From the NCBI RefSeq assembly GCF_000633935.1, contig NZ_KK214998.1, forward strand, positions 1,536,411 to 1,600,410: a DNA stretch of 64,000 bases, in the 5' to 3' direction. The notes under the pieces are model-generated. The model searched no databases and was not told the origin of the DNA. It saw only the letters and a program-made list of their open reading frames with translations. Position numbers and translations under genes: made by a program. Shown one piece after another: positions 1 to 64,000 of the stretch. Every line of letters starts with the position of its first letter. The stretch's first letter is position 1. Source of the stretch: Ectothiorhodospira haloalkaliphila ATCC 51935. GTDB lineage: Bacteria; Pseudomonadota; Gammaproteobacteria; Ectothiorhodospirales; Ectothiorhodospiraceae.

Positions 1-517
1 GGGCAAACAGCACCTTGAGTTCCGAGCCGAACACCAGGGTGCCATTGATCTGGGTCCAGTACAGGGGCTTCACGCCAAAGCGGTCGCGAATGAGCATCAG
101 CCGGTCATGCTGGCGGTCGTACAGAGCCATGCCGAATTCACCCCGCAAATGCGGCAGCATGTCCTCCAGGCCCAGGTCCTGGTACAGATGCAACACCATC
201 TCCGAGTCACTCTTGGTGCGGAACTTCGCACCTCGGGAGGTGAGGTCGGTGCGGATGCGTTTGTAATCGTACAACTCACCGTTCACCGCCAGCATCAGGT
301 TGTTGTCCGGCGACATGAACGGCTGACGGCCACGGTTCTCATCCAGGTCGATGATGGTCAGACGGGCATGGGAGAAGCCCACGCCGCGGTCGTCCTGCAC
401 CTTGTAGCCGAAGCCGTCGGGGCCACGGTGGTACTGGATGGCCGCCATGGCCACCAGGGTTTCGGGATCCACCGGTTGATGGGGATCGGCGTGCATGACG
501 CCGGCGATGCCGCACAT
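1..517 (-). CDS. AsnB-type glutamine-dependent amidotransferase, N-terminal part (cut by window edge)
   Basis: Reading leftward, the protein begins MCGIAGVMHADP, the N-terminal nucleophile (Cys2) of class II glutamine amidotransferases. It continues with the family signatures YHRGPDG, SHARLTIIDL, NGELYDY and RDRFGVKPLYW seen in asparagine synthetases. About 172 codons are present; the synthetase half lies outside the window. The start is supported by GAGGAG six bases upstream. The domain releases ammonia from glutamine for amidation of a carboxylate activated as an acyl-adenylate. It is the last visible gene of a minus-strand operon with a carbamoyltransferase and two amide or carbamoyl hydrolases. 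By analogy with the AsnB-like enzyme that amidates N-acetylglutaminylglutamine in other halotolerant bacteria, it may amidate N-carbamoylglutamine rather than aspartate. Ordinary asparagine synthetase cannot be excluded from the part seen. Confidence 0.85.
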   Translation of the reverse strand, partial: MCGIAGVMHADPHQPVDPETLVAMAAIQYHRGPDGFGYKVQDDRGVGFSHARLTIIDLDENRGRQPFMSPDNNLMLAVNGELYDYKRIRTDLTSRGAKFRTKSDSEMVLHLYQDLGLEDMLPHLRGEFGMALYDRQHDRLMLIRDRFGVKPLYWTQINGTLVFGSELKVLFA

Positions 518-582
518 AGGAAACTCCTCGTCAATGAATTCGTATCAGCGGGTGCCCGGGATCGAACGGACAGCCAGCAGGT

Positions 583-1647
583 TCAGGTATCCATCACTTC
601 GCTCACACGGCGCACCATGCAGGTCAGCAGGGCCATGCGCACGAACACGGCGCCCCTGGCCTGGGCGAAGTACCAGTTGTGGCGGGTGGGGTCCAGATCC
701 GTGTCCAGCTCCTTGCCCCGGGCAAGGGGGTGCAGGATGATGGAGTCCTTCTTCAGGGGGGAGGCGGTGGAGAGCTTCAGCTCTGCGCCCATCTGCTCGA
801 AGCTGTCACCCACCCAGGCAATGGCGTTGATGTACACCACGTCCAGGTCGGGAAGCTCCGGTTCCAGCCGCTTGGACACACGCACGGACAGCCCTGCCTC
901 GCTCAGTTCCTCTGCCTGACCCTCGTCGAAGGGGGTATCCTGGTCCGTGAAGATCACCACTTCCTCAATGGCAGTGGGGAAGCGCGCCAGCAGGAGCAGC
1001 AGACTGCGCACGGTGCGCATGCGATTGGGTACGCCGATGATGCCCACGCGGATACGCTTGTCACGGGGCAGGTCCGGGTCCAGCAACTCGGGGCGCCACT
1101 TGAAGATGGTATACACGTCCGCCATCGCCTGGGTGGGGTGCTCGTCAATGCCGTTGCCGGCATTGACGATGGGGATGCGCAGGGCATCCAGCATGTCGTA
1201 GACGGAGCGGTCCTCGTTGTTGCGCAGGACGATCACATCCCCGTAGTTGTTGAACATCTCGGCGATGTCCTGAATGGACTCTCCCTTGGCCATGCCCGTG
1301 CTCTTGGGATCGGTGATGGACATGATGTCTCCCCCCAGGCGGTGCCAGGCACTCTCGAAGGAGAGGCGTGTGCGGGTGCTGGGTTCGTAGAAGGCACTGA
1401 TCAGGATCTTGCCTTGCAGCGGCAGGTGCATGAGCGCCGGTGTGCTCTCGTACTGGGCCGACAGGCGGAACAGCTGGGTGAGGGTGTCCCGGTCAAACTG
1501 CCGCGAGGACACCACGTGCCGACTGGCCAGGGCCAGCAGCGGGCCGGGATCTTCGGGGATGCTCTCTGCCAGGGCGCGGGGCCGCTCGATGCCGGCGGTA
1601 CCGTCCTTGGGGCGAAGCGGCTTTTGAAGCTGCGAGTCGACTACCAT
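583..1647 (-). CDS. Aspartate-transcarbamylase-like carbamoyltransferase with altered substrate loop
   Basis: A 354-residue PyrB-family protein. The carbamoyl-phosphate residues are present: PSTRTR, the lysine in AKGES, the arginine in VLRN, and HPTQ. The arginine of MRTVRSL, the HPLAR motif and a closing WYFAQA segment also match PyrB. The loop that in E. coli PyrB reads YMTRVQ and holds the aspartate side chain (Arg229, Gln231) reads YINAIA here, so both residues are alanine. That argues for an acceptor amine other than aspartate. The ATG at 1647 has AGAGG upstream; a TTG ten codons earlier (1677) is possible. It lies 34 bases after the isochorismatase-like gene and 65 bases before the AsnB-like gene. 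I infer carbamoylation of glutamine; ordinary PyrB or a ureide-pathway carbamoyltransferase are the alternatives. Confidence 0.85.
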   Translation of the reverse strand: MVVDSQLQKPLRPKDGTAGIERPRALAESIPEDPGPLLALASRHVVSSRQFDRDTLTQLFRLSAQYESTPALMHLPLQGKILISAFYEPSTRTRLSFESAWHRLGGDIMSITDPKSTGMAKGESIQDIAEMFNNYGDVIVLRNNEDRSVYDMLDALRIPIVNAGNGIDEHPTQAMADVYTIFKWRPELLDPDLPRDKRIRVGIIGVPNRMRTVRSLLLLLARFPTAIEEVVIFTDQDTPFDEGQAEELSEAGLSVRVSKRLEPELPDLDVVYINAIAWVGDSFEQMGAELKLSTASPLKKDSIILHPLARGKELDTDLDPTRHNWYFAQARGAVFVRMALLTCMVRRVSEVMDT

Positions 1648-1681
1648 GACTAATGCCTCTTTGGCTGGGAAAGACAACGGT

Positions 1682-2434
1682 TCAATCGGCGATCTCTTCC
1701 ACCTTGGAGATCTCCGCCAGGGCCTGGTCAGTGCTCATCACCCGGGCGTAGCGATCCTTCATGGTGAGTATCGTGGCCCGCTGCAGTTCGGGGGTCACCG
1801 TGGCGCTGGCGTCTTCGATCAGGGTGACATAAAAACCCAGGTCACAGGCATCCCGGATGGCCGTGGAGACACATTCGTTGCTGTAGACACCCACCACGAA
1901 CAGGGCCGTCACATTCAGGTTGCGCAGCACATACTCCAGATTGGTGGCAGTGAACACGCCACTGGCCGTCTTGTTGATGATGATCTCGTCACCCTGAGGC
2001 GCCACGATCTCAAGGAAATCCGCCTCCTTGGACCCTGGGGCCGCATGCAGGCCCAGGCGCTTGTGACCCGGACCCCGATCCCGGCCATCCTGGGTGAGGG
2101 ACTGGATGCGGGTGTGGATCACTTCCAGGCCCAGGGAGCGAAAGCCATCCTGCAGACGGCGCACATTGGGCAGAACCGTGTTCTCCAGGCGATCGAAGTA
2201 GTAGTCCTGGGATTCGGGGGGCAGACCGGAGCGTTCCGCGTCGGCAAACACCCCCCAGCCCCGGGCGGCATCCAGATATTGCAGGTCAATGCAGAGCATC
2301 GCCGCATGGTGGGTGCCCAGGGCCCGGGTCAGGGCCCGGTTGGTGATGAGGGTCTCCCGATACTGCTCGCGCAGCGGGTCGACGCTGTCGTAGGTGGTGC
2401 TGGTTGCCGTGTCTTGGGTCTTGTCGTTGCTCAC
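1682..2434 (-). CDS. Isochorismatase-family cysteine amidohydrolase
   Basis: A 250-residue cysteine hydrolase of the isochorismatase fold. The Asp-Lys-Cys triad is visible as AMLCIDLQ (Asp50), IINKTASG (Lys155) and GVYSNECVSTAIRDA (Cys188), counting from the GTG start. The family includes nicotinamidase, N-carbamoylsarcosine amidase and ureidoacrylate hydrolase, which cleave small amides or carbamoyl groups. The GTG start overlaps the TGA of the upstream M20 gene (GTGA) and has GGAGGGGAA in front, so the two are probably translationally coupled. In this operon it could remove the alpha-amide of carbamoylglutamine amide, giving N-carbamoylglutamine for the M20 enzyme. The substrate is inferred; the fold and triad are seen. 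Confidence 0.88.
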   Translation of the reverse strand: MSNDKTQDTATSTTYDSVDPLREQYRETLITNRALTRALGTHHAAMLCIDLQYLDAARGWGVFADAERSGLPPESQDYYFDRLENTVLPNVRRLQDGFRSLGLEVIHTRIQSLTQDGRDRGPGHKRLGLHAAPGSKEADFLEIVAPQGDEIIINKTASGVFTATNLEYVLRNLNVTALFVVGVYSNECVSTAIRDACDLGFYVTLIEDASATVTPELQRATILTMKDRYARVMSTDQALAEISKVEEIAD

Positions 2435-3687
2435 TTGAGTTCCCCTCCGCTCTCGGTGGCCAGCGACAGGATGGCCTGCAGCATCAGGTTGGCCCCGCGT
2501 TCGATGTCTTCCCAGTTGGTCCACTCTGCCGCCGAATGGCTGCGCCCCTCCAGGCTGGGCACGAAGATCATGCCGGTGCGGGTGAGCGAGGCCATGATCT
2601 GGGCATCATGGGCGGCGCCGCTGGGCAGGCGAAGGTCCTTCAGGTCCAGTGCGCGGGCCTTGTCCTCCAGCAGTTGCACCAGCGCCGGGTCGCAGCGTTG
2701 CGGAGGCAATTCCGAGAGCACTTCGAACTCGAACATCAGCGAACGTCGCCGGGCCATGGTCGACAGCGTGCGGCGGAAGGCGTCCGCCAGGTTGGTCAGG
2801 GTGTCCGGGTCCGTATCCCTCACGTCCAGGGAAAAGCTGGTGTAGCCGGGCACGGTATTGGCGGCACCGGGCTTGAGTTCCACGCGGCCGATGGTGGCGC
2901 GGCTGTGGGGGCTGCCGTGTTCTTCCAGAATGCGCTCGATCTCGCCGGCAAATTCCGCCAGCCCCTGGAAGGTGTCGTTGCGCATGTCCATGGGGGTGGT
3001 GCCGGCGTGATTGGTCTGTCCCTTGAGTTGCACATCCCACTTGAACAGGCCGGTGATGGCCTCCACCACGCCGACGCTGATCTTGCCGCGGTCCAGTACC
3101 GGGCCCTGCTCGATGTGCAGCTCCAGATAGGCGTGGATGGAGTCCCTGGGGCGACGGGCGAACAGGGCGGCATTGGCGTCCAGCCCCCAGGCGGCCATGG
3201 CCTCGGTAAGGGTGATGCCATCCAGGTCCCGGGCCGCATGGATCATGGCCGGGGTCAGTTGGCCGGCCACCGCCTGGGAGCCGAACAGACCACCGAATCG
3301 TCCTTCTTCGTCAGTGAAGTTCACCACTTCCAGGGGGTGGCGCAGGGGCAGGCCCGACTCCTTCACGGTACGCAGCACCTCCAGGCCGACGAGCACGCCC
3401 AGGGCGCCATCCAGGGGGCCTCCACCCGGTACGGTGTCCAGATGGGAGCCCATCATCACGCTGGGGCGCTGACCATCCCAGTCCAGGCGACCATGCAGAT
3501 TGGCGGCGCCGTCCTCGTAGAAGTCCAGGTCCGCCTCCAGAATGCGCTCCCGAAACCACTGACGCCCGGCGAGATCCCCTTCGCTGAAGGCCATGCGGTG
3601 AATGCCGCGGTCGGCATCCCGGCCAATGGCTGAAAGGGCCTCGATGTCGTGCTGCAGGCGTTGGAAATTGATTCGGATGGGCGTCAT
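2431..3687 (-). CDS. M20-family N-carbamoyl-L-amino-acid hydrolase / allantoate amidohydrolase-like
   Basis: A 418-residue metal-dependent hydrolase of the AllC/HyuC branch of M20. The binuclear metal ligands of the family are visible: SHLDTVPGGGPLDG (His82, Asp93), FTDEEG (Glu127-Glu128), LELHIEQGP (His191) and RSHSAAEW (His384). The dimerisation-domain motif TNHAGTTPM is also present. Such enzymes remove the carbamoyl group from N-carbamoyl amino acids, releasing carbon dioxide and ammonia, or act on allantoate. Length is typical. It is the first enzyme gene after the MarR gene and overlaps the next gene by four bases. In the proposed pathway it would turn N-carbamoylglutamine back into glutamine. 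Allantoate or beta-ureido acid substrates remain possible. Confidence 0.88.
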   Translation of the reverse strand: MTPIRINFQRLQHDIEALSAIGRDADRGIHRMAFSEGDLAGRQWFRERILEADLDFYEDGAANLHGRLDWDGQRPSVMMGSHLDTVPGGGPLDGALGVLVGLEVLRTVKESGLPLRHPLEVVNFTDEEGRFGGLFGSQAVAGQLTPAMIHAARDLDGITLTEAMAAWGLDANAALFARRPRDSIHAYLELHIEQGPVLDRGKISVGVVEAITGLFKWDVQLKGQTNHAGTTPMDMRNDTFQGLAEFAGEIERILEEHGSPHSRATIGRVELKPGAANTVPGYTSFSLDVRDTDPDTLTNLADAFRRTLSTMARRRSLMFEFEVLSELPPQRCDPALVQLLEDKARALDLKDLRLPSGAAHDAQIMASLTRTGMIFVPSLEGRSHSAAEWTNWEDIERGANLMLQAILSLATESGGELK

Positions 3688-3779
3688 TCAGTCCCCTCTC
3701 TGCTATGCATATGACCCTTGGATAGTACTAGGCCGGGTGGCTGCAAGGCCAGCGATGCCCCGGGTCGAGAATGGCACCG

Positions 3780-4328
3780 TCAATCGTCGGCGATAGGCTT
3801 GAGTGCTGCCTTTTCGTCCGGGGTTTCCATGATCTCCAGCAGATCCCCCAGACCCGCCTCCAGGGCGGCAAGGCTTTCGGCGGGCAGCGCCTGCAGGGCC
3901 CGGTTGAGTTCACCCTGGGCCGGAGCCGGGGCGTTGTCCAGCAGGCCTTGCCCTGCGGGCGTGGTGAACAGCCGGACCACCCGTTGATCGCGGCCGGCCC
4001 TGCGGCGCTCCAGCAGGCCCTTGCGTTCCAGCTTGTCCAGCATGTTGGAGGCCGTCGACACGTGTATGGAGAGTCGCTGGGACAGATCCCCCACGCTCAG
4101 GCCCGGTTCCAGTTGAACCTCCCAAAGGGCCCACAGCTGCGCGGCGCTGACGCCGCAGTCTTCCTGGATGCGCCGGGAGTGACCCTGCAACGAACGGAAC
4201 AGCACCCGCAGACGCTGGATGACCGCCTGCACGCGCATCTCTTCGGCGCGACCGCCGCTGCCATGCGGTTCGGCAGGTGGGGAGTGGGCTCGTGACGGAA
4301 GGCTGGCCATGGCATGTTCTTTTTGCAC
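3780..4328 (-). CDS. MarR-family transcriptional regulator
   Basis: A 182-residue MarR-type winged-helix protein. The HTH region around residues 60-110 includes LSVGDLSQRLSIHVSTASNMLDKLERKGLL, split as LSVGDLSQRLS and TASNMLDKLERKGLLERR, followed by the wing RAGRDQRVVRL. It lies 92 bases upstream of the M20 gene in the same direction and divergent from sucrose synthase, so it is well placed to control both. The start is uncertain. GTG at 4328 has AAGGA only three bases upstream; ATG at 4310 is the alternative. The GTG falls inside a palindromic motif that may be its own operator. The ligand is unknown; an ionic or osmolyte signal would fit the context but is not shown. Confidence 0.85.
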   Translation of the reverse strand: MQKEHAMASLPSRAHSPPAEPHGSGGRAEEMRVQAVIQRLRVLFRSLQGHSRRIQEDCGVSAAQLWALWEVQLEPGLSVGDLSQRLSIHVSTASNMLDKLERKGLLERRRAGRDQRVVRLFTTPAGQGLLDNAPAPAQGELNRALQALPAESLAALEAGLGDLLEIMETPDEKAALKPIADD

Positions 4329-4346
4329 AAATCCTTTTTGTACAAT
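4323..4346. promoter_or_regulatory. Candidate MarR operator overlapping a -10-like element
   Basis: Two 8-bp motifs, TTGCACAA (4323-4330) and the perfect palindrome TTGTACAA (4338-4345), lie 15 bp apart centre to centre in the divergent marR/sucrose synthase region. The second overlaps TACAAT (4341-4346), a good -10 hexamer reading toward sucrose synthase, though no good -35 sits at the right distance. Repeated palindromes of this size are typical of MarR binding sites. Inference only. Confidence 0.4.
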
Positions 4347-4449
4347 AGCATTAAGCTGAACGGGTCACAAACGGGCTTGCCGGTCGGCCTTGCTGCACTG
4401 GCCAGGCCACGTATCACCTGCCATCCGATGCGCATCAGGGGGACACAGC

Positions 4450-6834
4450 ATGTTGGAAATCTTGCGGGAAAACATTACCCAACACCGGGAATTCACCTAC
4501 CTGCTGCTACGTCGTTACCAGAATCTCGGGCGCGCCTTCGTGCTGCGCTCGGACCTGCAGGATGCCTTCCGGGAACTGGAGGCGGAGCATGACGCTCCAC
4601 CCCCGGACACCTCGACCCTGACACAGATGGTGGAGGATGTGCAGGAGGCGGTGATCACTCCACCCTGGGTCGCCTTCTCCGTGCGCCCTCGCGTGGGCCG
4701 CTGGGTCTACCTGCGCATCCATGCCGATGAACTGGCGGTGGAGCCGCTCAGCGTGAGCGAGTTTCTGGGCTCGAAGGAGCGCATGGTGGCCCCGCACCTG
4801 GAGGAAGACCGTCCCCTGGAGTTCGACATCGGAGCCTTTCAGCGCAACTTCCCCAATATGCGCGAGGCCCGATCCATCGGGCAGGGGGTGGAATTCCTCA
4901 ACCGCAAGCTCTCCAGCCAGTTGTTCGACGGCCAGGGCCAGGGTTTCGACAAACTTTTCCAGTTTCTGAGGGAGCATCGCTGCAACGGCCAGCAACTGAT
5001 GATCAATGATCGGGTGCGGGATGTGGATGGCCTGCGCAGGGCCATTCGCGCCGCCGAGAAGGCGCTCGCCCGCAAGGACCGTCAGACCCCCTGGGCAGAG
5101 GTGGCCCACGCGCTGCAGGACCTGGGTCTCGAGGCTGGATGGGGCAAGGACGTGGGTCGGGTGATCGAGAGCCTGCAACTGCTCTCGGAGTTGCTTGAGG
5201 CCCCCTCGCCCAAGACCCTGGAGCACTTCCTGGCGCGTATCCCCATGATCTTCAGCATGCTGATCCTCTCGCCCCACGGATTCTTCGGGCAGTCCAATGT
5301 GCTGGGGCTGCCTGATACCGGTGGGCAGGTGGTTTACATCCTGGATCAGGTGCGGGCCCTGGAGCGGGAGATGCACGACCGATTGGCCGAGCAGGGCCTG
5401 GACATTCAGCCCCGCATCCTGGTGGTGACCCGCCTCATCCCCGAGGCCCGGGGCACCACCTGCGACCAGCCCGAGGAGATGATCTCCGGCACCCAGAACG
5501 CCAAGATCCTGCGCGTGCCCTTCCGGGGGCGCGATGGCGAAGTGGTGCCCCAGTGGACTTCCCGTTTCGAGATCTGGCCCTATCTGGAGCGTTTCACCAA
5601 TGATGTGGAGACCCGGGTGCGCGCCGAACTGGGAGGGCGTCCCGATCTGATCGTGGGCAACTATTCCGATGGCAATCTGGTGGCCACCCTGCTGTCGGCG
5701 CGCATGCACGTCACCCAGTGCAACATCGCCCATGCCCTGGAGAAGACCAAGTACCTGTACTCGGATCTCTACTGGAAGGAAAACGAGGAGCACTATCATT
5801 TTTCCTGCCAGTTCACCGCCGACCTCATCGCCATGAATGCGGCGGATTTCATCATTACCAGTACCTACCAGGAGATTGCTGGCACCGATCACGCCATCGG
5901 CCAGTACGAGAGTTATGGCTCGTTCACCATGCCGGACATGTATCGGGTGGTGAACGGGATTGATGTGTTCGATCCCCGATTCAACATCGTCTCACCGGGG
6001 GCGGATTCCGAGGTGTATTTCTCTCATCAAAAAGGTGAGCGGCGCATGAAGGGGCTGCATGAGGAGCTGCACGAGATGGTCTTCGGCGGCCCGCATCCGG
6101 AGGGGCGCGGCGTGCTGGCAGAACCGGACAAGCCCGTCATCTTCACCATGGCACGTCTGGATCGCATCAAGAACATCACCGGTCTGGTGTCCTGGTATGC
6201 GGCCAATCCGGAACTGCGCAAGCGGGCCAACCTGGTGGTGGTGGCCGGTTACACCGATGCTTCCCGTTCCTCCGATCGTGAGGAGCAGGAGCAGATCGCG
6301 CACATGCATCATCTGTTCGATGAATATGGTCTGGAGGATCAGGTGCGCTGGTTGGGGGTGCGCCTGGACAAGGTGCTCTGCGGCGAACTCTACCGCTATA
6401 TCGCCGATCACCGCGGCGTGTTCGTGCAGCCGGCCCTGTTCGAGGCCTTTGGTCTGACGGTGATCGAGGCCATGGTCTCGGGGCTGCCCACGTTTGCCAC
6501 CCTCTACGGGGGGCCGCTGGAGATCATCGAGCATGGCCATTCGGGTTATCACATCGACCCGAACCATGGGGACGAGGCAGCCGAAATCCTGGTGGAATTC
6601 TTTACCCGCTGCGAGAGTGATCCAGGCCACTGGAACCGCATCTCCCAGGCCGGCATGGACCGGGTGGAGGCCCGTTACACCTGGAAACTCTATGCCGAAC
6701 GCATGATGACACTGTCCCGTATCTACGGGTTCTGGAAGTACGTCACCAACCTGGAGCGGGCCGAGACCCGGCGCTACCTGGAGATGTTCTACGCCCTCCA
6801 GTACCGGCCCCTGGCGGCGCGGCTGGAGCATTGA
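4450..6834 (+). CDS. susA: Sucrose synthase
   Basis: A 794-residue protein, the usual length for sucrose synthase. The N-terminal half begins MLEILRENITQHRE and matches the regulatory region of the family. The GT-B catalytic half has DTGGQVVYILDQVRALE (Gly291-Gly292-Gln293), FTMARLDRIKNITG and the E-x7-E retaining motif EAFGLTVIEAM (Glu665, Glu673). It reversibly converts sucrose plus NDP to NDP-glucose plus fructose in the cytosol. The ATG at 4450 follows GGGGGA; longer in-frame starts lack support. It is monocistronic, divergent from the MarR and carbamoyl operon and ends at a hairpin. Sucrose is a common compatible solute of halophiles, so this enzyme may tune the sucrose pool. No sucrose-phosphate synthase is in the window. 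Confidence 0.95.
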   Translation: MLEILRENITQHREFTYLLLRRYQNLGRAFVLRSDLQDAFRELEAEHDAPPPDTSTLTQMVEDVQEAVITPPWVAFSVRPRVGRWVYLRIHADELAVEPLSVSEFLGSKERMVAPHLEEDRPLEFDIGAFQRNFPNMREARSIGQGVEFLNRKLSSQLFDGQGQGFDKLFQFLREHRCNGQQLMINDRVRDVDGLRRAIRAAEKALARKDRQTPWAEVAHALQDLGLEAGWGKDVGRVIESLQLLSELLEAPSPKTLEHFLARIPMIFSMLILSPHGFFGQSNVLGLPDTGGQVVYILDQVRALEREMHDRLAEQGLDIQPRILVVTRLIPEARGTTCDQPEEMISGTQNAKILRVPFRGRDGEVVPQWTSRFEIWPYLERFTNDVETRVRAELGGRPDLIVGNYSDGNLVATLLSARMHVTQCNIAHALEKTKYLYSDLYWKENEEHYHFSCQFTADLIAMNAADFIITSTYQEIAGTDHAIGQYESYGSFTMPDMYRVVNGIDVFDPRFNIVSPGADSEVYFSHQKGERRMKGLHEELHEMVFGGPHPEGRGVLAEPDKPVIFTMARLDRIKNITGLVSWYAANPELRKRANLVVVAGYTDASRSSDREEQEQIAHMHHLFDEYGLEDQVRWLGVRLDKVLCGELYRYIADHRGVFVQPALFEAFGLTVIEAMVSGLPTFATLYGGPLEIIEHGHSGYHIDPNHGDEAAEILVEFFTRCESDPGHWNRISQAGMDRVEARYTWKLYAERMMTLSRIYGFWKYVTNLERAETRRYLEMFYALQYRPLAARLEH

Positions 6835-6847
6835 TCGGGTGACGATG

Positions 6848-6880
6848 CCCGCCTGGAAAGTCTCATGGACTTCAGGCGGG
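6848..6880. terminator. Hairpin between convergent genes
   Basis: CCCGCCTG (6848-6855) pairs with CAGGCGGG (6873-6880), and the stem continues imperfectly inward. It lies just after sucrose synthase and before a convergent gene. No U-tract follows, so termination strength is uncertain. Confidence 0.5.
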
Positions 6881-6954
6881 TCCTCCATTGCCGTCCACAG
6901 CCCGCCAGGTGACGGATTGGCCCGATGGGGCGATCCGGGCCAGGCCAAGGCGCC

Positions 6955-7254
6955 TTAGAACCGGCTCCACTCGATCTTGAGGATCTTTCCGTCACCCACC
7001 TTGATGGTGTAGTTCAGGTCATTGTGCCTGTAGAACCAGGTCTCCGTGGTCCGCCATTCCACGCAGTCACGTCGTTCCCGACGTACGCAGGCGTCCCGGC
7101 TGCTGCGCTGGATGGGCTCGCCCATGTGTTCCAGCAGCAGCCAGGCCGGACTGCCCTCGCGGATGAGCACGCCATCGAAACGCAGGCTGGAGGCCTGGGA
7201 TGTGGTGCTCACCAGGAGCACCAGCAAGAGGAGCCATCTGTACTGTTTGATCAT
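6955..7254 (-). CDS. Small secreted protein, DUF2845-like
   Basis: A 99-residue protein starting MIKQYRWLLLLVLLVSTTSQA, a clear Sec signal peptide with cleavage probably after TSQA. The mature part starts SLRFDGVLIREGSP, contains a Cys pair (ACVRRERRDC) and ends TIKVGDGKILKIEWSRF. The layout resembles DUF2845-type periplasmic proteins, which have a short N-terminal LxxDGxLI segment and end in a beta-strand pair. An in-frame extension upstream (to 7350) is not used here because the signal peptide would become internal. Function is unknown. It is convergent with sucrose synthase and 120 bases downstream of the MFS gene on the same strand. Confidence 0.6.
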   Translation of the reverse strand: MIKQYRWLLLLVLLVSTTSQASSLRFDGVLIREGSPAWLLLEHMGEPIQRSSRDACVRRERRDCVEWRTTETWFYRHNDLNYTIKVGDGKILKIEWSRF

Positions 7255-7374
7255 GTGCGCTCTGGCCCTTTCATGGGGGGATTCTGTGATCATAACAGGG
7301 GGCAGCACGAGCCAGCTGCCCGGGGCGACCAGTTCGGCCGTGGGTCGCACTTTTGTGGGGATGGCCGGGGGTTA

Positions 7375-8682
7375 TCAGTCCTCCACAATATTTTTTCCCC
7401 GAGTCTCCACCAGTAGCCACGACGCCACCGTGGCCAGCGCCGCAAAGCCGGTGAGCAGCCAAAGCCCACGCTGATAATCCCCTGCGTCATAGACCGGGGC
7501 GCCGGTGGCACTGAGCGTGCCATCCCAGCCCAGGTCCATCACCCAGCCAAACAAAGGCTGGAACAGGGCAGCGCCCAGGAACAGTCCGGTGTTCACCAGG
7601 GCGATGGCCATGCCCGAAAAGGCAGGTGGCGCCACTTCCTTGGCGTGGGCGTACGCCACCACGAAACAGCCGGCGCTCAGGCCCAGCAGGATGAACAGGG
7701 TAAGCCCCAGGGCTCCCGGTCCCCAAGGCAGTAATAACAGACCCAGGCACATGCCCAGATAGGCCAGGGCACCAGCCTGCAGCACCGGGCGGCGCCGACC
7801 CAGGCGGTCCGAGACATTGCCTGCCACCAGGCAGCCGATGGCGAAGGCTACGGTGGCCAGGGTCGTGTAAAGGGAGGCATCTCCCCGGCTGAGCCCATGA
7901 ACATCCCGCAGCAGGGGGATGGCCCACAGTCCCAGCATGCCGAACAGACTGCCGGTGATGCCGAAGTCGTAGATGAAACCAGGCCACAGGCGGCGGTTGC
8001 TCACCACTGACTTGAGATCCCGTATCCAATGCTGCTGGCGCGGCGTTGCCGGCGGCAGGCCTTCCATCTCACGTACCGATGGGAAACCCATCTGTTCGGG
8101 CTTGTCACGCACCAGCCACCAGGAGAGCACGGCCAGGCCGATGGCGATCACTCCCAGGGCCACGAACAGGCTGCGCCAGTCCACCACAAGCAGCATCAAG
8201 GCGAGGGGGCCGGTGGCGGCGATGGCCCCCAGGTTGCCCAGCAGCAGGGTGAGGCCGCTGATGCTGCCGTACTTGCGTTCGCTGAACCACACGGAATTGC
8301 TCTTCATGAGGCCGACGAAGACCACCGAGACCCCCAGCCCTACCAGGAAACGGCCCACGCTGGCGGTGGCCAGCGTCTCGGCGAGCCCAAAGACGATGGA
8401 GCCGCACCCGGCCACTGCGTTGCCCAGCATCACCGCAAAACGCGAACCCAGGGTGTCTGCCAGCACACCTGCCGGCATCTGCATGGCGGTGTAGATGTAG
8501 AAATACATGGCCGAGAGGGACCCCAGCGCCGCCGCCGTCACGCCGAATGCTTCGGTGAGTTCCCCGGAAACCATGGCTGGCGCAAAGCGGTGAAAGAACA
8601 CCAGCATGTAAGCTGCGATGAGCACGCTGTAGATGGTCCAGCGCACCCGTTCGAAGCGGGCGGGATCGTAGGCTTGAGGCAT
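7375..8682 (-). CDS. Major facilitator superfamily transporter
   Basis: A 435-residue polytopic protein with about twelve hydrophobic segments in two halves. It begins MPQAYDPARFERVRW and enters the first helix with SVLIAAYMLVFFHRFAP. The loop 2-3 region GVLADTLGSRFAVMLG and the matching NVSDRLGRRRPVLQAG in the second half are MFS signatures. The ATG at 8682 has AAGGA six bases upstream; the longer open frame to 8877 is not needed. The substrate cannot be read from sequence; the NxxFHRFAP start resembles organic-anion or sugar-phosphate type symporters. It is divergent from coaBC and apparently monocistronic. Confidence 0.88.
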   Translation of the reverse strand: MPQAYDPARFERVRWTIYSVLIAAYMLVFFHRFAPAMVSGELTEAFGVTAAALGSLSAMYFYIYTAMQMPAGVLADTLGSRFAVMLGNAVAGCGSIVFGLAETLATASVGRFLVGLGVSVVFVGLMKSNSVWFSERKYGSISGLTLLLGNLGAIAATGPLALMLLVVDWRSLFVALGVIAIGLAVLSWWLVRDKPEQMGFPSVREMEGLPPATPRQQHWIRDLKSVVSNRRLWPGFIYDFGITGSLFGMLGLWAIPLLRDVHGLSRGDASLYTTLATVAFAIGCLVAGNVSDRLGRRRPVLQAGALAYLGMCLGLLLLPWGPGALGLTLFILLGLSAGCFVVAYAHAKEVAPPAFSGMAIALVNTGLFLGAALFQPLFGWVMDLGWDGTLSATGAPVYDAGDYQRGLWLLTGFAALATVASWLLVETRGKNIVED

Positions 8683-8830
8683 GGGAAGTCCTTGGTCGGA
8701 GATGTTTTCGCCGGGGCTTAAGTTACAGGGCCGACAGTGCGAGGTCACGCATGATGCCCGCCGCGCCCCCGGACCAGGACACGCCCTCCGTTCACAGGAC
8801 TTGCCCTCGCCGACAAGGTAGAATCCCCCC

Positions 8831-10036
8831 ATGCCACTCACAGAAAAGAACATCCTGCTGGGCGTCAGCGCCGGCATTGCCGCCTACAAGAGCTGCGAAC
8901 TGGTGCGCCTGCTCACCGGGGCCGGGGCGCGGGTGAGGGTGGTGATGACGCCCCGGGCCACGGAATTCGTGGCGCCGCTCACCTTCCAGGCCCTGTCCGG
9001 GCACCCGGTGCGCACGGCCGTGTTCGACGCCGAGGCGGAGGCCGGGATGGATCATATCAGCCTGGCCCGCTGGGCCGACGCCATCCTGGTGGCGCCGGCC
9101 ACGGCGGATGTCATGGCCCGTCTGGCCCACGGCATGGCCGATGACCTGCTGAGCACCCTGTGTCTGGCCACCGAGGCCCCTGTTTGTCTGGCCCCGGCCA
9201 TGAACCGGGCCATGTGGGGCCACGTGGCCACCCGGGAAAATGCCCGCCTGATGGCCTCGCGTGGCGTACACCTGTTTGGTCCGGGCACCGGTGGGCAGGC
9301 CTGTGGTGAGATCGGGGCAGGGCGCATGCTTGAGCCCGCCGAGCTGTTGCAGTCTCTCCAGTCCCTGTTCGAGGCCCCGCGCCTTGCAGGACGCCGTGTC
9401 CTGGTCACTGCGGGCCCCACCCGGGAGCCCGTGGATCCGGTGCGCTACATCACCAACCGCAGTTCCGGGCGCATGGGCCATGCTGTGGCCGCCGCTGCCG
9501 CACTGGCCGGCGCCCGGGTCACCCTGGTGAGCGGTCCGGTGACACTGGAAGCCCCTGCGGGGGTGGAGCGTCTGATGGTGGAGACGGCTGCACAGATGCA
9601 GGAGACGGTGATGGCCCACTTGCCGGGAGCCGACATCTTCATCGCCACCGCCGCCGTGGCCGATTACCGCGTGGCGCAACCGGCGCAGCAAAAGATCAAG
9701 AAGCAGGGCGACACCCTGGACCTGCAACTGGTGAAGAACCCGGACATCCTCGCCCTGGTAGCTGCCTCCGGGGATCGACCCTTCAGCGTGGGTTTTGCCG
9801 CCGAGACGGATTCCCTGGAGGAGCACGCACGCGCCAAGCTCGAGAACAAGCGCCTGGACATGATCGCCGCCAATGACGTGTCCGGCGGTCAGGGGTTCGA
9901 TGTGGACGACAACGCCCTGCGGGTGTTCTGGCGCGATGGGGATTGCTCGCTGCCGCGACAATCCAAGGTGACGCTGGCGCGGGCGCTGGTGCAGGTGATC
10001 GCGGATCGATTCCAGATGGCCCGTGGACAAAACTGA
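8831..10036 (+). CDS. coaBC: Phosphopantothenoylcysteine decarboxylase / phosphopantothenate-cysteine ligase
   Basis: A 401-residue bifunctional coenzyme A biosynthesis enzyme. The CoaC flavoprotein half starts [19 protein letters not shown] and has the active-site His region [16 protein letters not shown] and the PAMNRAMW motif. The CoaB half begins near residue 185 with [17 protein letters not shown] and [13 protein letters not shown] and contains KIKKQ. It couples cysteine to 4-phosphopantothenate and decarboxylates the product to 4-phosphopantetheine. Length is normal. It is followed seven bases later by dut and then algC and argB, a gene order also found in Pseudomonas. Confidence 0.97.
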
Positions 10037-10043
10037 GCCGAAC

Positions 10044-10499
10044 ATGCAGACCATACAGATCAAGATTCTCGATGCCCGCCTGGGCCGTGATTTTCCCCTG
10101 CCCACCCCGGCCACCGAGGGTTCCGCCGGCGTGGATCTGCGCGCTTGCCTGGATGCGCCCCTGACGCTGCTTCCCGGTCAGGCTGAACTCATTCCCACGG
10201 GCATGGCCATGCACATCGCCGATCCGGGTCTGGCGGCCATGATCCTGCCCCGCTCGGGGCTGGGCCATAAACAGGGCATCGTGCTGGGCAACCTGGTGGG
10301 CTTGATCGACTCCGACTACCAGGGACCGCTGATGGTCTCCTGCTGGAACCGGGGAGAGGAGTCCTTCGTGATCTCCCCGGGGGAGCGCGTTGCCCAGATG
10401 GTGGTGGTGCCCGTGGTGCAGCCCCGTTTCCAGGTGGTGGATGAGTTCGAGGCCACGCAGCGGGGAACCGGTGGTTTCGGCTCCTCGGGCCGAATCTGA
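10044..10499 (+). CDS. dut: Deoxyuridine 5'-triphosphate nucleotidohydrolase (dUTPase)
   Basis: A 151-residue trimeric dUTPase that converts dUTP to dUMP and keeps uracil out of DNA. The five family motifs are present: [35 protein letters not shown] and the C-terminal GTGGFGSSG arm. Start ATG 10044 gives [14 protein letters not shown], which aligns with E. coli Dut from its first residues. A GTG 21 bases earlier would overlap coaBC. It is likely cotranscribed with coaBC. Confidence 0.97.
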
Positions 10500-10597
10500 G
10501 ACGACCCCATCCGCCTGTCGGCATCCATCCAGGGCCCTGCAGTTTTGAAAGGTCAGAGGTTTTAACAGGCCCAAGGTTATCTACAGGGATTACCCAT

Positions 10598-11998
10598 ATG
10601 AGTGTTCAGGTGTCGCCTTCCATCTTCCGGGCCTACGATATCCGCGGGGTGGTGGAGGCTGGCCTGGACCCTGGGGTGGCCGAGGCCGTGGGTCGCGCCT
10701 ACGGGGCCGAGGCCCGCGAGCAGGGCAGCAAGCGGGTCGCCGTCGGCCGCGATGGCCGTCTCTCCAGTCCGGCACTGGAGGCTGCCCTGGTGAAAGGGCT
10801 CATGGCCACTGGTCTGGAGGTGATCCTGCTGGGATGCGTGCCCACCCCAGTGACCTATTTCGCTGCCCTGGAGCTGGCCGATGGCAACGGCGTGATGGTC
10901 ACCGGGAGTCATAATCCGCCCCGTTACAACGGTTTCAAGCTCATGCTGGGGAGGCGTACCCTGCACCGGGAAACGGTGCAGCGACTGCGTCGCCGCATTG
11001 CCGAGGATCGCTTGCCCGAAGGCCCGGGTGGTCGCTGTGTCGAGGCGGAGGTGACCCAGGACTATCTGCACCGACTCTGCAACGACATTCATCTGCACCG
11101 CCCCCTGTCGGTGGCCGTGGACTGTGGCAATGGTGCCGCATCGGATATCGCTCCCGAGGTTTACCGGCGCCTGGGCTGCCGCGTGGAGCCCCTGTTCTGC
11201 CGGGTGGATGGTCATTTTCCCAATCATCACCCCGACCCCTCGCGTCCGGAAAACCTGGCCCACCTGGCCGATGTGGTGCGCCGGCAGGGCCTGGATCTGG
11301 GCCTGGCCTTTGACGGTGATGGAGATCGCCTCGGCATGGTGGACGGCCAGGGGCGCATCCACTGGCCGGACCGCCTGATGATGTGCTTTGCCGACGATGT
11401 GCTGGCTCATCATCCCGGCGCCGGCGTGGTATTCGACGTGAAATGCACCCATCACCTGGCCGAGGAGGTGCGTCGCCGGGGTGGCGTGCCGGATATGTGG
11501 TGCACCGGGCACTCCCTGCTCAAGGCGCGCATGGAAGAAACCGGAGCCTTGCTGGCGGGAGAGATGAGCGGGCATGTATTCTTCCGCGATCGCTGGCTGG
11601 GGGTGGATGACGCCCTGTACGCCGGGGCCCGCCTGCTGGAATGGTTGTCGCGGGATGATCGTCCGCCGGCGCGGGTGCTGGACGACCTGCCCCAGGGCTG
11701 TCACACCCCGGAGATCCTGGTGAGCCCCGAAGGGGTTGAGGATGCCCATGATGTATTCATGGCTCGTCTGCTGGAGGCGATGGAAGGTCAGGAAGCGCTG
11801 GAAGGCGGGACGATCACACGCATCGATGGCCTGCGAGTGGATTTTCCCGACGGTTGGGGCCTGGTGCGAGCCTCCAACACCACCCCCTGCCTCACCCTGC
11901 GCTTCGAGGGTGACACCCCCGAGGCACTGGCACGGATTCAGGCCCGTTTCCGGGCGTTGATGCACCAGGCGGATGTCACGCTCGGGTTGCCCTTCTGA
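10598..11998 (+). CDS. algC: Phosphomannomutase / phosphoglucomutase
   Basis: A 466-residue alpha-D-phosphohexomutase. It has the N-terminal FRAYDIRGVV motif, the phosphoserine loop TGSHNPP (Ser104), the metal loop FDGDGDRLG (starting near Asp239), the sugar-binding GEMSGH and the C-terminal RASNTTP phosphate site. It interconverts glucose or mannose 1- and 6-phosphates for envelope polysaccharides, and could feed glucose 1-phosphate toward nucleotide sugars. It is 98 bases after dut and 68 bases before argB. The order matches Pseudomonas, where this gene is algC. Confidence 0.95.
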   Translation: MSVQVSPSIFRAYDIRGVVEAGLDPGVAEAVGRAYGAEAREQGSKRVAVGRDGRLSSPALEAALVKGLMATGLEVILLGCVPTPVTYFAALELADGNGVMVTGSHNPPRYNGFKLMLGRRTLHRETVQRLRRRIAEDRLPEGPGGRCVEAEVTQDYLHRLCNDIHLHRPLSVAVDCGNGAASDIAPEVYRRLGCRVEPLFCRVDGHFPNHHPDPSRPENLAHLADVVRRQGLDLGLAFDGDGDRLGMVDGQGRIHWPDRLMMCFADDVLAHHPGAGVVFDVKCTHHLAEEVRRRGGVPDMWCTGHSLLKARMEETGALLAGEMSGHVFFRDRWLGVDDALYAGARLLEWLSRDDRPPARVLDDLPQGCHTPEILVSPEGVEDAHDVFMARLLEAMEGQEALEGGTITRIDGLRVDFPDGWGLVRASNTTPCLTLRFEGDTPEALARIQARFRALMHQADVTLGLPF

Positions 11999-12042
11999 GG
12001 CGGGCTGCCACCCTGTCACCCCTGTTCGTTGTATTGTCTTGA

Positions 12043-12972
<930 letters not shown>

Positions 12973-12983
12973 TGGATCCTGGA

Positions 12984-13000
12984 GCGCCCGGCTCGGGCGC
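12984..13000. terminator. Short perfect hairpin after argB
   Basis: GCGCCCG (12984-12990) and CGGGCGC (12994-13000) form a 7-bp stem with a 3-base loop between convergent argB and the DUF4124 gene. There is no U-tract, so this is a weak terminator candidate. Confidence 0.4.
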
Positions 13001-13028
13001 AGGTGGTGTCAGGTCGTATCAGCGATGC

Positions 13029-13673
13029 CTAGGATGCAGGGCCTTCCTGCTCCTGGCGCAATTGCCGCAGGCGTTTCAGGTCCCGATTGAATCGCTCCAC
13101 CAGGGCCTCGCGTTCCTGTTGGCGGGCGACCAATTGCTCCTCATGGCGAAGGATCTGGCGTTCCAGCGAGCTCAGGCGCCGCTGCAGGTTCTCCGGTAAT
13201 TCACGATCCTGGGCCTGGAGGCGCTGGGCCCGGTCACGTGCCTCCTCGTGCTGTTCCTGAAGGGATGAGAGCTTGTTGCGTACCAGGTTGATGTTGCCAT
13301 CCACCATGGCCAGACGGTCATCCCGGGCGTGCAGCAATTCCCGTTCCGAGCCGAAGGACTGCAGCAGGATGCGGTCCGCGCGGGACTGCTCCGCCTCACG
13401 ACGAGCGGTCTCTGCCTCCGCGGCCTGACGGGCCTGTTCCCGTTCCCGCTCCTCGGCGGTCTGGGCGCGCTCCAGTCGCTCCACCACCAGCCCCCGCCGA
13501 TCCAGGACCTCGCGGTCGTAGCGGCCTGCATCGGTGGGCGGGGTGTCGCTGAAGTGCACCTGACCATCCTCGTCCACCCAGCGATACATCTGTGCCCCGG
13601 CCCCCGAGGCCATGGTCAGCAGCAAGGTGCCCGCCAGCAGTTGTGTGGGCCATCGCGCGGGGAGGTGGATCAC
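13029..13673 (-). CDS. DUF4124-containing coiled-coil envelope protein
   Basis: A 214-residue protein with an N-terminal signal peptide (LLAGTLLLTMASGAGA). The DUF4124 motif MYRWVDEDGQVHFSDTPP directly follows. The rest, from about residue 65 to the end, is a highly charged Arg/Glu/Gln-rich coiled coil. DUF4124 proteins are periplasmic and of unknown role. It is followed, reading upstream, by pyrE on the same strand only 14 bases away, so the two are probably cotranscribed. No enzyme function is visible. Confidence 0.85.
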   Translation of the reverse strand: MIHLPARWPTQLLAGTLLLTMASGAGAQMYRWVDEDGQVHFSDTPPTDAGRYDREVLDRRGLVVERLERAQTAEEREREQARQAAEAETARREAEQSRADRILLQSFGSERELLHARDDRLAMVDGNINLVRNKLSSLQEQHEEARDRAQRLQAQDRELPENLQRRLSSLERQILRHEEQLVARQQEREALVERFNRDLKRLRQLRQEQEGPAS

Positions 13674-13687
13674 GGCGGCACCCGTTC

Positions 13688-14335
13688 CTAAATCCGGATC
13701 CCGAATTCCTTTCGATAGGCTTCCACGGCATCCCGATGCCGTGCCATGTCGGGCAGTTCGCCCAGGAACTCCACCAGGTCGGAGAGGGTGGCGATGGCAT
13801 GCACCTTGAGGCCGAAGTCCCGCTCCACTTCCTGAATGGCGGACAGTTCACCCTGCCCCCGTTCCTGGCGATCCAGCGCGATCAACACGCCGGCGGGCTC
13901 GGCACCAGCGGCGCGGATGATCTCCACGGACTCGCGGATTGCAGTGCCGGCGGTAATCACGTCGTCCACGATGAGTACCCGGCCCGTGAGCGGAGAGCCC
14001 ACCAGACTGCCTCCCTCACCATGGTCCTTGGCCTCCTTGCGGTTGAAGCAATAGGGGTAATCCCGATCATGTTGCTGCGCCAGCGCGATGGCGGTGGCAG
14101 CCGCCAGGGGGATGCCCTTGTAGGCCGGGCCAAAGAGCATGTCGATCTCGGCATCAGCATCCACCAGGGTACGGGCATAGAAGGCCCCCAGTCGTGACAG
14201 GTCCCGTCCGGTACTGAACAGGCCGGCGTTGAAGAAGTAGGGGCTGACCCGCCCGGACTTGAGGGTGAACTCGCCAAAGCGCAGTACGCCCCTCTCCAGG
14301 CAGAATTGAAGGAATTCGGTGCGGAATGTGTTCAT
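13688..14335 (-). CDS. pyrE: Orotate phosphoribosyltransferase
   Basis: A 215-residue type I phosphoribosyltransferase of pyrimidine synthesis, joining orotate and PRPP to make OMP. It contains [16 protein letters not shown], the catalytic loop [15 protein letters not shown] with its conserved lysines, and the PRPP-binding motif [17 protein letters not shown]. Length and start match E. coli PyrE. It is divergent from xth across about 100 bases and is the first gene of a two-gene unit with the DUF4124 gene. Confidence 0.97.
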
Positions 14336-14439
14336 GGGCTTGAAGTTACAAGGATCCCTTGGGGTTCACAAGGCCGGCGGGCAGCCCCTGTGGTAAGTTC
14401 GTCGGCTCGACCTGAAACCCTCATCGAACCGATTCAGAT

Positions 14440-15219
14440 ATGCGCATTGTCAATTTTAACGCGAATGGTATCCGCTCCGCCGCCCGCAAGGGTTTTTTTC
14501 AGTGGCTTGAAGCCTGTGAGGCGGATCTGGTGTGCATCCAGGAGACCAAGGCACAGGTGCATCAGCTCGCGGATGAGACCTTTCATCCCCGGGGTTATCA
14601 CTGCCACTACTTCGATGCGCAGAAGAAGGGCTACAGCGGCGTGGCCCTCTACACCCGCCAAGCGCCCGATGAGTTGGTGATCGGTATGGATTCGCAGGAG
14701 TTCGATTCTGAAGCGCGCTATATCGAGGCGCGTTTTGGTGGCTTGTCGGTGGCCTCCGTGTATCTGCCCTCCGGCTCCTCCGGCGAGGTCCGGCAGCAGG
14801 CCAAGTACCGGTTCATGGATGCCTTCATGGGGCGTCTGCGGGCGGCCCGTCAGGATGGTCGGGAGTACGTCCTGTGCGGCGACTGGAACATCGCCCACAA
14901 GGCCATCGACTTGCGCAACTGGCGCAGTAATCAAAAGAATTCCGGGTTTCTCCCCGAGGAGCGGGCCTGGCTGGATCAGCTCTACGACGAGGTGGGCTGG
15001 GTGGACACCTTTCGTCGGGTGAATCCGCAGCCCGATGAATACACCTGGTGGTCGCATCGTGGTCAGGCCTGGTCCAGGAATGTGGGCTGGCGTCTCGACT
15101 ATCAGGTGGCAACCCCGGGGGTGGCGGACAGCGTGCGCGCGGCCGCCGTGCACCGGGAGGATCGCTTCTCCGATCACGCCCCGGTGATCATGGACTACGA
15201 CTGGCCCGCATACCGCTGA
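14440..15219 (+). CDS. xth: Exodeoxyribonuclease III (AP endonuclease)
   Basis: A 259-residue EEP-family nuclease of base-excision repair. It begins MRIVNFNANGIRSAARKGF and has LVCIQETKAQ (metal-binding Glu), the YSGVALYT segment, CGDWNIAHKAIDL (Asp/Asn pair) and SDHAPVIMDYDW, the C-terminal catalytic Asp-His. It cleaves DNA at abasic sites and trims 3' blocks. The pyrE-xth divergent pair is a common gammaproteobacterial arrangement. A 338-base gap follows. Confidence 0.95.
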   Translation: MRIVNFNANGIRSAARKGFFQWLEACEADLVCIQETKAQVHQLADETFHPRGYHCHYFDAQKKGYSGVALYTRQAPDELVIGMDSQEFDSEARYIEARFGGLSVASVYLPSGSSGEVRQQAKYRFMDAFMGRLRAARQDGREYVLCGDWNIAHKAIDLRNWRSNQKNSGFLPEERAWLDQLYDEVGWVDTFRRVNPQPDEYTWWSHRGQAWSRNVGWRLDYQVATPGVADSVRAAAVHREDRFSDHAPVIMDYDWPAYR

Positions 15220-15557
15220 CAGCACGCCGGGTCGCACGACTCGGGCTTTCTATGTTAATTTTCAGCGTGATTTCCCGAGCATGCAGTCCTCGGCAAGGCT
15301 GGTCCGGGTGCAAGGGGTCGGTGACCTTTTCAAGACAAGAATAACTCTCGGGCAGTGGTTTGGAATCAAGCGTTGAGTGATGTGCGCTGCGGCGTGTCGT
15401 GGCCCGTCTGGTTCGCGCGAGCGGCCGATTGATGGGGTGCGGGGATATTCGAATCCCCGGTTTCGATGCCCCGGCCAGATGTGTGCGGCCAGTCCGTCGT
15501 TGAAGGTTTTTCCGGCCAGGTGGCCGGTACTCATAGCCAATGGTATCAGGAGGGTCT
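15220..15557. other. Intergenic region before the BCCT carrier
   Basis: No open frame of note. The only clear structure is a perfect hairpin, CCGGCC (15512-15517) with GGCCGG (15522-15527), about 30 bases before the BCCT start and just before its AGGAGGG ribosome site. No convincing promoter could be assigned. The length suggests a regulated leader, which would suit an osmotically controlled gene. Confidence 0.5.
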
Positions 15558-17546
15558 ATGGCCGAAAGTAACGATGCCCCGACACGGGCACCGCGTTTGC
15601 AGATCAACCCGCCGGTGTTCATCGCCTCGGCGCTGATAGCCCTTGTCCTGGTGGTGTTTGCCACCACATTCACCGATCTGGCGGGGGATGTGTTCAGTGC
15701 CGTCCTGGGCTGGGTCACCGACAAGGTGGGATGGTTCTACGTCCTGGCCGTAGCCGGTTTCGTGGTGTTCATGTTCGCTGTGGCCATATCCAGTTATGGA
15801 GGAATCAAACTCGGGCCGGACCATAGTGAGCCCGACTACAGCTATCTCTCCTGGTTCGCCATGTTGTTCTCTGCGGGCATGGGTATTGGGCTGATGTTCT
15901 TTGGCGTGGCCGAGCCGGTGATGCACTACGTGTCGCCGCCCACCGGCGACCCGGAAACGGTTCAGGCCGCCCGCGACGCCATGAGCATCACCTTCTTCCA
16001 TTGGGGCGTGCATGCCTGGGCCATCTATGGTGTGGTGGCGCTCTCGCTGGCTTATTTTGCCTTCCGTCAGGGATTGCCCCTGACCATCCGCTCGTCCCTG
16101 TATCCCCTGATTGGTGATCGTATCCATGGTGGCATCGGCCATACGGTGGACACCTTTGCCGTGCTGGGCACCCTGTTTGGCGTGGCCACCTCCCTGGGTT
16201 TCGGTGCCATGCAGATCAACTCCGGCCTGGAATACCTCTTCGGTGTGCCCAACGCGCCCATTGTGCAGGTGGTGCTGATTGCGGTCATCACGGCCATCGC
16301 CACGGTGTCCGTGGTGCTGGGGCTGGACGGCGGCATCCGTCGGGTCTCTGAATTCAACATCATCCTGGCTGTCGGCTTGCTGATCTTCGTGCTCGTGGCC
16401 GGGCCCACGGTCTACCTCCTGCAGACAGTGGTGCAGAACACCGGTAACTATGTCTCCAGTGTGTTCAGCATGACCTTCAACCTCTATGCCTACGAACCCA
16501 CGGACTGGATCGGCGGCTGGACGCTGTTCTACTGGGGTTGGTGGATCGCCTGGGCGCCTTTCGTGGGCATGTTCATCGCTCGCGTCTCCAGGGGACGTAC
16601 CATTCGCGAGTTCACCTTCGGTGTGCTGCTGGTGCCGGTGGGTTTCACCATCATGTGGATGACCTTCTTCGGCAACACGGCCCTGAACATGATCATGGAA
16701 CAGGGCATCGGCGATCTGGCAGAGCAGGTGTCGGCGGATACCTCGGTGGCGCTGTTCCAGTTCTTTGAACACCTGCCGTTTTCCACCATCACGGCTTTTC
16801 TGGCCACGATACTGGTCGTGACGTTCTTCGTTACCTCCTCGGACTCCGGCTCTCTGGTGGTGGACATCCTCACCTCCGGGGGCAAGGAAGATTCCCCCAC
16901 CTGGCAGCGCATCTTCTGGGCCATTCTGGAGGGCGTGATCGCCGCGGCCCTGCTATTGGCCGGGGGACTGGCAGCACTGCAAACGGCCACCATTGCCAGT
17001 GCATTGCCCTTCACCATCATCATGATCATCATGTGCTGGGGGCTGCTCAAGGCCTTGCGCATCGACCGGATGAAGAAGGTGAGCCTGCTGGAGGCCCGGG
17101 TCTCGCCCGTGGGTCCGCACGCGGCGGTGAGCTGGCAGCGGCGGTTGCGCTCCATCGTGCATCAGCCACGCCGTAACGAGGTGGTCCGCTACATCCAGGA
17201 AACGGTCAAGCCCGCGTTGAATGCGGTGGCAGAGGAACTGCGCAAGCAGAACCTGGACGCCGTGGTGGGCGAGCGTGAAGACGGTCGTTGCTGGGTGGAA
17301 GTGCGCCATGGCGAGGAGATCGATTTCTTCTACTCCGTGCGTCCCCGTGCCTACGAGCCGCCGTCCTTCGTCATGCGTGATACCCGCCCGAAACGGGCTG
17401 AGGCCCTGAAGTACTTCCGGGCCGAGGTGCACCTGAGCGAGGGTGGTCAGGACTACGACGTGGTGGGCTGGAGCCAGGAGGCCCTCATCAACGACGTGCT
17501 GGAGCACTATGAGCGGCACATGCACTTCCTCGACGCGGTGCGTTGA
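15558..17546 (+). CDS. betT: BetT-type BCCT choline/betaine transporter
   Basis: A 662-residue sodium- or proton-coupled carrier of the betaine/carnitine/choline family with about twelve membrane segments. Family motifs include GMGIGLMFFGVAEPVMHY and the TM8 signature WTLFYWGWWIAWAPFVGMF followed by IARVSRGRTIREF. After the last helix (about residue 500) there is a cytosolic tail of roughly 160 residues with RRNEVVRYIQETVKPAL and HYERHMHFLDAVR. A tail of this kind is found in BetT-type choline carriers and takes part in osmotic regulation. The ATG at 15558 follows AGGAGGG. It is upstream of an OpuA-like importer but separated by a terminator. Choline or glycine betaine is the likely substrate. 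Confidence 0.92.
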   Translation: MAESNDAPTRAPRLQINPPVFIASALIALVLVVFATTFTDLAGDVFSAVLGWVTDKVGWFYVLAVAGFVVFMFAVAISSYGGIKLGPDHSEPDYSYLSWFAMLFSAGMGIGLMFFGVAEPVMHYVSPPTGDPETVQAARDAMSITFFHWGVHAWAIYGVVALSLAYFAFRQGLPLTIRSSLYPLIGDRIHGGIGHTVDTFAVLGTLFGVATSLGFGAMQINSGLEYLFGVPNAPIVQVVLIAVITAIATVSVVLGLDGGIRRVSEFNIILAVGLLIFVLVAGPTVYLLQTVVQNTGNYVSSVFSMTFNLYAYEPTDWIGGWTLFYWGWWIAWAPFVGMFIARVSRGRTIREFTFGVLLVPVGFTIMWMTFFGNTALNMIMEQGIGDLAEQVSADTSVALFQFFEHLPFSTITAFLATILVVTFFVTSSDSGSLVVDILTSGGKEDSPTWQRIFWAILEGVIAAALLLAGGLAALQTATIASALPFTIIMIIMCWGLLKALRIDRMKKVSLLEARVSPVGPHAAVSWQRRLRSIVHQPRRNEVVRYIQETVKPALNAVAEELRKQNLDAVVGEREDGRCWVEVRHGEEIDFFYSVRPRAYEPPSFVMRDTRPKRAEALKYFRAEVHLSEGGQDYDVVGWSQEALINDVLEHYERHMHFLDAVR

Positions 17547-17603
17547 GGCCGCGGCATGGAACAGGCCCGGGCTGCATTGCGGCCCGGATCTGATCTGAAG
17601 CTC

Positions 17604-17651
17604 GCTGCGCCCCGGGCCTGAACAGGCATCGGGGCGCAGTGTTTTCATTTT
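17604..17651 (+). terminator. Rho-independent terminator after the BCCT gene
   Basis: CTGCGCCCC (17604-17612) pairs with GGGGCGCAG (17630-17638), and a second stem GCCTG/CAGGC lies within the loop. TGTTTTCATTTTT follows. It separates the carrier gene from the ABC importer operon. Confidence 0.85.
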
Positions 17652-17697
17652 TCCGAACTTTCACGGGTCCTTCGAGGGGCCCAGGCAGGACAAGACC

Positions 17698-18972
17698 TTG
17701 CAACCGAAAATCCAGGTAAAGAACGTCACCAAGGTGTTTGGTGACCACCCCGAACGCGCCTTGCAACTCCTGGACGAGGGCCTGGACAGAAAGGAAATCC
17801 TTCAGCGCACCGGGCAGACGGTGGGGATCCAGAACGTCTGCTTCGATGTGGCCCAGGGCGAGATCCTCGTGGTCATGGGGCTCAGTGGCTGCGGCAAGTC
17901 CACACTGATCCGTTGCCTTAACCGTCTCATCGAGCCCACTGCTGGCGAGGTGGTGATCGACGGCGAAGACATCCTCAAGCTATCCAACGATCAGGTCCTG
18001 GAGCGACGCCGTCGCAAGTTCGGCATGGTGTTCCAGAACTTTGCCCTGTTCCCTCACCGCACCATCATGGAAAATGCCGCCTTTGGGCTGGAGATCGGCG
18101 GTACCGACAAGGAAACCCGCGACGCCAAGGCCACCGAGGCGCTGAAGCTGGTAGGTCTGGATGGCTGGGAGCAGTCCTATCCCTCGCAATTGTCCGGCGG
18201 CATGCAGCAGCGCGTGGGCCTGGCCCGGGCCCTGGCGGTGGACCCGGACATCCTGCTCATGGACGAGGCCTTCAGCGCCCTGGACCCCCTGATTCGCCGT
18301 GACATGCAGGATGAGTTGCTGGCCCTGCAGTCCCGGGTGAAAAAGACCATCGTCTTCATCACCCACGACCTGGACGAGGCCCTGCGACTGGGGGATCGCA
18401 TCGTGCTCATGAAGGATGGGTATGTGGTGCAGATCGGCACCCCCGAGGACATCCTCACGTCCCCCGCCAGCCGCTACGTGGAGCGTTTCGTGGAGGATGT
18501 GGACAAGACCCAGATCCTGACCGCCGGCGCCATCATGCACGATTCCCGAATACGTGTGACGCCCAACGATGGGCCTCGCACTGCGCTGCACAAGATGGAT
18601 CAGGAAAGCTTCTACAGCGTCTTTGTCACCCAGCGCGACGGCACCCTGGAGGGCTATGTCTGGGCTGAGGACGCGGCCGAGGCGGTCAAGCGCAAGGAAA
18701 AGACCCTGGAGGGCATCATCCAGCGCGACCACTACGCGGTGAAACCCGACGAGAGCATTGGCACGCTGTTCCAGATGCTGGTGGACACGCGCATTCCGCT
18801 CGCCGTGGTGGACGACAACGGCAAGTTGCTGGGCACCATCGTCAAGACGCAAGTCCTGGCCGCGCTCGCCGATGCCCAGCCCGACAAGGAGGATGCCGAA
18901 GCTGGAGATGGCGAAGGCGAAACCGAACCCACCCAGGCCCAGGAAACCGCAGAAGCCAAGGTCGGCGCCTGA
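17698..18972 (+). CDS. opuAA: Glycine betaine/proline ABC importer ATP-binding protein
   Basis: A 424-residue ABC ATPase of the OpuAA/ProV type. It has the N-terminal helix region RALQLLDEGLDRKEILQRTG typical of this subfamily, Walker A GLSGCGKST, the signature LSGGMQQRVGLARAL, Walker B ILLMDEAFSALDP and the switch HD. From about residue 280 a tandem CBS region follows, the ionic-strength sensor in OpuA. The tail is acidic (DKEDAEAGDGEGETE). Translation likely starts at TTG 17698 with AGGA upstream. It heads an operon with a permease and a periplasmic binding protein for osmoprotectant uptake. Confidence 0.93.
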   Translation: MQPKIQVKNVTKVFGDHPERALQLLDEGLDRKEILQRTGQTVGIQNVCFDVAQGEILVVMGLSGCGKSTLIRCLNRLIEPTAGEVVIDGEDILKLSNDQVLERRRRKFGMVFQNFALFPHRTIMENAAFGLEIGGTDKETRDAKATEALKLVGLDGWEQSYPSQLSGGMQQRVGLARALAVDPDILLMDEAFSALDPLIRRDMQDELLALQSRVKKTIVFITHDLDEALRLGDRIVLMKDGYVVQIGTPEDILTSPASRYVERFVEDVDKTQILTAGAIMHDSRIRVTPNDGPRTALHKMDQESFYSVFVTQRDGTLEGYVWAEDAAEAVKRKEKTLEGIIQRDHYAVKPDESIGTLFQMLVDTRIPLAVVDDNGKLLGTIVKTQVLAALADAQPDKEDAEAGDGEGETEPTQAQETAEAKVGA

Positions 18973-19065
18973 CGGTATGCGTCTCCGGGTGCGAGCCGAT
19001 TGTGGCCTGCACCCGGGTGGCAAGGCCTGTCCCATGACCCCCGTTCAAGCCCGGATCACCATACA

Positions 19066-19920
19066 ATGAGTCAAGATTTTCCCTTCGTAGGCAAGTTCCC
19101 GTTGTCGGATTACATCGACGACGGTCTGGACTGGCTGACCACCACCTTCTCGGGTGTCACCCGGGCCATCAGTACCGTGCTCGGCAACGGCGTGGAAGGC
19201 GTGGTGACCGCCCTCAGCTTCCCGCCCCCCTGGGTGGTCATCCTCGGTTTCGCGGCCCTCGCCTGGTACCTGGCAGGCCGGCGCGTGGGTATCGGCACGG
19301 CAGCCGGCCTGCTGTTCCTCTGGAACCTGCAGCTCTGGCAGGCCACTGTCGAGACCTTCACCCTGGTGCTGTTCGCCACCGCCGTGGCCGTGGCCATCGC
19401 CCTGCCGCTGGGCATCCTGGGGGGGCTTTCCGACCGGTTCAAGGCGGCGGTCATGCCGGTGCTGGACTTCATGCAGACCATGCCGGCCTTCGTTTACCTG
19501 ATCCCGGCCATCCCGTTCTTCGGGCTGGGGCAGGTGTCCGCCATGTTCGCCACCGTCATTTTCTCCATGCCCCCGGCCATCCGCCTCACCATCCTCGGCA
19601 TTCGCCAGGTACCCAAGGAACTGGTGGAGGCCTCGGACGCCTTTGGTGCCAACTGGCGCCAGAAACTGTTCAAGGTGCAGATGCCCCTGGCCGTGCCCAC
19701 CATCATGGCCGGCATCAATCAGACCATCATGCTGGCACTGTCCATGGTGGTGATCGCTGCCATGATCGGCGCCGGCGGCCTGGGCGGCGAGGTGTGGCGC
19801 GCCATCCAGCGACTGCAGCCGGGCAACGGTTTCGAGGCCGGCATCGCCATCGTCATCCTGGCCATGATCCTCGACCGGGTCACCCAGAAGATCGGGCAAC
19901 CCAAGAAGAAGCAGCAGTAG
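19066..19920 (+). CDS. opuAB: Glycine betaine ABC importer permease
   Basis: A 284-residue inner-membrane permease of the OpuAB/ProW type, with an N-terminal cytosolic segment MSQDFPFVGKFPLSDYID and about six membrane helices. The segment DFMQTMPAFVYLIPAIPFFGLG and the ATPase-coupling loop EASDAFGANWRQKLFKVQMP (EAA motif) are diagnostic. The ATG at 19066 is preferred over an upstream in-frame start because it aligns with the family N-terminus. It sits 93 bases after the ATPase gene and 26 bases before the binding-protein gene. Confidence 0.93.
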   Translation: MSQDFPFVGKFPLSDYIDDGLDWLTTTFSGVTRAISTVLGNGVEGVVTALSFPPPWVVILGFAALAWYLAGRRVGIGTAAGLLFLWNLQLWQATVETFTLVLFATAVAVAIALPLGILGGLSDRFKAAVMPVLDFMQTMPAFVYLIPAIPFFGLGQVSAMFATVIFSMPPAIRLTILGIRQVPKELVEASDAFGANWRQKLFKVQMPLAVPTIMAGINQTIMLALSMVVIAAMIGAGGLGGEVWRAIQRLQPGNGFEAGIAIVILAMILDRVTQKIGQPKKKQQ

Positions 19921-19946
19921 TCAGCCCCACAACCGGAGATACGCCG

Positions 19947-20810
19947 ATGCATCAAGCAAGAAAAACACGGGCCGCCCACTGGGCCGGCATCATCATGATC
20001 ATCGCCCTGCTGGCCCTGCCCATGGCTGCCACCGCAGGCGACAAGGGTCGCATCAGCCTGCCCTACGTGGAGTGGGCCAGCGAAGTGGCCAGCACCAACG
20101 TGGTGCGCGTGGTGCTGGAAGAGGCCGGCTACGACGTGCGCATGGTTTCGGTGAGTGCCGCCGCCATGTGGCAGTCCGTCGCCACCGGCGACCAGGACGC
20201 CTTCGTCGCCGCCTGGCTGCCCACCACCCACGGCCACTACCTGGAGCAGGTGCAGGACCGGGTCGAGGACCTGGGCCCCAACATGGAAGGCACCCGCATC
20301 GGCCTGGCCGTGCCCACCTACGTGGAAATCGATTCCATCGAGGAACTCAATGATCACCGCCGCCAGTTCGGTCGCCAGATCATCGGCATCGACCCCGGCG
20401 CCGGCATCATGAGCACCACCGAGGACGCCATCGAGGAATACGGCCTCAACCTGCGTCTGGTGGAAGGCTCCGACGCCACCATGACCGGTGTGCTGGCTAA
20501 TGCCATCCGCACCAACGACTGGGTGGTGGTCACCGCCTGGACCCCCCATTGGAAGGAAGCCCGCTGGGATCTCAAGTACCTGGAAGATCCCAAGGGCATC
20601 TACGGTGGTGAGGAATACGTCCACACCATCGTCCGGGCCGGACTCAAGGACGACATGCCCGAAGCCTACGCCATCCTCAACAACTTCAACTGGACGCCTG
20701 AGAAGATGGCCGAGTTGATGGTGATGAACGAAGAGGGCGGCGATCCTTACGACAACGCCAAGCGCTGGGTCGAGCAGAACCGCGACCTGGTGGACACCTG
20801 GCTGCCGTAA
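19947..20810 (+). CDS. opuAC: Glycine betaine-binding periplasmic protein
   Basis: A 287-residue OpuAC-type solute-binding protein with a Sec signal peptide (IIALLALPMAATAG) and no lipobox cysteine, so it is soluble in the periplasm. The mature start ISLPYVEWASEVASTNVV, the AAWLPTTHGHY segment and the Trp-rich stretch DWVVVTAWTPHW (Trp192, Trp198, Trp202) fit an aromatic cage for trimethylammonium groups. CCGGAGAT precedes the ATG. It closes the importer operon and is followed by three hairpins and a porin gene. Substrate choice among betaine, proline betaine and ectoine is not resolved. Confidence 0.93.
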   Translation: MHQARKTRAAHWAGIIMIIALLALPMAATAGDKGRISLPYVEWASEVASTNVVRVVLEEAGYDVRMVSVSAAAMWQSVATGDQDAFVAAWLPTTHGHYLEQVQDRVEDLGPNMEGTRIGLAVPTYVEIDSIEELNDHRRQFGRQIIGIDPGAGIMSTTEDAIEEYGLNLRLVEGSDATMTGVLANAIRTNDWVVVTAWTPHWKEARWDLKYLEDPKGIYGGEEYVHTIVRAGLKDDMPEAYAILNNFNWTPEKMAELMVMNEEGGDPYDNAKRWVEQNRDLVDTWLP

Positions 20811-20816
20811 GCCCCA

Positions 20817-20935
20817 CGGGTGCCCGGCACGATACTCGGGCACCCGCTGATGCCTTGGGCCCTCATGGGACCCAAGGCATCAGCCTGGTAGTACAACACC
20901 TTTGAAACCAGCACGTTCAGCGGGTCTGAACGTGC
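20817..20935. repeat. Three consecutive perfect hairpins between importer and porin genes
   Basis: Hairpin 1 is a 10-bp stem (20817-20826 with 20837-20846). Hairpin 2 abuts it directly with a 13-bp stem (20847-20859 with 20871-20883). Hairpin 3 has a 10-bp stem and 5-base loop (20911-20920 with 20926-20935), ending 34 bases before the porin start. None is followed by a U-tract. They could protect transcript ends, terminate weakly, or regulate the porin leader. Confidence 0.75.
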
Positions 20936-20969
20936 TTATGACCAAAACCCCGCACAGACGGGAAAACGA

Positions 20970-21989
20970 GTGAACACACACGCCATGAACAGAAAGACCT
21001 TGATCGCCACCGCCGTCACCGCCGCCCTGGCCGTGCCGGCCTACACCCAGGCCAATGACCTGAACTTCGACTTCTACGGCTCCGCGCGCATCGCCGTGGA
21101 AAACGTCCGTCCTGACAACCAGGACGAGAATGACGGCGGCCTGGATTCCTACAGCGGCTTCCGCGACGCCTATTCCCGCATCGGCTTCAACGCCGACTAC
21201 CCCCTGGCTGAAGGCCTGACCCTGATCGGCCAGCTTGAACTGCCCATCGACATCGCCAACAAGGCCGTGCAGGATCCGTGGGATCAGGAGCAGGACGTGC
21301 GCGTTGCCCAGATCGGGGTGCAGGGTGATATGGGTACGCTGCTGTATGGCCAGATGTGGATGCCCTATTACAATGCCATCTCCTTCCCGGTGGATATGTT
21401 CAGCAGCTACTACAGTGGCTTTGCGACCTTCACCACCTTCCGTGAGAAGGACAGCATTTCTTACTACAGCCCGGACATGAATGGCCTGTCCTTCGCCTTC
21501 GCCTGGAGTGAGGAAAATGGCCTGAATGGCGATGATCGTGTCCAGCTGACGGGTAGTTATGCCTTTGGCGACACCATCGTGTCCGTTGGTATGGATGACT
21601 TCCGAGGTGACGACAACACGACGCTGGCCGGGATCTCAATCGCTCATACGATGGGTGACCTGTACCTGGGAGCAAAATATGAGCGCTTCTACAGCGATGC
21701 CGATTCCGGGTATGGAGAAGATGGTGACACTGCCATGAACGTGTATGCTGGTTACACCATGGGACAAAATACGTTCAAGGTGATGGTTGCCGAGGTTAAG
21801 GAGTTTGGTGAGACCGTGGTGCATCTCGGTTACGACTACCAGTTCAATAATGACCTGAAATTCTTCGCTGAGTATTATCGTGAACAGACGACTGCTGCGA
21901 TCACGGACAAGCGCGAAGGGCGCGGTGTGTTCCCGGCCGAAGCTAAAGGCGGCCAGGTCTTCACCGCCGGCATGCGCTACGACTTCTAA
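20970..21989 (+). CDS. Outer-membrane porin
   Basis: A 339-residue Gram-negative trimeric-porin-type protein. Its signal peptide is MNRKTLIATAVTAALAVPAY and the mature start reads NDLNFDFYGSARIAVE. Alternating beta-strand pattern, acidic loops (DNQDENDGG, DSGYGEDGD) and the C-terminal aromatic end FTAGMRYDF are all present. The acidic surface fits a salt-loving organism. GTG at 20970 or ATG at 20985 may be the start. It follows the betaine importer and may give solutes passage across the outer membrane, but the hairpin region between them suggests a separate transcript. A strong terminator follows. Confidence 0.9.
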   Translation: MNTHAMNRKTLIATAVTAALAVPAYTQANDLNFDFYGSARIAVENVRPDNQDENDGGLDSYSGFRDAYSRIGFNADYPLAEGLTLIGQLELPIDIANKAVQDPWDQEQDVRVAQIGVQGDMGTLLYGQMWMPYYNAISFPVDMFSSYYSGFATFTTFREKDSISYYSPDMNGLSFAFAWSEENGLNGDDRVQLTGSYAFGDTIVSVGMDDFRGDDNTTLAGISIAHTMGDLYLGAKYERFYSDADSGYGEDGDTAMNVYAGYTMGQNTFKVMVAEVKEFGETVVHLGYDYQFNNDLKFFAEYYREQTTAAITDKREGRGVFPAEAKGGQVFTAGMRYDF

Positions 21990-22040
21990 GTCAGTCGCAT
22001 CATCCGGGATGGCGCCCTCAGGGTAGGCCATGCCAAGCAG

Positions 22041-22068
22041 ACAAAGGGGGCTCGCGAGCCCCCTTTGT
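22041..22068. terminator. Perfect 28-base palindromic terminator after the porin
   Basis: A perfect inverted repeat with ACAAAGGGGGCTCG as the left arm. The stem is GC-rich in the middle and bordered by A and T runs, so it can act on both strands. It lies 52 bases after the porin stop. Confidence 0.8.
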
Positions 22069-22144
22069 CGTGTCAGGCCCAAGCGGAGCCTGTCCGTCCA
22101 AAGCAAACAGCAAGGCGCGACCCCAGGTTCACCACGATCCAGGT

Positions 22145-22254
22145 GCATTGGGGGCGGTCCGGCTGTGGGCGGGTGTTCGCCGCAGGGATGCGGCGATCAA
22201 GCCTACAGGGACGTATTCACGGCGTCCCGCCGGCAGCCGGACCGCCCCCAATGC
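22145..22254. repeat. Structured intergenic repeat, copy 1
   Basis: A 110-base element closed by a perfect 21-bp inverted repeat (22145-22165 with 22234-22254). Inside are two hairpins: CGCCGC/GCGGCG (22178-22195) and GGGACG/CGTCCC (22208-22228). The 70-base core 22161-22230 matches copy 2 at 65 positions, in the same orientation. The outer arms differ from those of copy 2 yet pair perfectly. The rest of this gap, up to 22393, is C-rich with no further feature seen. Confidence 0.85.
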
Positions 22255-22393
22255 GCCGACCTCACCGCCAGCTGCGGACCGCCAGCCCCCAGCGGAATCC
22301 AAGCCAGCCACCACACCCCCCAACTTTACCCCCACCCCCCCATTCACTATCCTGTCCCGACCCGCCTCCACCCGCCCACAGGCACCCCACACC

Positions 22394-23290
22394 ATGGCCC
22401 ACATCCTCGGCATCGGCGTCGCCACCCTGGACATCATCAACATCGTCGACCACTACCCCGCGGAAGACGAAGAAATGCGCGCCCTCGAACAACGCGCCTG
22501 CCCCGGCGGCAACGCCGCCAACACCCTCCACGTCCTCAAACAACTGGGCCACCACTGCGACCTGGCCACCGTCCTGGCGGAAGAACCCGACGGCGACCGC
22601 CTCAAAAACCTCCTGACACAGCGCGGCATCGGCACCGACACCTGCCAGCGTCGCAGCGGCCGCACCCCCACCTCCTACATCACCCTCAACGCCACCAACG
22701 GCTCCCGCACCATCATCCACCACCGCGACCTGCCCGAACTGCAAGCCAGCCACGTCGCAAACCTCCCCCTGGACCGCTACGACTGGATCCACCTCCAGGC
22801 GCGCGACACCCACACCACCAGCCGCATCCTGCAAACCCTGCGCAGCCACCAGCCCAGCCATCGCCCCATCTCCCTCGAAGTGGAAAAGGACAGAGACGGC
22901 GTCGACATGCTCTTCGGTCAACCCGACGTCATCATCTTCTCCCGACCCTTCGTCCTCGGCCGCGGCTACGACGAACCCGAAGCCTTCCTGAGGGGCATCC
23001 ACAAACGCGTGCCCGGCGCCATCCTCATCAGCACCTGGGGCGAAGAAGGCTCCTGGGCCTGGGCCAGCCGCGACGGCCTCTACCACGCCCCCGCCTGCCC
23101 ACCCCCCCAAGTCATCGACACCCTCGGCGCCGGCGACACCTACAACGCCGGCCTCATCCACACCCTCGCCAACGGCGGCACCGTCACCCAGGCCCTCTCC
23201 AACGCCACCCGCCTGGCAGGCCACAAGGTCGGCCAACGCGGCCTCGACGGCCTGGACATCAGCATCCTGCAAAGCGAAGGCGACAACTGA
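22394..23290 (+). CDS. PfkB-family carbohydrate kinase (ketohexokinase-like)
   Basis: A 298-residue ribokinase-fold sugar kinase. It begins MAHILGIGVATLDIINIVD, has the first PfkB signature CPGGNAANTLHVLKQLG (residues 36-52) and the second, DTLGAGDTYNAGLIH, with catalytic Asp248. The sequence resembles ketohexokinases, which phosphorylate fructose at C1, but fructokinase or another sugar kinase is possible. Codons end in C more often than in most genes here, and pyrimidine runs are common. It stands alone, bracketed by two copies of the intergenic repeat. Fructose released by sucrose synthase would be a sensible substrate, although that gene is 16 kb away. Confidence 0.87.
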   Translation: MAHILGIGVATLDIINIVDHYPAEDEEMRALEQRACPGGNAANTLHVLKQLGHHCDLATVLAEEPDGDRLKNLLTQRGIGTDTCQRRSGRTPTSYITLNATNGSRTIIHHRDLPELQASHVANLPLDRYDWIHLQARDTHTTSRILQTLRSHQPSHRPISLEVEKDRDGVDMLFGQPDVIIFSRPFVLGRGYDEPEAFLRGIHKRVPGAILISTWGEEGSWAWASRDGLYHAPACPPPQVIDTLGAGDTYNAGLIHTLANGGTVTQALSNATRLAGHKVGQRGLDGLDISILQSEGDN

Positions 23291-23435
23291 GACCCGACGT
23301 ATCCATCCAAAACTTAGCGATTACTTACAGAGCTCCCGAAGTGCACCCAGGGGCGAGGTCACCCCCACCCAAGCCCTGCGATCACCCACGACCCACTCGG
23401 AGGGCACCCTAAGGCGAAGCCAATACAGCATCCGA
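23291..23435. other. Intergenic stretch before repeat copy 2
   Basis: No gene, terminator or promoter recognised. The gap between the PfkB gene and mnmG is 396 bases in all, of which the repeat at 23436-23551 is the only clear structure. The 135 bases after the repeat are C-rich and contain TAAACT (23651-23656), a possible -10 element for mnmG without a good -35. Confidence 0.4.
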
Positions 23436-23551
23436 GCCCCTTTGGGGAGGGTAAGGCTGTGCGCGGGTGTGCGCCGCATGGATGCGGCGCTCAAGCCTAC
23501 AGGGATGTATTCACGGCGTCCCGCGAACGGCCTTACCCTCCCCAAAGGGGC
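23436..23551. repeat. Structured intergenic repeat, copy 2
   Basis: A 116-base element closed by a perfect 22-bp inverted repeat (23436-23457 with 23530-23551). The inner hairpins are CGCCGC/GCGGCG (23472-23489) and GGGATG/CGTCCC (23502-23522). The C-to-T change relative to copy 1 keeps pairing as a G-U wobble. The core 23455-23524 aligns with copy 1 with five mismatches in 70. Confidence 0.85.
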
Positions 23552-23686
23552 GCCCCCAATGCTGAACGAAGGAAATGCCCCCCCCATCCAAGGAAGCCAA
23601 TGCCCCAGCCAAACCACCCACGATCCCCTGCACCCAACCCCTCAAACGGTTAAACTAAAGAAATATCCCAACCCCGGCCCTCAACC

Positions 23687-25579
23687 ATGCACTACCAGGC
23701 TCAATACGACGTCATCGTCGTCGGCGGCGGACATGCCGGGACCGAGGCGGCCCTGGCGGCCGCCCGCATGGGCTGCAACACCCTGCTGCTCACCCACAAC
23801 ATCGACACCATCGGCCAGATGAGCTGCAACCCCGCCATCGGCGGCATCGGCAAAGGCCACCTGGTCAAGGAAATCGACGCCCTCGGCGGCCTCATGGCAC
23901 GAGCCGCCGACCAGGGCGGCATCCAGTTCCGCACCCTCAACAGCCGCAAGGGCCCCGCCGTGCGCGCCACCCGCGCCCAGGCCGACCGCAGCCTCTACAA
24001 GGCCGCCGTGCGCCATGGCGTCGAAAACCAGCCCAATCTGCAACTCTTCCAGCAGGCCGTGGACGACCTCATCATCGAAGGCGAACGCGTCACCGGCGTC
24101 ATCACCCAGGGCGGCCTGCACTTCATGGCCCCCTCAGTGGTGCTCACCGTCGGCACCTTCCTGGCCGGTCGCATCCACGTGGGCGAGGCCAACCACGCAG
24201 GAGGCCGCGCCGGCGATCCCCCCGCCACCCGCCTGGCCGAACGCCTGCGCGAACTGGCACCACGCGTGGGTCGCCTCAAGACCGGCACACCGCCGCGCCT
24301 GGACGCCCGCAGCATCGATTTTGACCGGGTGAGCGAACAACCCGGCGACACCCCCACGCCCGTGTTCTCCTTCATCGGCAGCGCCGCCCAGCACCCGCGC
24401 CAGATCAGCTGCCACATTACCTGGACCACCCCGCGCACCCTGGACATCATTCGCGACAACCTGCACCGCTCCCCCATGTACAGCGGCGTCATCGAAGGCA
24501 TCGGCCCCCGCTATTGCCCCTCCATCGAGGACAAGGTGGTGCGCTTCGCCGACAAGGAACGTCACCAGATCTTCATCGAACCCGAAGGCCTGGATACCCA
24601 CGAAATCTATCCCAACGGCCTCTCCACCAGCCTGCCGTTCGACGTGCAGGTCCAGGTGGTGCGCTCCATCGAAGGCTTCGAGCAGGCCCACATCATCCGG
24701 CCCGGCTACGCCATCGAATACGACTTCTTCGACCCCCGCGACCTCAAGCCCAGCCTGGAAACCCGTGCCGTGCAGGGGCTGTTCTTCGCTGGCCAGATCA
24801 ACGGCACCACCGGCTACGAAGAGGCCGGAGCCCAGGGGCTCGTGGCCGGTATCAATGCCGCCCGGCGCGTGCGCGACCAGGATGCCTGGTGCCCACGCCG
24901 GGACGAAGCCTACATCGGCGTGATGATCGACGACCTCATCACCCGCGGCACCGGCGAGCCCTACCGCATGTTCACCAGTCGTGCCGAATACCGCCTCACC
25001 CTGCGCGAGGACAATGCCGACCTGCGCCTTACCCCGGCCGGTCGTGAGCTGGGCGTGGTGGATGACGCACGCTGGGCCGCTTTTGCCGCCAAACGCGAGG
25101 CCATCGAGCGCGAGACCGCCCGGCTGGAGCGGGTCACACTCAAACCCGGTCGTGTGCCCGAAGATCAGGCGCAGGCGCTGTTCGGGGGGGCGCTGACCCG
25201 GGACTGCTCCCTGCTGGAACTGCTGCGCCGCCCCGGCGTTGGCTACGCCGAACTCACTGCCCTGGCAGACGCCGGCCCGCCAGTGCAAGACCCGCGGGTG
25301 GCCGAGCAGGTGGAGATCCAGGTGAAATACGCCGGCTACATCGAGCGCCAGAAGGACGAAGTGGCGCGTTCACGTCGCCTGGAAGACACCGCCCTGCCCG
25401 AGAATCTGGACTACCAGGCCGTGGCCGGCCTCTCCCACGAGGTGCGTCAGAAACTGGCGGAACACCGACCGGCCACCGTGGGACAGGCCTCGCGCATCCC
25501 CGGCGTGACGCCCGCTGCCGTCTCCCTGCTGCTGGTGCACCTCAAGAAACAATCCATGAGTCTCAAACGCAGTGCCTGA
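23687..25579 (+). CDS. mnmG: tRNA uridine-5-carboxymethylaminomethyl modification enzyme
   Basis: A 630-residue FAD protein (GidA) that, with MnmE, builds the cmnm5 group at wobble uridine 34 of several tRNAs. The FAD motif [19 protein letters not shown] is at the N-terminus, followed by [24 protein letters not shown] split by LVKEI. The segment [20 protein letters not shown] and a C-terminal helical region match the family. Length is normal. Its last codons overlap the rsmG start, giving the usual mnmG-rsmG-parA-parB order that lies near the replication origin in many gammaproteobacteria. Confidence 0.97.
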
Positions 25580-26240
25580 TTCCACCCGCCTCGCCCACGA
25601 TGCCGTCCATCCCTTTCCACCCCATGTGGGAGAACGCCTGGCCCGGGGGCTGGGCCAGCTGGGGCTGGATGCCGATCTGAAAACGCCCCTGCTGGCCTAT
25701 GTCTCCCTGCTCACTCGCTGGAACAAGGCCTACAACCTCACCGCCGTGCGCGACCCCAGGGATATGGTCAATGTCCATCTGCTGGATTCCCTGGCCGCAC
25801 TGCCCCATGCGCGCGGGCCGCGCATCCTGGATGTGGGCACGGGGCCCGGGCTGCCGGGCATTCCGCTGGCACTGACCCGGCCTGATTGGCAGTTCGTGCT
25901 GCTGGACTCAGGGATCAAGAAGACCCGATTCCTGCGTCAGGTGGTCATGGAGCTGGGTCTTGGCAATGTGGAGGTGGTCCATTCCCGAGTGGAAAACTAC
26001 CGTCCGGACCAGGGCTTTGATACAGTCATGAGCCGCGCATTCTCCGCCACCGGCACGTTCACGCGTGTGGCCGGCCATCTGTGCGGCCCCGGGGGACAAT
26101 TGCTCGCCATGAAGGGCCGCGACGCCGACAATGACCCCGAAGGGCTGCCCGCTGGCTGGTCCGTGGTGGCGACCCATTCGCTCCGGGTGCCCGGCTTGTC
26201 TGCCGTGCGGCATCTGGTCGAAATCAAAAAGGATTCCTGA
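25572..26240 (+). CDS. rsmG: 16S rRNA (guanine(527)-N7)-methyltransferase
   Basis: A 222-residue SAM-dependent methyltransferase (GidB) modifying G527 of 16S rRNA. The SAM motif [17 protein letters not shown] and the region [16 protein letters not shown] are characteristic. The GTG start at 25572 overlaps the mnmG stop by eight bases, indicating translational coupling. The parA gene starts three bases after the stop. Loss of this enzyme gives low-level streptomycin resistance in other bacteria. Confidence 0.96.
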
Positions 26241-26243
26241 GAC

Positions 26244-27044
26244 ATGGTCAGAATTATCGCCGTGGCCAACCAGAAAGGCGGTGTCGGCAAGACCACCACC
26301 AGCATCAACCTGGCTGCCTCCCTGGCGGCCGCCCGGCGGCGCGTGCTCCTGATCGACCTGGACCCGCAGGGCAATGCCACCATGGGCAGTGGTGCCGACA
26401 AGTACGACCTCTCCCACAGCGCCTGTGATGTCCTCATGAAGCGTGCATCGGCTGCCGATACCATCATGAAGATGGAGGCCGTGGGTTACAGCCTGATGCC
26501 TTCCAACAGCGACCTGACCGTGGCCGAAGTGAACCTGATGACGGCCCTGCGTCGGGAGTATCGCCTGCAGGAGGCGCTGGCCGGTGTTCAGGAGGACTAC
26601 GACTTCATCATCATTGATTGCCCGCCCTCGCTGAACATGCTCACCGTCAACGCCCTGGTGGCGGCCCATGGCGTGATCATCCCCATGCAGTGCGAGTATT
26701 ACGCCCTGGAAGGGCTCTCGGCCCTGGTGCAGACCATCGACAGCATCCGCGAGTCGGTCAATCATGAACTGCAGATCCATGGCTTGCTGCGCACCATGTT
26801 CGATCCACGCAACAACCTGTCCACCGAAGTGAGCGAACAGCTCACCCAGCACTTCGGGGACCGGGTGTATCGCACCGTGATTCCGCGCAATATCCGTCTG
26901 GCGGAGGCGCCCAGCCATGGCCTGCCGGTCATCCTGTATGATAAGTCCTCTCGCGGTGCCCTGGCCTACCTGGCCCTGGCCGGCGAGATCCTGCGTCGCG
27001 AAGGCCGGCCCACGGCCCCGGAGAATGTCCCGGGCGTGGCTTGA
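26244..27044 (+). CDS. parA: Chromosome partitioning ATPase ParA (Soj)
   Basis: A 266-residue deviant Walker A ATPase. It starts MVRIIAVANQKGGVGKTTTS with signature lysine 11 and P-loop Lys16, followed by VLLIDLDPQGN and YDFIIIDCPPSLNML. The absence of an N-terminal HTH marks it as the chromosomal type. It forms nucleoid-bound dimers that move ParB-parS complexes apart. It lies between rsmG and parB in one transcription unit. A DNA-binding pair of arginines in the C-terminal half fits the family but was not individually assigned. Confidence 0.96.
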   Translation: MVRIIAVANQKGGVGKTTTSINLAASLAAARRRVLLIDLDPQGNATMGSGADKYDLSHSACDVLMKRASAADTIMKMEAVGYSLMPSNSDLTVAEVNLMTALRREYRLQEALAGVQEDYDFIIIDCPPSLNMLTVNALVAAHGVIIPMQCEYYALEGLSALVQTIDSIRESVNHELQIHGLLRTMFDPRNNLSTEVSEQLTQHFGDRVYRTVIPRNIRLAEAPSHGLPVILYDKSSRGALAYLALAGEILRREGRPTAPENVPGVA

Positions 27045-27130
27045 GTGTCTGCGCCCGCCGGGACCGGGGTGCCCGCCGCATGGGGCGTCCCATCCGCTTT
27101 GCAGCCCCTTACTTTCGGGTGAACAGCATC

Positions 27131-27994
27131 ATGGCAAGAAGAAAATCGGGACTGGGTCGCGGCCTGGATGTATTGCTTTCCAGCGCCAGCCAGGCCGGAC
27201 ATGAAAGGGATGACCCTTCCGACCTGCGGCAGGTGCCGGTGGAGCAGATCCGTCGTGGCCGCTACCAGCCCCGCATGAACATCCAGCCCGAGGCGCTGGA
27301 GGAGCTGGCCAACTCCATCCGTGCCCAGGGCATGGTGCAGCCGGTGGTTGTCCGGCCGGTGGAGGAGGGATTCGAGCTGGTGGCCGGCGAGCGCCGCTGG
27401 CGGGCCGCGCAGATGGTCGGTCTGCGCGAGATACCCGCTGTGGTGCGCGACATCCCGGATCGTGCGGCGGCCGCCATGGCTCTGATCGAGAACATCCAGC
27501 GGGAAGATCTCAACCCCCTGGAGGAGGCCAACGCCCTGCACCGGCTCATCGATGAGTTTGGCCTCACTCATCAGCAGGCGGCAGAGTCCGTGGGGCGCTC
27601 ACGCACCAGTGTCACCAACCTGCTGCGCCTGCAGGAGCTGGAGGAACCGGTCAAGACCCTGGTGGACGAAGGGCGTCTGGAGATGGGGCATGCCCGGGCA
27701 TTGCTGTCCCTGGTGGGGCCGGTGCAGGTGGATGCCGCGCGCCGTGTGGCCGACAAGGGGTTGTCCGTGCGCGAGACCGAGCGTCTGGTGCAATCCCTGC
27801 TCAACGAGCAGGAAAAGACCCCCGACAATACCAAGCCCTCGCGTAACCCGGACGTGGAACGCCTGGAATCCGAGCTTTCCGATCGGCTCGGGGCACGGGT
27901 GAATATCCAGTACAACACCCGCGGACGAGGCAAGCTTGTCATCCAGTACAACAGCCTGGATGAGCTGGATGGCATCCTTGGCCACATTAATTAG
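27131..27994 (+). CDS. parB: Chromosome partitioning CTPase ParB (Spo0J)
   Basis: A 287-residue ParB. It begins MARRKSGLGRGLDVLLSS, the ParA-stimulating N-terminus. Then come the CTP-binding region with GERRWRAAQM, the ENIQREDLNPLEEA motif, an HTH (THQQAAESVGRSRTSVTNLL) and a C-terminal dimerisation domain. The ATG at 27131 is chosen over an earlier in-frame start because it gives the canonical N-terminus. It binds parS sites and slides on DNA as a CTP clamp. No complete parS site was found in this window. Confidence 0.96.
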   Translation: MARRKSGLGRGLDVLLSSASQAGHERDDPSDLRQVPVEQIRRGRYQPRMNIQPEALEELANSIRAQGMVQPVVVRPVEEGFELVAGERRWRAAQMVGLREIPAVVRDIPDRAAAAMALIENIQREDLNPLEEANALHRLIDEFGLTHQQAAESVGRSRTSVTNLLRLQELEEPVKTLVDEGRLEMGHARALLSLVGPVQVDAARRVADKGLSVRETERLVQSLLNEQEKTPDNTKPSRNPDVERLESELSDRLGARVNIQYNTRGRGKLVIQYNSLDELDGILGHIN

Positions 27995-28029
27995 TGGGTC
28001 ATCAAACCTCGTGTTTGTCAATTCCAGCG

Positions 28030-28058
28030 TTGACCGCCCGTTAGCGGACTCTTATAAT
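28030..28058 (+). promoter_or_regulatory. Near-consensus sigma-70 promoter of the ATP synthase operon
   Basis: TTGACC (28030-28035), a 17-base spacer, then a perfect TATAAT (28053-28058). It lies 36 bases after parB and about 70 bases before atpI, so transcription would start near 28065. Confidence 0.85.
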
Positions 28059-28129
28059 GCCGCGCTGCTGTCATCGGTGCGCGGTCTTCCGGAGCGCCGA
28101 AAAAACAAGGTGAAGCACCGATTGACGAC

Positions 28130-28531
28130 ATGACCCAATATCCGCTCGCCCAGGCAAGACTCTGGAATCGGGCAACCAAGCTGATACTTGGCCTGCAGTT
28201 GCTGGTCGCTGGCCTGGGTTATCTGGGCGGCTATCTGGCGGGTGGATCGGATACGGCGTGGGCTGCCCTGGTGGGTGGCTTGATCAGCTTCATCTCGACA
28301 GCGTATTTTGCGTTCCGCGTCTTTTCCGGCCGCAGGGGGCGGCCGGCGAAAACCATCGTAAGAAGTTTCTATGCCGGGGAGACCCAGAAAATCTTCCTGA
28401 CTGTGGCCCTGTTTGTGGTCGCAATCGTGTGGCTGGAGGTTGAGTTCCTGCCCATGTTTCTGACTTACATGGCCGGACTCATGGCCTTTTGGCTGGCCCT
28501 GCTGCCGGTGATGTCCGGCGCAAACGAGTAA
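28130..28531 (+). CDS. atpI: ATP synthase subunit I
   Basis: A 133-residue membrane protein with four hydrophobic segments, for example LILGLQLLVAGLGYLGGYLAG and IFLTVALFVVAIVWLEVEFL. It is first in the ATP synthase operon, the usual place for AtpI, which helps assemble or stabilise the c-ring. Sequence conservation in this family is low, so the call rests on position, size and topology. Confidence 0.88.
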   Translation: MTQYPLAQARLWNRATKLILGLQLLVAGLGYLGGYLAGGSDTAWAALVGGLISFISTAYFAFRVFSGRRGRPAKTIVRSFYAGETQKIFLTVALFVVAIVWLEVEFLPMFLTYMAGLMAFWLALLPVMSGANE

Positions 28532-29320
<789 letters not shown>

Positions 29321-29391
29321 CGAACGGCACCCCGGGCCGCCTTCGGCGACTCGGGGTGGATTCACCCCAAGCTGTTCTTTGTAACCTTTGA

Positions 29392-29685
<294 letters not shown>

Positions 29686-29745
29686 AGCGCGGATGCCTTA
29701 TCGCGCAGTCCACCCGATACAACCGTCTCTAGGGGAGGTAGCAAC

Positions 29746-30216
29746 GTGAATATCAATCTCACGCTGCTCGGTCAGATGATCACCTTCGCCCTGTTGGTGT
29801 GGGTCACCATGAAGTATGTGTGGCCCCCCATCATCAAGGCGATGAAAGAGCGTCAGAAAGAGATCGCCGATGGCCTGGCGGCCGCCGAGCGCGGCAAGCA
29901 TGAGCAGCAGCTTGCCGAAGACAGGGCCAAGAAGGTCCTTCAGGAAGCCAAGCAGCAGGCTGCGGAAATCGTCGCCACGGCTCAAAAGCGCGCCAACGAA
30001 ATCGTTGAATCCTCCAAGGATACCGCTCGCCAGGAAGCCGACCGCATCAAGGAATCCGCTCACTCCGAGATCGAGCAGGAGGTCAATCGTGCCCGCGAAG
30101 AACTGCGCAAGCAGGTGGGTACGCTGGCGGTCACTGGTGCCGAGCGCATCCTGAAGAAGGAAGTCGACGCCAAAGCCCACAATCAGGTGATCAAAGACCT
30201 GGTGAGCCAGATCTAG
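29746..30216 (+). CDS. atpF: ATP synthase Fo subunit b
   Basis: A 156-residue peripheral-stalk subunit. One N-terminal membrane helix ([20 protein letters not shown]) is followed by a long charged coiled coil with many Ala, Glu, Lys and Gln. It dimerises and holds F1 against the a subunit through delta. Only one b gene is present, as in non-photosynthetic proteobacterial operons. Confidence 0.96.
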
Positions 30217-30226
30217 GTGAGCCGCC

Positions 30227-30763
30227 ATGTCTGAAAAAACCACGGCCGCAAGGCCTTACGCCAAGGCGGCGTTCGAGGTCGCAAAGGACGCCGGCAATCT
30301 GGCTGGCTGGTCCGATCAACTCGCTTTCATGTCCGCTGTCGCCAGTGACGCGAAGATGAGCGAGTTCCTCGATAGCCCCAAAATCACCCGCGAGACGATG
30401 GCCAAGGCCTTCCTCGAGACCTGCGAAGGCAAGGTGGATGATGGTGGACGCAACTTCCTGCGCCTATTGGCGGAGAATGACCGTTTGCCGCTACTGCCCG
30501 AGATCGCCCGGCTCTTCGAGACCATGAAGGCGGAAGCAGAACGCAAGGTGGAAGCCACGGTGTTCTCCGCGCAGGATGTGGATGCGGATCAGAAAAAGGC
30601 GATCGCCGACGCGCTGAAAAAGCGCCTCGGGCGTGACGTGGATCTGGTCTGCCAGGTGGACGACAGCCTCATCGGCGGCGCCATCATCCGCGCGGGAGAC
30701 CTGGTCATCGATGGCTCGGTCCGAGGGCGCTTGTCGCGCCTGGCCAGTAGTCTGAGCCGCTAA
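30227..30763 (+). CDS. atpH: ATP synthase F1 subunit delta
   Basis: A 178-residue subunit linking the b stalk to the top of the alpha-beta ring. It begins with the [18 protein letters not shown] motif of AtpH, and the C-terminal part [20 protein letters not shown] carries the conserved GG-x4-GD-x3-DGS pattern. It lies 10 bases after atpF. Confidence 0.96.
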
Positions 30764-30792
30764 GAGGATTCGAGCTAAGAGGATTTCGAACT

Positions 30793-32334
30793 ATGCAACT
30801 CAACCCGTCTGAAATCAGTGAACTGATCAGCCAGCGTATCAAAAGCTACGAATCGGCGGCCGAGGCTCGCACCGAGGGCACCGTGGTCAGTTTGTCCGAT
30901 GGTATCTGCCGACTGCACGGTCTGGCCGATGTCATGCAGGGCGAAATGATCGAATTCCCCGGCGACACCTATGGCCTGGCGCTCAACCTTGAGCGTGATT
31001 CCGTGGGCGCCGTTATTCTGGGTGATTACAAGCACATCAAGGAAGGCGACACCGCCAAGTGCACCGGTCGCATCCTGGAAGTGCCGGTAGGCGAGGCCCT
31101 GCTGGGCCGTGTGGTGAACTCCCTGGGCATGCCGGTGGATGGCAAGGGCAGCATTGAATCCGATGGGACGGCTCCCATCGAGAAGATTGCCCCGGGCGTG
31201 ATCGAACGCCAGTCCGTGGATCAGCCGGTGCAGACCGGTCTGAAGGCTGTGGATGCCATGGTGCCAGTGGGTCGTGGTCAGCGTGAGCTGATCATCGGCG
31301 ACCGCCAGACCGGCAAGACCGCCGTGGCCGTGGATGCCATCATCAACCAGAAAGGCAGCGGCATTAAGTGCATCTACGTGGCAGTGGGGCAGAAGGCCTC
31401 TTCCATTGCCAGCGTGGTGCGCAAGCTGGAAGAGCATGGCGCGATGGAGCACACCATCATCGTCGCGGCCACCGCTTCTGAATCCGCCGCCATGCAGTAC
31501 ATTGCCCCTTACGCCGGTTGCGCCATGGGCGAGTACTTCCGTGACCGGGGTGAAGATGCCCTGATCATCTATGATGACCTCACCAAGCAGGCCTGGGCCT
31601 ATCGTCAGGTGTCCCTGCTGCTGCGTCGTCCGCCGGGTCGTGAAGCCTACCCCGGTGACGTGTTCTACCTGCACTCCCGCCTGCTGGAGCGCTCTTCCCG
31701 CGTGAATGCGGAATACGTGGAGAAGTTCACCAACGGCAAGGTGAAGGGCAAGACCGGTTCGCTGACCGCCCTGCCCATCATCGAGACCCAGGCCGGTGAC
31801 GTGTCTGCCTTTGTGCCGACCAACGTGATCTCCATCACCGACGGCCAGATCTTCCTGGAAACCGACCTGTTCAACGCAGGTATCCGACCGGCCATCAACG
31901 CGGGTCTGTCGGTGTCTCGTGTGGGGGGTTCGGCGCAGACCAAGATCATCAAGAAGCTGGGTGGCGGTGTGCGTCTGGCACTGGCTCAGTATCGTGAGCT
32001 GGCAGCCTTCTCGCAGTTTGCTTCCGACCTGGACGAAGCCACCCGCAAGCAGTTGGAACGCGGCCAGCGCGTCATGGAGCTCATGAAGCAGAAGCAGTAC
32101 GCGCCGCTGTCCATCGGTGAGATGGCCTTCTCGCTGTTCGCCGCCGAGGAAGGCTACCTGGACGACGTGGAAGACAAGAAGGTCGTGGACTTTGAGCACG
32201 CCCTGCACGATTACCTGCGCTCGAGCCAGAAGGAACTCCTGGACAAGATCAACGAGACGGGTGATTTCGGCGACGACATCAAGTCCGGCATGAAGGCCGC
32301 TCTTGATGACTTCAAGGCAAATCACAGCTGGTAA
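30793..32334 (+). CDS. atpA: ATP synthase F1 subunit alpha
   Basis: A 513-residue non-catalytic nucleotide-binding subunit. The P-loop GDRQTGKT lies at residues 169-176, and [20 protein letters not shown] and the arginine-finger region [14 protein letters not shown] are present. It forms the hexamer with beta. The length equals E. coli AtpA. Confidence 0.98.
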
Positions 32335-32348
32335 TCGGGGGCTGACTT

Positions 32349-33209
32349 ATGGCAGGCGCAAAAGAGATCCGCGGCCAGATCAAGAGTATCAAGAATACTC
32401 AGAAGATCACCAAAGCCATGGAGATGGTGGCCGCCAGCAAAATGCGCAGGGCGCAGGATCGCATGCTGGAAACCCGCCCCTACGCGGAAAAGATCCGGCA
32501 GGTGATCGGCCATGTGGCCATGGCCAACGCGGAATACCGGCATCCGTATCTGGAAGAGCGGGACGTCAAGCGTGTGGGCATCATTGTGGTGTCCACCGAC
32601 CGGGGGCTGTGCGGCGGTCTGAACATCAACCTGTTCAAGAAGACCGTGCAGCAGATGCGCGAGTGGCGGGAACAGGACGTGGAGATCGATTTGTGCCTGA
32701 TCGGCAGCAAGGCCCTCGGGTTCTTCCGTCGCATGGGTGGCAATGTGGTGGCCAATACGGCCAACCTGGGCGACAAGCCCCGTCTCAACGACCTGATCGG
32801 CACCATCAAGGTGATGCTCGAGGCCTATGACGAGGGCCGGATCGACCGGCTGCTGCTGGTGGAAAACGAGTTCGTGAACACCATGAGCCAGAAGCCCAAG
32901 GTCACGACCCTGCTGCCCATCGAGCCCGCTGGCGAGGACCAACTCAAGCATCACTGGGACTACATCTACGAGCCGGATACCGTGCCCGTGCTGGACACCC
33001 TGCTGACCCGTTACATCGAGTCCGTAATCTACCAGGCGGTGGTCGAAAACGTGGCCTGTGAAATGGCAGCCCGGATGGTGGCAATGAAGTCGGCCACCGA
33101 CAACGCCGGGGATCTCATTGATGAACTGCAGCTGGTGTACAACAAGGCACGTCAGGCAGCCATCACCCAGGAGATCTCCGAGATCGTCGGCGGCGCCGCT
33201 GCGGTTTGA
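32349..33209 (+). CDS. atpG: ATP synthase F1 subunit gamma
   Basis: A 286-residue rotor shaft. It has the N-terminal helix [20 protein letters not shown] and the C-terminal helix with [19 protein letters not shown], which together form the coiled coil turning inside the alpha-beta ring. The central [11 protein letters not shown] segment is characteristic. Confidence 0.97.
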
Positions 33210-33241
33210 GGCCGACCCCGGTTCAAGATTCGAAAGACTAG

Positions 33242-34636
<1,395 letters not shown>

Positions 34637-34648
34637 GCGGGGGCAACC

Positions 34649-35080
34649 ATGTCCATGACGTTTCACGTCGATATTGTGAGTGCGGAGGAGTCCATCTACT
34701 CCGGAACAGCTCACATGCTGGTGGCGCCGGCAGAACATGGCGAGGTGGGTGTCATGCCTCGTCACTCCCAGTACATCTCGCTGCTCAAGCCGGGCGAGAT
34801 CCGGGTGAAGGTGTCGGACTCCGGTGAGGAGCACAACATCTTCATTTCCGGTGGTGTGCTGGAGGTTCAGCCCCACGTGGTGACCGTGTTGGCGGATACT
34901 GCCATCCGGGCCAAGGATCTGGACGAGGCGGAGGCCCTGGAGGCCAAGCAGCGTGCCGAGGATGCACTGGCCAACCGCAAGGCGGACTTCGACTATGCCA
35001 AGGCTCAGTCGGAGCTGATTGAGGCGGCTGCACGCCTGCGCATGATCCAGAAGCTGCGTAACAGCAGTAACAAGCAGTAA
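34649..35080 (+). CDS. atpC: ATP synthase F1 subunit epsilon
   Basis: A 143-residue subunit with an N-terminal beta-sandwich ([17 protein letters not shown], the [12 protein letters not shown] turn) and a C-terminal two-helix domain that can inhibit ATP hydrolysis. It is last in the operon, 12 bases after atpD, and is followed by a terminator. ATG 34655, two codons in, is an alternative start. Confidence 0.97.
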
Positions 35081-35106
35081 GGCCGGGCGGGGGAGGTTCC
35101 CGTTCG

Positions 35107-35147
35107 CGACAAAGGCCCTTCGCCTTCGGGAGAGGGGCCTTTTGTCG
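35107..35147 (+). terminator. Rho-independent terminator of the ATP synthase operon
   Basis: CGACAAAGGCCC at the left (from 35107) pairs with GGGCCTTTTGTCG at the right (ending 35147), with extra pairing in the loop. A T-rich segment is included in the right arm. Confidence 0.8.
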
Positions 35148-35255
35148 TTCTGGCGCCCCGGATGGCGGTCTTCGGGCCCTGGCGGTTCCCCCGTCTCCGT
35201 TCATTCCGGTAGACTTTCCCCACCTTATTGGAACATGTACCGGGAAGGCCCCCAG

Positions 35256-36629
35256 GTGAGCACCCCAACCACTGTCATCATCCTCGCCGCCGGCCAGGGC
35301 ACGCGCATGCGCTCTGCCCTGCCCAAGGTACTGCACCCTCTGGCTGGGCAGCCCTTGCTGGCGCATGTCATCCAGACCGCCCAGGCGCTGACGCCCGAGC
35401 GGATTGTTGTCGTCTACGGTCATGGGGGCGATCAGGTTCGCCTGGCCCTGGCGGATGCCCCGGTCACCTGGGTGGAGCAGACCGAGCAACTGGGCACGGG
35501 GCATGCGGTGGCCCAGGCCCTGCCTGAGGCCGGGCAGGACGACCGTGTTCTTGTCCTCTATGGGGATGTGCCCCTGGTGGCTCAGGAGAGCCTGGCTCGG
35601 CTTCTGCGGGCCCTGGATGACCATGAACTGGCCGTACAGACCATGATGCTGGAAGACCCCACCGGTTACGGACGCATCCTGCGCGACGCCAAGGGGCAAC
35701 CGGCACGCATTGTTGAACAAAAGGACGCCACTGCCGATGAGCTGACCATCCGCGAGGTGAACACGGGCTTCATGGCGGCCTATCGCCGCCGTCTGGAAGA
35801 CTGGCTGGGCCGGGTGGACCGTAACAATGCCCAGGGCGAATATTACCTGACCGATTGCATTTCCCTGGCGGCCGGGGATGGCGTGCGGGTGGCTGCGGTG
35901 GTGGCCGATGATCCCGAGCAGTTCCAGGGCGTCAACGATCGGGTGCAACTGGCGGCCCTGGAGCGTGCCTATCAGCGTCGCCAGGCCGAAATCCTGATGC
36001 GGGGGGGTGTCTCGGTGCGTGATCCGGCGCGTCTGGATATCCGGGGCACCCTCTCTACCGGGCAGGATGTGACCCTGGACGTCAACGTGATCCTGGAAGG
36101 CGATGTCACCCTGGGCGAGGGTGTCCAGGTGGGCGCCCATTGCGTGCTGCGCAACGTCAGCGTGGGGCCGGGCACGATCATTCAGTCCCATTGCATCCTG
36201 GAGGACGCCACCATCGGGGCGGATGCCAGGATCGGCCCCTTTGCCCGCATCCGGCCCGGCACGGAACTGGCGGCCGGCGTGCACGTGGGGAATTTTGTCG
36301 AGATCAAGAAAAGCCGGGTGGGCGAGGGGTCCAAGGTGAACCACCTGAGCTACGTGGGCGATAGCCAGGTGGGCCGGGGCGTGAACGTGGGCGCCGGGAC
36401 CATCACCTGCAACTATGATGGTGCGAACAAGCATCTCACCGTGATCGGCGATGGGGCCTTCATCGGCTCCAACACGGCCCTGGTGGCTCCGGTCACGGTG
36501 GGCGAGGGTGCCACCATCGGTGCCGGTTCCACCATCAACGCCGATGCCCCGGCGGGACAGCTGACCCTGACCCGGGCGCCGTTGGAAACGAGAACCGATT
36601 GGCAGCGACCGACGAAGAAAGGCGGTTGA
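35256..36629 (+). CDS. glmU: Bifunctional UDP-N-acetylglucosamine pyrophosphorylase / glucosamine-1-phosphate N-acetyltransferase
   Basis: A 457-residue enzyme, near the 456 residues of E. coli GlmU. The uridylyltransferase half starts [20 protein letters not shown]; the acetyltransferase half is a left-handed beta-helix of hexapeptide repeats ending with [11 protein letters not shown] and the His-containing ANKH segment. It makes UDP-GlcNAc for peptidoglycan and lipopolysaccharide. GTG 35256 is favoured by alignment; ATG 35235 is possible. It lies between the ATP synthase operon and glmS, a widespread order. Confidence 0.96.
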
Positions 36630-36686
36630 GGGAGGTGGAGTGCCATACGGGCCCTCACCCTTATGACATAAACAAAAGGATTCACC

Positions 36687-38519
36687 ATGTGCGGAATCAT
36701 CGGCGCCATCGCCCAACGTGATGTCCAACCCATCCTCATCGAAGGCCTCAGGCGCCTGGAATACCGAGGCTACGACTCCGCCGGCATGGTCGTCATGGAC
36801 CCTCAGGGTCGCCTGCAGCGGGAACGCTCCGTGGGCAAGGTGGAAGCCCTGGCGCAACGGGTGGCCGGCAGCGGCCTGACCGGTACCCTGGGCATCGCAC
36901 ACACCCGCTGGGCCACCCATGGTGGCCCCACCGAGCGCAATGCCCATCCCCATCTGAGCGGCGAGCGCATCGCTGTGGTCCACAACGGCATCATCGAGAA
37001 CTACCAGGCCCTGCGGGACGACCTCAAGGCTCGGGGCTTTGAATTCACCTCCGACACCGACACCGAAGTCATCGCCCACCAGATCATGGACTACTGCCAG
37101 CAGGGTCATGATCTCCTGGAGGCGGTGCGGCGGGCCACGGCGCATTTCAGTGGCGCCTATGCCCTGGGTGTGATCAGCCGCGACGAACCCGATCGCCTGA
37201 TCGCCGTGCGCGAAGGCAGCCCATTGATCATCGGACTGGGCATCGGTGAGCATTTCATCGCCTCGGACATCCAGGCCATGTTGCCGGTGACGCAACGCTT
37301 TGTGTACCTGGAGAACGGCGACATCGCCGAACTGCGCCGGGACAGCCATCGTATCCTGGACGCCGACGGCCAGGCGGTGGACCGCCCGGTGACCGAAAGC
37401 TCGCTGACTGCCGGTGCCGCCGACCGGGGCCGCTTCCGTCACTTCATGCTCAAGGAAATCCACGAGCAGCCCCGCGCCGTGGCCGAGACCCTGGAGGGTC
37501 GCCTGGCTCCCGATGGGGTGCTGGAAGGCATCATGGGGCCGGGCTCCGAGGAAATCCTGGCGCAAGTGAAGTCGGTGCAGATCCTCGCCTGCGGCACCAG
37601 CTACCATGCCGGGCTGGTGGCCAGCTACTGGATCGAGGGCCTGCTGGGCCTGCCCTGCCGGGTGGAGGTGGCCAGCGAATTCCGCTACCGGCGCCATGCG
37701 GTGCTACCCGATTGCCTGCTGGTGACCATCTCCCAGTCCGGCGAGACCGCCGATTCCCTGGCGGCCCTGCGACAGGCCCGCGAGGATGATTATCTGGGTT
37801 CCCTGGCCATCTGCAATGTGCCGGAGAGTTCACTGGTGCGTGAATCCGACATGGTCCTCATGACCCATGCCGGCCCGGAGATCGGCGTGGCCTCCACCAA
37901 GGCCTTCACCACCCAGCTGGTGGCCCTGTTCCTGCTGGTGCTCTCCCTGGGGCGCCATCATGGTCTGGCGCCCGCCCGGGCCCAATCCTTCGTGGAGCAA
38001 CTGCGCGCCCTGCCTGCGGCCCTGGAGAAGGTGCTGGCCCTGGACACGCCCATCGAGCGCCTGGCCATGGGGTTGGCCGACAAGCATCATGCTCTGTTCC
38101 TGGGGCGGGGCTGCCACTACCCCATCGCCCTGGAAGGCGCCCTCAAGCTCAAGGAGATCTCCTACATCCACGCGGAGGCCTATCCCGCCGGCGAGCTCAA
38201 GCACGGCCCCCTGGCCCTGGTGGACGCCGACATGCCCGTGGTGGTGGTGGCACCCAACAATCACCTGCTGGAAAAGCTCAAGTCCAACCTGGAAGAGGTG
38301 AGAGCTCGTGGTGGCCACCTGATGGTCTTCACCGACGACGTGGCCGCCCTGGGCAGCGACGGCGCCATCCAGAGCCTGGCGGTTCCTCCGGTGGACGACT
38401 GGCTCTCCGCCATCATCCACACCGTGCCCCTGCAACTGCTCTCCTACCACACCGCCATCCTCAAGGGCACCGATGTGGATCAGCCCCGTAACCTGGCCAA
38501 GTCGGTGACGGTGGAGTAG
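36687..38519 (+). CDS. glmS: Glutamine-fructose-6-phosphate aminotransferase (isomerizing)
   Basis: A 610-residue enzyme. The class II amidotransferase half has nucleophile Cys2 (MCGIIGAIAQRDVQ) and the RGYDSAG and HTRWATHG motifs. The second half carries two SIS isomerase domains with CGTSYHAG and SQSGETADSL, and ends NLAKSVTVE as in E. coli GlmS. It makes glucosamine 6-phosphate and works with GlmU. No ribozyme-type leader is visible in the 57 bases upstream. Confidence 0.98.
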   Translation: MCGIIGAIAQRDVQPILIEGLRRLEYRGYDSAGMVVMDPQGRLQRERSVGKVEALAQRVAGSGLTGTLGIAHTRWATHGGPTERNAHPHLSGERIAVVHNGIIENYQALRDDLKARGFEFTSDTDTEVIAHQIMDYCQQGHDLLEAVRRATAHFSGAYALGVISRDEPDRLIAVREGSPLIIGLGIGEHFIASDIQAMLPVTQRFVYLENGDIAELRRDSHRILDADGQAVDRPVTESSLTAGAADRGRFRHFMLKEIHEQPRAVAETLEGRLAPDGVLEGIMGPGSEEILAQVKSVQILACGTSYHAGLVASYWIEGLLGLPCRVEVASEFRYRRHAVLPDCLLVTISQSGETADSLAALRQAREDDYLGSLAICNVPESSLVRESDMVLMTHAGPEIGVASTKAFTTQLVALFLLVLSLGRHHGLAPARAQSFVEQLRALPAALEKVLALDTPIERLAMGLADKHHALFLGRGCHYPIALEGALKLKEISYIHAEAYPAGELKHGPLALVDADMPVVVVAPNNHLLEKLKSNLEEVRARGGHLMVFTDDVAALGSDGAIQSLAVPPVDDWLSAIIHTVPLQLLSYHTAILKGTDVDQPRNLAKSVTVE

Positions 38520-38609
38520 GGGGCAGACGGATCCGGGCGGCTTGTGCTCACGGTCCGGTTGGGCTTTATGGTGGGGCCCCTGACCTGGCCGCCACCGAAC
38601 TTGCCGGCC

Positions 38610-39056
38610 TCAGCGGGTGCGAAACGACATGTGACAGCCCACGCAGGTGGATGTGAGTTCATGCAGTGCCCTGAGGGCCTTCGGCATGTCCTCTTCCTGG
38701 GCGACCTGAGCAAATTCGCTGGCCGTTTCATGCATCGTGAACGCCATCTGGCGCATGCCCGCCGGCATGAAGCGACCGGGACCCATGCCCTGGGTGATTT
38801 CCCGGTGCTTGCCCATGGTGCTTACGCCCATCGTCTGCTCCGCAAAGTCACCGGCTTCGGCGATCTCGCCCCGTGACAGATGATCCAGGATTCGCTGATA
38901 GGCGATCAGGTGTTCCTGCATCTCCTGTCGTAGTAACTCACGCTGCAATTCCGGCATCTCCACCATCTGGCGGTGATCCGGTGGGGGGGCGGGTGGCTGG
39001 GCCTGTGCGGGAAGGACGCACAGGCCCATGAGGATGACGAGCATCGAAAGGCGCAT
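38610..39056 (-). CDS. Periplasmic cytochrome c'-like (class II) protein
   Basis: A 148-residue protein with a signal peptide (MRLSMLVILMGLCVLPAQAQ) and a single haem motif CVGCH at residues 138-142, close to the C-terminus. A haem site at the end of a mostly helical protein of this size is the layout of class II cytochromes c, four-helix bundles that bind NO or act in electron transfer. The middle is rich in Met and Glu. It lies 118 bases downstream of the SOR-like gene on the same strand and could share its promoter. Class membership is inferred from layout; a different c-type family is possible. Confidence 0.7.
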   Translation of the reverse strand: MRLSMLVILMGLCVLPAQAQPPAPPPDHRQMVEMPELQRELLRQEMQEHLIAYQRILDHLSRGEIAEAGDFAEQTMGVSTMGKHREITQGMGPGRFMPAGMRQMAFTMHETASEFAQVAQEEDMPKALRALHELTSTCVGCHMSFRTR

Positions 39057-39174
39057 GCCAGAGAGACCATGTGTGGGGACGTGCTCCCACGATAGCCCCC
39101 GCTACGCTGCGCTGCAAGATGGTGCCCGCCGCCGAGCGGTGAGCGCCCCTGCTCAGCGGGACAAGGGGAGCGAT

Positions 39175-39624
39175 TCAGGCCGCATGCTGCGACTTTGCCT
39201 CTTGGGCGACCCGGGCCTCTTCCGGGGTGTATGCCGCGCCTGACCACAGCACCTCGTAGGCGATCTCTTCGTTGCCGTTTTCGCACAGGTCCAGCACTTC
39301 CTGGAACAGGGGCTGGAAGGTTTCGCTGCGATGGGAGCGCTCATGGTCTTCGAAGGTGTTCCAGAAGGTGATGATCAGCGCCTCCTTGCCCTTGAGCGGG
39401 CTTTTTACTGCCTGACCCACCGTGGAACCTTCATTGGACACATTGCCGCTGTTCAGAGCCACGAACCCACCCACGAAGCCGGTTTCTGAGTGGTAGGTCT
39501 TCACGTTTTCACAGAGCACTGCCACGCGCTCCTCCAGATCGTCCACCGTGTACTGCGGCTTGAGGATCACCCGGTTGACCGTGACCACGCCATCCATCGG
39601 AAAGTTGGGAATCAGACCACTCAT
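39175..39624 (-). CDS. Single-domain protein resembling sulfur oxygenase/reductase
   Basis: A 149-residue protein. Residues 86-99 read TFWNTFEDHERSHR, closely matching TFWKDWKDHEEMHR of Acidianus sulfur oxygenase/reductase, whose two histidines bind the catalytic iron. His94 and His98 are here, and Glu120 (before AYEVLW) lines up with the third ligand. The segment GFVGG also aligns. Known SORs are about 310 residues with two ferredoxin-like halves; this protein has only the half with the iron ligands. Cys38 is three residues out of register with the catalytic Cys of SOR. GGAGGAGG precedes the ATG and a good promoter lies upstream. A generic antibiotic-monooxygenase-type barrel is the alternative. 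Confidence 0.6.
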   Translation of the reverse strand: MSGLIPNFPMDGVVTVNRVILKPQYTVDDLEERVAVLCENVKTYHSETGFVGGFVALNSGNVSNEGSTVGQAVKSPLKGKEALIITFWNTFEDHERSHRSETFQPLFQEVLDLCENGNEEIAYEVLWSGAAYTPEEARVAQEAKSQHAA

Positions 39625-39680
39625 CGCATGCCTCCTCCAAAATGGAAATCAAGCTGATCCGAGGTGCATCAGCAGTTCCT

Positions 39681-39708
39681 AATGTAGAAGACTGAGCATT
39701 CTTGTCAA
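39681..39708 (-). promoter_or_regulatory. Sigma-70 promoter of the SOR-like gene
   Basis: On the minus strand, TTGACA (39708-39703), a 16-base spacer and TACATT (39686-39681). It directs transcription toward the SOR-like and cytochrome genes with a leader of about 50 bases. Confidence 0.7.
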
Positions 39709-39742
39709 GTATTGCCCTTCCAAAGGCAGGGATGCCGCGCCC

Positions 39743-40297
39743 CTATTCAGGCCGACACAGCGGTCCCTCCACCTCACGACGCTTGTCGGCACCCGCCAGC
39801 AGTTCGATCAGCGTCAGGGCGAAGTCCATGGCCGTTCCCGGTCCTTGCGAGGTGGCGATGTTGCCATCCACGACCACCGGTTGCTCGGCGAACCGGGTGT
39901 CGGGCAGGTCCAGGGTCTTCACCACTGAGGGATGACCGGTGGCGTTGCGGCCCTTGAGCAAGCCGGCGCTGCCGAGCACCTTGGGCGCAGCGCAGATGGC
40001 GCCCACGAGGCGACCTTCATCGTGCAGACGGTGCAAGAGAGCATGGATGCGGGGATCGGCATCCAGACGGTTGGCACCCGGCAGACCACCGGGCAGGACG
40101 ACCAGATCAAAGGGGTCGTCCAGGACCTCGTCCAGGAGCACGTCGGGCTTGAGAACCACCCCTCGGGAGCAGGTGACCGTGCCCGGTTCCAGCCCGGCGA
40201 CCACCACCTGAAAGTCGGCCCGGCGCAGCAGATCGATCAGGGTGACGGCTTCGACTTCTTCGCTTCCGTGGGTGATGGGGATAAGGACGCGTGCCAT
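39743..40297 (-). CDS. DJ-1/PfpI family protein (YajL-like)
   Basis: A 184-residue DJ-1 superfamily protein. It starts MARVLIPITHGSEEVEAVTL with the conserved Glu in the SEEVE segment, and the nucleophile elbow GAICAAPKVL holds Cys102. VLPGGLPGA is also typical. Members protect proteins or metabolites from reactive carbonyls and oxidative damage; the precise chemistry is debated. The start has AGGAGGTG upstream and lies inside the 3' end of the deacetylase-like gene, giving a 61-base overlap. Confidence 0.88.
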   Translation of the reverse strand: MARVLIPITHGSEEVEAVTLIDLLRRADFQVVVAGLEPGTVTCSRGVVLKPDVLLDEVLDDPFDLVVLPGGLPGANRLDADPRIHALLHRLHDEGRLVGAICAAPKVLGSAGLLKGRNATGHPSVVKTLDLPDTRFAEQPVVVDGNIATSQGPGTAMDFALTLIELLAGADKRREVEGPLCRPE

Positions 40298-41070
40298 TGT
40301 TTCACCTCCTGCTTGCGTATGAGGTAATCGCTGACGGTGACCAGGCGGATACCCTGAGCCTTCAGTTCGGGCAGCATCGCCTCCAGCACCTCCAGCGTTG
40401 CCGGGTAGGGGTGTCCAATGCCCAACGCATGGCCGCGCATGCGTGCCAATTGACCCAGCAGCTTCACCTGATTGCGAACGAAATCGGCGTCGTGGGGCTG
40501 GGCGTCCAGGAAGACATCCCGCTGGGTGCTGGGCAGGCCTGCCCAGGTGGAGATATGACGCACGAGCGTCTCTGCGTGGGTGCGGCTGTCCACGAAATAC
40601 AGTGCTGGATCGGTGTCGCTCACTTCGGCCATCACCCAGGCCAGATGGTGGGGCTCGCGGGAGAGACGACTGCCCATGTGATTATTCACGCCCCGCACAT
40701 GCGGGACGCTGGCCAGGGCGAGTCGAACCGTGTCGCGTGTTTCGTATTCATTCATGTGCCGCAAGATGGCCCCGGGGCCGGGATCGTGCCCGTTGTCGGC
40801 CTCCATGGGCAGGTGCAGCATCACCTCGTGGCCATGCTCATGGGCCCAGATGGCTGCGTTGTGCGCCTGGGGGGTGTGGGGCAGCACGGCCACCGTGATG
40901 GGGCCGGGAAGCGCGGCGGTACGACGCGCTTCCCGCGGGTCATTGCCCAGGTCGTCGATGATGATCGCGATCACTGGCCTGGGGTCATCCCCGGCCACCG
41001 CCTCCGCGACCGTCAACGTCAGGGCCCAAAGCAGCAGGCCCAACATGCTCGCCCCGGCCAGGCGCGTCAC
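40237..41070 (-). CDS. Divergent polysaccharide deacetylase family protein
   Basis: A 277-residue protein with a signal peptide and the motif VIAIIIDDLGNDPREARRT of the divergent polysaccharide deacetylase family. HGHEVMLHLPME, NHMGSRL and GHALGIGHPYPATLEVL supply the expected His/Asp residues. It is periplasmic, with a presumed envelope-polymer target. The GTG start follows the ctpA stop by one base. The order envC-ctpA-deacetylase is common in gammaproteobacteria and implies a shared role in cell-wall remodelling. Confidence 0.88.
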   Translation of the reverse strand: MTRLAGASMLGLLLWALTLTVAEAVAGDDPRPVIAIIIDDLGNDPREARRTAALPGPITVAVLPHTPQAHNAAIWAHEHGHEVMLHLPMEADNGHDPGPGAILRHMNEYETRDTVRLALASVPHVRGVNNHMGSRLSREPHHLAWVMAEVSDTDPALYFVDSRTHAETLVRHISTWAGLPSTQRDVFLDAQPHDADFVRNQVKLLGQLARMRGHALGIGHPYPATLEVLEAMLPELKAQGIRLVTVSDYLIRKQEVKQWHASLSPSPTEAKKSKPSP

Positions 41071-41071
41071 T

Positions 41072-42373
41072 TCAGCGGCGCGCCTGGAGGATGTCCAGCC
41101 CCTTGAGCATGTTCAGGGCCTCATAGAGCTGGTAGTCCCGCTGTGCCAGGGATTCGCGGGCCTCGACACGGTCCTCATCATCGGCGTCACGGTCCGCACC
41201 CCGCAGATGACGATTCAACTGAGCCTCCGTGATCGGTCGTACGGTCGGCTCGCCGGATTCCGCCAGGGTGATCTGCTCCAGCTTGATGTCCGGTTCGATG
41301 CCATCAGCCTGGATGGAGCGGCCCGACGGAGTGTAGTAACGCGCCGTGGTCAGCTTGAGCGCCTGGCCCTTCTCCAGGGGCAGGATGGTCTGCACCGAGC
41401 CCTTGCCGAAGGTGGATGAGCCCATGATGATGGCCCGCTCATGGTCCTGCAGGGCACCGGCAACGATTTCCGATGCCGATGCCGAACCCGCGTTCACCAG
41501 CACCACCATGGGGGCGCCATTGAGCACGTCTCCCGGGGAGGCGGTGTAGCGGAACTGGGAGTCCTTGACGCGGCCTTCGGTGTAGACGATCAGGCCGTCG
41601 TTCAGGAAGGCGTCGGATACGCCCACGGCACCGTTGAGGATGCCGCCCGGGTTGTTGCGCAGGTCCAGCACCAGGCCCTTGAGGCCGCCACTTTCCTTTT
41701 GCAGCTTGCGCGCCTCTTCCACCAGCATCTGTGCGGTGCGGGACTGGAAGGTGGTTACCCGCAGGTAGCCGAAACCGGGTTCCAGCATCTCGCTGCGCAC
41801 ACTCTGCACACGGATGGTGTCCCGGGTGATCTCCACCTCGAACGGGGCCTCGCGGCCTTCGCGGACCACGGTCAGGGTGATGTCGCTGCCCCGGGGGCCG
41901 CGCATCTTGTTGACGGCCTCATTGAGGGTCATCCCTTTCACCGGGGTGTCGTCCAGACGGATGATCAGGTCCCCGGCCTGCATGCCGGCACGGCTCGCGG
42001 GGGTGCCGTCGATGGGGGAAATGACCTTGACGAAGCCATCCTCCATGCCCACTTCCAGGCCCAGTCCGCCGAATTCGCCTTGAGTGCCGATTTGAAGCTC
42101 GGAGAATTCATCGGAGCTGAGGAAGGTGGAATGGGGGTCCAGCCCGGACAACATGCCCCGGATCGCATTTTGCAGCAGATCCGAGTCCTCCACCTCGTCC
42201 ACATAATTGCGCTTGATGCGCATGTACACATCCGTGAATGCCCGCAGATCCTCCAGGGGGACGGCTTGTGCGGCTTCCTTTCTGTCGGCGACCACGCCGA
42301 ACGAGACGCTGAGCATCACGCCCAGAATCAGGCCCATCAGCAGGCCTGCGCCCACGCGGGTTTGGGTTTTCAT
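41072..42373 (-). CDS. ctpA: S41-family carboxy-terminal processing protease
   Basis: A 433-residue periplasmic serine protease. It has an N-terminal signal anchor (AGLLMGLILGVMLSVSFG), a PDZ domain around residues 95-180 (GLGLEVGMEDGFVKVISP, AGMQAGDLIIRLDD), and a catalytic domain with VLDLRNNPGG, the serine in GSASASE and the lysine 25 residues later in FGKGSV. The spacing equals Ser430-Lys455 of E. coli Prc. It follows envC and likely trims envelope hydrolases or their regulators. Confidence 0.94.
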   Translation of the reverse strand: MKTQTRVGAGLLMGLILGVMLSVSFGVVADRKEAAQAVPLEDLRAFTDVYMRIKRNYVDEVEDSDLLQNAIRGMLSGLDPHSTFLSSDEFSELQIGTQGEFGGLGLEVGMEDGFVKVISPIDGTPASRAGMQAGDLIIRLDDTPVKGMTLNEAVNKMRGPRGSDITLTVVREGREAPFEVEITRDTIRVQSVRSEMLEPGFGYLRVTTFQSRTAQMLVEEARKLQKESGGLKGLVLDLRNNPGGILNGAVGVSDAFLNDGLIVYTEGRVKDSQFRYTASPGDVLNGAPMVVLVNAGSASASEIVAGALQDHERAIIMGSSTFGKGSVQTILPLEKGQALKLTTARYYTPSGRSIQADGIEPDIKLEQITLAESGEPTVRPITEAQLNRHLRGADRDADDEDRVEARESLAQRDYQLYEALNMLKGLDILQARR

Positions 42374-42468
42374 ATACTTTTACTCCACTGCAGTCCCGCC
42401 ACGCGAGGAATCCGCGATATGTCGGGCTAGGGCCTCAATCGGCCAGACGGTTTGTTTGGCATGCGCCG

Positions 42469-43659
42469 TTACCGAGAGCCTACCATTCGCTCGTTAGAGT
42501 CGCACCATCGTGCGGGGTTCACGGGTTGGCCGTCGTGGCGTATCTCAAAATACACGCCAGGGGCCTCATCCGTGCCGCTGTCACCGGCACGGGCGATGAT
42601 GTCGCCTTTTCGCACCCAGTCGCCCGCAGACTTGTGCAGGCTTTCGTTATGGCCGTACAGGGTCATGTAGCCGTCACCGTGGTCCACGATCAACAGCATG
42701 CCGAACCCGCGCATCCAGTCGGCGAAGGCCACCCGCCCATGATGCACGGCCTTGACCGCATCCCCCCGGCCAGCCGCGATCACCACGCCACGCCAGCGCT
42801 GGCCGGTGCCGCTGGCTCGGGCCGTGCCGAAGCTGTGCCGGATCTCGCCGCGGACGGGGTAGGGCAGTTGGCCGCGATGATCGGCGAAGGCTTCGTCCAT
42901 CAGGGATTCGTCGGGGATGTCGCTCAATGCTTCATCCAGGGACTGGAGCAATTCCTCCAGGGCCTGTTGGTCACTTTCCAGTTGGGTGAGGGTGTGGCCG
43001 GCGGCGTCGATGTCCGCCTGCAGCGCGGCGAGGGCCTCGGATCGCTCCTCCCGGCGGCTTTCCAGCTCGGTTTGCAGGCGTTGCCGGGCCGACCGCTGCC
43101 GGGCCTGCTCCACCCTGACCTGGTCCAGGGCCTGCCGGGTGCGCGCCAGATCGGCCAGGGCCTCACGGGCCTCACGGATACGCTCGCCACGGGCCTCGTT
43201 GAAGTGACGATAGTAGGTGAGCATGCGCTCCAGCCGGGCCGGATCCTCCTGATTGAGGATGAGCTTGAGCTGATCCTGCTGCCCGGCCTGATGGGCGCGC
43301 CGCAATTGCAGGGCGAGAGCCTCACGATGGCTTTCCAGGCGCGCTTCCTCTTCCCGGGCGCGGGTCTCCAGGGTGCGCAGGCGCGCCCGGGTTTTCTCCA
43401 GATCGGCCTCGCTTTCGGCCAGATCCCGCGACGCACGGCTGACAGCGCGCTCGGTCTCCCGCAGTTGCGCCTCCAGGGCGCCCCGTTGGCCACGGGCCTT
43501 TTCCAGTTCATCCCGAACCTCTTCGATCTCCCGCTGCACTTCCTGAAGGCGCTCGCGGGCCTGCTCCCAGTCGGTCTGGTTGGCATCGGCAGCAGGGGGC
43601 AGGGCCAGCAGGAGTGTGAGTGTGGTCGCCCCGAACAGGCCTCTTGACCGCCTGCCCAT
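42469..43659 (-). CDS. envC: Murein hydrolase activator EnvC-like
   Basis: A 396-residue protein with a signal peptide, a long coiled coil (about residues 30-260, rich in Arg, Glu, Gln, Ala) and a C-terminal LytM (M23) domain. The domain matches EnvC: RWRGVVIAAGRGDAVKAV, GRVAFADWMRGFGMLLIVDHG and YFEIRHDGQPVNPARW. The first zinc-ligand positions are not histidine, so it is probably an inactive LytM that activates amidases at the septum. The start is unclear; ATG 43659 and 43683 both lack good ribosome sites. It lies upstream of ctpA. Confidence 0.88.
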   Translation of the reverse strand: MGRRSRGLFGATTLTLLLALPPAADANQTDWEQARERLQEVQREIEEVRDELEKARGQRGALEAQLRETERAVSRASRDLAESEADLEKTRARLRTLETRAREEEARLESHREALALQLRRAHQAGQQDQLKLILNQEDPARLERMLTYYRHFNEARGERIREAREALADLARTRQALDQVRVEQARQRSARQRLQTELESRREERSEALAALQADIDAAGHTLTQLESDQQALEELLQSLDEALSDIPDESLMDEAFADHRGQLPYPVRGEIRHSFGTARASGTGQRWRGVVIAAGRGDAVKAVHHGRVAFADWMRGFGMLLIVDHGDGYMTLYGHNESLHKSAGDWVRKGDIIARAGDSGTDEAPGVYFEIRHDGQPVNPARWCDSNERMVGSR

Positions 43660-43669
43660 TGAAATATTT

Positions 43670-43683
43670 TTGATAAAGATCAT
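43670..43683. promoter_or_regulatory. FNR-type binding site
   Basis: TTGATAAAGATCAT matches the FNR consensus TTGAT-N4-ATCAA at nine of ten positions. TATACG (43705-43710) downstream is a possible -10 for the ArsR gene at a spacing close to class II FNR activation. An FNR-type regulator with the right recognition helix is encoded at 51729-52517. Confidence 0.5.
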
Positions 43684-43776
43684 AATTGGATTAACCACTA
43701 CTAATATACGAGATATCCGATGCCGCCGGTTCCAGTTGCCAACAATGCCGCCGAGCCCGTGAACAGGGCAGGGCCC

Positions 43777-44091
43777 ATGCCATCCGATCGTTCTGACCTC
43801 ATGGACAAGGAAGAGGATATCGAGCGCGCCTCGCGTTCGCTCAAGGCCATGGCACATCCGTTGCGCCTCAAGATCCTCTGCGTGCTCGGAGACCGCGAGG
43901 TGAGTGTGCAGGAGATCGTGGATCATGTGGGTACGTCCCAGAGCAATATCTCACAGCATCTGGCCATCCTGAGGGACAAGGGTATTCTCTCGGCCCGCAA
44001 GGACGCCAATCGGGTGTATTACCGGGTAGGTGATGGCCGCACCCTGCGCCTGATCGGGATGATGCAGGAGGTCTTCTGCCGGTCTGCCTGA
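43777..44091 (+). CDS. ArsR/SmtB-family transcriptional regulator
   Basis: A 104-residue winged-helix repressor type. It contains ALKAMAHPLRLKILCVL in the form LKAMAHPLRLKILCVLGDRE, then VSVQEIVDHVGTSQSNISQH as recognition region and LSARKDANRVYYRVGDGR as wing. The usual CxC metal site of ArsR helix 3 is absent; the single Cys in KILCVL and one near the C-terminus (FCRS) are the only thiols. The start could be ATG 43720, 43777 or 43801; 43777 has AGGGC upstream and fits a transcript starting near 43717. An FNR box lies upstream. The signal may be redox or sulfur related, but that is a guess. Confidence 0.85.
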   Translation: MPSDRSDLMDKEEDIERASRSLKAMAHPLRLKILCVLGDREVSVQEIVDHVGTSQSNISQHLAILRDKGILSARKDANRVYYRVGDGRTLRLIGMMQEVFCRSA

Positions 44092-44167
44092 GCCTCCTGG
44101 CTTGCCCGCCGGGCCCCAAGGGGGCAGAATGCGGGCCTCCCAATGATTGACCCAGCCCGAGCGATTC

Positions 44168-44596
44168 ATGGACCAGTACCTGGAGTTTGTTGCCAACCAC
44201 CCCCTGTTGTTCGGCCTGCTGGCCGCCGTCATCGGCGCCCTGGGCTACATCGAGTTTTCCCGCCTCACCCAGAAATTCCAGGCGATGGGTCCGCAGGAGG
44301 CGGTACGCGCCATGAACCAGGACGACTCCATGGTGCTGGATGTGCGCGAAGAGGCGGAGGCACGCAAGACCGGCAAGATCTCCGGCGCTCGCCATATCCC
44401 CCTTACCAAACTCAAGGATCGCCTGAGCGAGATTGCCAAGCACAAGGACAAGACCGTCATCGTCTACTGCGAGAGCGGCACCCGCTCCGGTCAGGCCTGC
44501 AACACCCTGGTGAAGAATGGCTTCGAGAAGGTCATCAATCTGCGCGGTGGTGTGCTGGGCTGGCAATCCGAAGGTCTTCCCCTGAGCAAACGCTGA
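44168..44596 (+). CDS. Membrane-anchored rhodanese-like protein
   Basis: A 142-residue protein with one N-terminal membrane helix (HPLLFGLLAAVIGALGYIEF) and a rhodanese domain. The active-site loop is VYCESGTRSGQA with Cys101, and VLDVREEAEARKTG and LRGGVLGWQ are family motifs. It probably handles sulfane sulfur at the membrane. It is first in the rhodanese-grx-secB-gpsA cluster found in many gammaproteobacteria, 36 bases before the glutaredoxin gene. Confidence 0.92.
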   Translation: MDQYLEFVANHPLLFGLLAAVIGALGYIEFSRLTQKFQAMGPQEAVRAMNQDDSMVLDVREEAEARKTGKISGARHIPLTKLKDRLSEIAKHKDKTVIVYCESGTRSGQACNTLVKNGFEKVINLRGGVLGWQSEGLPLSKR

Positions 44597-44625
44597 GCGT
44601 GATGCGACAGTGAGAGAGGCGCCCG

Positions 44626-44901
44626 TTGACTGACTCCTCCCCCAAGCCGATGACCGTGGTCATGTATGGCACCGGCTGGTGTGCCTTCTGCATGATGGCG
44701 CGCCGCCTGCTGCGCGGCAAGGGCGTGGAGTTTCAGGAGATACGCGTGGATGACGACCCCGAACAGCGCCGTGTGATGGAGGAGCGCTCCGGGCGCCATA
44801 CCGTTCCGCAGGTCTTTGCCGGCGAGGATCACCTGGGCGGTTATACCGATCTGGTGGAACTGGACCAACGGGGCGAACTGGACGAACGCCTCGGTCTCTA
44901 A
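44626..44901 (+). CDS. grxC: Glutaredoxin 3
   Basis: A 91-residue (or 83 from ATG 44650) glutaredoxin. The thioredoxin-fold start VVMYGTGWCAFCMMARRLL carries a CxxC active site, Cys19-Ala-Phe-Cys22, instead of the usual CPYC. TVPQVF holds the cis-proline and GGYTDLVELDQRGEL is the glutathione-binding end. TTG 44626 with GAGAGAGG upstream is the listed start. It reduces glutathione-mixed disulfides and lies beside secB, as in other gammaproteobacteria. Confidence 0.93.
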   Translation: MTDSSPKPMTVVMYGTGWCAFCMMARRLLRGKGVEFQEIRVDDDPEQRRVMEERSGRHTVPQVFAGEDHLGGYTDLVELDQRGELDERLGL

Positions 44902-44982
44902 GGCCCGCCCTGTCATCGTTGCACCCTGGGGGGGCGCACCCTATCATGCTCCTCAAATCATTCACTTGCCCGCGGAGTTATC

Positions 44983-45510
44983 ATGTCGGAAAACCAGTCA
45001 CCGAATGCAGGCGCCGACGGCGCCGCTCAGGGTCAGCCGCAGCAGGAGTTCGGGCTGCAGAAGATCTACACCAAGGACATCTCCTTTGAAGCGCCGGGCA
45101 CGCCGGGCGTGTTCACCCGCGAGTGGAAGCCGGAGACCAATGTGCAACTGAACTCCCAGGCACGCGCCCTGGACGAGAAGGGTGTGCACGAGGTGGAACT
45201 GACCCTGACGGTGACCACCAAGTCCCAGGGCGAGACGGCTTACCTGGTGGAGGTCAAGCAGGCGGGTGTGTTCATGGTTCGCGGTATTCCCGACGAACAA
45301 AAAGGGCCGCTGCTCTCTTCCTACTGCCCCAACATCCTCTTCCCGTTTGCCCGTGAGGTGATCTCCGATCTGGTCACCCGTGGTGGCTTCCCGCAGTTGC
45401 TCCTGGCGCCGGTGAATTTTGATGCGCTCTACGCCCAGAAGATGCGCGGTCAGCAACAGGCTGCCGCCGCGGGTGGGAATGGCGATGCGGGTATCGTCAC
45501 GCAGAACTGA
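44983..45510 (+). CDS. secB: Protein-export chaperone SecB
   Basis: A 175-residue tetrameric chaperone that keeps preproteins unfolded for SecA. The core FGLQKIYTKDISFEAPGTPG, LVEVKQAGVF and the C-terminal LLAPVNFDALYAQKM are diagnostic. It has a somewhat longer Gln/Ala/Gly-rich tail (QQQAAAAGGNGDAG) than E. coli SecB. It is 15 bases before gpsA. Confidence 0.96.
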   Translation: MSENQSPNAGADGAAQGQPQQEFGLQKIYTKDISFEAPGTPGVFTREWKPETNVQLNSQARALDEKGVHEVELTLTVTTKSQGETAYLVEVKQAGVFMVRGIPDEQKGPLLSSYCPNILFPFAREVISDLVTRGGFPQLLLAPVNFDALYAQKMRGQQQAAAAGGNGDAGIVTQN

Positions 45511-45524
45511 TCCGGGCTGACCCC

Positions 45525-46526
45525 ATGAGCAACGTGCGGAATGTGGCAGTGGTGGGCGCCGGCTCCTGGGGAACGGCCCTGGCCCTGCATCTGGCTCGCA
45601 AAGGGCTCCATGTGGGGCTGTGGGGTCGCGATGGCGACCACGTCAGATCCATGCAGGCAGAGGGCTGCAATGCCCGCTATCTGCCGGATGTTCCCTTCCC
45701 TGAGACCCTGAAGGCCACATCGGACCTGGAAGGCCTGGTGGATCGGGCTGACCGGGTGCTCCTGGCCGTGCCCAGCAGCGGGTTTGGTCCGGTGCTCCAG
45801 CGCATCGCTCCGCGTCTGGGTTCGGGCGGCCTGATCTGGGCTACCAAGGGGCTGGATCTGGATACTACGCGCTGGCTGCATGAGCTGGTGCTGGAGGAAC
45901 TGGGGACGGATCGACCCTGGGGTGTGGCCTCCGGGCCCTCCTTTGCTGGTGAACTGGCGCGGGGCCTGCCTACGGCGCTCACCCTGGCGTCGCCCGATTC
46001 GGACTTTGCCGAGGACGCCATGGCCTGGCTGGCCGGTGGCACGCTGCGCGTGTACACCAGCGACGACGTGGTGGGGGTGCAACTGGGCGGGGCCTTCAAG
46101 AACGTGCTGGCCATCGCCGCCGGGGTATCCGATGGCCTGGGCTTCGGGGCCAACGCCCGCGCCGCCCTGATCACCCGGGGGCTGGCGGAACTGATGCGCC
46201 TTGGGGCCGCCACCGGCGCCCGCACCGAAACCCTCATGGGTCTGTCCGGTCTGGGAGATCTGGTGCTCACCTGTACCGACAATCAATCCCGCAATCGCCG
46301 CCTGGGCATGGCGCTGGGGCAGGGGCAGAGCCTGGAGGAGGCCATTGCCGCCATCGGTCAGGCGGTGGAAGGGGTGAGCACGGCCCGCATCGCCGTCGCC
46401 AAGGCCTCTGCCCTGGGTGTGGACATGCCGATCTGCGGTCAGGTGGCGCGGGTATTGTTCGAGCAACTGCCCCCCACCGTGGCGGTGGAGGAACTGCTCA
46501 GCCGGGATCCCAAACCGGAATTCTAG
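45525..46526 (+). CDS. gpsA: Glycerol-3-phosphate dehydrogenase [NAD(P)+]
   Basis: A 333-residue enzyme that makes sn-glycerol 3-phosphate for phospholipids. It has the Rossmann motif [40 protein letters not shown], the catalytic Lys in [19 protein letters not shown] and the NQSRNRRLG segment. It ends convergently with trmL, overlapping by four bases. Confidence 0.97.
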
Positions 46527-46987
46527 GCACCGCCCGCGTAGCCGCATTGCCGCCAGGCCTCGTACACCACCAGGGCCACCGAGTTGGACAGGTTGAGGCT
46601 GCGACTGTCCGGCACCATGGGTATTCTCAAACGCCGCTCTGCCGGCAACCCGGCCAGCACCGTCTCCGGCAGGCCCCGGGTCTCCGGGCCGAATAGCAGT
46701 GCATCACCCGCCTCGAAGTGTGTGTCGCCCAGGGGCTGTTGCCCACGGGTGGTCACGGCAAACAACCGCCGGGGGGCGACAGCTTCCGAGAACGCCCCCA
46801 GGCTGTCATACTCCGACACCGACGCAAGATCCCGATAGTCCAGGCCGGCACGGCGCAGCCGTGTGTCATCCAGGGTGAACCCCAGGGGATGGATCAGGTG
46901 CAGGCGGCAGCCCGTGTTGGCCGCCAGGCGCATGACGTTGCCGGTGTTGGGCGGGATTTCCGGTTGATACAGGACGATGTGAAACAT
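46523..46987 (-). CDS. trmL: tRNA (cytidine/uridine-2'-O-)-methyltransferase TrmL
   Basis: A 154-residue SPOUT methyltransferase acting on wobble position 34 of some tRNA-Leu species. It starts [20 protein letters not shown], then [18 protein letters not shown], with the knot region [11 protein letters not shown] and the C-terminal [18 protein letters not shown]. Its ATG shares bases with the divergent pyrD start, so the two genes have no intergenic space. Confidence 0.96.
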
Positions 46988-47933
46988 GCCAGTCGATACC
47001 CATCACAAACAGGCCCTTGCCATCGATTTCTGCGGCCTGCCGTTTGCCTCGCCCCTGGTGCTGCTCTCGGGCTGCGTCGGTTTTGGCGAGGAGTATACCC
47101 GGGTGGCGGGTTTCTCCAATCGCCAGGTGGGGGCGGTGTGCCTCAAGGGCACCACGGGCGACGCCCGCCTGGGCAATCCGCCGCATCGCGTCTACGAGAC
47201 GCCGGATGGCATGCTCAACGCCATCGGCCTGCAGAACCCCGGGGTGGACCATGTGGTGGACGAGATCCTGCCGAACCTGGACTTCGACGAGACCCGCTTC
47301 ATCGCCAATGTGTCCGGCTCCACCATCGAGGAATACATCCGCGTCACCCAGCGCTTCGAGGACTCCCCGGTGGATGCCATCGAGATCAACATCTCCTGCC
47401 CCAACGTGAAGGAGGGGGGGGTGGCCTTTGGCAACGATCCGGACATGTCGGCCCGGGTGGTGGAAGCCTGCCGCAAGGTGACGCAAAAGCCGCTGATCAC
47501 CAAGCTCTCGCCCAATCAGACGGACATCGCCGGCAATGCCCGGCGCTGCATCGAGGCGGGTACCGATGGCCTTTCGGCCATCAACACCCTGATGGGCATG
47601 GCGATTGATACCGAGCGCCGTCGCACGGTGATCGGCAACAATCAGGGTGGGTTGTCAGGGCCGGCGGTCAAGCCAGTGGCCCTGCTGCGGGTGCATCAGG
47701 TCTATCAGGTGGCTCGTCCGCACGGCATACCCATTATCGGTCAGGGCGGGGTGGCCAGTACCGACGATGCCATCCAGTTCCTGCTGGCCGGCGCCACGGC
47801 GGTGGGTGTGGGCACGGGGCTGTTCTACGACCCCCTGCTGTGCGGCAAGATCAACCACGGTATCAGCGATTATCTCAAGCGCCATGGCATGAGCCATGTC
47901 TCGGAGCTCACCGGGGCCCTGGAGCTGAACTGA
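46986..47933 (+). CDS. pyrD: Dihydroorotate dehydrogenase, class 1B type
   Basis: A 315-residue soluble FMN enzyme oxidising dihydroorotate. The [11 protein letters not shown] segment holds the catalytic cysteine of class 1 enzymes, and [28 protein letters not shown] and [15 protein letters not shown] bind FMN. Class 1B needs a PyrK partner and uses NAD; no pyrK is in the window. Having a soluble class 1 enzyme rather than the membrane class 2 form is less usual in gammaproteobacteria. The start codon overlaps that of trmL. Confidence 0.9.
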
Positions 47934-47982
47934 GGCGATTCCATGCACGGCACCCGTGACCACAGAGACAATCAGCACAATG

Positions 47983-48013
47983 AAAAAAGGGCGGCCCCAT
48001 GGGCCGCCCTTTG
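47983..48013. terminator. Bidirectional terminator between pyrD and tRNA-Thr
   Basis: AAAGGGCGGCCC (47986-47997) pairs with GGGCCGCCCTTT (48001-48012) around a 3-base loop. A run of six A on the left gives a U-tract for minus-strand transcripts, so it mainly terminates the tRNA. Confidence 0.85.
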
Positions 48014-48016
48014 CGT

Positions 48017-48092
48017 TGGTGCCGGAGAGAGGAGTCGAACCCCCGACCTTGGCATTACGAATGCCCTGCTCTACCAACTGAGCTACTCCGGC
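48017..48092 (-). tRNA. tRNA-Thr (anticodon CGU)
   Basis: A 76-base cloverleaf including an encoded CCA end. The acceptor arm is GCCGGAG with CTCCGGC, the D arm GCTCAGTTGGTAGAGC, the anticodon loop TTCGTAA giving CGU, and the T arm GGGGGTTCGACTCCTCT, with discriminator A. It decodes ACG threonine codons. One pair in the anticodon stem (27-43) is G-A. Confidence 0.96.
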
Positions 48093-48233
48093 GTGTCTGG
48101 AGCGGTGCTGGGACGATGATTCCGTGTCTCCTTCTCCGACAGCTCGCGAAGGGTACAACAACCAGCCGAAGGACTCAAGAATCCACCGCATCCGGATGCT
48201 TATCGGAGCCGGATGCTCATTGGAGGTGTCGCC

Positions 48234-50291
48234 ATGATCCTTGCCGCTCTCGCGATCCCCCTGGTGTTGCTGGCGGCCAGCAAGGCCGTGTCCGCCCAGG
48301 AGACCGCAGCCGACACGGCTGTGCGCCTGGAGCCCGTCCAGGTGAGTGCCCCCCGTCTCGAGCGGGACTGGCTGGGCAGTCCCGCCGCCATCGGACTTCT
48401 GGAACCCGAGGATGTGGGCATGGGCCGACAGGGGCTGCAACTGGACGAATACCTGAATCGCATCCCCGGCCTGCAGATGCAGAACCGCTACAACTTCGCC
48501 CAGGATATCCGCCTGTCCATCCGGGGCTTTGGTGCCCGTGCCCCCTTCGGGGTTCGGGGGCTGCACATCCGCGTGGATGGTATCCCCGAAACACTCCCGG
48601 ACGGCCAGTCCCAGGTGGATGCCATTGATCTGGAGTCCCTGCATCGGGCCGAGGTGATCCGCGGCCCCAGTTCCACCCAGTACGGCAACGCCGCCGGCGG
48701 GGTGGTGGATCTTCACACCCAGCGGGGCAGGGATCTGCAGGGCGTGCAGGCCAAGGTGGATGCCGGCAGCCACGGGTTGCGCCGCCTGGGCATCAAGGCG
48801 GGAGACCGGGCGGGACCCTGGGAGTACAGCATCAGTGGTTGGGATCTGCGCTATGACGGTTATCGGGATCACAGCCGGGTGGAGAAGCGACTGCTCAATG
48901 CCAAGCTGGGCTATGAGTTTGACGATGGCGCCGAGCTGCAGACCGTGTTGCGGGTGCTGGACGCCCCGGACACCCAGGACCCGGGCGCCCTGACCCGGGA
49001 CGAGGTACGGGAAGATCGGCGACAGGCCCGGGAGGCCTCCCTGCTTCGGGATGGCGGGCAGTCGGCCGAACAGCAGACACTGGGCATCACTTACACCCGC
49101 CCCCTGGGTGCGGACGACGAGCTGGAGCTGCGCGGCTTTGTCAGCCAACGGGATTTTCACAACCGACTGCCCTTCAAGGGGGGTGGGCAGGTGCGTTATC
49201 AGCGGGATCACCAGGGCCTCGGCGCCCGTTATGCCCGTGAAACCGCGGCGGGCGGTATCCCCGTCCTTTATGCCGTCGGCATGGACCTGGCTGAGCAGCG
49301 CGATGATCGGCAACGCTTCGACAATCTGGAGGGGGGGATACGGGGGGCGCAGCAATTCGATCAGCTGGAGCGCGCCCGGTCGCTGGGCATCTTCACCCAG
49401 GCCAGTCTGGAACTCACGGATCGCCTGAACCTGGTCCTGGGTGGGCGACACGACCGCCTGCGCATGTCCGTGGATGATCGGTTCAGCGACCCTGGGGAGG
49501 ACCGTTCCGGTCGGCGCGACTTTCGGGAATGGAGTTATCGCGCCGGGCTGGGCTATGCCTGGGCCCCCGGTCATCAGCTCTACGCCCAGTTGGGCACCTC
49601 GTTCGAAAGCCCCACTTTCACCGAATTTGCCAATCCCGATGGCGGCACGGGCCTCAATCCGGACCTGGAGCCGGAGCGGGCCCGCAGCCTGGAACTGGGC
49701 GCCAAGGGCTTTTGGGGGGATACCGGTCGTTACGAGTTGGCGGTGTTCACCATGCAGGTGCGTGACGAGATCGTGAATTATCAGTCGGATAGCGAGCGTG
49801 ACTATTACGAGAACTCCGGTCGCTCCAGACGCCACGGCCTGGAAGCCGGCGCTTCCTGGCACCCTGTGGAGCCCCTGCGCCTGACCCTGGCCTACACCCT
49901 CTCCCATTATCGGTTCCGGGAGTTTCGCGATGAGTCGGGCGAGGATTTCTCTGGCAAGGCCTTCCCCGGCGTGCCGCGTCAGCAGCTGTTCGCCGAACTG
50001 GACTGGCAGGGCCCCGAGGGGCGATTCGTCACCGTGGACATGCTCGCCGTGGATCGGCTTTATGCTGACAACGCCAACACCGAGCGGGTGTCCGGGCACG
50101 TGCTGACGAATCTACGCCTGGGGCGGGCCTGGGAAACGGGGAACACCCGGGTCGTACCCTATCTGTCCGTCAACAATCTGTTCGATCAGGACTACCAGAG
50201 CAACATTCGCATCAACGCCCTGGGCGGCCGCTATTACGAGCCCGGCCCCGGCCGGGAATATGGTGTCGGGCTGAGCGTGCAGTGGCGCTGA
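48234..50291 (+). CDS. TonB-dependent outer-membrane receptor
   Basis: A 685-residue receptor. After a signal peptide (MILAALAIPLVLLAASKAVSA) comes a TonB-box-like RLEPVQVSAPRL. The plug domain has RNFAQDIRLSIRGFGA-like sequence (YNFAQDIRLSIRGFGAR), VDGIPETLPDGQSQ and VIRGPSSTQYGNAAGG. The 22-strand barrel includes ESPTFTEFANPDGG and NLFDQDYQSNIR, and the C-terminus is GLSVQWR. GGAGGTG precedes ATG 48234 at good spacing, so an ATG 21 bases earlier is not used. Layout resembles ferric-citrate and copper receptors, but the ligand cannot be told. No iron-uptake partner genes are next to it. Confidence 0.93.
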   Translation: MILAALAIPLVLLAASKAVSAQETAADTAVRLEPVQVSAPRLERDWLGSPAAIGLLEPEDVGMGRQGLQLDEYLNRIPGLQMQNRYNFAQDIRLSIRGFGARAPFGVRGLHIRVDGIPETLPDGQSQVDAIDLESLHRAEVIRGPSSTQYGNAAGGVVDLHTQRGRDLQGVQAKVDAGSHGLRRLGIKAGDRAGPWEYSISGWDLRYDGYRDHSRVEKRLLNAKLGYEFDDGAELQTVLRVLDAPDTQDPGALTRDEVREDRRQAREASLLRDGGQSAEQQTLGITYTRPLGADDELELRGFVSQRDFHNRLPFKGGGQVRYQRDHQGLGARYARETAAGGIPVLYAVGMDLAEQRDDRQRFDNLEGGIRGAQQFDQLERARSLGIFTQASLELTDRLNLVLGGRHDRLRMSVDDRFSDPGEDRSGRRDFREWSYRAGLGYAWAPGHQLYAQLGTSFESPTFTEFANPDGGTGLNPDLEPERARSLELGAKGFWGDTGRYELAVFTMQVRDEIVNYQSDSERDYYENSGRSRRHGLEAGASWHPVEPLRLTLAYTLSHYRFREFRDESGEDFSGKAFPGVPRQQLFAELDWQGPEGRFVTVDMLAVDRLYADNANTERVSGHVLTNLRLGRAWETGNTRVVPYLSVNNLFDQDYQSNIRINALGGRYYEPGPGREYGVGLSVQWR

Positions 50292-50431
50292 TACGGAGGG
50301 CGGGCCCCATCCCGGGCGCGGCATGGTCTCGACAGGGGCCGGGCAGGCGTGTACAGATGGGCGTGTGACATCGGGTAACCCTCGGGTTGTCCGGTCGGTT
50401 GCGTGAGCCACAGAGACAGGAGGGTGTGAAC

Positions 50432-51196
50432 ATGAAACCATTCGATAACAAGGTCGTGGTCATCACCGGTGCGGCAGGCGGTATTGGCGAGGCCACCGCA
50501 CGGATGCTGCATGCCCAGGGTGCGCGGTTGCTGCTGACGGATCGGGAGCCTGACGGGGTGGAGCGCCTCGCGGCGGAACTGGGCGAGGGGGTCGCCGCCA
50601 TGGCGGTGGACGTGAGTCGCGAAGCCGATAACCAGGCCATGATCCAGGAGGCCGAAAAACGTTTTGGTGCCGTGAACGCGGTGTTTCTCAACGCCGGGAT
50701 CGAGGGGCAGGTCGGGCCGATGGAAAGCCTGGACCAGGCAGCCTGGGACAAGGTGTTTGCGGTCAACGTGCACGGCGTGCGCATGGGTATCCTGGCGGCA
50801 CTGCCGGCACTGCGCCGCGCGGGGGGTGGGTCCATCCTCATCACCGCCAGTGTGGCCGGCGTGCGCGGCGCAGCGGGTCTCTCCCCCTATGTGTCCAGCA
50901 AGCACGCGGTGATGGGCATGATGCGCACCGCCGCCGCCGAACTGGGGCCCGAGGGCATTCGCGTGAACACCGTCAACCCCGGCCCCGTGGACAACCGCAT
51001 GATGCGCTCCATCGAGGACCAGGCCAATCCCGGTCATGGTGATGAGGTCAAGGCCGGCTTCGTGGAGCGCATGCCCCTGGGAAGGTATGTCACCAATGAA
51101 GAGGTGGCCGGTGTGGCAGCCCTGCTGCTGTCCGAGGCCTCCAGCGGTGTGACGGGCACCCACTATCTGGTAGACGCCGGGCTCACGGCCCATTGA
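50432..51196 (+). CDS. Short-chain dehydrogenase/reductase
   Basis: A 254-residue classical SDR. The cofactor motif is VVVITGAAGGIGEATARML with an acidic residue in LLLTDREPDG, which favours NAD(H). NAGIEG, the catalytic Ser in ILITASVAG and YVSSK are present, with PGPVDNRMMRS after them. ATG 50432 follows CAGGAGGG. The substrate is unknown; general 3-oxoacyl or sugar-alcohol dehydrogenases look alike at this level. It is 31 bases before the small membrane protein gene and may be cotranscribed with it. Confidence 0.9.
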   Translation: MKPFDNKVVVITGAAGGIGEATARMLHAQGARLLLTDREPDGVERLAAELGEGVAAMAVDVSREADNQAMIQEAEKRFGAVNAVFLNAGIEGQVGPMESLDQAAWDKVFAVNVHGVRMGILAALPALRRAGGGSILITASVAGVRGAAGLSPYVSSKHAVMGMMRTAAAELGPEGIRVNTVNPGPVDNRMMRSIEDQANPGHGDEVKAGFVERMPLGRYVTNEEVAGVAALLLSEASSGVTGTHYLVDAGLTAH

Positions 51197-51227
51197 TCCG
51201 CCGATTCATATCCCCGGAAGAGTGACC

Positions 51228-51716
51228 ATGTCGGAAAAATCCCGTTTTCTGCCCCATGCCGAACGCCTGGTCTGGTTCGGTTTCATGCTGTTCCTGCTGA
51301 TCACCGCGATGATCTACATCCATCGGGGGATTGGTCTGGAGCGGGATGTGCAGCAGGCTCACCAGGAAATCCTGGCGCTTCAGATGCGCCTGAATGAGGT
51401 TACGTCGGGTCAGGTGGCGCAGCCCGCCGCTGTGGGGCTCACCCAGGGGCAGGAGCGGCGTCTGCGCCGGCTGGGGCTGAATCAGCCCCGGGAGGATCTG
51501 CTGAACGACCTGGTTCAGCAACCCGAATTGATCGATCATGATCCGGTGCTGGGCGGGACCCTGTTCTTTGTGCCCGACGAAACCCACGTCCTCAATGACC
51601 GCTGGGTGCTGGCCACCTTCGAGGACGGTCACATCAGGGGCCAGATGCTGCTGGAATACGAGGTGGCCTTCGGCACCATCGACTGGCGCGTCCTGGACTC
51701 CGTGCTGGATCGTTAG
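51228..51716 (+). CDS. Small membrane-anchored protein of unknown function
   Basis: A 162-residue protein with one N-terminal membrane helix (LVWFGFMLFLLITAMIYIH) followed by a short coiled coil (LERDVQQAHQEILALQMRL) and a compact soluble domain ending DWRVLDSVLDR. The domain has FFVPDETHVLNDRWVLATFE, suggesting a beta-rich fold. I do not recognise the family. GGAAGAG precedes ATG 51228. Its stop lies 12 bases from the convergent FNR gene end. Confidence 0.75.
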   Translation: MSEKSRFLPHAERLVWFGFMLFLLITAMIYIHRGIGLERDVQQAHQEILALQMRLNEVTSGQVAQPAAVGLTQGQERRLRRLGLNQPREDLLNDLVQQPELIDHDPVLGGTLFFVPDETHVLNDRWVLATFEDGHIRGQMLLEYEVAFGTIDWRVLDSVLDR

Positions 51717-51728
51717 TCGGCGCTTTCC

Positions 51729-52517
51729 TCAGCCACCTGCCGAGACTTCGGGGCGCTGCTCGCACGCGGCGGTGCACTGTGCCTGCTGTCCATGCAGCCC
51801 CGCCACGCGCCGCAGGCCCTCGATGTCGTGCAGGGTGATCAGCTTGCGGCGCACGGTGATCAGGTCCTGACTCTGGAAGCGGCTGAACATCCGGCTGACC
51901 GTTTCCACCGCCAGTCCCAGATAGTTGCCGATATCGTTACGGGACATGGTCAGATTGAATTCATGCCGGGAGAAGCCGCGGCGCCCGAAGCGGTCGGAGA
52001 GGTTGAGCAGAAACGCCGCCAGGCGGGCATCGGAGGCGCGCTTGCCCAGCAGGGTCATGAGTTGCTCATCGCTTTGCAGTTCGCGGCTCATGATCCTGAG
52101 CAGTTGATGCTGCAGCCCCGGGGTACGTCCCGCCAGGGCCTCCAGACCATCGAAGGGAATCTCGCAGACACTGGATGTTTCCAGGGACAGCGCCGTGCAG
52201 GGGTGCACCCCATCGCCGATGGCGTCCAGCCCAAGCAGTTCGCCCGGCAGGTGGAAGCCGGTGATCTGTTCCTCGCCATCATCGGTGAGCACGAAGGTCT
52301 TCACCGATCCACAGCGGACAGCATACAGGCAGCCCAGCGGGTCTCCTGCCTGATAGAGCAGATCGCCGCGATGCACCGGGCGCTTGCGGCTGATGATGCC
52401 CTCCAGCAGTTCCAGGTCCTCCAGGGGGACCCCCAGCGGCAGGCATAGATCACCCAGACTGCAGGCCTTGCAGGCCTGTTTGAGATTCTTGATGTTCATG
52501 ACATTGCTCGGGGTCAT
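51729..52517 (-). CDS. fnr: FNR/Anr-type oxygen-sensing transcriptional regulator
   Basis: A 262-residue CRP/FNR protein. The N-terminal cluster CKACSLGDLC (Cys16, Cys19, Cys25) plus Cys118 in SSVCEIPF match the four ligands of the [4Fe-4S] sensor of E. coli FNR. EEQITGFHLPGELLGLDAIG is highly alike. The recognition helix has VETVSRMF with Glu, Ser and Arg in the FNR positions, implying TTGAT-N4-ATCAA sites. A C-terminal extension adds two more cysteines (QCTAACEQ). The start may be ATG 52517 or 52499. It would switch genes under low oxygen, fitting an anaerobic or phototrophic lifestyle. Confidence 0.93.
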   Translation of the reverse strand: MTPSNVMNIKNLKQACKACSLGDLCLPLGVPLEDLELLEGIISRKRPVHRGDLLYQAGDPLGCLYAVRCGSVKTFVLTDDGEEQITGFHLPGELLGLDAIGDGVHPCTALSLETSSVCEIPFDGLEALAGRTPGLQHQLLRIMSRELQSDEQLMTLLGKRASDARLAAFLLNLSDRFGRRGFSRHEFNLTMSRNDIGNYLGLAVETVSRMFSRFQSQDLITVRRKLITLHDIEGLRRVAGLHGQQAQCTAACEQRPEVSAGG

Positions 52518-52662
52518 GGCTGCACTCGTCAAGTGGGTTAGACCGCCTGTCCGGAAAATCCCGGCAACCGGGTTGAAGATACTTGAGTTTAGCACTGGGG
52601 TACAAGCCTGCCAGGGGAACTCCATTCACCTGTCGGATTCACCTGTCAGCGGTTTCGGAGCA

Positions 52663-53070
52663 CTAGCCAGGGTTGCGCGGGCGAGAGGCGTTGTAACGGG
52701 TGGCCAGGCCATGGCCCAGCCAGGTGGCTGCCAGGGCAGCGATCAGGTGCAGGCCCAGGACAACGGCCGCAGAGGTTAACCCGTTCGCGTGGGCCCAATC
52801 CAGGGTTTCAACGCTGAGCATGGAAAAGGTCGTGAATCCCCCCAGGAATCCCGTGACCACCGTCTGGTAGACGGTGGGGCTCACCTTGAGGCGTCCCTGG
52901 GGCCCGGTGAGGGTGGCGAAGGCGCCAATGAGCAGGCAGCCCAGCAGGTTCACGGCCAGCGTGGCGACAGGGTGCGCCAGACCCAGGCCGCCCACCACGG
53001 CGATGCCCACCAGGTAACGGCTCAGTCCGCCCAGGGCGGTGCCAGCGGCGATGGCCAGATGCAGTCTCAT
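52663..53070 (-). CDS. crcB: Fluoride channel CrcB, second paralogue
   Basis: A 135-residue four-helix membrane protein. GTALGGLSRYLVG, ATLAVNLLGCLLIGAF and FLGGFTTFSMLSVETL are the CrcB/Fluc signatures, including the central TTFS turn. It starts in ATGA overlap with the stop of the upstream crcB copy. Paired small crcB genes usually encode the two oppositely oriented halves of one fluoride exporter. It ends the operon of the ligase and protease genes. Confidence 0.93.
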   Translation of the reverse strand: MRLHLAIAAGTALGGLSRYLVGIAVVGGLGLAHPVATLAVNLLGCLLIGAFATLTGPQGRLKVSPTVYQTVVTGFLGGFTTFSMLSVETLDWAHANGLTSAAVVLGLHLIAALAATWLGHGLATRYNASRPRNPG

Positions 53071-53462
53071 GGGAGGGGCGCCACGAGCATCGTCAGTTGA
53101 TATCCCAGCCAGGCTGCCCCCAGGCAAGCCGTGCCCGAGGCCAGAAGATTGCCTGCGGCCCTGACGGGCTTCCCCTCTCTTGCCAGGTTGAGGGTCTGCA
53201 GGGCGAAGGACGATACGGTGGTATAGCTTCCCAGAAAACCCAGCATCAGCAGGGCAAACAGGCCCGGCGAGGTCGGGTGGTCGGAGGGCCACAGGGCGAT
53301 GAGCACCCCGGCGGCCAGGGTACCGCTGACATTGACCACCAGCGTGCCCCAGGGGAATGCCGTGCCGGCGAGCTGGGTGACCCATGCGCCCACCTGGAAC
53401 CGCGCCACGCCGCCCGCGGCGCTGCCCAGGAGAACCCCCATCAGGGTCTCAGCGGTGATCAT
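53067..53462 (-). CDS. crcB: Fluoride channel CrcB, first paralogue
   Basis: A 131-residue four-helix protein beginning MITAETLMGVLLGSAAGG. It has WGTLVVNVSGTLAAGVLIAL and MLGFLGSYTTVSSFALQTLN; the central turn reads TTVS instead of TTFS, so one pore-lining phenylalanine is replaced in this half. It starts two bases after the ATP-grasp ligase stop and overlaps the second paralogue. The pair probably forms a heterodimer. Confidence 0.9.
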   Translation of the reverse strand: MITAETLMGVLLGSAAGGVARFQVGAWVTQLAGTAFPWGTLVVNVSGTLAAGVLIALWPSDHPTSPGLFALLMLGFLGSYTTVSSFALQTLNLAREGKPVRAAGNLLASGTACLGAAWLGYQLTMLVAPLP

Positions 53463-53464
53463 GC

Positions 53465-54430
53465 CTAAGCCGCGGGCTTGGCTGCACTCGAGAAGCACTC
53501 CTGTGCCAGCGCCGCGCGACGCTGCGGGCTGAGCCCCTCCCGGTGAAGTGATTCGATCAGGCGCACCCGCTCACCCAGTCCCGAACCATTGGCCAGTTGT
53601 ACTGCCAGGCCCGGGCGAGCATTGAGTTCCAGCATCAGCGGCCCCCGCTCCCGATCCAGCACCACGTCCACCCCCAGATAGCCCAGGCCGGTGATCTCGA
53701 AGCACCGTGCCGCCATTTCCAGCAAGGCGTCCCAGCCGGGGATCTGCAGGCCCTGTATGGGGGCGCCGGTGTCCGGGTGCACGTCGACGATGCGGTTATG
53801 CCACACCCCCTTTCCAGTGCGCCCCGTACCCAAGTTGACACCCACGCCTACCGCTCCCTGATGCAGATTGGCCTTGCCATCGGAATCACGGGTGGGCAGG
53901 CGCACCATGGCCATGATGGGGTATCCCTTGTAGACGACGGTTCGGATGTCCGGTACGCCCTGATGGCTGACCTTCTCGAACAGGGGGTCGAATTTCACCC
54001 GGTATTCCACCATGGCCTTGTCCGGCTGGCCGCCCAGGCTGTGCATGCCGCTGAGCACATTGGATACATGGTGACCTACACCCTCCAGATCCACCATGCG
54101 GCCGCTGGATTTGCGAAAGCTGTCCCGCATGCGCCCGGTGATCACCAGGATGCCGTTGCCCCCGGCTCCATGGGCGGGCTTGATGACGAAGTCATCACTG
54201 CGCGCCACAATGCGGGGCAGGTGACGGATGTCGTGGTTGGTTTCGATCACCCCATAAAGCTCAGGCACGGCCATGCCCGCCTCCAGGGCCAGTTGCTTGG
54301 TGCGCAGCTTGTCGTCCACCAGAGGGTAGAGTGGGCGGGGGTTGTGTTCAGCGATCAGGTCGGCATTGCGCTGGTTCATGCCCACCACGCCCTTGCGTCG
54401 GAGTTCACGCGGGGAGATGAACCACTTCAT
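53465..54430 (-). CDS. Alpha-L-glutamate ligase-like ATP-grasp protein
   Basis: A 321-residue RimK-related ATP-grasp enzyme. The segments DDFVIKPAHGAGGNGILVI (ATP loop), EYRVKFDPLFEKV, GYLGVDVVLDRERGPLMLELNARPGLAVQ (metal ligands) are seen. Such enzymes join an amino acid, often glutamate, to a peptide or small acceptor. It overlaps the 7TM transglutaminase-like gene in ATGA form. The set protease, 7TM transglutaminase and ligase is conserved across many proteobacteria and is thought to act on an unknown peptide in the envelope. Confidence 0.88.
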   Translation of the reverse strand: MKWFISPRELRRKGVVGMNQRNADLIAEHNPRPLYPLVDDKLRTKQLALEAGMAVPELYGVIETNHDIRHLPRIVARSDDFVIKPAHGAGGNGILVITGRMRDSFRKSSGRMVDLEGVGHHVSNVLSGMHSLGGQPDKAMVEYRVKFDPLFEKVSHQGVPDIRTVVYKGYPIMAMVRLPTRDSDGKANLHQGAVGVGVNLGTGRTGKGVWHNRIVDVHPDTGAPIQGLQIPGWDALLEMAARCFEITGLGYLGVDVVLDRERGPLMLELNARPGLAVQLANGSGLGERVRLIESLHREGLSPQRRAALAQECFSSAAKPAA

Positions 54431-55956
54431 GATGCCTTTTCTCCCTTGAAAGCCTTGAAACGTACCAGTTCACTGAGCCGGTAGCCGGTATAGCGGCCCA
54501 GCAGCAGGGTGACTGCCAGGGCGATCAGCAGCAACTCCGGGAATACGAAGAACAGGTGATCGATCGTGGGGTTGATCATCAGCAGATAGGCGGCAGCCGC
54601 CACCGCCAGGCTGCCAATACCCTGGCGGATGGCGTCCGATGGGCCGTGCTCCTCCCAGACGATGGACATGCGCTCAATGGTCATGGCCAGGATCACCATG
54701 GGGAACAGGGCCACCGACAGCCCGTGTTCAATGCCCAGGTTGTGGCTGAGGATGCTCAGGGTGAGCATCAGCATGATCACCACGATCACCACCGAGGCCA
54801 ATCGGGGTACCAGCAGCAGCTTGAGTCGGTCCAGGTAGAATCGGATGGCGAGCCCCAGGGATACGATCAGTGTGAACAGGATGATGCCGCCCAGAAGCTC
54901 GGTCTCCCGAAAGGAGAGGGCGATGAGCACGGGCATGAAGGTGCCAAAGGTCTGGATGCCCACGATGTTGCGCAGAAGCACGATGATCATGGCGCCCAGG
55001 GGGACCAGCAGCAGCACCCGGTACATGTTCTGGGTCTGCACCGGCAGGTTGAACAGTGAAAAGTCCATCAGCCAGGAATCCATGACCTGGGCCCGCTGCT
55101 GAGCCACGTCGATGGCGTCCATGTAGTTCTGGGTCACCGCGAAGCTGATCTGCGGGTTGCGCGCCCGGTTCAGTCTCACCGGGTCCTCGTCCCCGTACCA
55201 CCACACCATGAAGTTCTCCGGATACCCCACGCTGCCGTCATGGATGTTGATGGGTACCCACTCTCGGGTGTTGTGCACCTCAAGCCAGGTTTGCAACTGC
55301 AGGTCCCGGGACCTCTCTGTCAGGGGGATGCCATGAGCCATGCGCGCCGGGATGCGCGCTCCGGCCAGCAGGTCGATGGCGGTTCGAACCTTGGCACGGT
55401 CGCTGTCCGAGCTGGATACGAACAGGCTGATGTTCTCGTCGGGCTCCTGCTTCAGGTCACGCACCAGCACCGTGGCAAAACTGGTGATGTCGGCTGACCG
55501 GGCGCGTACCCGCGTGATCACTTCCTCGGCCGCCGAGGCGTAGGGCTCCTCCCATTGCGGCGGGCTGACAGGCCCTGGGTAGGGATCCTCGCCGCGTCGG
55601 TCCCGGTCCAGCCGATAAACGGTGGTCCGATAATAGAGCACCTGCCGCCCACTGGGCTGGCGGGTGGTCCACACCGCCTCCCGGTTCTCACCCACGAGCC
55701 CGGTGGTGAGGCCATAGCCCCGGGAAATGAAGTTCTCGTCCAGGATGGCCAGCCCCCTGGGCTGATCCGGGATGAACACCCGCGCCGTCACCGCGCCCCC
55801 CGTGGGTTCGAAACCAACCCGTGCCTCCACGATCCAGTTGCTGGTGGTCTGGGCTGGCGTCAGCGGGAATCCCAGGTTGAAGGCCTTGTGGTAGAACATC
55901 GTCAGGCTCATGGCAACCAGGGCCATGATCAGCAGGGGCAGGTGAAATCGCTTCAT
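54427..55956 (-). CDS. Inactive transglutaminase fused to seven membrane helices
   Basis: A 509-residue inner-membrane protein. One N-terminal helix (LPLLIMALVAMSLTMFY) leads into a periplasmic transglutaminase-like domain of about 250 residues. The region AIDLLAGARIPARMAHGIPL has alanine where active enzymes have the catalytic cysteine. About seven helices follow from residue 290 (LLLVPLGAMIIVLLRNIVG onward). It is the middle gene of the retropepsin-ligase set. It probably binds rather than cleaves a peptide and anchors the ligase at the membrane. Confidence 0.88.
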   Translation of the reverse strand: MKRFHLPLLIMALVAMSLTMFYHKAFNLGFPLTPAQTTSNWIVEARVGFEPTGGAVTARVFIPDQPRGLAILDENFISRGYGLTTGLVGENREAVWTTRQPSGRQVLYYRTTVYRLDRDRRGEDPYPGPVSPPQWEEPYASAAEEVITRVRARSADITSFATVLVRDLKQEPDENISLFVSSSDSDRAKVRTAIDLLAGARIPARMAHGIPLTERSRDLQLQTWLEVHNTREWVPINIHDGSVGYPENFMVWWYGDEDPVRLNRARNPQISFAVTQNYMDAIDVAQQRAQVMDSWLMDFSLFNLPVQTQNMYRVLLLVPLGAMIIVLLRNIVGIQTFGTFMPVLIALSFRETELLGGIILFTLIVSLGLAIRFYLDRLKLLLVPRLASVVIVVIMLMLTLSILSHNLGIEHGLSVALFPMVILAMTIERMSIVWEEHGPSDAIRQGIGSLAVAAAAYLLMINPTIDHLFFVFPELLLIALAVTLLLGRYTGYRLSELVRFKAFKGEKAS

Positions 55957-55988
55957 GCGGTGTCCTTGGGGTGGCGCGTGGGACTGAA

Positions 55989-56528
55989 TCAGTCGAGATC
56001 GCAGTCCGGGGCCTGCAGGTACTTGTCCCTGGAATCCAGCAGGATGGCACCTGCCATGTGGTTGCGACCCACCAGCAGTTGATAGCTCAATGCCGTGCGG
56101 TCAATCAGGCTGACCTCCTCCTTGCGGTAAACATCCCCCATGCAAAGGCCCATCTCGACCACGGGGCGCCGCTGATGGTTGCCACTGTGGCGGATGATGC
56201 GCACATGCCGGGTGATCTCCCTTTCCAGGCGGATCATGTTGCTCTCATCGTTCGGGTCGATCATGTCAAAGGCGATCCATTCCTTGCCGTCACGCTCGAA
56301 GGTCTCCTTGTTCAGGGCGTTCAGGGAACTGGTGGTGGCGCCGGTGTCCATCTTTGCCTCCAGTACGATCCCTTCCGGCATCAGGGCGACATTTTCCACC
56401 CAGCCCAGAATGCGCATCTGTTCCGTGTGCTCCGTTTGCTGCGCATTTTCGGGTCCATCCGCTTCATCTGCACCGACCACGGGCGCAAGCATTGCGCCGA
56501 CCAGCGCGCTCATTACCAGCCACTTCAT
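55989..56528 (-). CDS. Retropepsin-like aspartic protease (RimK-linked, PF05618 type)
   Basis: A 179-residue secreted protein with a signal peptide (LVMSALVGAMLAPVVGA). The catalytic motif is MDTGATTSSLNAL, the single-copy D-T-G of retroviral-type aspartic proteases, so it would act as a dimer. LLVGRNHM near the end fits the second structural motif. These proteins were long annotated as ATP-dependent zinc proteases. It is 32 bases upstream of the 7TM transglutaminase gene and first in this operon. Confidence 0.88.
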   Translation of the reverse strand: MKWLVMSALVGAMLAPVVGADEADGPENAQQTEHTEQMRILGWVENVALMPEGIVLEAKMDTGATTSSLNALNKETFERDGKEWIAFDMIDPNDESNMIRLEREITRHVRIIRHSGNHQRRPVVEMGLCMGDVYRKEEVSLIDRTALSYQLLVGRNHMAGAILLDSRDKYLQAPDCDLD

Positions 56529-56607
56529 TCCGATCTCCAGTTTTTTCGGTATTACTTCACAATTTTAGGGGGTCGCCCGCCCCAGGAACGTTGACGAACA
56601 CCCCATT

Positions 56608-57558
56608 TCAGGTCTCCGATCCTGCCTCTTGGGTCTGCTGCTGGCCGATATAGGCCTGTTCCATGAAGTGGATGAACCGTTTGGCCTGAGGGGAGAGGTG
56701 TCGGCCCAGGCGCTGCACCACGCCGTAGCTGCGGGCGGGGAAGTAGTGATCCAGCGTGATGGCGGCCAGGGGCTCCTCACCGGTGAGGCAGACATCCGTC
56801 ACGATGGAGATGCCGAGACCGAGTTCCACATATTTCTTGATGACTTCCCAGCCCCCGGCCTCCAGGGATACGTGGTAATCCACGTTATGCTGGCGAAACA
56901 CCAGGTCCACCATGCGCCAGGTGGACAGATGCCGTGGCGGCAGGATCAGCCCGAAGGGACTGATGTCTTCCAGGCTGATCGGGCCGGTCTTCCGGGCCAG
57001 GGGGTGGTCCAGCGGGGCGATGAGCTTGGGATGATAATCCACAATGGGGTGGTAGGTGATGCCATCGGGCACCTCGAGCATGGAACCCACCGCGAAATCC
57101 ACTTCATCCCGATGCAGCATGGCCAATCCGTCGCGCCCGGTCACGTTATGCAGCTTGATGCGGATATGAGGGTGCACCTCGGCAAAGCGCCGCAGCGGGT
57201 CGGGCAGCACGTACAGGATGGTGGATTCCCCCGCCGCCACGTTCAGTTCCCCCGACTCCAGGCGACCGAATCGCGCCGCAAAGGTCTCGTGCAGCTTGTC
57301 CACGCCTTCCACCAGCGGATCGGCCAGCTTGTACAAGGCCTCCCCCTCGGGCGTGAGCTTGATGTGCGGGCCACGGCGCTCAAATAAAATGGTGTCGAAT
57401 TCCCGCTCCAGTGCCTGTATCTGCAGCGAAACGGCTGGCTGGCTGAGAAAAAGCGACTCCGCTGCCATGGAAATGCTGCCCAGTCGGGCGGCCCGGCAGA
57501 AGGCCCGCAGCTGCTTGAGGCGGTTCTGTTTGTAGTAGAGGTTGGGCACCGAGCCCAT
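56608..57558 (-). CDS. LysR-family transcriptional regulator
   Basis: A 316-residue LysR regulator. Its HTH is LKQLRAFCRAARLGSISMAA followed by SLFLSQPAVSLQIQALERE, and a periplasmic-binding-protein-like effector domain follows. ATG 57558 has GAGGAGAAG at ideal spacing. It is divergent from ppsA across 135 bases and may control it or itself. The effector is not known. The intergenic region has TACAAT (57655-57660) with a poor -35 toward ppsA, as expected of an activator-dependent promoter. Confidence 0.9.
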   Translation of the reverse strand: MGSVPNLYYKQNRLKQLRAFCRAARLGSISMAAESLFLSQPAVSLQIQALEREFDTILFERRGPHIKLTPEGEALYKLADPLVEGVDKLHETFAARFGRLESGELNVAAGESTILYVLPDPLRRFAEVHPHIRIKLHNVTGRDGLAMLHRDEVDFAVGSMLEVPDGITYHPIVDYHPKLIAPLDHPLARKTGPISLEDISPFGLILPPRHLSTWRMVDLVFRQHNVDYHVSLEAGGWEVIKKYVELGLGISIVTDVCLTGEEPLAAITLDHYFPARSYGVVQRLGRHLSPQAKRFIHFMEQAYIGQQQTQEAGSET

Positions 57559-57693
57559 GATCTTCTCCTCATCAATGTTACTATTAAGAAACACAAGGCT
57601 GATTCATGGGGCAATAGCTTGGCTGAATACTCGTCTTCAAGCTACGGTCCCGGCTACAATTACATTCCAACGTAAGAGGCAAAGGGCAGGACC

Positions 57694-60078
57694 ATGGATA
57701 AGTATGTGATCTGGTTCCAAGATCTGGGCATGAACGACGTTCCCGATGTGGGAGGGAAGAACGCATCCCTGGGGGAGATGATTCGCGGCCTGTCCGAAGC
57801 CGGCGTGCGTGTTCCCGGCGGCTTTGCCACCACCTCCTATGCGTTCCGGGAGTTTCTGCGTCACGAAGGCCTGGCGGACCGCATCAACAATGAGCTGGCC
57901 AACCTGGATGTGGACGACATCAACGCCCTGCGCGAGGCGGGTGCCAAGATCCGCCAGTGGGTGGTGGAAACCCCCTTCCCACCGGCCCTGAACGAGGCCA
58001 TCACCGAGGCCTGGAAGCGCATGATGGAAGAGGCGGCCGGGGACGAATTCACCGTGGCCGTGCGTTCTTCGGCCACCGCCGAAGACCTTCCGGATGCATC
58101 GTTTGCCGGGCAGCAGGAAACCTTCCTGAACATCCACGGCCTGGACAGCGTGCTGCACCACATCCATGAGGTGTTTGCCTCCCTGTACAACGACCGGGCC
58201 ATCTCCTACCGCGTGCACCAGGGGTTCGATCACTCCGAGGTGGCCTTGTCCGCCGGCGTGCAGCGCATGGTGCGCTCCGACATCGGTGCCTCCGGCGTCA
58301 TGTTCACCCTGGACACGGAATCCGGTTTCCGCGATGTGGTCTTCGTGACCGCCTCCTGGGGCCTGGGCGAGACGGTGGTGCAGGGTTCGGTCAACCCGGA
58401 TGAATTCCACCTCTACAAGCCCTCCCTGGAGGCCGGTCGCCCCGCCGTGCTGCGCCGCCACCTGGGCAGCAAGGCCATCCAGATGACCTTTGGCCAGGAT
58501 GGCCAGAGCACTCAGACCATCCCCGTCGACGACGCCGACCGAAACCGCTTCTGCATCAATGACAAGCAACTTGAGGAGCTGGCCCGCCAGGCCGTGATCA
58601 TCGAGAAGCACTATGGTCGCCCCATGGATATCGAATGGGCCCTGGATGGCGTGGATGGCGAGCTGTATATCGTCCAGGCCCGTCCGGAGACGGTGGAGAG
58701 CCGTCAGGACGGCCAGGTGATCGAACGCTTCCGCATCCGCTCGCCCCGCAGCGAAGTCATCGCCCGCGGGCGCGCCATCGGCCAGCGCATGGGCGCCGGC
58801 AAGGTGCGCGTGGTGATGGACCTGGACGACATGCACAAGGTGGAGGCCGGCGACGTGCTGGTCACCGACATGACCGATCCGGACTGGGAGCCGGTGATGA
58901 AGCGGGCCGCCGCCATCGTCACCGATCGGGGCGGGCGCACCTGCCACGCCGCCATCATCGCCCGCGAGCTGGGCATCCCCGCCGTGGTGGGCTGTGGTGA
59001 CGCATCCCAGCGCATCAAGGACGGACAGGAGGCCACCGTGTCCTGCGCCGAGGGTGACGAGGGTCGCATCTACAAGGGCATCCTGGATTTCGAGATCACC
59101 CAGACGCGCACCGACTCCATGCCCGAGGTGCCCTGCAAGGTGATGATGAACGTGGGCAACCCGGGCCGCGCCTTCCACTTCCGCAACATCCCCAACGCCG
59201 GTGTGGGCCTGGCGCGTCTGGAGTTCATCATCAACAGCATGATCGGCGTGCATCCCAAGGCGCTGCTGAACTTCGACTCGCTCTCCGGTGATCTGAAGGA
59301 AGAGATCTCCCGCCGCATTGCCGGTTACGATGATCCCGTGACCTTCTACGTGGAAAAGCTGGTGGAAGGGATCGCCACTCTGGGCGCTGCCTTCAATCCG
59401 CAGCCGGTGATCGTGCGCCTGTCGGACTTCAAGTCCAACGAATACGCCAACCTGCTGGCCGGTGAGCAGTACGAGCCCGATGAAGAGAACCCGATGATCG
59501 GCTACCGGGGTACCTCCCGTTACCTGTCGGAGAACTTCCGCGACTGCTTCGAGTTGGAATGCCGCGCCGTGCGCAAGGTGCGCGACGAGATGGGCCTGAC
59601 CAATGTGGTCATCATGGTGCCCTTCGTGCGCACCCTGGGCGAGGCCGAGGGCGTGATCAAGCTGCTGTCGGAACTGGGCCTCAAGCGCGGCGAGAATGGC
59701 CTGAAGATCTACATGATGTGCGAGATCCCCTCCAACGCGGTGCTGGCCGAGCAGTTCCTGGAGTACTTCGATGGCTTCTCCATCGGCTCCAACGACCTCA
59801 CCCAGCTCACCCTGGGCCTGGACCGGGATTCCGGTCTGGTGGCGGCCACCTTCGACGAGCGCGACCCGGCGGTGAAGGCCTTGCTGTCCCAGGCCATTCA
59901 GGGTGCCCGCAAGGCCGGCAAGTACGTGGGTATCTGCGGTCAGGGTCCGTCGGACTATCCGGACCTGGCGGAATGGCTGATGCAGGAGGGCATCGAGTCC
60001 ATCTCCCTGAACCCGGATACGGTGGTGGAGACCTGGCTGCGCCTCGCCGGCGACGAGAAGGGCCGCAAGGACGCCTGA
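57694..60078 (+). CDS. ppsA: Phosphoenolpyruvate synthase
   Basis: A 794-residue enzyme converting pyruvate and ATP to PEP, AMP and phosphate for gluconeogenesis. It has the N-terminal nucleotide domain with [14 protein letters not shown] and [20 protein letters not shown], the phosphohistidine motif [17 protein letters not shown] (His418) and the C-terminal PEP/pyruvate barrel with [19 protein letters not shown] and GICGQGPSD. The ATG has GGGCAGGA upstream. Its regulator gene ppsR follows after a terminator. Confidence 0.98.
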
Positions 60079-60109
60079 GGCCGTGAGGGCGCACCCGCCC
60101 CCTCACCCC

Positions 60110-60146
60110 AGCCCCTCTCCCCAAGGGGGAGGGGGGGCTCTTTTTT
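60110..60146 (+). terminator. Rho-independent terminator after ppsA
   Basis: AGCCCCTCTCCCC (from 60110) pairs with the G-rich arm ending at 60138, GGGGGGGCT, around a short loop, followed by six T. It separates ppsA from ppsR. Confidence 0.85.
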
Positions 60147-60176
60147 GAACACTGGCTGCACGCGAGGAGAATGGCC

Positions 60177-60992
60177 ATGATCCGCTCCGTCTTTTTCGTC
60201 TCCGACGGCACCGGCATCACCGCCGAGACCCTCGGGCACACCCTGCTCACCCAGTTCGAGCAGGTGTCCTTTCAGCAAATGAGCCTGCCCTTCGTGAACA
60301 CCGACGACAAGGTGGAGTGGGCAGTGCAGCGCATCAACCGGGCGGCAGAATCCGATGGGGTGAAGCCCCTGGTGTTCTCCACCCTCATCGACTCCCAACT
60401 CAGAACCCATCTGGTCAAGTGCAACGGCGTGGTCTTCGATTTCTTCGAGACGTTCACCGGCGCCATGGAGAAGGAACTGGGGGTGACCGCCCAGCGGGTG
60501 GCAGGCCGATCTCATGGCATGGGGAACGTGCGCGCTTATTCCGAGCGCATCGATGCCTTGCATTACGCCATCCAGAACGACGATGGCGCCACCACCCGTG
60601 ACTATCCCATGGCCGACGTGGTGGTCATGGGCGTCTCCCGGGCCGGCAAGACGCCCACCTGCATGTACCTGGCGCTCACCTACGGGGTCCGGGCTGCCAA
60701 CTACCCCCTGGCGGATGATGATTTTGAACGGGGCAGCCTGCCGGCGGTGCTCGAACCCTACCGGCACAAGCTGTTCGGGCTCACGGTGGACCCGGAGCGA
60801 TTGCATCAGATCCGCAAGGAGCGCCGCCGCGATAGCCGCTACGCCAGCATGGAGCAGTGCCTGATGGAGGTGCGTGCCGTGGAGAGGCTCTTCAAGCGCG
60901 AGCGCATCCCGTTTTTCAATATCACCCAGCGCTCCATCGAGGAGATCTCCGCCCAACTCATGCAGCAGGCAGGCCTGACGCGGCGGATTTGA
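60177..60992 (+). CDS. ppsR: PEP synthase regulatory kinase/phosphorylase
   Basis: A 271-residue DUF299 protein that turns PEP synthase off and on by ADP-dependent phosphorylation of a threonine and Pi-dependent removal. It starts MIRSVFFVSDGTGITAETLG and has the P-loop VMGVSRAGKTPTCMYLA. GAGGAGA fits ATG 60177 better than ATG 60171. It is next to its target gene and ends four bases from the convergent cysQ. Confidence 0.96.
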   Translation: MIRSVFFVSDGTGITAETLGHTLLTQFEQVSFQQMSLPFVNTDDKVEWAVQRINRAAESDGVKPLVFSTLIDSQLRTHLVKCNGVVFDFFETFTGAMEKELGVTAQRVAGRSHGMGNVRAYSERIDALHYAIQNDDGATTRDYPMADVVVMGVSRAGKTPTCMYLALTYGVRAANYPLADDDFERGSLPAVLEPYRHKLFGLTVDPERLHQIRKERRRDSRYASMEQCLMEVRAVERLFKRERIPFFNITQRSIEEISAQLMQQAGLTRRI

Positions 60993-60996
60993 GGCC

Positions 60997-61812
60997 CTAA
61001 AGGCCCTCCAGATACTGGGCCCAGTTGCGGTTGGTGTCGCCGATCACCAGGAATTCCGGGTTGAGCAGCGAGTCCTTGGTGTTATAACGCAAGGGCTGCA
61101 TGTGGATGTCGGTCACCTGTCCGCCGGCCTCGCAGACAACGCACTGCGCGGCGGCCGTGTCCCATTCGGACGTGGGGCCCAGACGCGGGTAGAGGTCCGC
61201 CTTGCCCTCGGCCACCAGGCAGAACTTGAGCGAACTGCCCATGCTGATCAGTTCATGCTCTCCCACCCTTTCCAGCAGGGCCTGCATGCGCTCGGTGCCG
61301 TGAGAACGACTGCCGGCGATCACGGGGACGCGTTGCCCGGTGTTCACCCGGATGGGTTCGGCTGCGTCCGCGGCTGAACGGCGGCGGTGGGCACCCAGCC
61401 CTCGGGCGGCACTGTAGAGCAGATCAAGGGCCGGACAGAACACCACCCCCAGCACCGGCTCGTGGTCATGGATCAGGGCGATGTTCACGGTGAATTCGCC
61501 GTTGCGCTTGATGAACTCCCGGGTGCCGTCCAGGGGGTCCACCAGCCAGTAGCTGGACCATTGGCTGCGTTCGCCGAAGGGGATCTGGGTCGATTCCTCC
61601 GAGAGGATGGGAATCTCCGGGGTCAGTTCTCCAAGGCCCTGAACGATATGCCGGTGTGCTGCCATGTCCGCTTCCGTGAGTGGCGTGCGGTCCGCCTTTT
61701 CCATGACATCGAAGCCTTGGCCATAAATGGCCATGATGGCCGCGCCGGCCTCACGAGCAATGCGGCAGGTGTTGTTGAGAAGGCGTTCCAGTGAGTGTTC
61801 GTCCAGTGTCAT
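60997..61812 (-). CDS. cysQ: 3'(2'),5'-bisphosphate nucleotidase CysQ
   Basis: A 271-residue metal-dependent phosphatase of the inositol monophosphatase fold. LSEESTQIP (metal Glu), the WLVDPLDGTREFIKRNGEFT motif and TSEWDTAAAQCVVCEAGG are present. It removes the 3' phosphate of PAP made in sulfate assimilation. These enzymes are often inhibited by lithium or sodium, which is relevant in a halophile. Its start overlaps the nudE stop by four bases, so the two are coupled. Confidence 0.95.
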   Translation of the reverse strand: MTLDEHSLERLLNNTCRIAREAGAAIMAIYGQGFDVMEKADRTPLTEADMAAHRHIVQGLGELTPEIPILSEESTQIPFGERSQWSSYWLVDPLDGTREFIKRNGEFTVNIALIHDHEPVLGVVFCPALDLLYSAARGLGAHRRRSAADAAEPIRVNTGQRVPVIAGSRSHGTERMQALLERVGEHELISMGSSLKFCLVAEGKADLYPRLGPTSEWDTAAAQCVVCEAGGQVTDIHMQPLRYNTKDSLLNPEFLVIGDTNRNWAQYLEGL

Positions 61813-62357
61813 GCGGTTCTCGAGAGTTGGTCGCGGGCCATGTAGAGCGCGGCGATGGAGCGGGCCTCGGTACAGTCGTCCAGAGCGATGAGTTGATCCA
61901 GCTGGCTCAGCTTCCAGGGTACCACCTGGATGTCCTCAGGTTCGTCCCCGGGGAGGCGTTCCGGGTAGAGGTCCCGGGCCAGGATCACGTGGGTGCTGTG
62001 ACTCAGATACCCCGGGGCCACGGTCAGGGCAGTCAGGTAATCCAGTTGACGCGCGCCGTAACCCACCTCTTCCATGATCTCACGGTTGGCTGCCTCCAGC
62101 AGTTCCTCGCCTTGCTCCACCAGCCCCTTGGGCAGGCCCAGTTCATAGCGTTGCGTACCGGCAGCATATTCGCGGATGAGCAGCACCGTGTCGTCATCCA
62201 GCATGGGCACGATCAGCACTGCCCCCCGGCCAGAGCCCACCAGGCGTTCAAAACGGGTACGGGCGCCGTTGGCAAACAGGAGTTCCAGTTCCTCCACGTG
62301 GAAGAGCCGGCTGCGTGCCACCGTTCGGCGGCTGAGGATCTGAGGTTTTTGCGGCAT
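61809..62357 (-). CDS. nudE: ADP compounds hydrolase NudE
   Basis: A 182-residue Nudix hydrolase. The Nudix box GLVEQGEELLEAANREIMEE plus VG matches G-x5-E-x7-REUxEExGU. The lead MPQKPQILSRRTVARSRLFHVEELEL resembles NudE, which cleaves ADP-ribose, NADH and similar compounds. ATG 62357 is chosen over upstream in-frame starts by family alignment. The nudE-cysQ pairing is common and suggests a joint role in clearing nucleotide by-products. Confidence 0.92.
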   Translation of the reverse strand: MPQKPQILSRRTVARSRLFHVEELELLFANGARTRFERLVGSGRGAVLIVPMLDDDTVLLIREYAAGTQRYELGLPKGLVEQGEELLEAANREIMEEVGYGARQLDYLTALTVAPGYLSHSTHVILARDLYPERLPGDEPEDIQVVPWKLSQLDQLIALDDCTEARSIAALYMARDQLSRTA

Positions 62358-62464
62358 GATGTCTGGGTGCCCTGTGATGGGTCGATGGGGTAGTCTCATG
62401 CTTGCCGGCGCAAGTCTCAAGGCCCGGATTTCATGTTTTCGAGTTTCGTGAGGACCGCAGTACA

Positions 62465-63133
62465 GTGAAGCCAACAGCCCCAAACCTGCCCTGGAACGAC
62501 GTGGACACCGTGCTGCTGGACATGGACGGCACCCTGCTTGATCTTAACTTCGACAATCATTTCTGGCTGGAGTATCTGCCGCGCCGTTATGCCGAACGCC
62601 ACGGCATGGCCCCGCAAGTGGCCCGGGAGGGCATGATCAAGCGTTATGCCGCGGTTCGCGGTACCCTCAACTGGTACTGCCTGGACTACTGGCAGCAGGA
62701 GCTGCAGATGGATATCGTCGCCCTCAAGCAGGAGGTGGCCCATCTGGTGGCAGTGCATGAACACGTGCCGGCCTTTCTGGCCACCATGCGTCGCCAGGGC
62801 CGCCGGCTGGTGCTGGTGACCAATGCCCATCGCGGTGGATTGGAGATGAAACTCACGCTCACCGCCCTGGAGGGGCATTTTCATCGGGTGATCAGCGCCC
62901 ATGAGTACGGGCGCCCCAAGGAAGACCAGCGCTTCTGGGAGCAGTTCCGCACCAAGGAGCCCTTTGACCCGGCCCGTACCTTGTTTGTGGACGATAACCT
63001 GGATGTGCTGCGCGCCGCCGAGCGTTTCGGCATTGCCCATCTGCGCGCCGTGCGCCGGCCCGATAGCCGACGCGGCGAGGTGGACACCGGCGAGTTCGTC
63101 GCCATCCGCGATTTTCGGGATCTGATGCCCTGA
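62465..63133 (+). CDS. yrfG: GMP/IMP nucleotidase, HAD family (YrfG-like)
   Basis: A 222-residue HAD hydrolase, equal in length to E. coli YrfG. Motif I is VLLDMDGTLLDLNFD, motif II LVTNAHRGG, motif III lysine in YGRPKEDQRFW and motif IV LFVDDNLDVL. The lead LDLNFDNHFWLEYLPRRYA is typical of this purine nucleotidase. GTG 62465 with GAGGA upstream gives the canonical N-terminus. It is divergent from nudE. Confidence 0.9.
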   Translation: MKPTAPNLPWNDVDTVLLDMDGTLLDLNFDNHFWLEYLPRRYAERHGMAPQVAREGMIKRYAAVRGTLNWYCLDYWQQELQMDIVALKQEVAHLVAVHEHVPAFLATMRRQGRRLVLVTNAHRGGLEMKLTLTALEGHFHRVISAHEYGRPKEDQRFWEQFRTKEPFDPARTLFVDDNLDVLRAAERFGIAHLRAVRRPDSRRGEVDTGEFVAIRDFRDLMP

Positions 63134-63173
63134 CGATCGCCCCCTGGAGCCATGGACCACCCCAAGGATTCAC

Positions 63174-63860
63174 ATGTCACTGGAACCCGGAACCCTCCTG
63201 GCCGCGTTTGTCGTCGGCCTGCTTGGCGGCGTGCACTGCGTGGGCATGTGCGGCGGCATCGTCGGCGCGCTGACCCTGGGCGTGAAGGGCGCCCAGACTG
63301 ATGAGCGCCCCCGTCTGGCGCCCTTCCTGCTGGCCTATAACAGTGGCCGCGTCATCACCTACACCCTGGCCGGCGTCCTGGCCGGTGGCGTGGGCTGGTT
63401 TGCCGCGAACCTCACCGATGTACACCACGCCCAGCAGGGGCTGCAGATCCTGGCCGGCCTGTTCATGATCGCCCTGGGACTGTATCTGGCCGGCTGGTGG
63501 TACGGCCTTGCCCGACTGGAGCGGGCAGGTGGTGTGGTGTGGCGGCGCCTGGAGCCCCTGGGCAGGCGCATGATGCCGGTACGCACGCCCGGGCAGGCAC
63601 TGGGGCTGGGGCTGGTGTGGGGCTGGCTGCCCTGTGGCCTGGTGTATAGCGTACTCATCTGGTCGCTCACCGCCGGAGGGGCCCTGCAGGGGGGCGCCCT
63701 CATGCTGGCCTTCGGCCTGGGCACCCTGCCCAATCTGCTGCTGATGGGGGTCTTCGCGGCGCGTCTGGCCAGCTTTGTGCGCAAGCCCTGGGTGCGGGGT
63801 ATCGCCGGTGGGGCAGTGGCGGGCTACGGGGTGTACATGCTGTTCGTGTCCTGGGTGTGA
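63174..63860 (+). CDS. SafE/TauE-type membrane protein
   Basis: A 228-residue membrane protein with about six helices. It begins with LAAFVVGLLGGVHCVGMCGG, where the two cysteines in HCVGMC resemble metal- or thiol-handling DsbD-related proteins annotated as sulfite exporter family. Relatives often neighbour cytochrome cbb3 oxidase assembly genes, which might lie beyond this window. The true substrate is unknown. Its 3' end overlaps the convergent DUF167 gene by 37 bases. Confidence 0.87.
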   Translation: MSLEPGTLLAAFVVGLLGGVHCVGMCGGIVGALTLGVKGAQTDERPRLAPFLLAYNSGRVITYTLAGVLAGGVGWFAANLTDVHHAQQGLQILAGLFMIALGLYLAGWWYGLARLERAGGVVWRRLEPLGRRMMPVRTPGQALGLGLVWGWLPCGLVYSVLIWSLTAGGALQGGALMLAFGLGTLPNLLLMGVFAARLASFVRKPWVRGIAGGAVAGYGVYMLFVSWV

Positions 63861-64000
63861 TCCTGGCCGCAAACATCCAGCGGCGCCGCAAGACGCTGCG
63901 GTGCCTCAATGGCCAGGGTCTTCTCCCGGGAGGTGGCGCCGGACACCAGTTCCACCCGGGACCGGGCCACGCCGCAGTGCTTGCTCACCAGTCGGATCAG
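63824..64000 (-). CDS. DUF167 family protein, C-terminal part (cut by window edge)
   Basis: An open frame of 58 codons runs in from the right edge to TAG at 63826-63824. It encodes LIRLVSKHCGVARSRVELVS followed by GATSREKTLAIEAP, the C-terminal signature of the YggU/DUF167 family (a SGxTSRxK motif after an amphipathic helix). Function of the family is unknown. The last 20 residues are not conserved in my recollection of the family. It overlaps the convergent SafE-type gene. Confidence 0.6.
   Translation of the reverse strand: MIRLVSKHCGVARSRVELVSGATSREKTLAIEAPQRLAAPLDVCGQDHTQDTNSMYTP

Follow-up and report, generated by a model that had tools for sequence, protein, structure and literature searches.

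A pair of short palindromic elements on either side of a kinase gene in Ectothiorhodospira haloalkaliphila raises the question of how repeats that share nearly all of their core come to carry different outer arms that are perfectly complementary within each copy. The window, which is the whole stretch of 64,000 nt of DNA that was analysed, contains the PfkB-family carbohydrate kinase gene (PF00294) at positions 22394–23290 of the + strand, with a porin gene (PF13609) on one side and mnmG/gidA (PF01134) on the other. Element 1 (22145–22254, +, 110 nt) lies in the porin–pfkB gap and corresponds to a match of model R1 at C4:1558547-1558672 with 133.8 bits, and element 2 (23436–23551, +, 116 nt) lies in the pfkB–mnmG gap and corresponds to a match at C4:1559841-1559966 with 132.9 bits. 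The original prediction had described two co-oriented elements of these lengths flanking the PfkB gene, with which the coordinates and the PF00294 match agree, and the best 70-base core, when recomputed, gave the same identity of 65 of 70 bases. The 21-nt 5′ outer arm of element 1 (22145–22165, +) is perfectly complementary to its 21-nt 3′ arm (22234–22254, +), as is the 22-nt 5′ arm of element 2 (23436–23457, +) to its 22-nt 3′ arm (23530–23551, +), so the claim of perfect pairing over 21 and 22 bp also held. Apart from the two elements, the 64-kb window has no perfect inverted repeat of 18 nt or more separated by a spacer of 50–100 nt. Upstream of element 1 and just past the porin gene is a separate GC-rich palindrome (22040–22069, GACAAAGGGGG...CCCCCTTTGTC), which looks like the porin gene’s own terminator.

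Inside the arms, the inner stem of element 1 pairs GCGGG (22169–22173, +) with CCCGC (22226–22230), and this stem was Watson–Crick in 195 of 195 cells across 39 own-genome copies. It encloses hairpin 1 (22178–22195, +), with the loop C-AGGGAU-G, and hairpin 2 (22204–22215, +), UAC-AGGGAC-GUA; the equivalents in element 2 are C-AUGGAU-G (hairpin at 23471–23490, +) and UAC-AGGGAU-GUA (23498–23509, +). On the selected strand both hairpins carry CANGGANG, a Csr/Rsm-type hexaloop in which the N positions are free. The two inner hairpins had been predicted; the accompanying claim that one change turns a G-C pair into a G-U pair did not stand, as it presupposes a GGGACG/CGUCCC pairing for hairpin 2. 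That pairing is possible in just 27 of 39 own copies and 93 of 127 parsed copies of the distant alignment A2 (n=137) and was rejected, the 3-bp stem UAC/GUA forming in 39 of 39 and 124 of 127, respectively. Because the conserved hairpin 2 is UAC-ANGGAN-GUA, the C/U change sits at a freely variable loop position. The CsrA/RsmA-type loops are absent from the earlier reading.

The search of the core across the genome and its relatives, by BLAST and then by covariance model, returned 40 copies in the own genome, the window pair included; a further 16 rows of the covariance-model listing were antisense self-matches and were left out of the 40. In the sample of relatives, model R1 matched in 14 of 40 genomes, counting the own genome. 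Antisense self-matches included, there were 32–39 R1 matches in each of the congeners G001, G007, G008 and G009 (39 in G007 and 36 in G009), and 1–2 in each of G002–G006. The copy in G002–G005 is at the same position relative to the same neighbouring ORF and is therefore vertically inherited there. In G006 (L101:3475-3807), a CcdB-family toxin gene (PF01845) was observed between two oppositely oriented element copies.

The model searches covered the Gammaproteobacteria. A pattern scan of named genomes yielded at least 120 matching stretches in Xanthomonas, Stenotrophomonas, Shewanella, Marinobacter, Alcanivorax, Methylotuvimicrobium, Pantoea, Sodalis and others, and model R2 at E 1e-5 matched at least 50 of 276 genomes and at least 45 of 215 genera in an even sample of the class, counts that are lower bounds given the stricter filters and the few candidates scored. 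Both confirm the suggestion, in the original prediction, that a similar sequence occurs in intergenic regions of other gammaproteobacteria. With one Pseudomonadaceae element as query, no phage match was found and two plasmid records matched weakly (78% over 69 nt); with one Sodalis element as query, there was no match in E. coli genomes. Of 101 distant copies examined, none fell within a called gene, genes having been called by a codon-usage script rather than a standard annotator. Among the own copies, 28 of 38 were downstream of a same-strand gene, the contexts of the 38 being convergent in 15, co-directional sense in 12, divergent in five, antisense in five and lacking a downstream gene in one. 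For the distant copies, context was drawn from the 101 of 126 that had sufficient flank, and was convergent in 30, sense in 27, antisense in 24, divergent in nine and incomplete in 11. Taken together, the copies are only loosely oriented relative to neighbouring genes.

In 39 own copies, 93.2% of cells were paired compared with 71.2% after shuffling, 30 of 40 pairs showed double changes, and none of 500 shuffles reached any of the five measures; the presence of 40 copies, with pairing beyond that of shuffles in the 39, excludes a chance origin. In A2, whose 137 copies were drawn from 100 loci (L093 and 99 of the 120 pattern-scan loci), 93.3% of cells were paired compared with 51.9% after shuffling and 37.4–42.9% after sliding. 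The covariation score was 0.855 against 0.182 for shuffled alignments, a value reached by 0 of 500 shuffles, and all 40 of 40 pairs showed double changes, a count equalled by two of 500 shuffles. Pairing in the structure thus covaries strongly, as judged against shuffled and slid controls. The A2 alignment was fitted to the structure and is biased toward it; an ungapped arm test, free of that bias, detected complementary arms in 36 of 36 own copies tested (those of the 40 with the strict motif) and in 105 of 117 distant copies. Copies without complementary arms, which would have counted against the original reading, thus numbered 12 of 117 among distant copies by the ungapped criterion and 0 of 36 in the own genome.

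Comparison of fixed sites indicated how the arms change. It had been claimed that arms are unrelated between copies and that pairing is preserved or rebuilt; the arms do differ, but many own copies have visibly related ones, and the second claim is borne out by the 36 of 36 complementary own copies and by orthologous arms that change in step. Among 40 ortholog pairs from three congeners, 31 had arms at least 80% identical and nine fell lower. The 27 ortholog pairs that aligned free of gaps and register shift had 26 Watson–Crick double changes, a count from which the 15 of the pair L387/L403 had been taken (41 minus 15). The apparent divergence of the L387/L403 arms was rejected as a register artefact of the model alignment, the arms having 2 and 3 mismatches only, and its 15 apparent double changes also inflated the raw tallies of 92 and 87. 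At the site of element 1 in G007, six pairs differ, five by Watson–Crick double changes and one by a G·U.

Small indels were found in the arms of 12 of the 40 ortholog pairs, in several cases on both sides. In L380/L238 the left arm had six mismatches and one gap and the right arm five and one, between flanks that were 91–96% identical, and gapped alignment of L371/L248 likewise gave substitutions and small indels on both arms. In most of the pairs below 80% identity other than L387/L403, gapped alignment thus pointed away from replacement of whole arm segments and toward substitutions, matched between left and right arm, together with small indels in both. No donor paralogue was found for the L371/L248 and L380/L238 arms among 93 A3 copies, the best other arm being at most 0.61 identical. 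The arms of L397/L386, L239/L400 and L376/L257 match other copies more closely (0.70–0.95), and these pairs may reflect exchange or orthology wrongly assigned. The arms are not always in step: one L254/L383 copy pair had one mismatch on the left and seven with three gaps on the right. Template switching in long inverted repeats, or quasipalindrome correction, copies one arm onto the other. The in-step change fits a combination of such copying and selection for pairing. At the pfkB locus, no clean empty site was found in G007 or G009; the pfkB–mnmG gap of G007 has the 3′ arm left, with the remainder of the element missing. By eye, the porin–pfkB gap of G009 (L262, C22) contains several tandem copies of another repeat of about 130 bp with an inner palindrome.

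The mismatches that do occur in the arms are asymmetric. Scored alike as mismatches, G·U numbered 141 and A·C 23 among the distant copies whose arms could be detected (105 of 117); 68 elements were richer in G·U and nine in A·C. The ungapped test gave 28 G·U against 10 A·C in the own copies, and a set of 21 copies from relatives gave 12 against 5, which was not significant (p 0.14). Orthologous copies in three congeners gave 41 against 9 in 30 groups, and the 20 gap-free groups 23 against 5, both counts resting on model-fitted alignments. DNA-level copying alone, being strand-symmetric, would be expected to give about equal numbers of G·U and A·C. That imperfections are mostly G·U rather than A·C therefore suggests that one single strand, the GGA strand folded as RNA or single-stranded DNA, is under selection. 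The excess was the same whether the copy followed a gene on its own strand (73:12) or was antisense to the genes on either side (24:3), so the strand effect is independent of read-through from neighbours and a simple 3′-UTR role does not explain it. The preference could come either from a transcript of the element’s own or from a stage as single-stranded DNA. By these comparisons, the description of the element as conserved, dispersed, structured and strand-selected is well supported.

On the selected strand the two hairpin loops are conserved. In A2, the hairpin 1 composition was C94 A94 N G100 G99 A100 N G93 per cent with the N positions mixed, and the stem pairs differed in kind while the loop stayed; the scan pattern had left hairpin 1 free. 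GGA was present in the hairpin 1 loop in 107 of 117 copies according to a hairpin finder, and by eye in five of the remaining 10. Among the own copies, loop 1 had GGA in 37 of 39 by script and in one more by eye, leaving one copy that lacks it; loop 1 was 5 nt rather than 6 nt in 12 of 39, and the own-copy column counts for loop 1 carry a small error where MAFFT put a gap in the wrong place. Loop 2 was ANGGAN in 37 of 39, two departing from the motif. The GGA-to-GGA gap is 20 nt in both window elements, and was 19–21 nt in 94 of the 103 copies counted (of 137) and exactly 20 nt in 78 of the 103; in the other nine it was 8–12 nt, where a further GGA may have been caught.

These features resemble CsrA sites, which are described in passages of PMC7652899 and PMC3791407 as ANGGAN hexaloops with contacts to the A and the GGA and with variable N, and for which the same passages give the SELEX consensus RUACARGGAUGU. 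Hairpin 2 of element 2 with its preceding base matches that consensus at 11 of 12 positions. Dual-site binding by CsrA is given a range of 10–63 nt and an optimum above 18 nt in a passage of PMC7652899, and the spacing in both window elements falls within that range. The own genome has two PF02599 (CsrA) matches. A CsrA gene was present in 49 of 50 element bearers (the exception being G200) compared with 193 of 226 other genomes (Fisher p 0.015), which is weak evidence because small genomes may lack both.

A sister architecture was found in the Pseudomonadaceae. At E 0.001, R2 matched 83 of 298 genomes in the family to which Halopseudomonas belongs, many of them weakly. Loci in the larger genomes had other stems, a longer hairpin 2 and no TTCACGGCG, yet two CANGGANG loops. 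This two-loop plan on different stems was present in 29 of 29 aligned copies, with the qualification that this set (A4) was gathered with R2, a model containing the GGA loops, and the loop pattern was in part selected for. The hairpin stems had no G·U excess (15 vs 16). Model R3, built from the sister architecture, matched 344 of 398 genomes of one large genus, presumably Pseudomonas, a figure that counts model matches and not loops read. A repeat of the L317 type had at least 35 BLAST matches in each of six genomes of another genus. In Halopseudomonas G300 (L328–L333), several inverted pairs consist of two different element subtypes and a similar spacer that bears a hairpin, and look like a composite unit.

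The reading that we consider probable, with moderate confidence, is that the element is a dispersed gammaproteobacterial repeat conserved as a folded RNA and that its copies are CsrA/RsmA-binding elements, binding by CsrA/RsmA being a strong prediction from loop sequence and spacing. In the strand shown, the variable arms would form a long GC-rich stem, followed by a short inner stem that leads to a junction with two hairpins. Each hairpin would offer C-ANGGAN-G, and the gap of about 20 nt would suit a single CsrA/RsmA dimer holding both sites. The GGA strand would act as RNA, whether by read-through from neighbouring genes or from a start of its own. The complementarity of the arms is probably kept by two forces together, arm-to-arm copying at replication and selection for RNA pairing, the latter of which would tolerate G·U better than A·C. 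We infer that some 40 copies, with some 80 sites, could act as a scattered sponge, docking or decoying CsrA and thereby buffering its free pool; the elements may also shield or mark the RNAs in which they lie. More tentatively, at a confidence a little short of even, a class-wide multiplying repeat may have spread tandem CsrA/RsmA docking sites in tens per genome, making up a distributed sponge that tunes the Csr/Rsm regulator, the arms of the repeat being continually rewritten in concert while the sites stay fixed.

The main rival is a single-stranded DNA mobile stage. On this account, which we regard as unlikely, the element is a REPIN/BIME- or attC-like mobile element whose folded single strand is what a transposase or recombinase reads, with the GGA loops as recognition letters for that enzyme. 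Amplification in some lineages would follow from it (39 and 36 matches in G007 and G009 vs 1–2 in G002–G005), as would the alternating arrays at Xanthomonas loci and the arrangement in Halopseudomonas G300, where eight ‘-,+’ inverted pairs account for 16 of the 18 matches, the gap within a pair being 12–51 nt, mostly about 40 nt (six pairs were read in sequence). A strand preference that is independent of the direction of neighbouring genes is also in line with it, and the mismatch asymmetry does not count against it, G-T being tolerated better than A-C in single-stranded DNA too. It is weighed down by the loops, which follow the Csr/Rsm rule of ANGGAN with free N, closed by a C-G pair that hardly varies, by the variable arms, which are ill-suited to transposon terminal repeats, and by the single closely examined site, the pfkB–mnmG gap of G007, which is without a clean empty site.

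The elements could instead be terminators or 3′-end stabilisers, with the palindrome kept for RNA stability and the GGA loops incidental, a proposal that we judge improbable. The excess of convergent over divergent contexts (30 vs 9 for distant copies, 15 vs 5 for own copies) is as it would predict, the predicted folds are very stable (−60.5 to −105.4 kcal/mol), and a T-run ends some Pseudomonadaceae copies. However, no T-run was found directly 3′ of the arm after 22254 or 23551 in the window, a separate terminator-like hairpin already lies between the porin gene and element 1, and such a function needs no CANGGANG in two loops. Very improbable is the view that these are functionless palindromic repeats, with arms matched by template switching only and a core kept by recent spread only. 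It would account for substitutions and small indels that match between the two arms at orthologous sites with flanks of 91–96% identity (L380/L238, L371/L248). Template switching is blind to strand, however, and the G·U:A·C ratio is about 6:1 for the distant copies and 4.6:1 for the orthologues free of gaps; in addition, the hairpin stems vary with constant loops across many genera. The origin of the arms in terminators already present at the insertion sites, offered as an alternative in the original prediction, was rejected, with no T-run after the window arms and with arms that change together in place.

If CsrA/RsmA does bind the folded repeat as we favour, the target load of this central post-transcriptional regulator would be set in part by a repeat that varies in number between close relatives, and titration models for Csr/Rsm that consider only CsrB/RsmZ would be incomplete. 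If true, this reading would also assign a function to repeats that are filed in Rfam as an antisense sRNA. The element offers a system for studying how arms are matched in long inverted repeats, as in-step change and strand-specific G·U tolerance occur in it together.

Core strings of 16–19 letters had no match in the literature searched, which lies mostly outside subscription journals, and an 11-letter piece matched unrelated titles only. Among the matches listed there was no title on CsrA-binding dispersed repeats, the nearest being passages on Rsm targets in Pseudomonas putida. In an excerpt of PMC7937890, intergenic targets of RsmA, RsmE and RsmI in P. putida are at, or resemble, ISPpu8 flanks, and one Rsm target in KT2440, a putative ISPpu8 site, is called a ‘long palindromic region’. 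Likened by that description only, the KT2440 palindrome is like the elements in being long, intergenic and Rsm-enriched; it differs in that the authors, in the same excerpt, tie such regions to an insertion sequence (PMC7937890). A 90-bp RsmE-responsive leader in P. chlororaphis, a 5′-UTR of 38.7% GC that an excerpt of PMC5815613 describes together with other repeats, was considered by description and set aside as a relative. Among the P. fluorescens repeat families in an excerpt of PMC2718517 is R178, of 101 bp with internal repeats, which by size and description could be a relative of the element.

Among repeat classes, the elements are like REP, BIME and REPIN sequences in being intergenic and palindromic, in having tens of copies, and in forming inverted pairs or alternating arrays in some genera (Halopseudomonas and Xanthomonas), the window pair being co-oriented instead. 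REP and REPIN sequences consist of a short palindrome with a conserved tetranucleotide foot and are associated with a RAYT transposase. Unlike REP, the unit here is a junction of 110–126 nt with two conserved loops and varying arms. In MITEs the terminal inverted repeats are the same in all copies, whereas the arms of the elements differ. A target-site duplication, a further MITE feature, would be read at a clean empty site, which the pfkB locus of G007 and G009 did not offer.

The dedicated sponges CsrB, RsmX, RsmY and RsmZ are each encoded by one to a few sRNA genes, with several to many sites per RNA. Unlike CsrB and RsmZ, the elements are scattered in tens of copies, each with two sites on a palindromic stem, and in the window no Rfam sponge family reached its gathering threshold, which only a tRNA did. 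The likeness lies in the ANGGAN hexaloop hairpins spaced for dual-site binding, as described for CsrB, RsmX, RsmY and RsmZ in passages of PMC7652899 and PMC3791407.

The closest known counterpart is Ysr224 (Rfam RF02770, ‘Yersinia sRNA 224’), which is the same element seen on the opposite strand. An excerpt of PMC9029176 places it among the top 20 most prevalent Rfam sRNAs and describes it as temperature-responsive, and an excerpt of PMC12112432 describes multiple copies in Yersinia ruckeri with differing expression profiles. Rfam models the UCC strand, and the excerpts of PMC9029176 and PMC12112432 do not describe a CsrA link, arm variability or a class-wide family. The Ysr224 model scored 82.9 bits on the minus strand of the Sodalis copy L169:7247-7352 (gathering threshold 70), and 44 and 26.9 bits on the minus strand of the window copies, below that threshold. 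The Ysr224 consensus is the reverse complement of both GGA hairpins and their linker, and Ysr224 thus appears to have been modelled on the antisense strand of the element.
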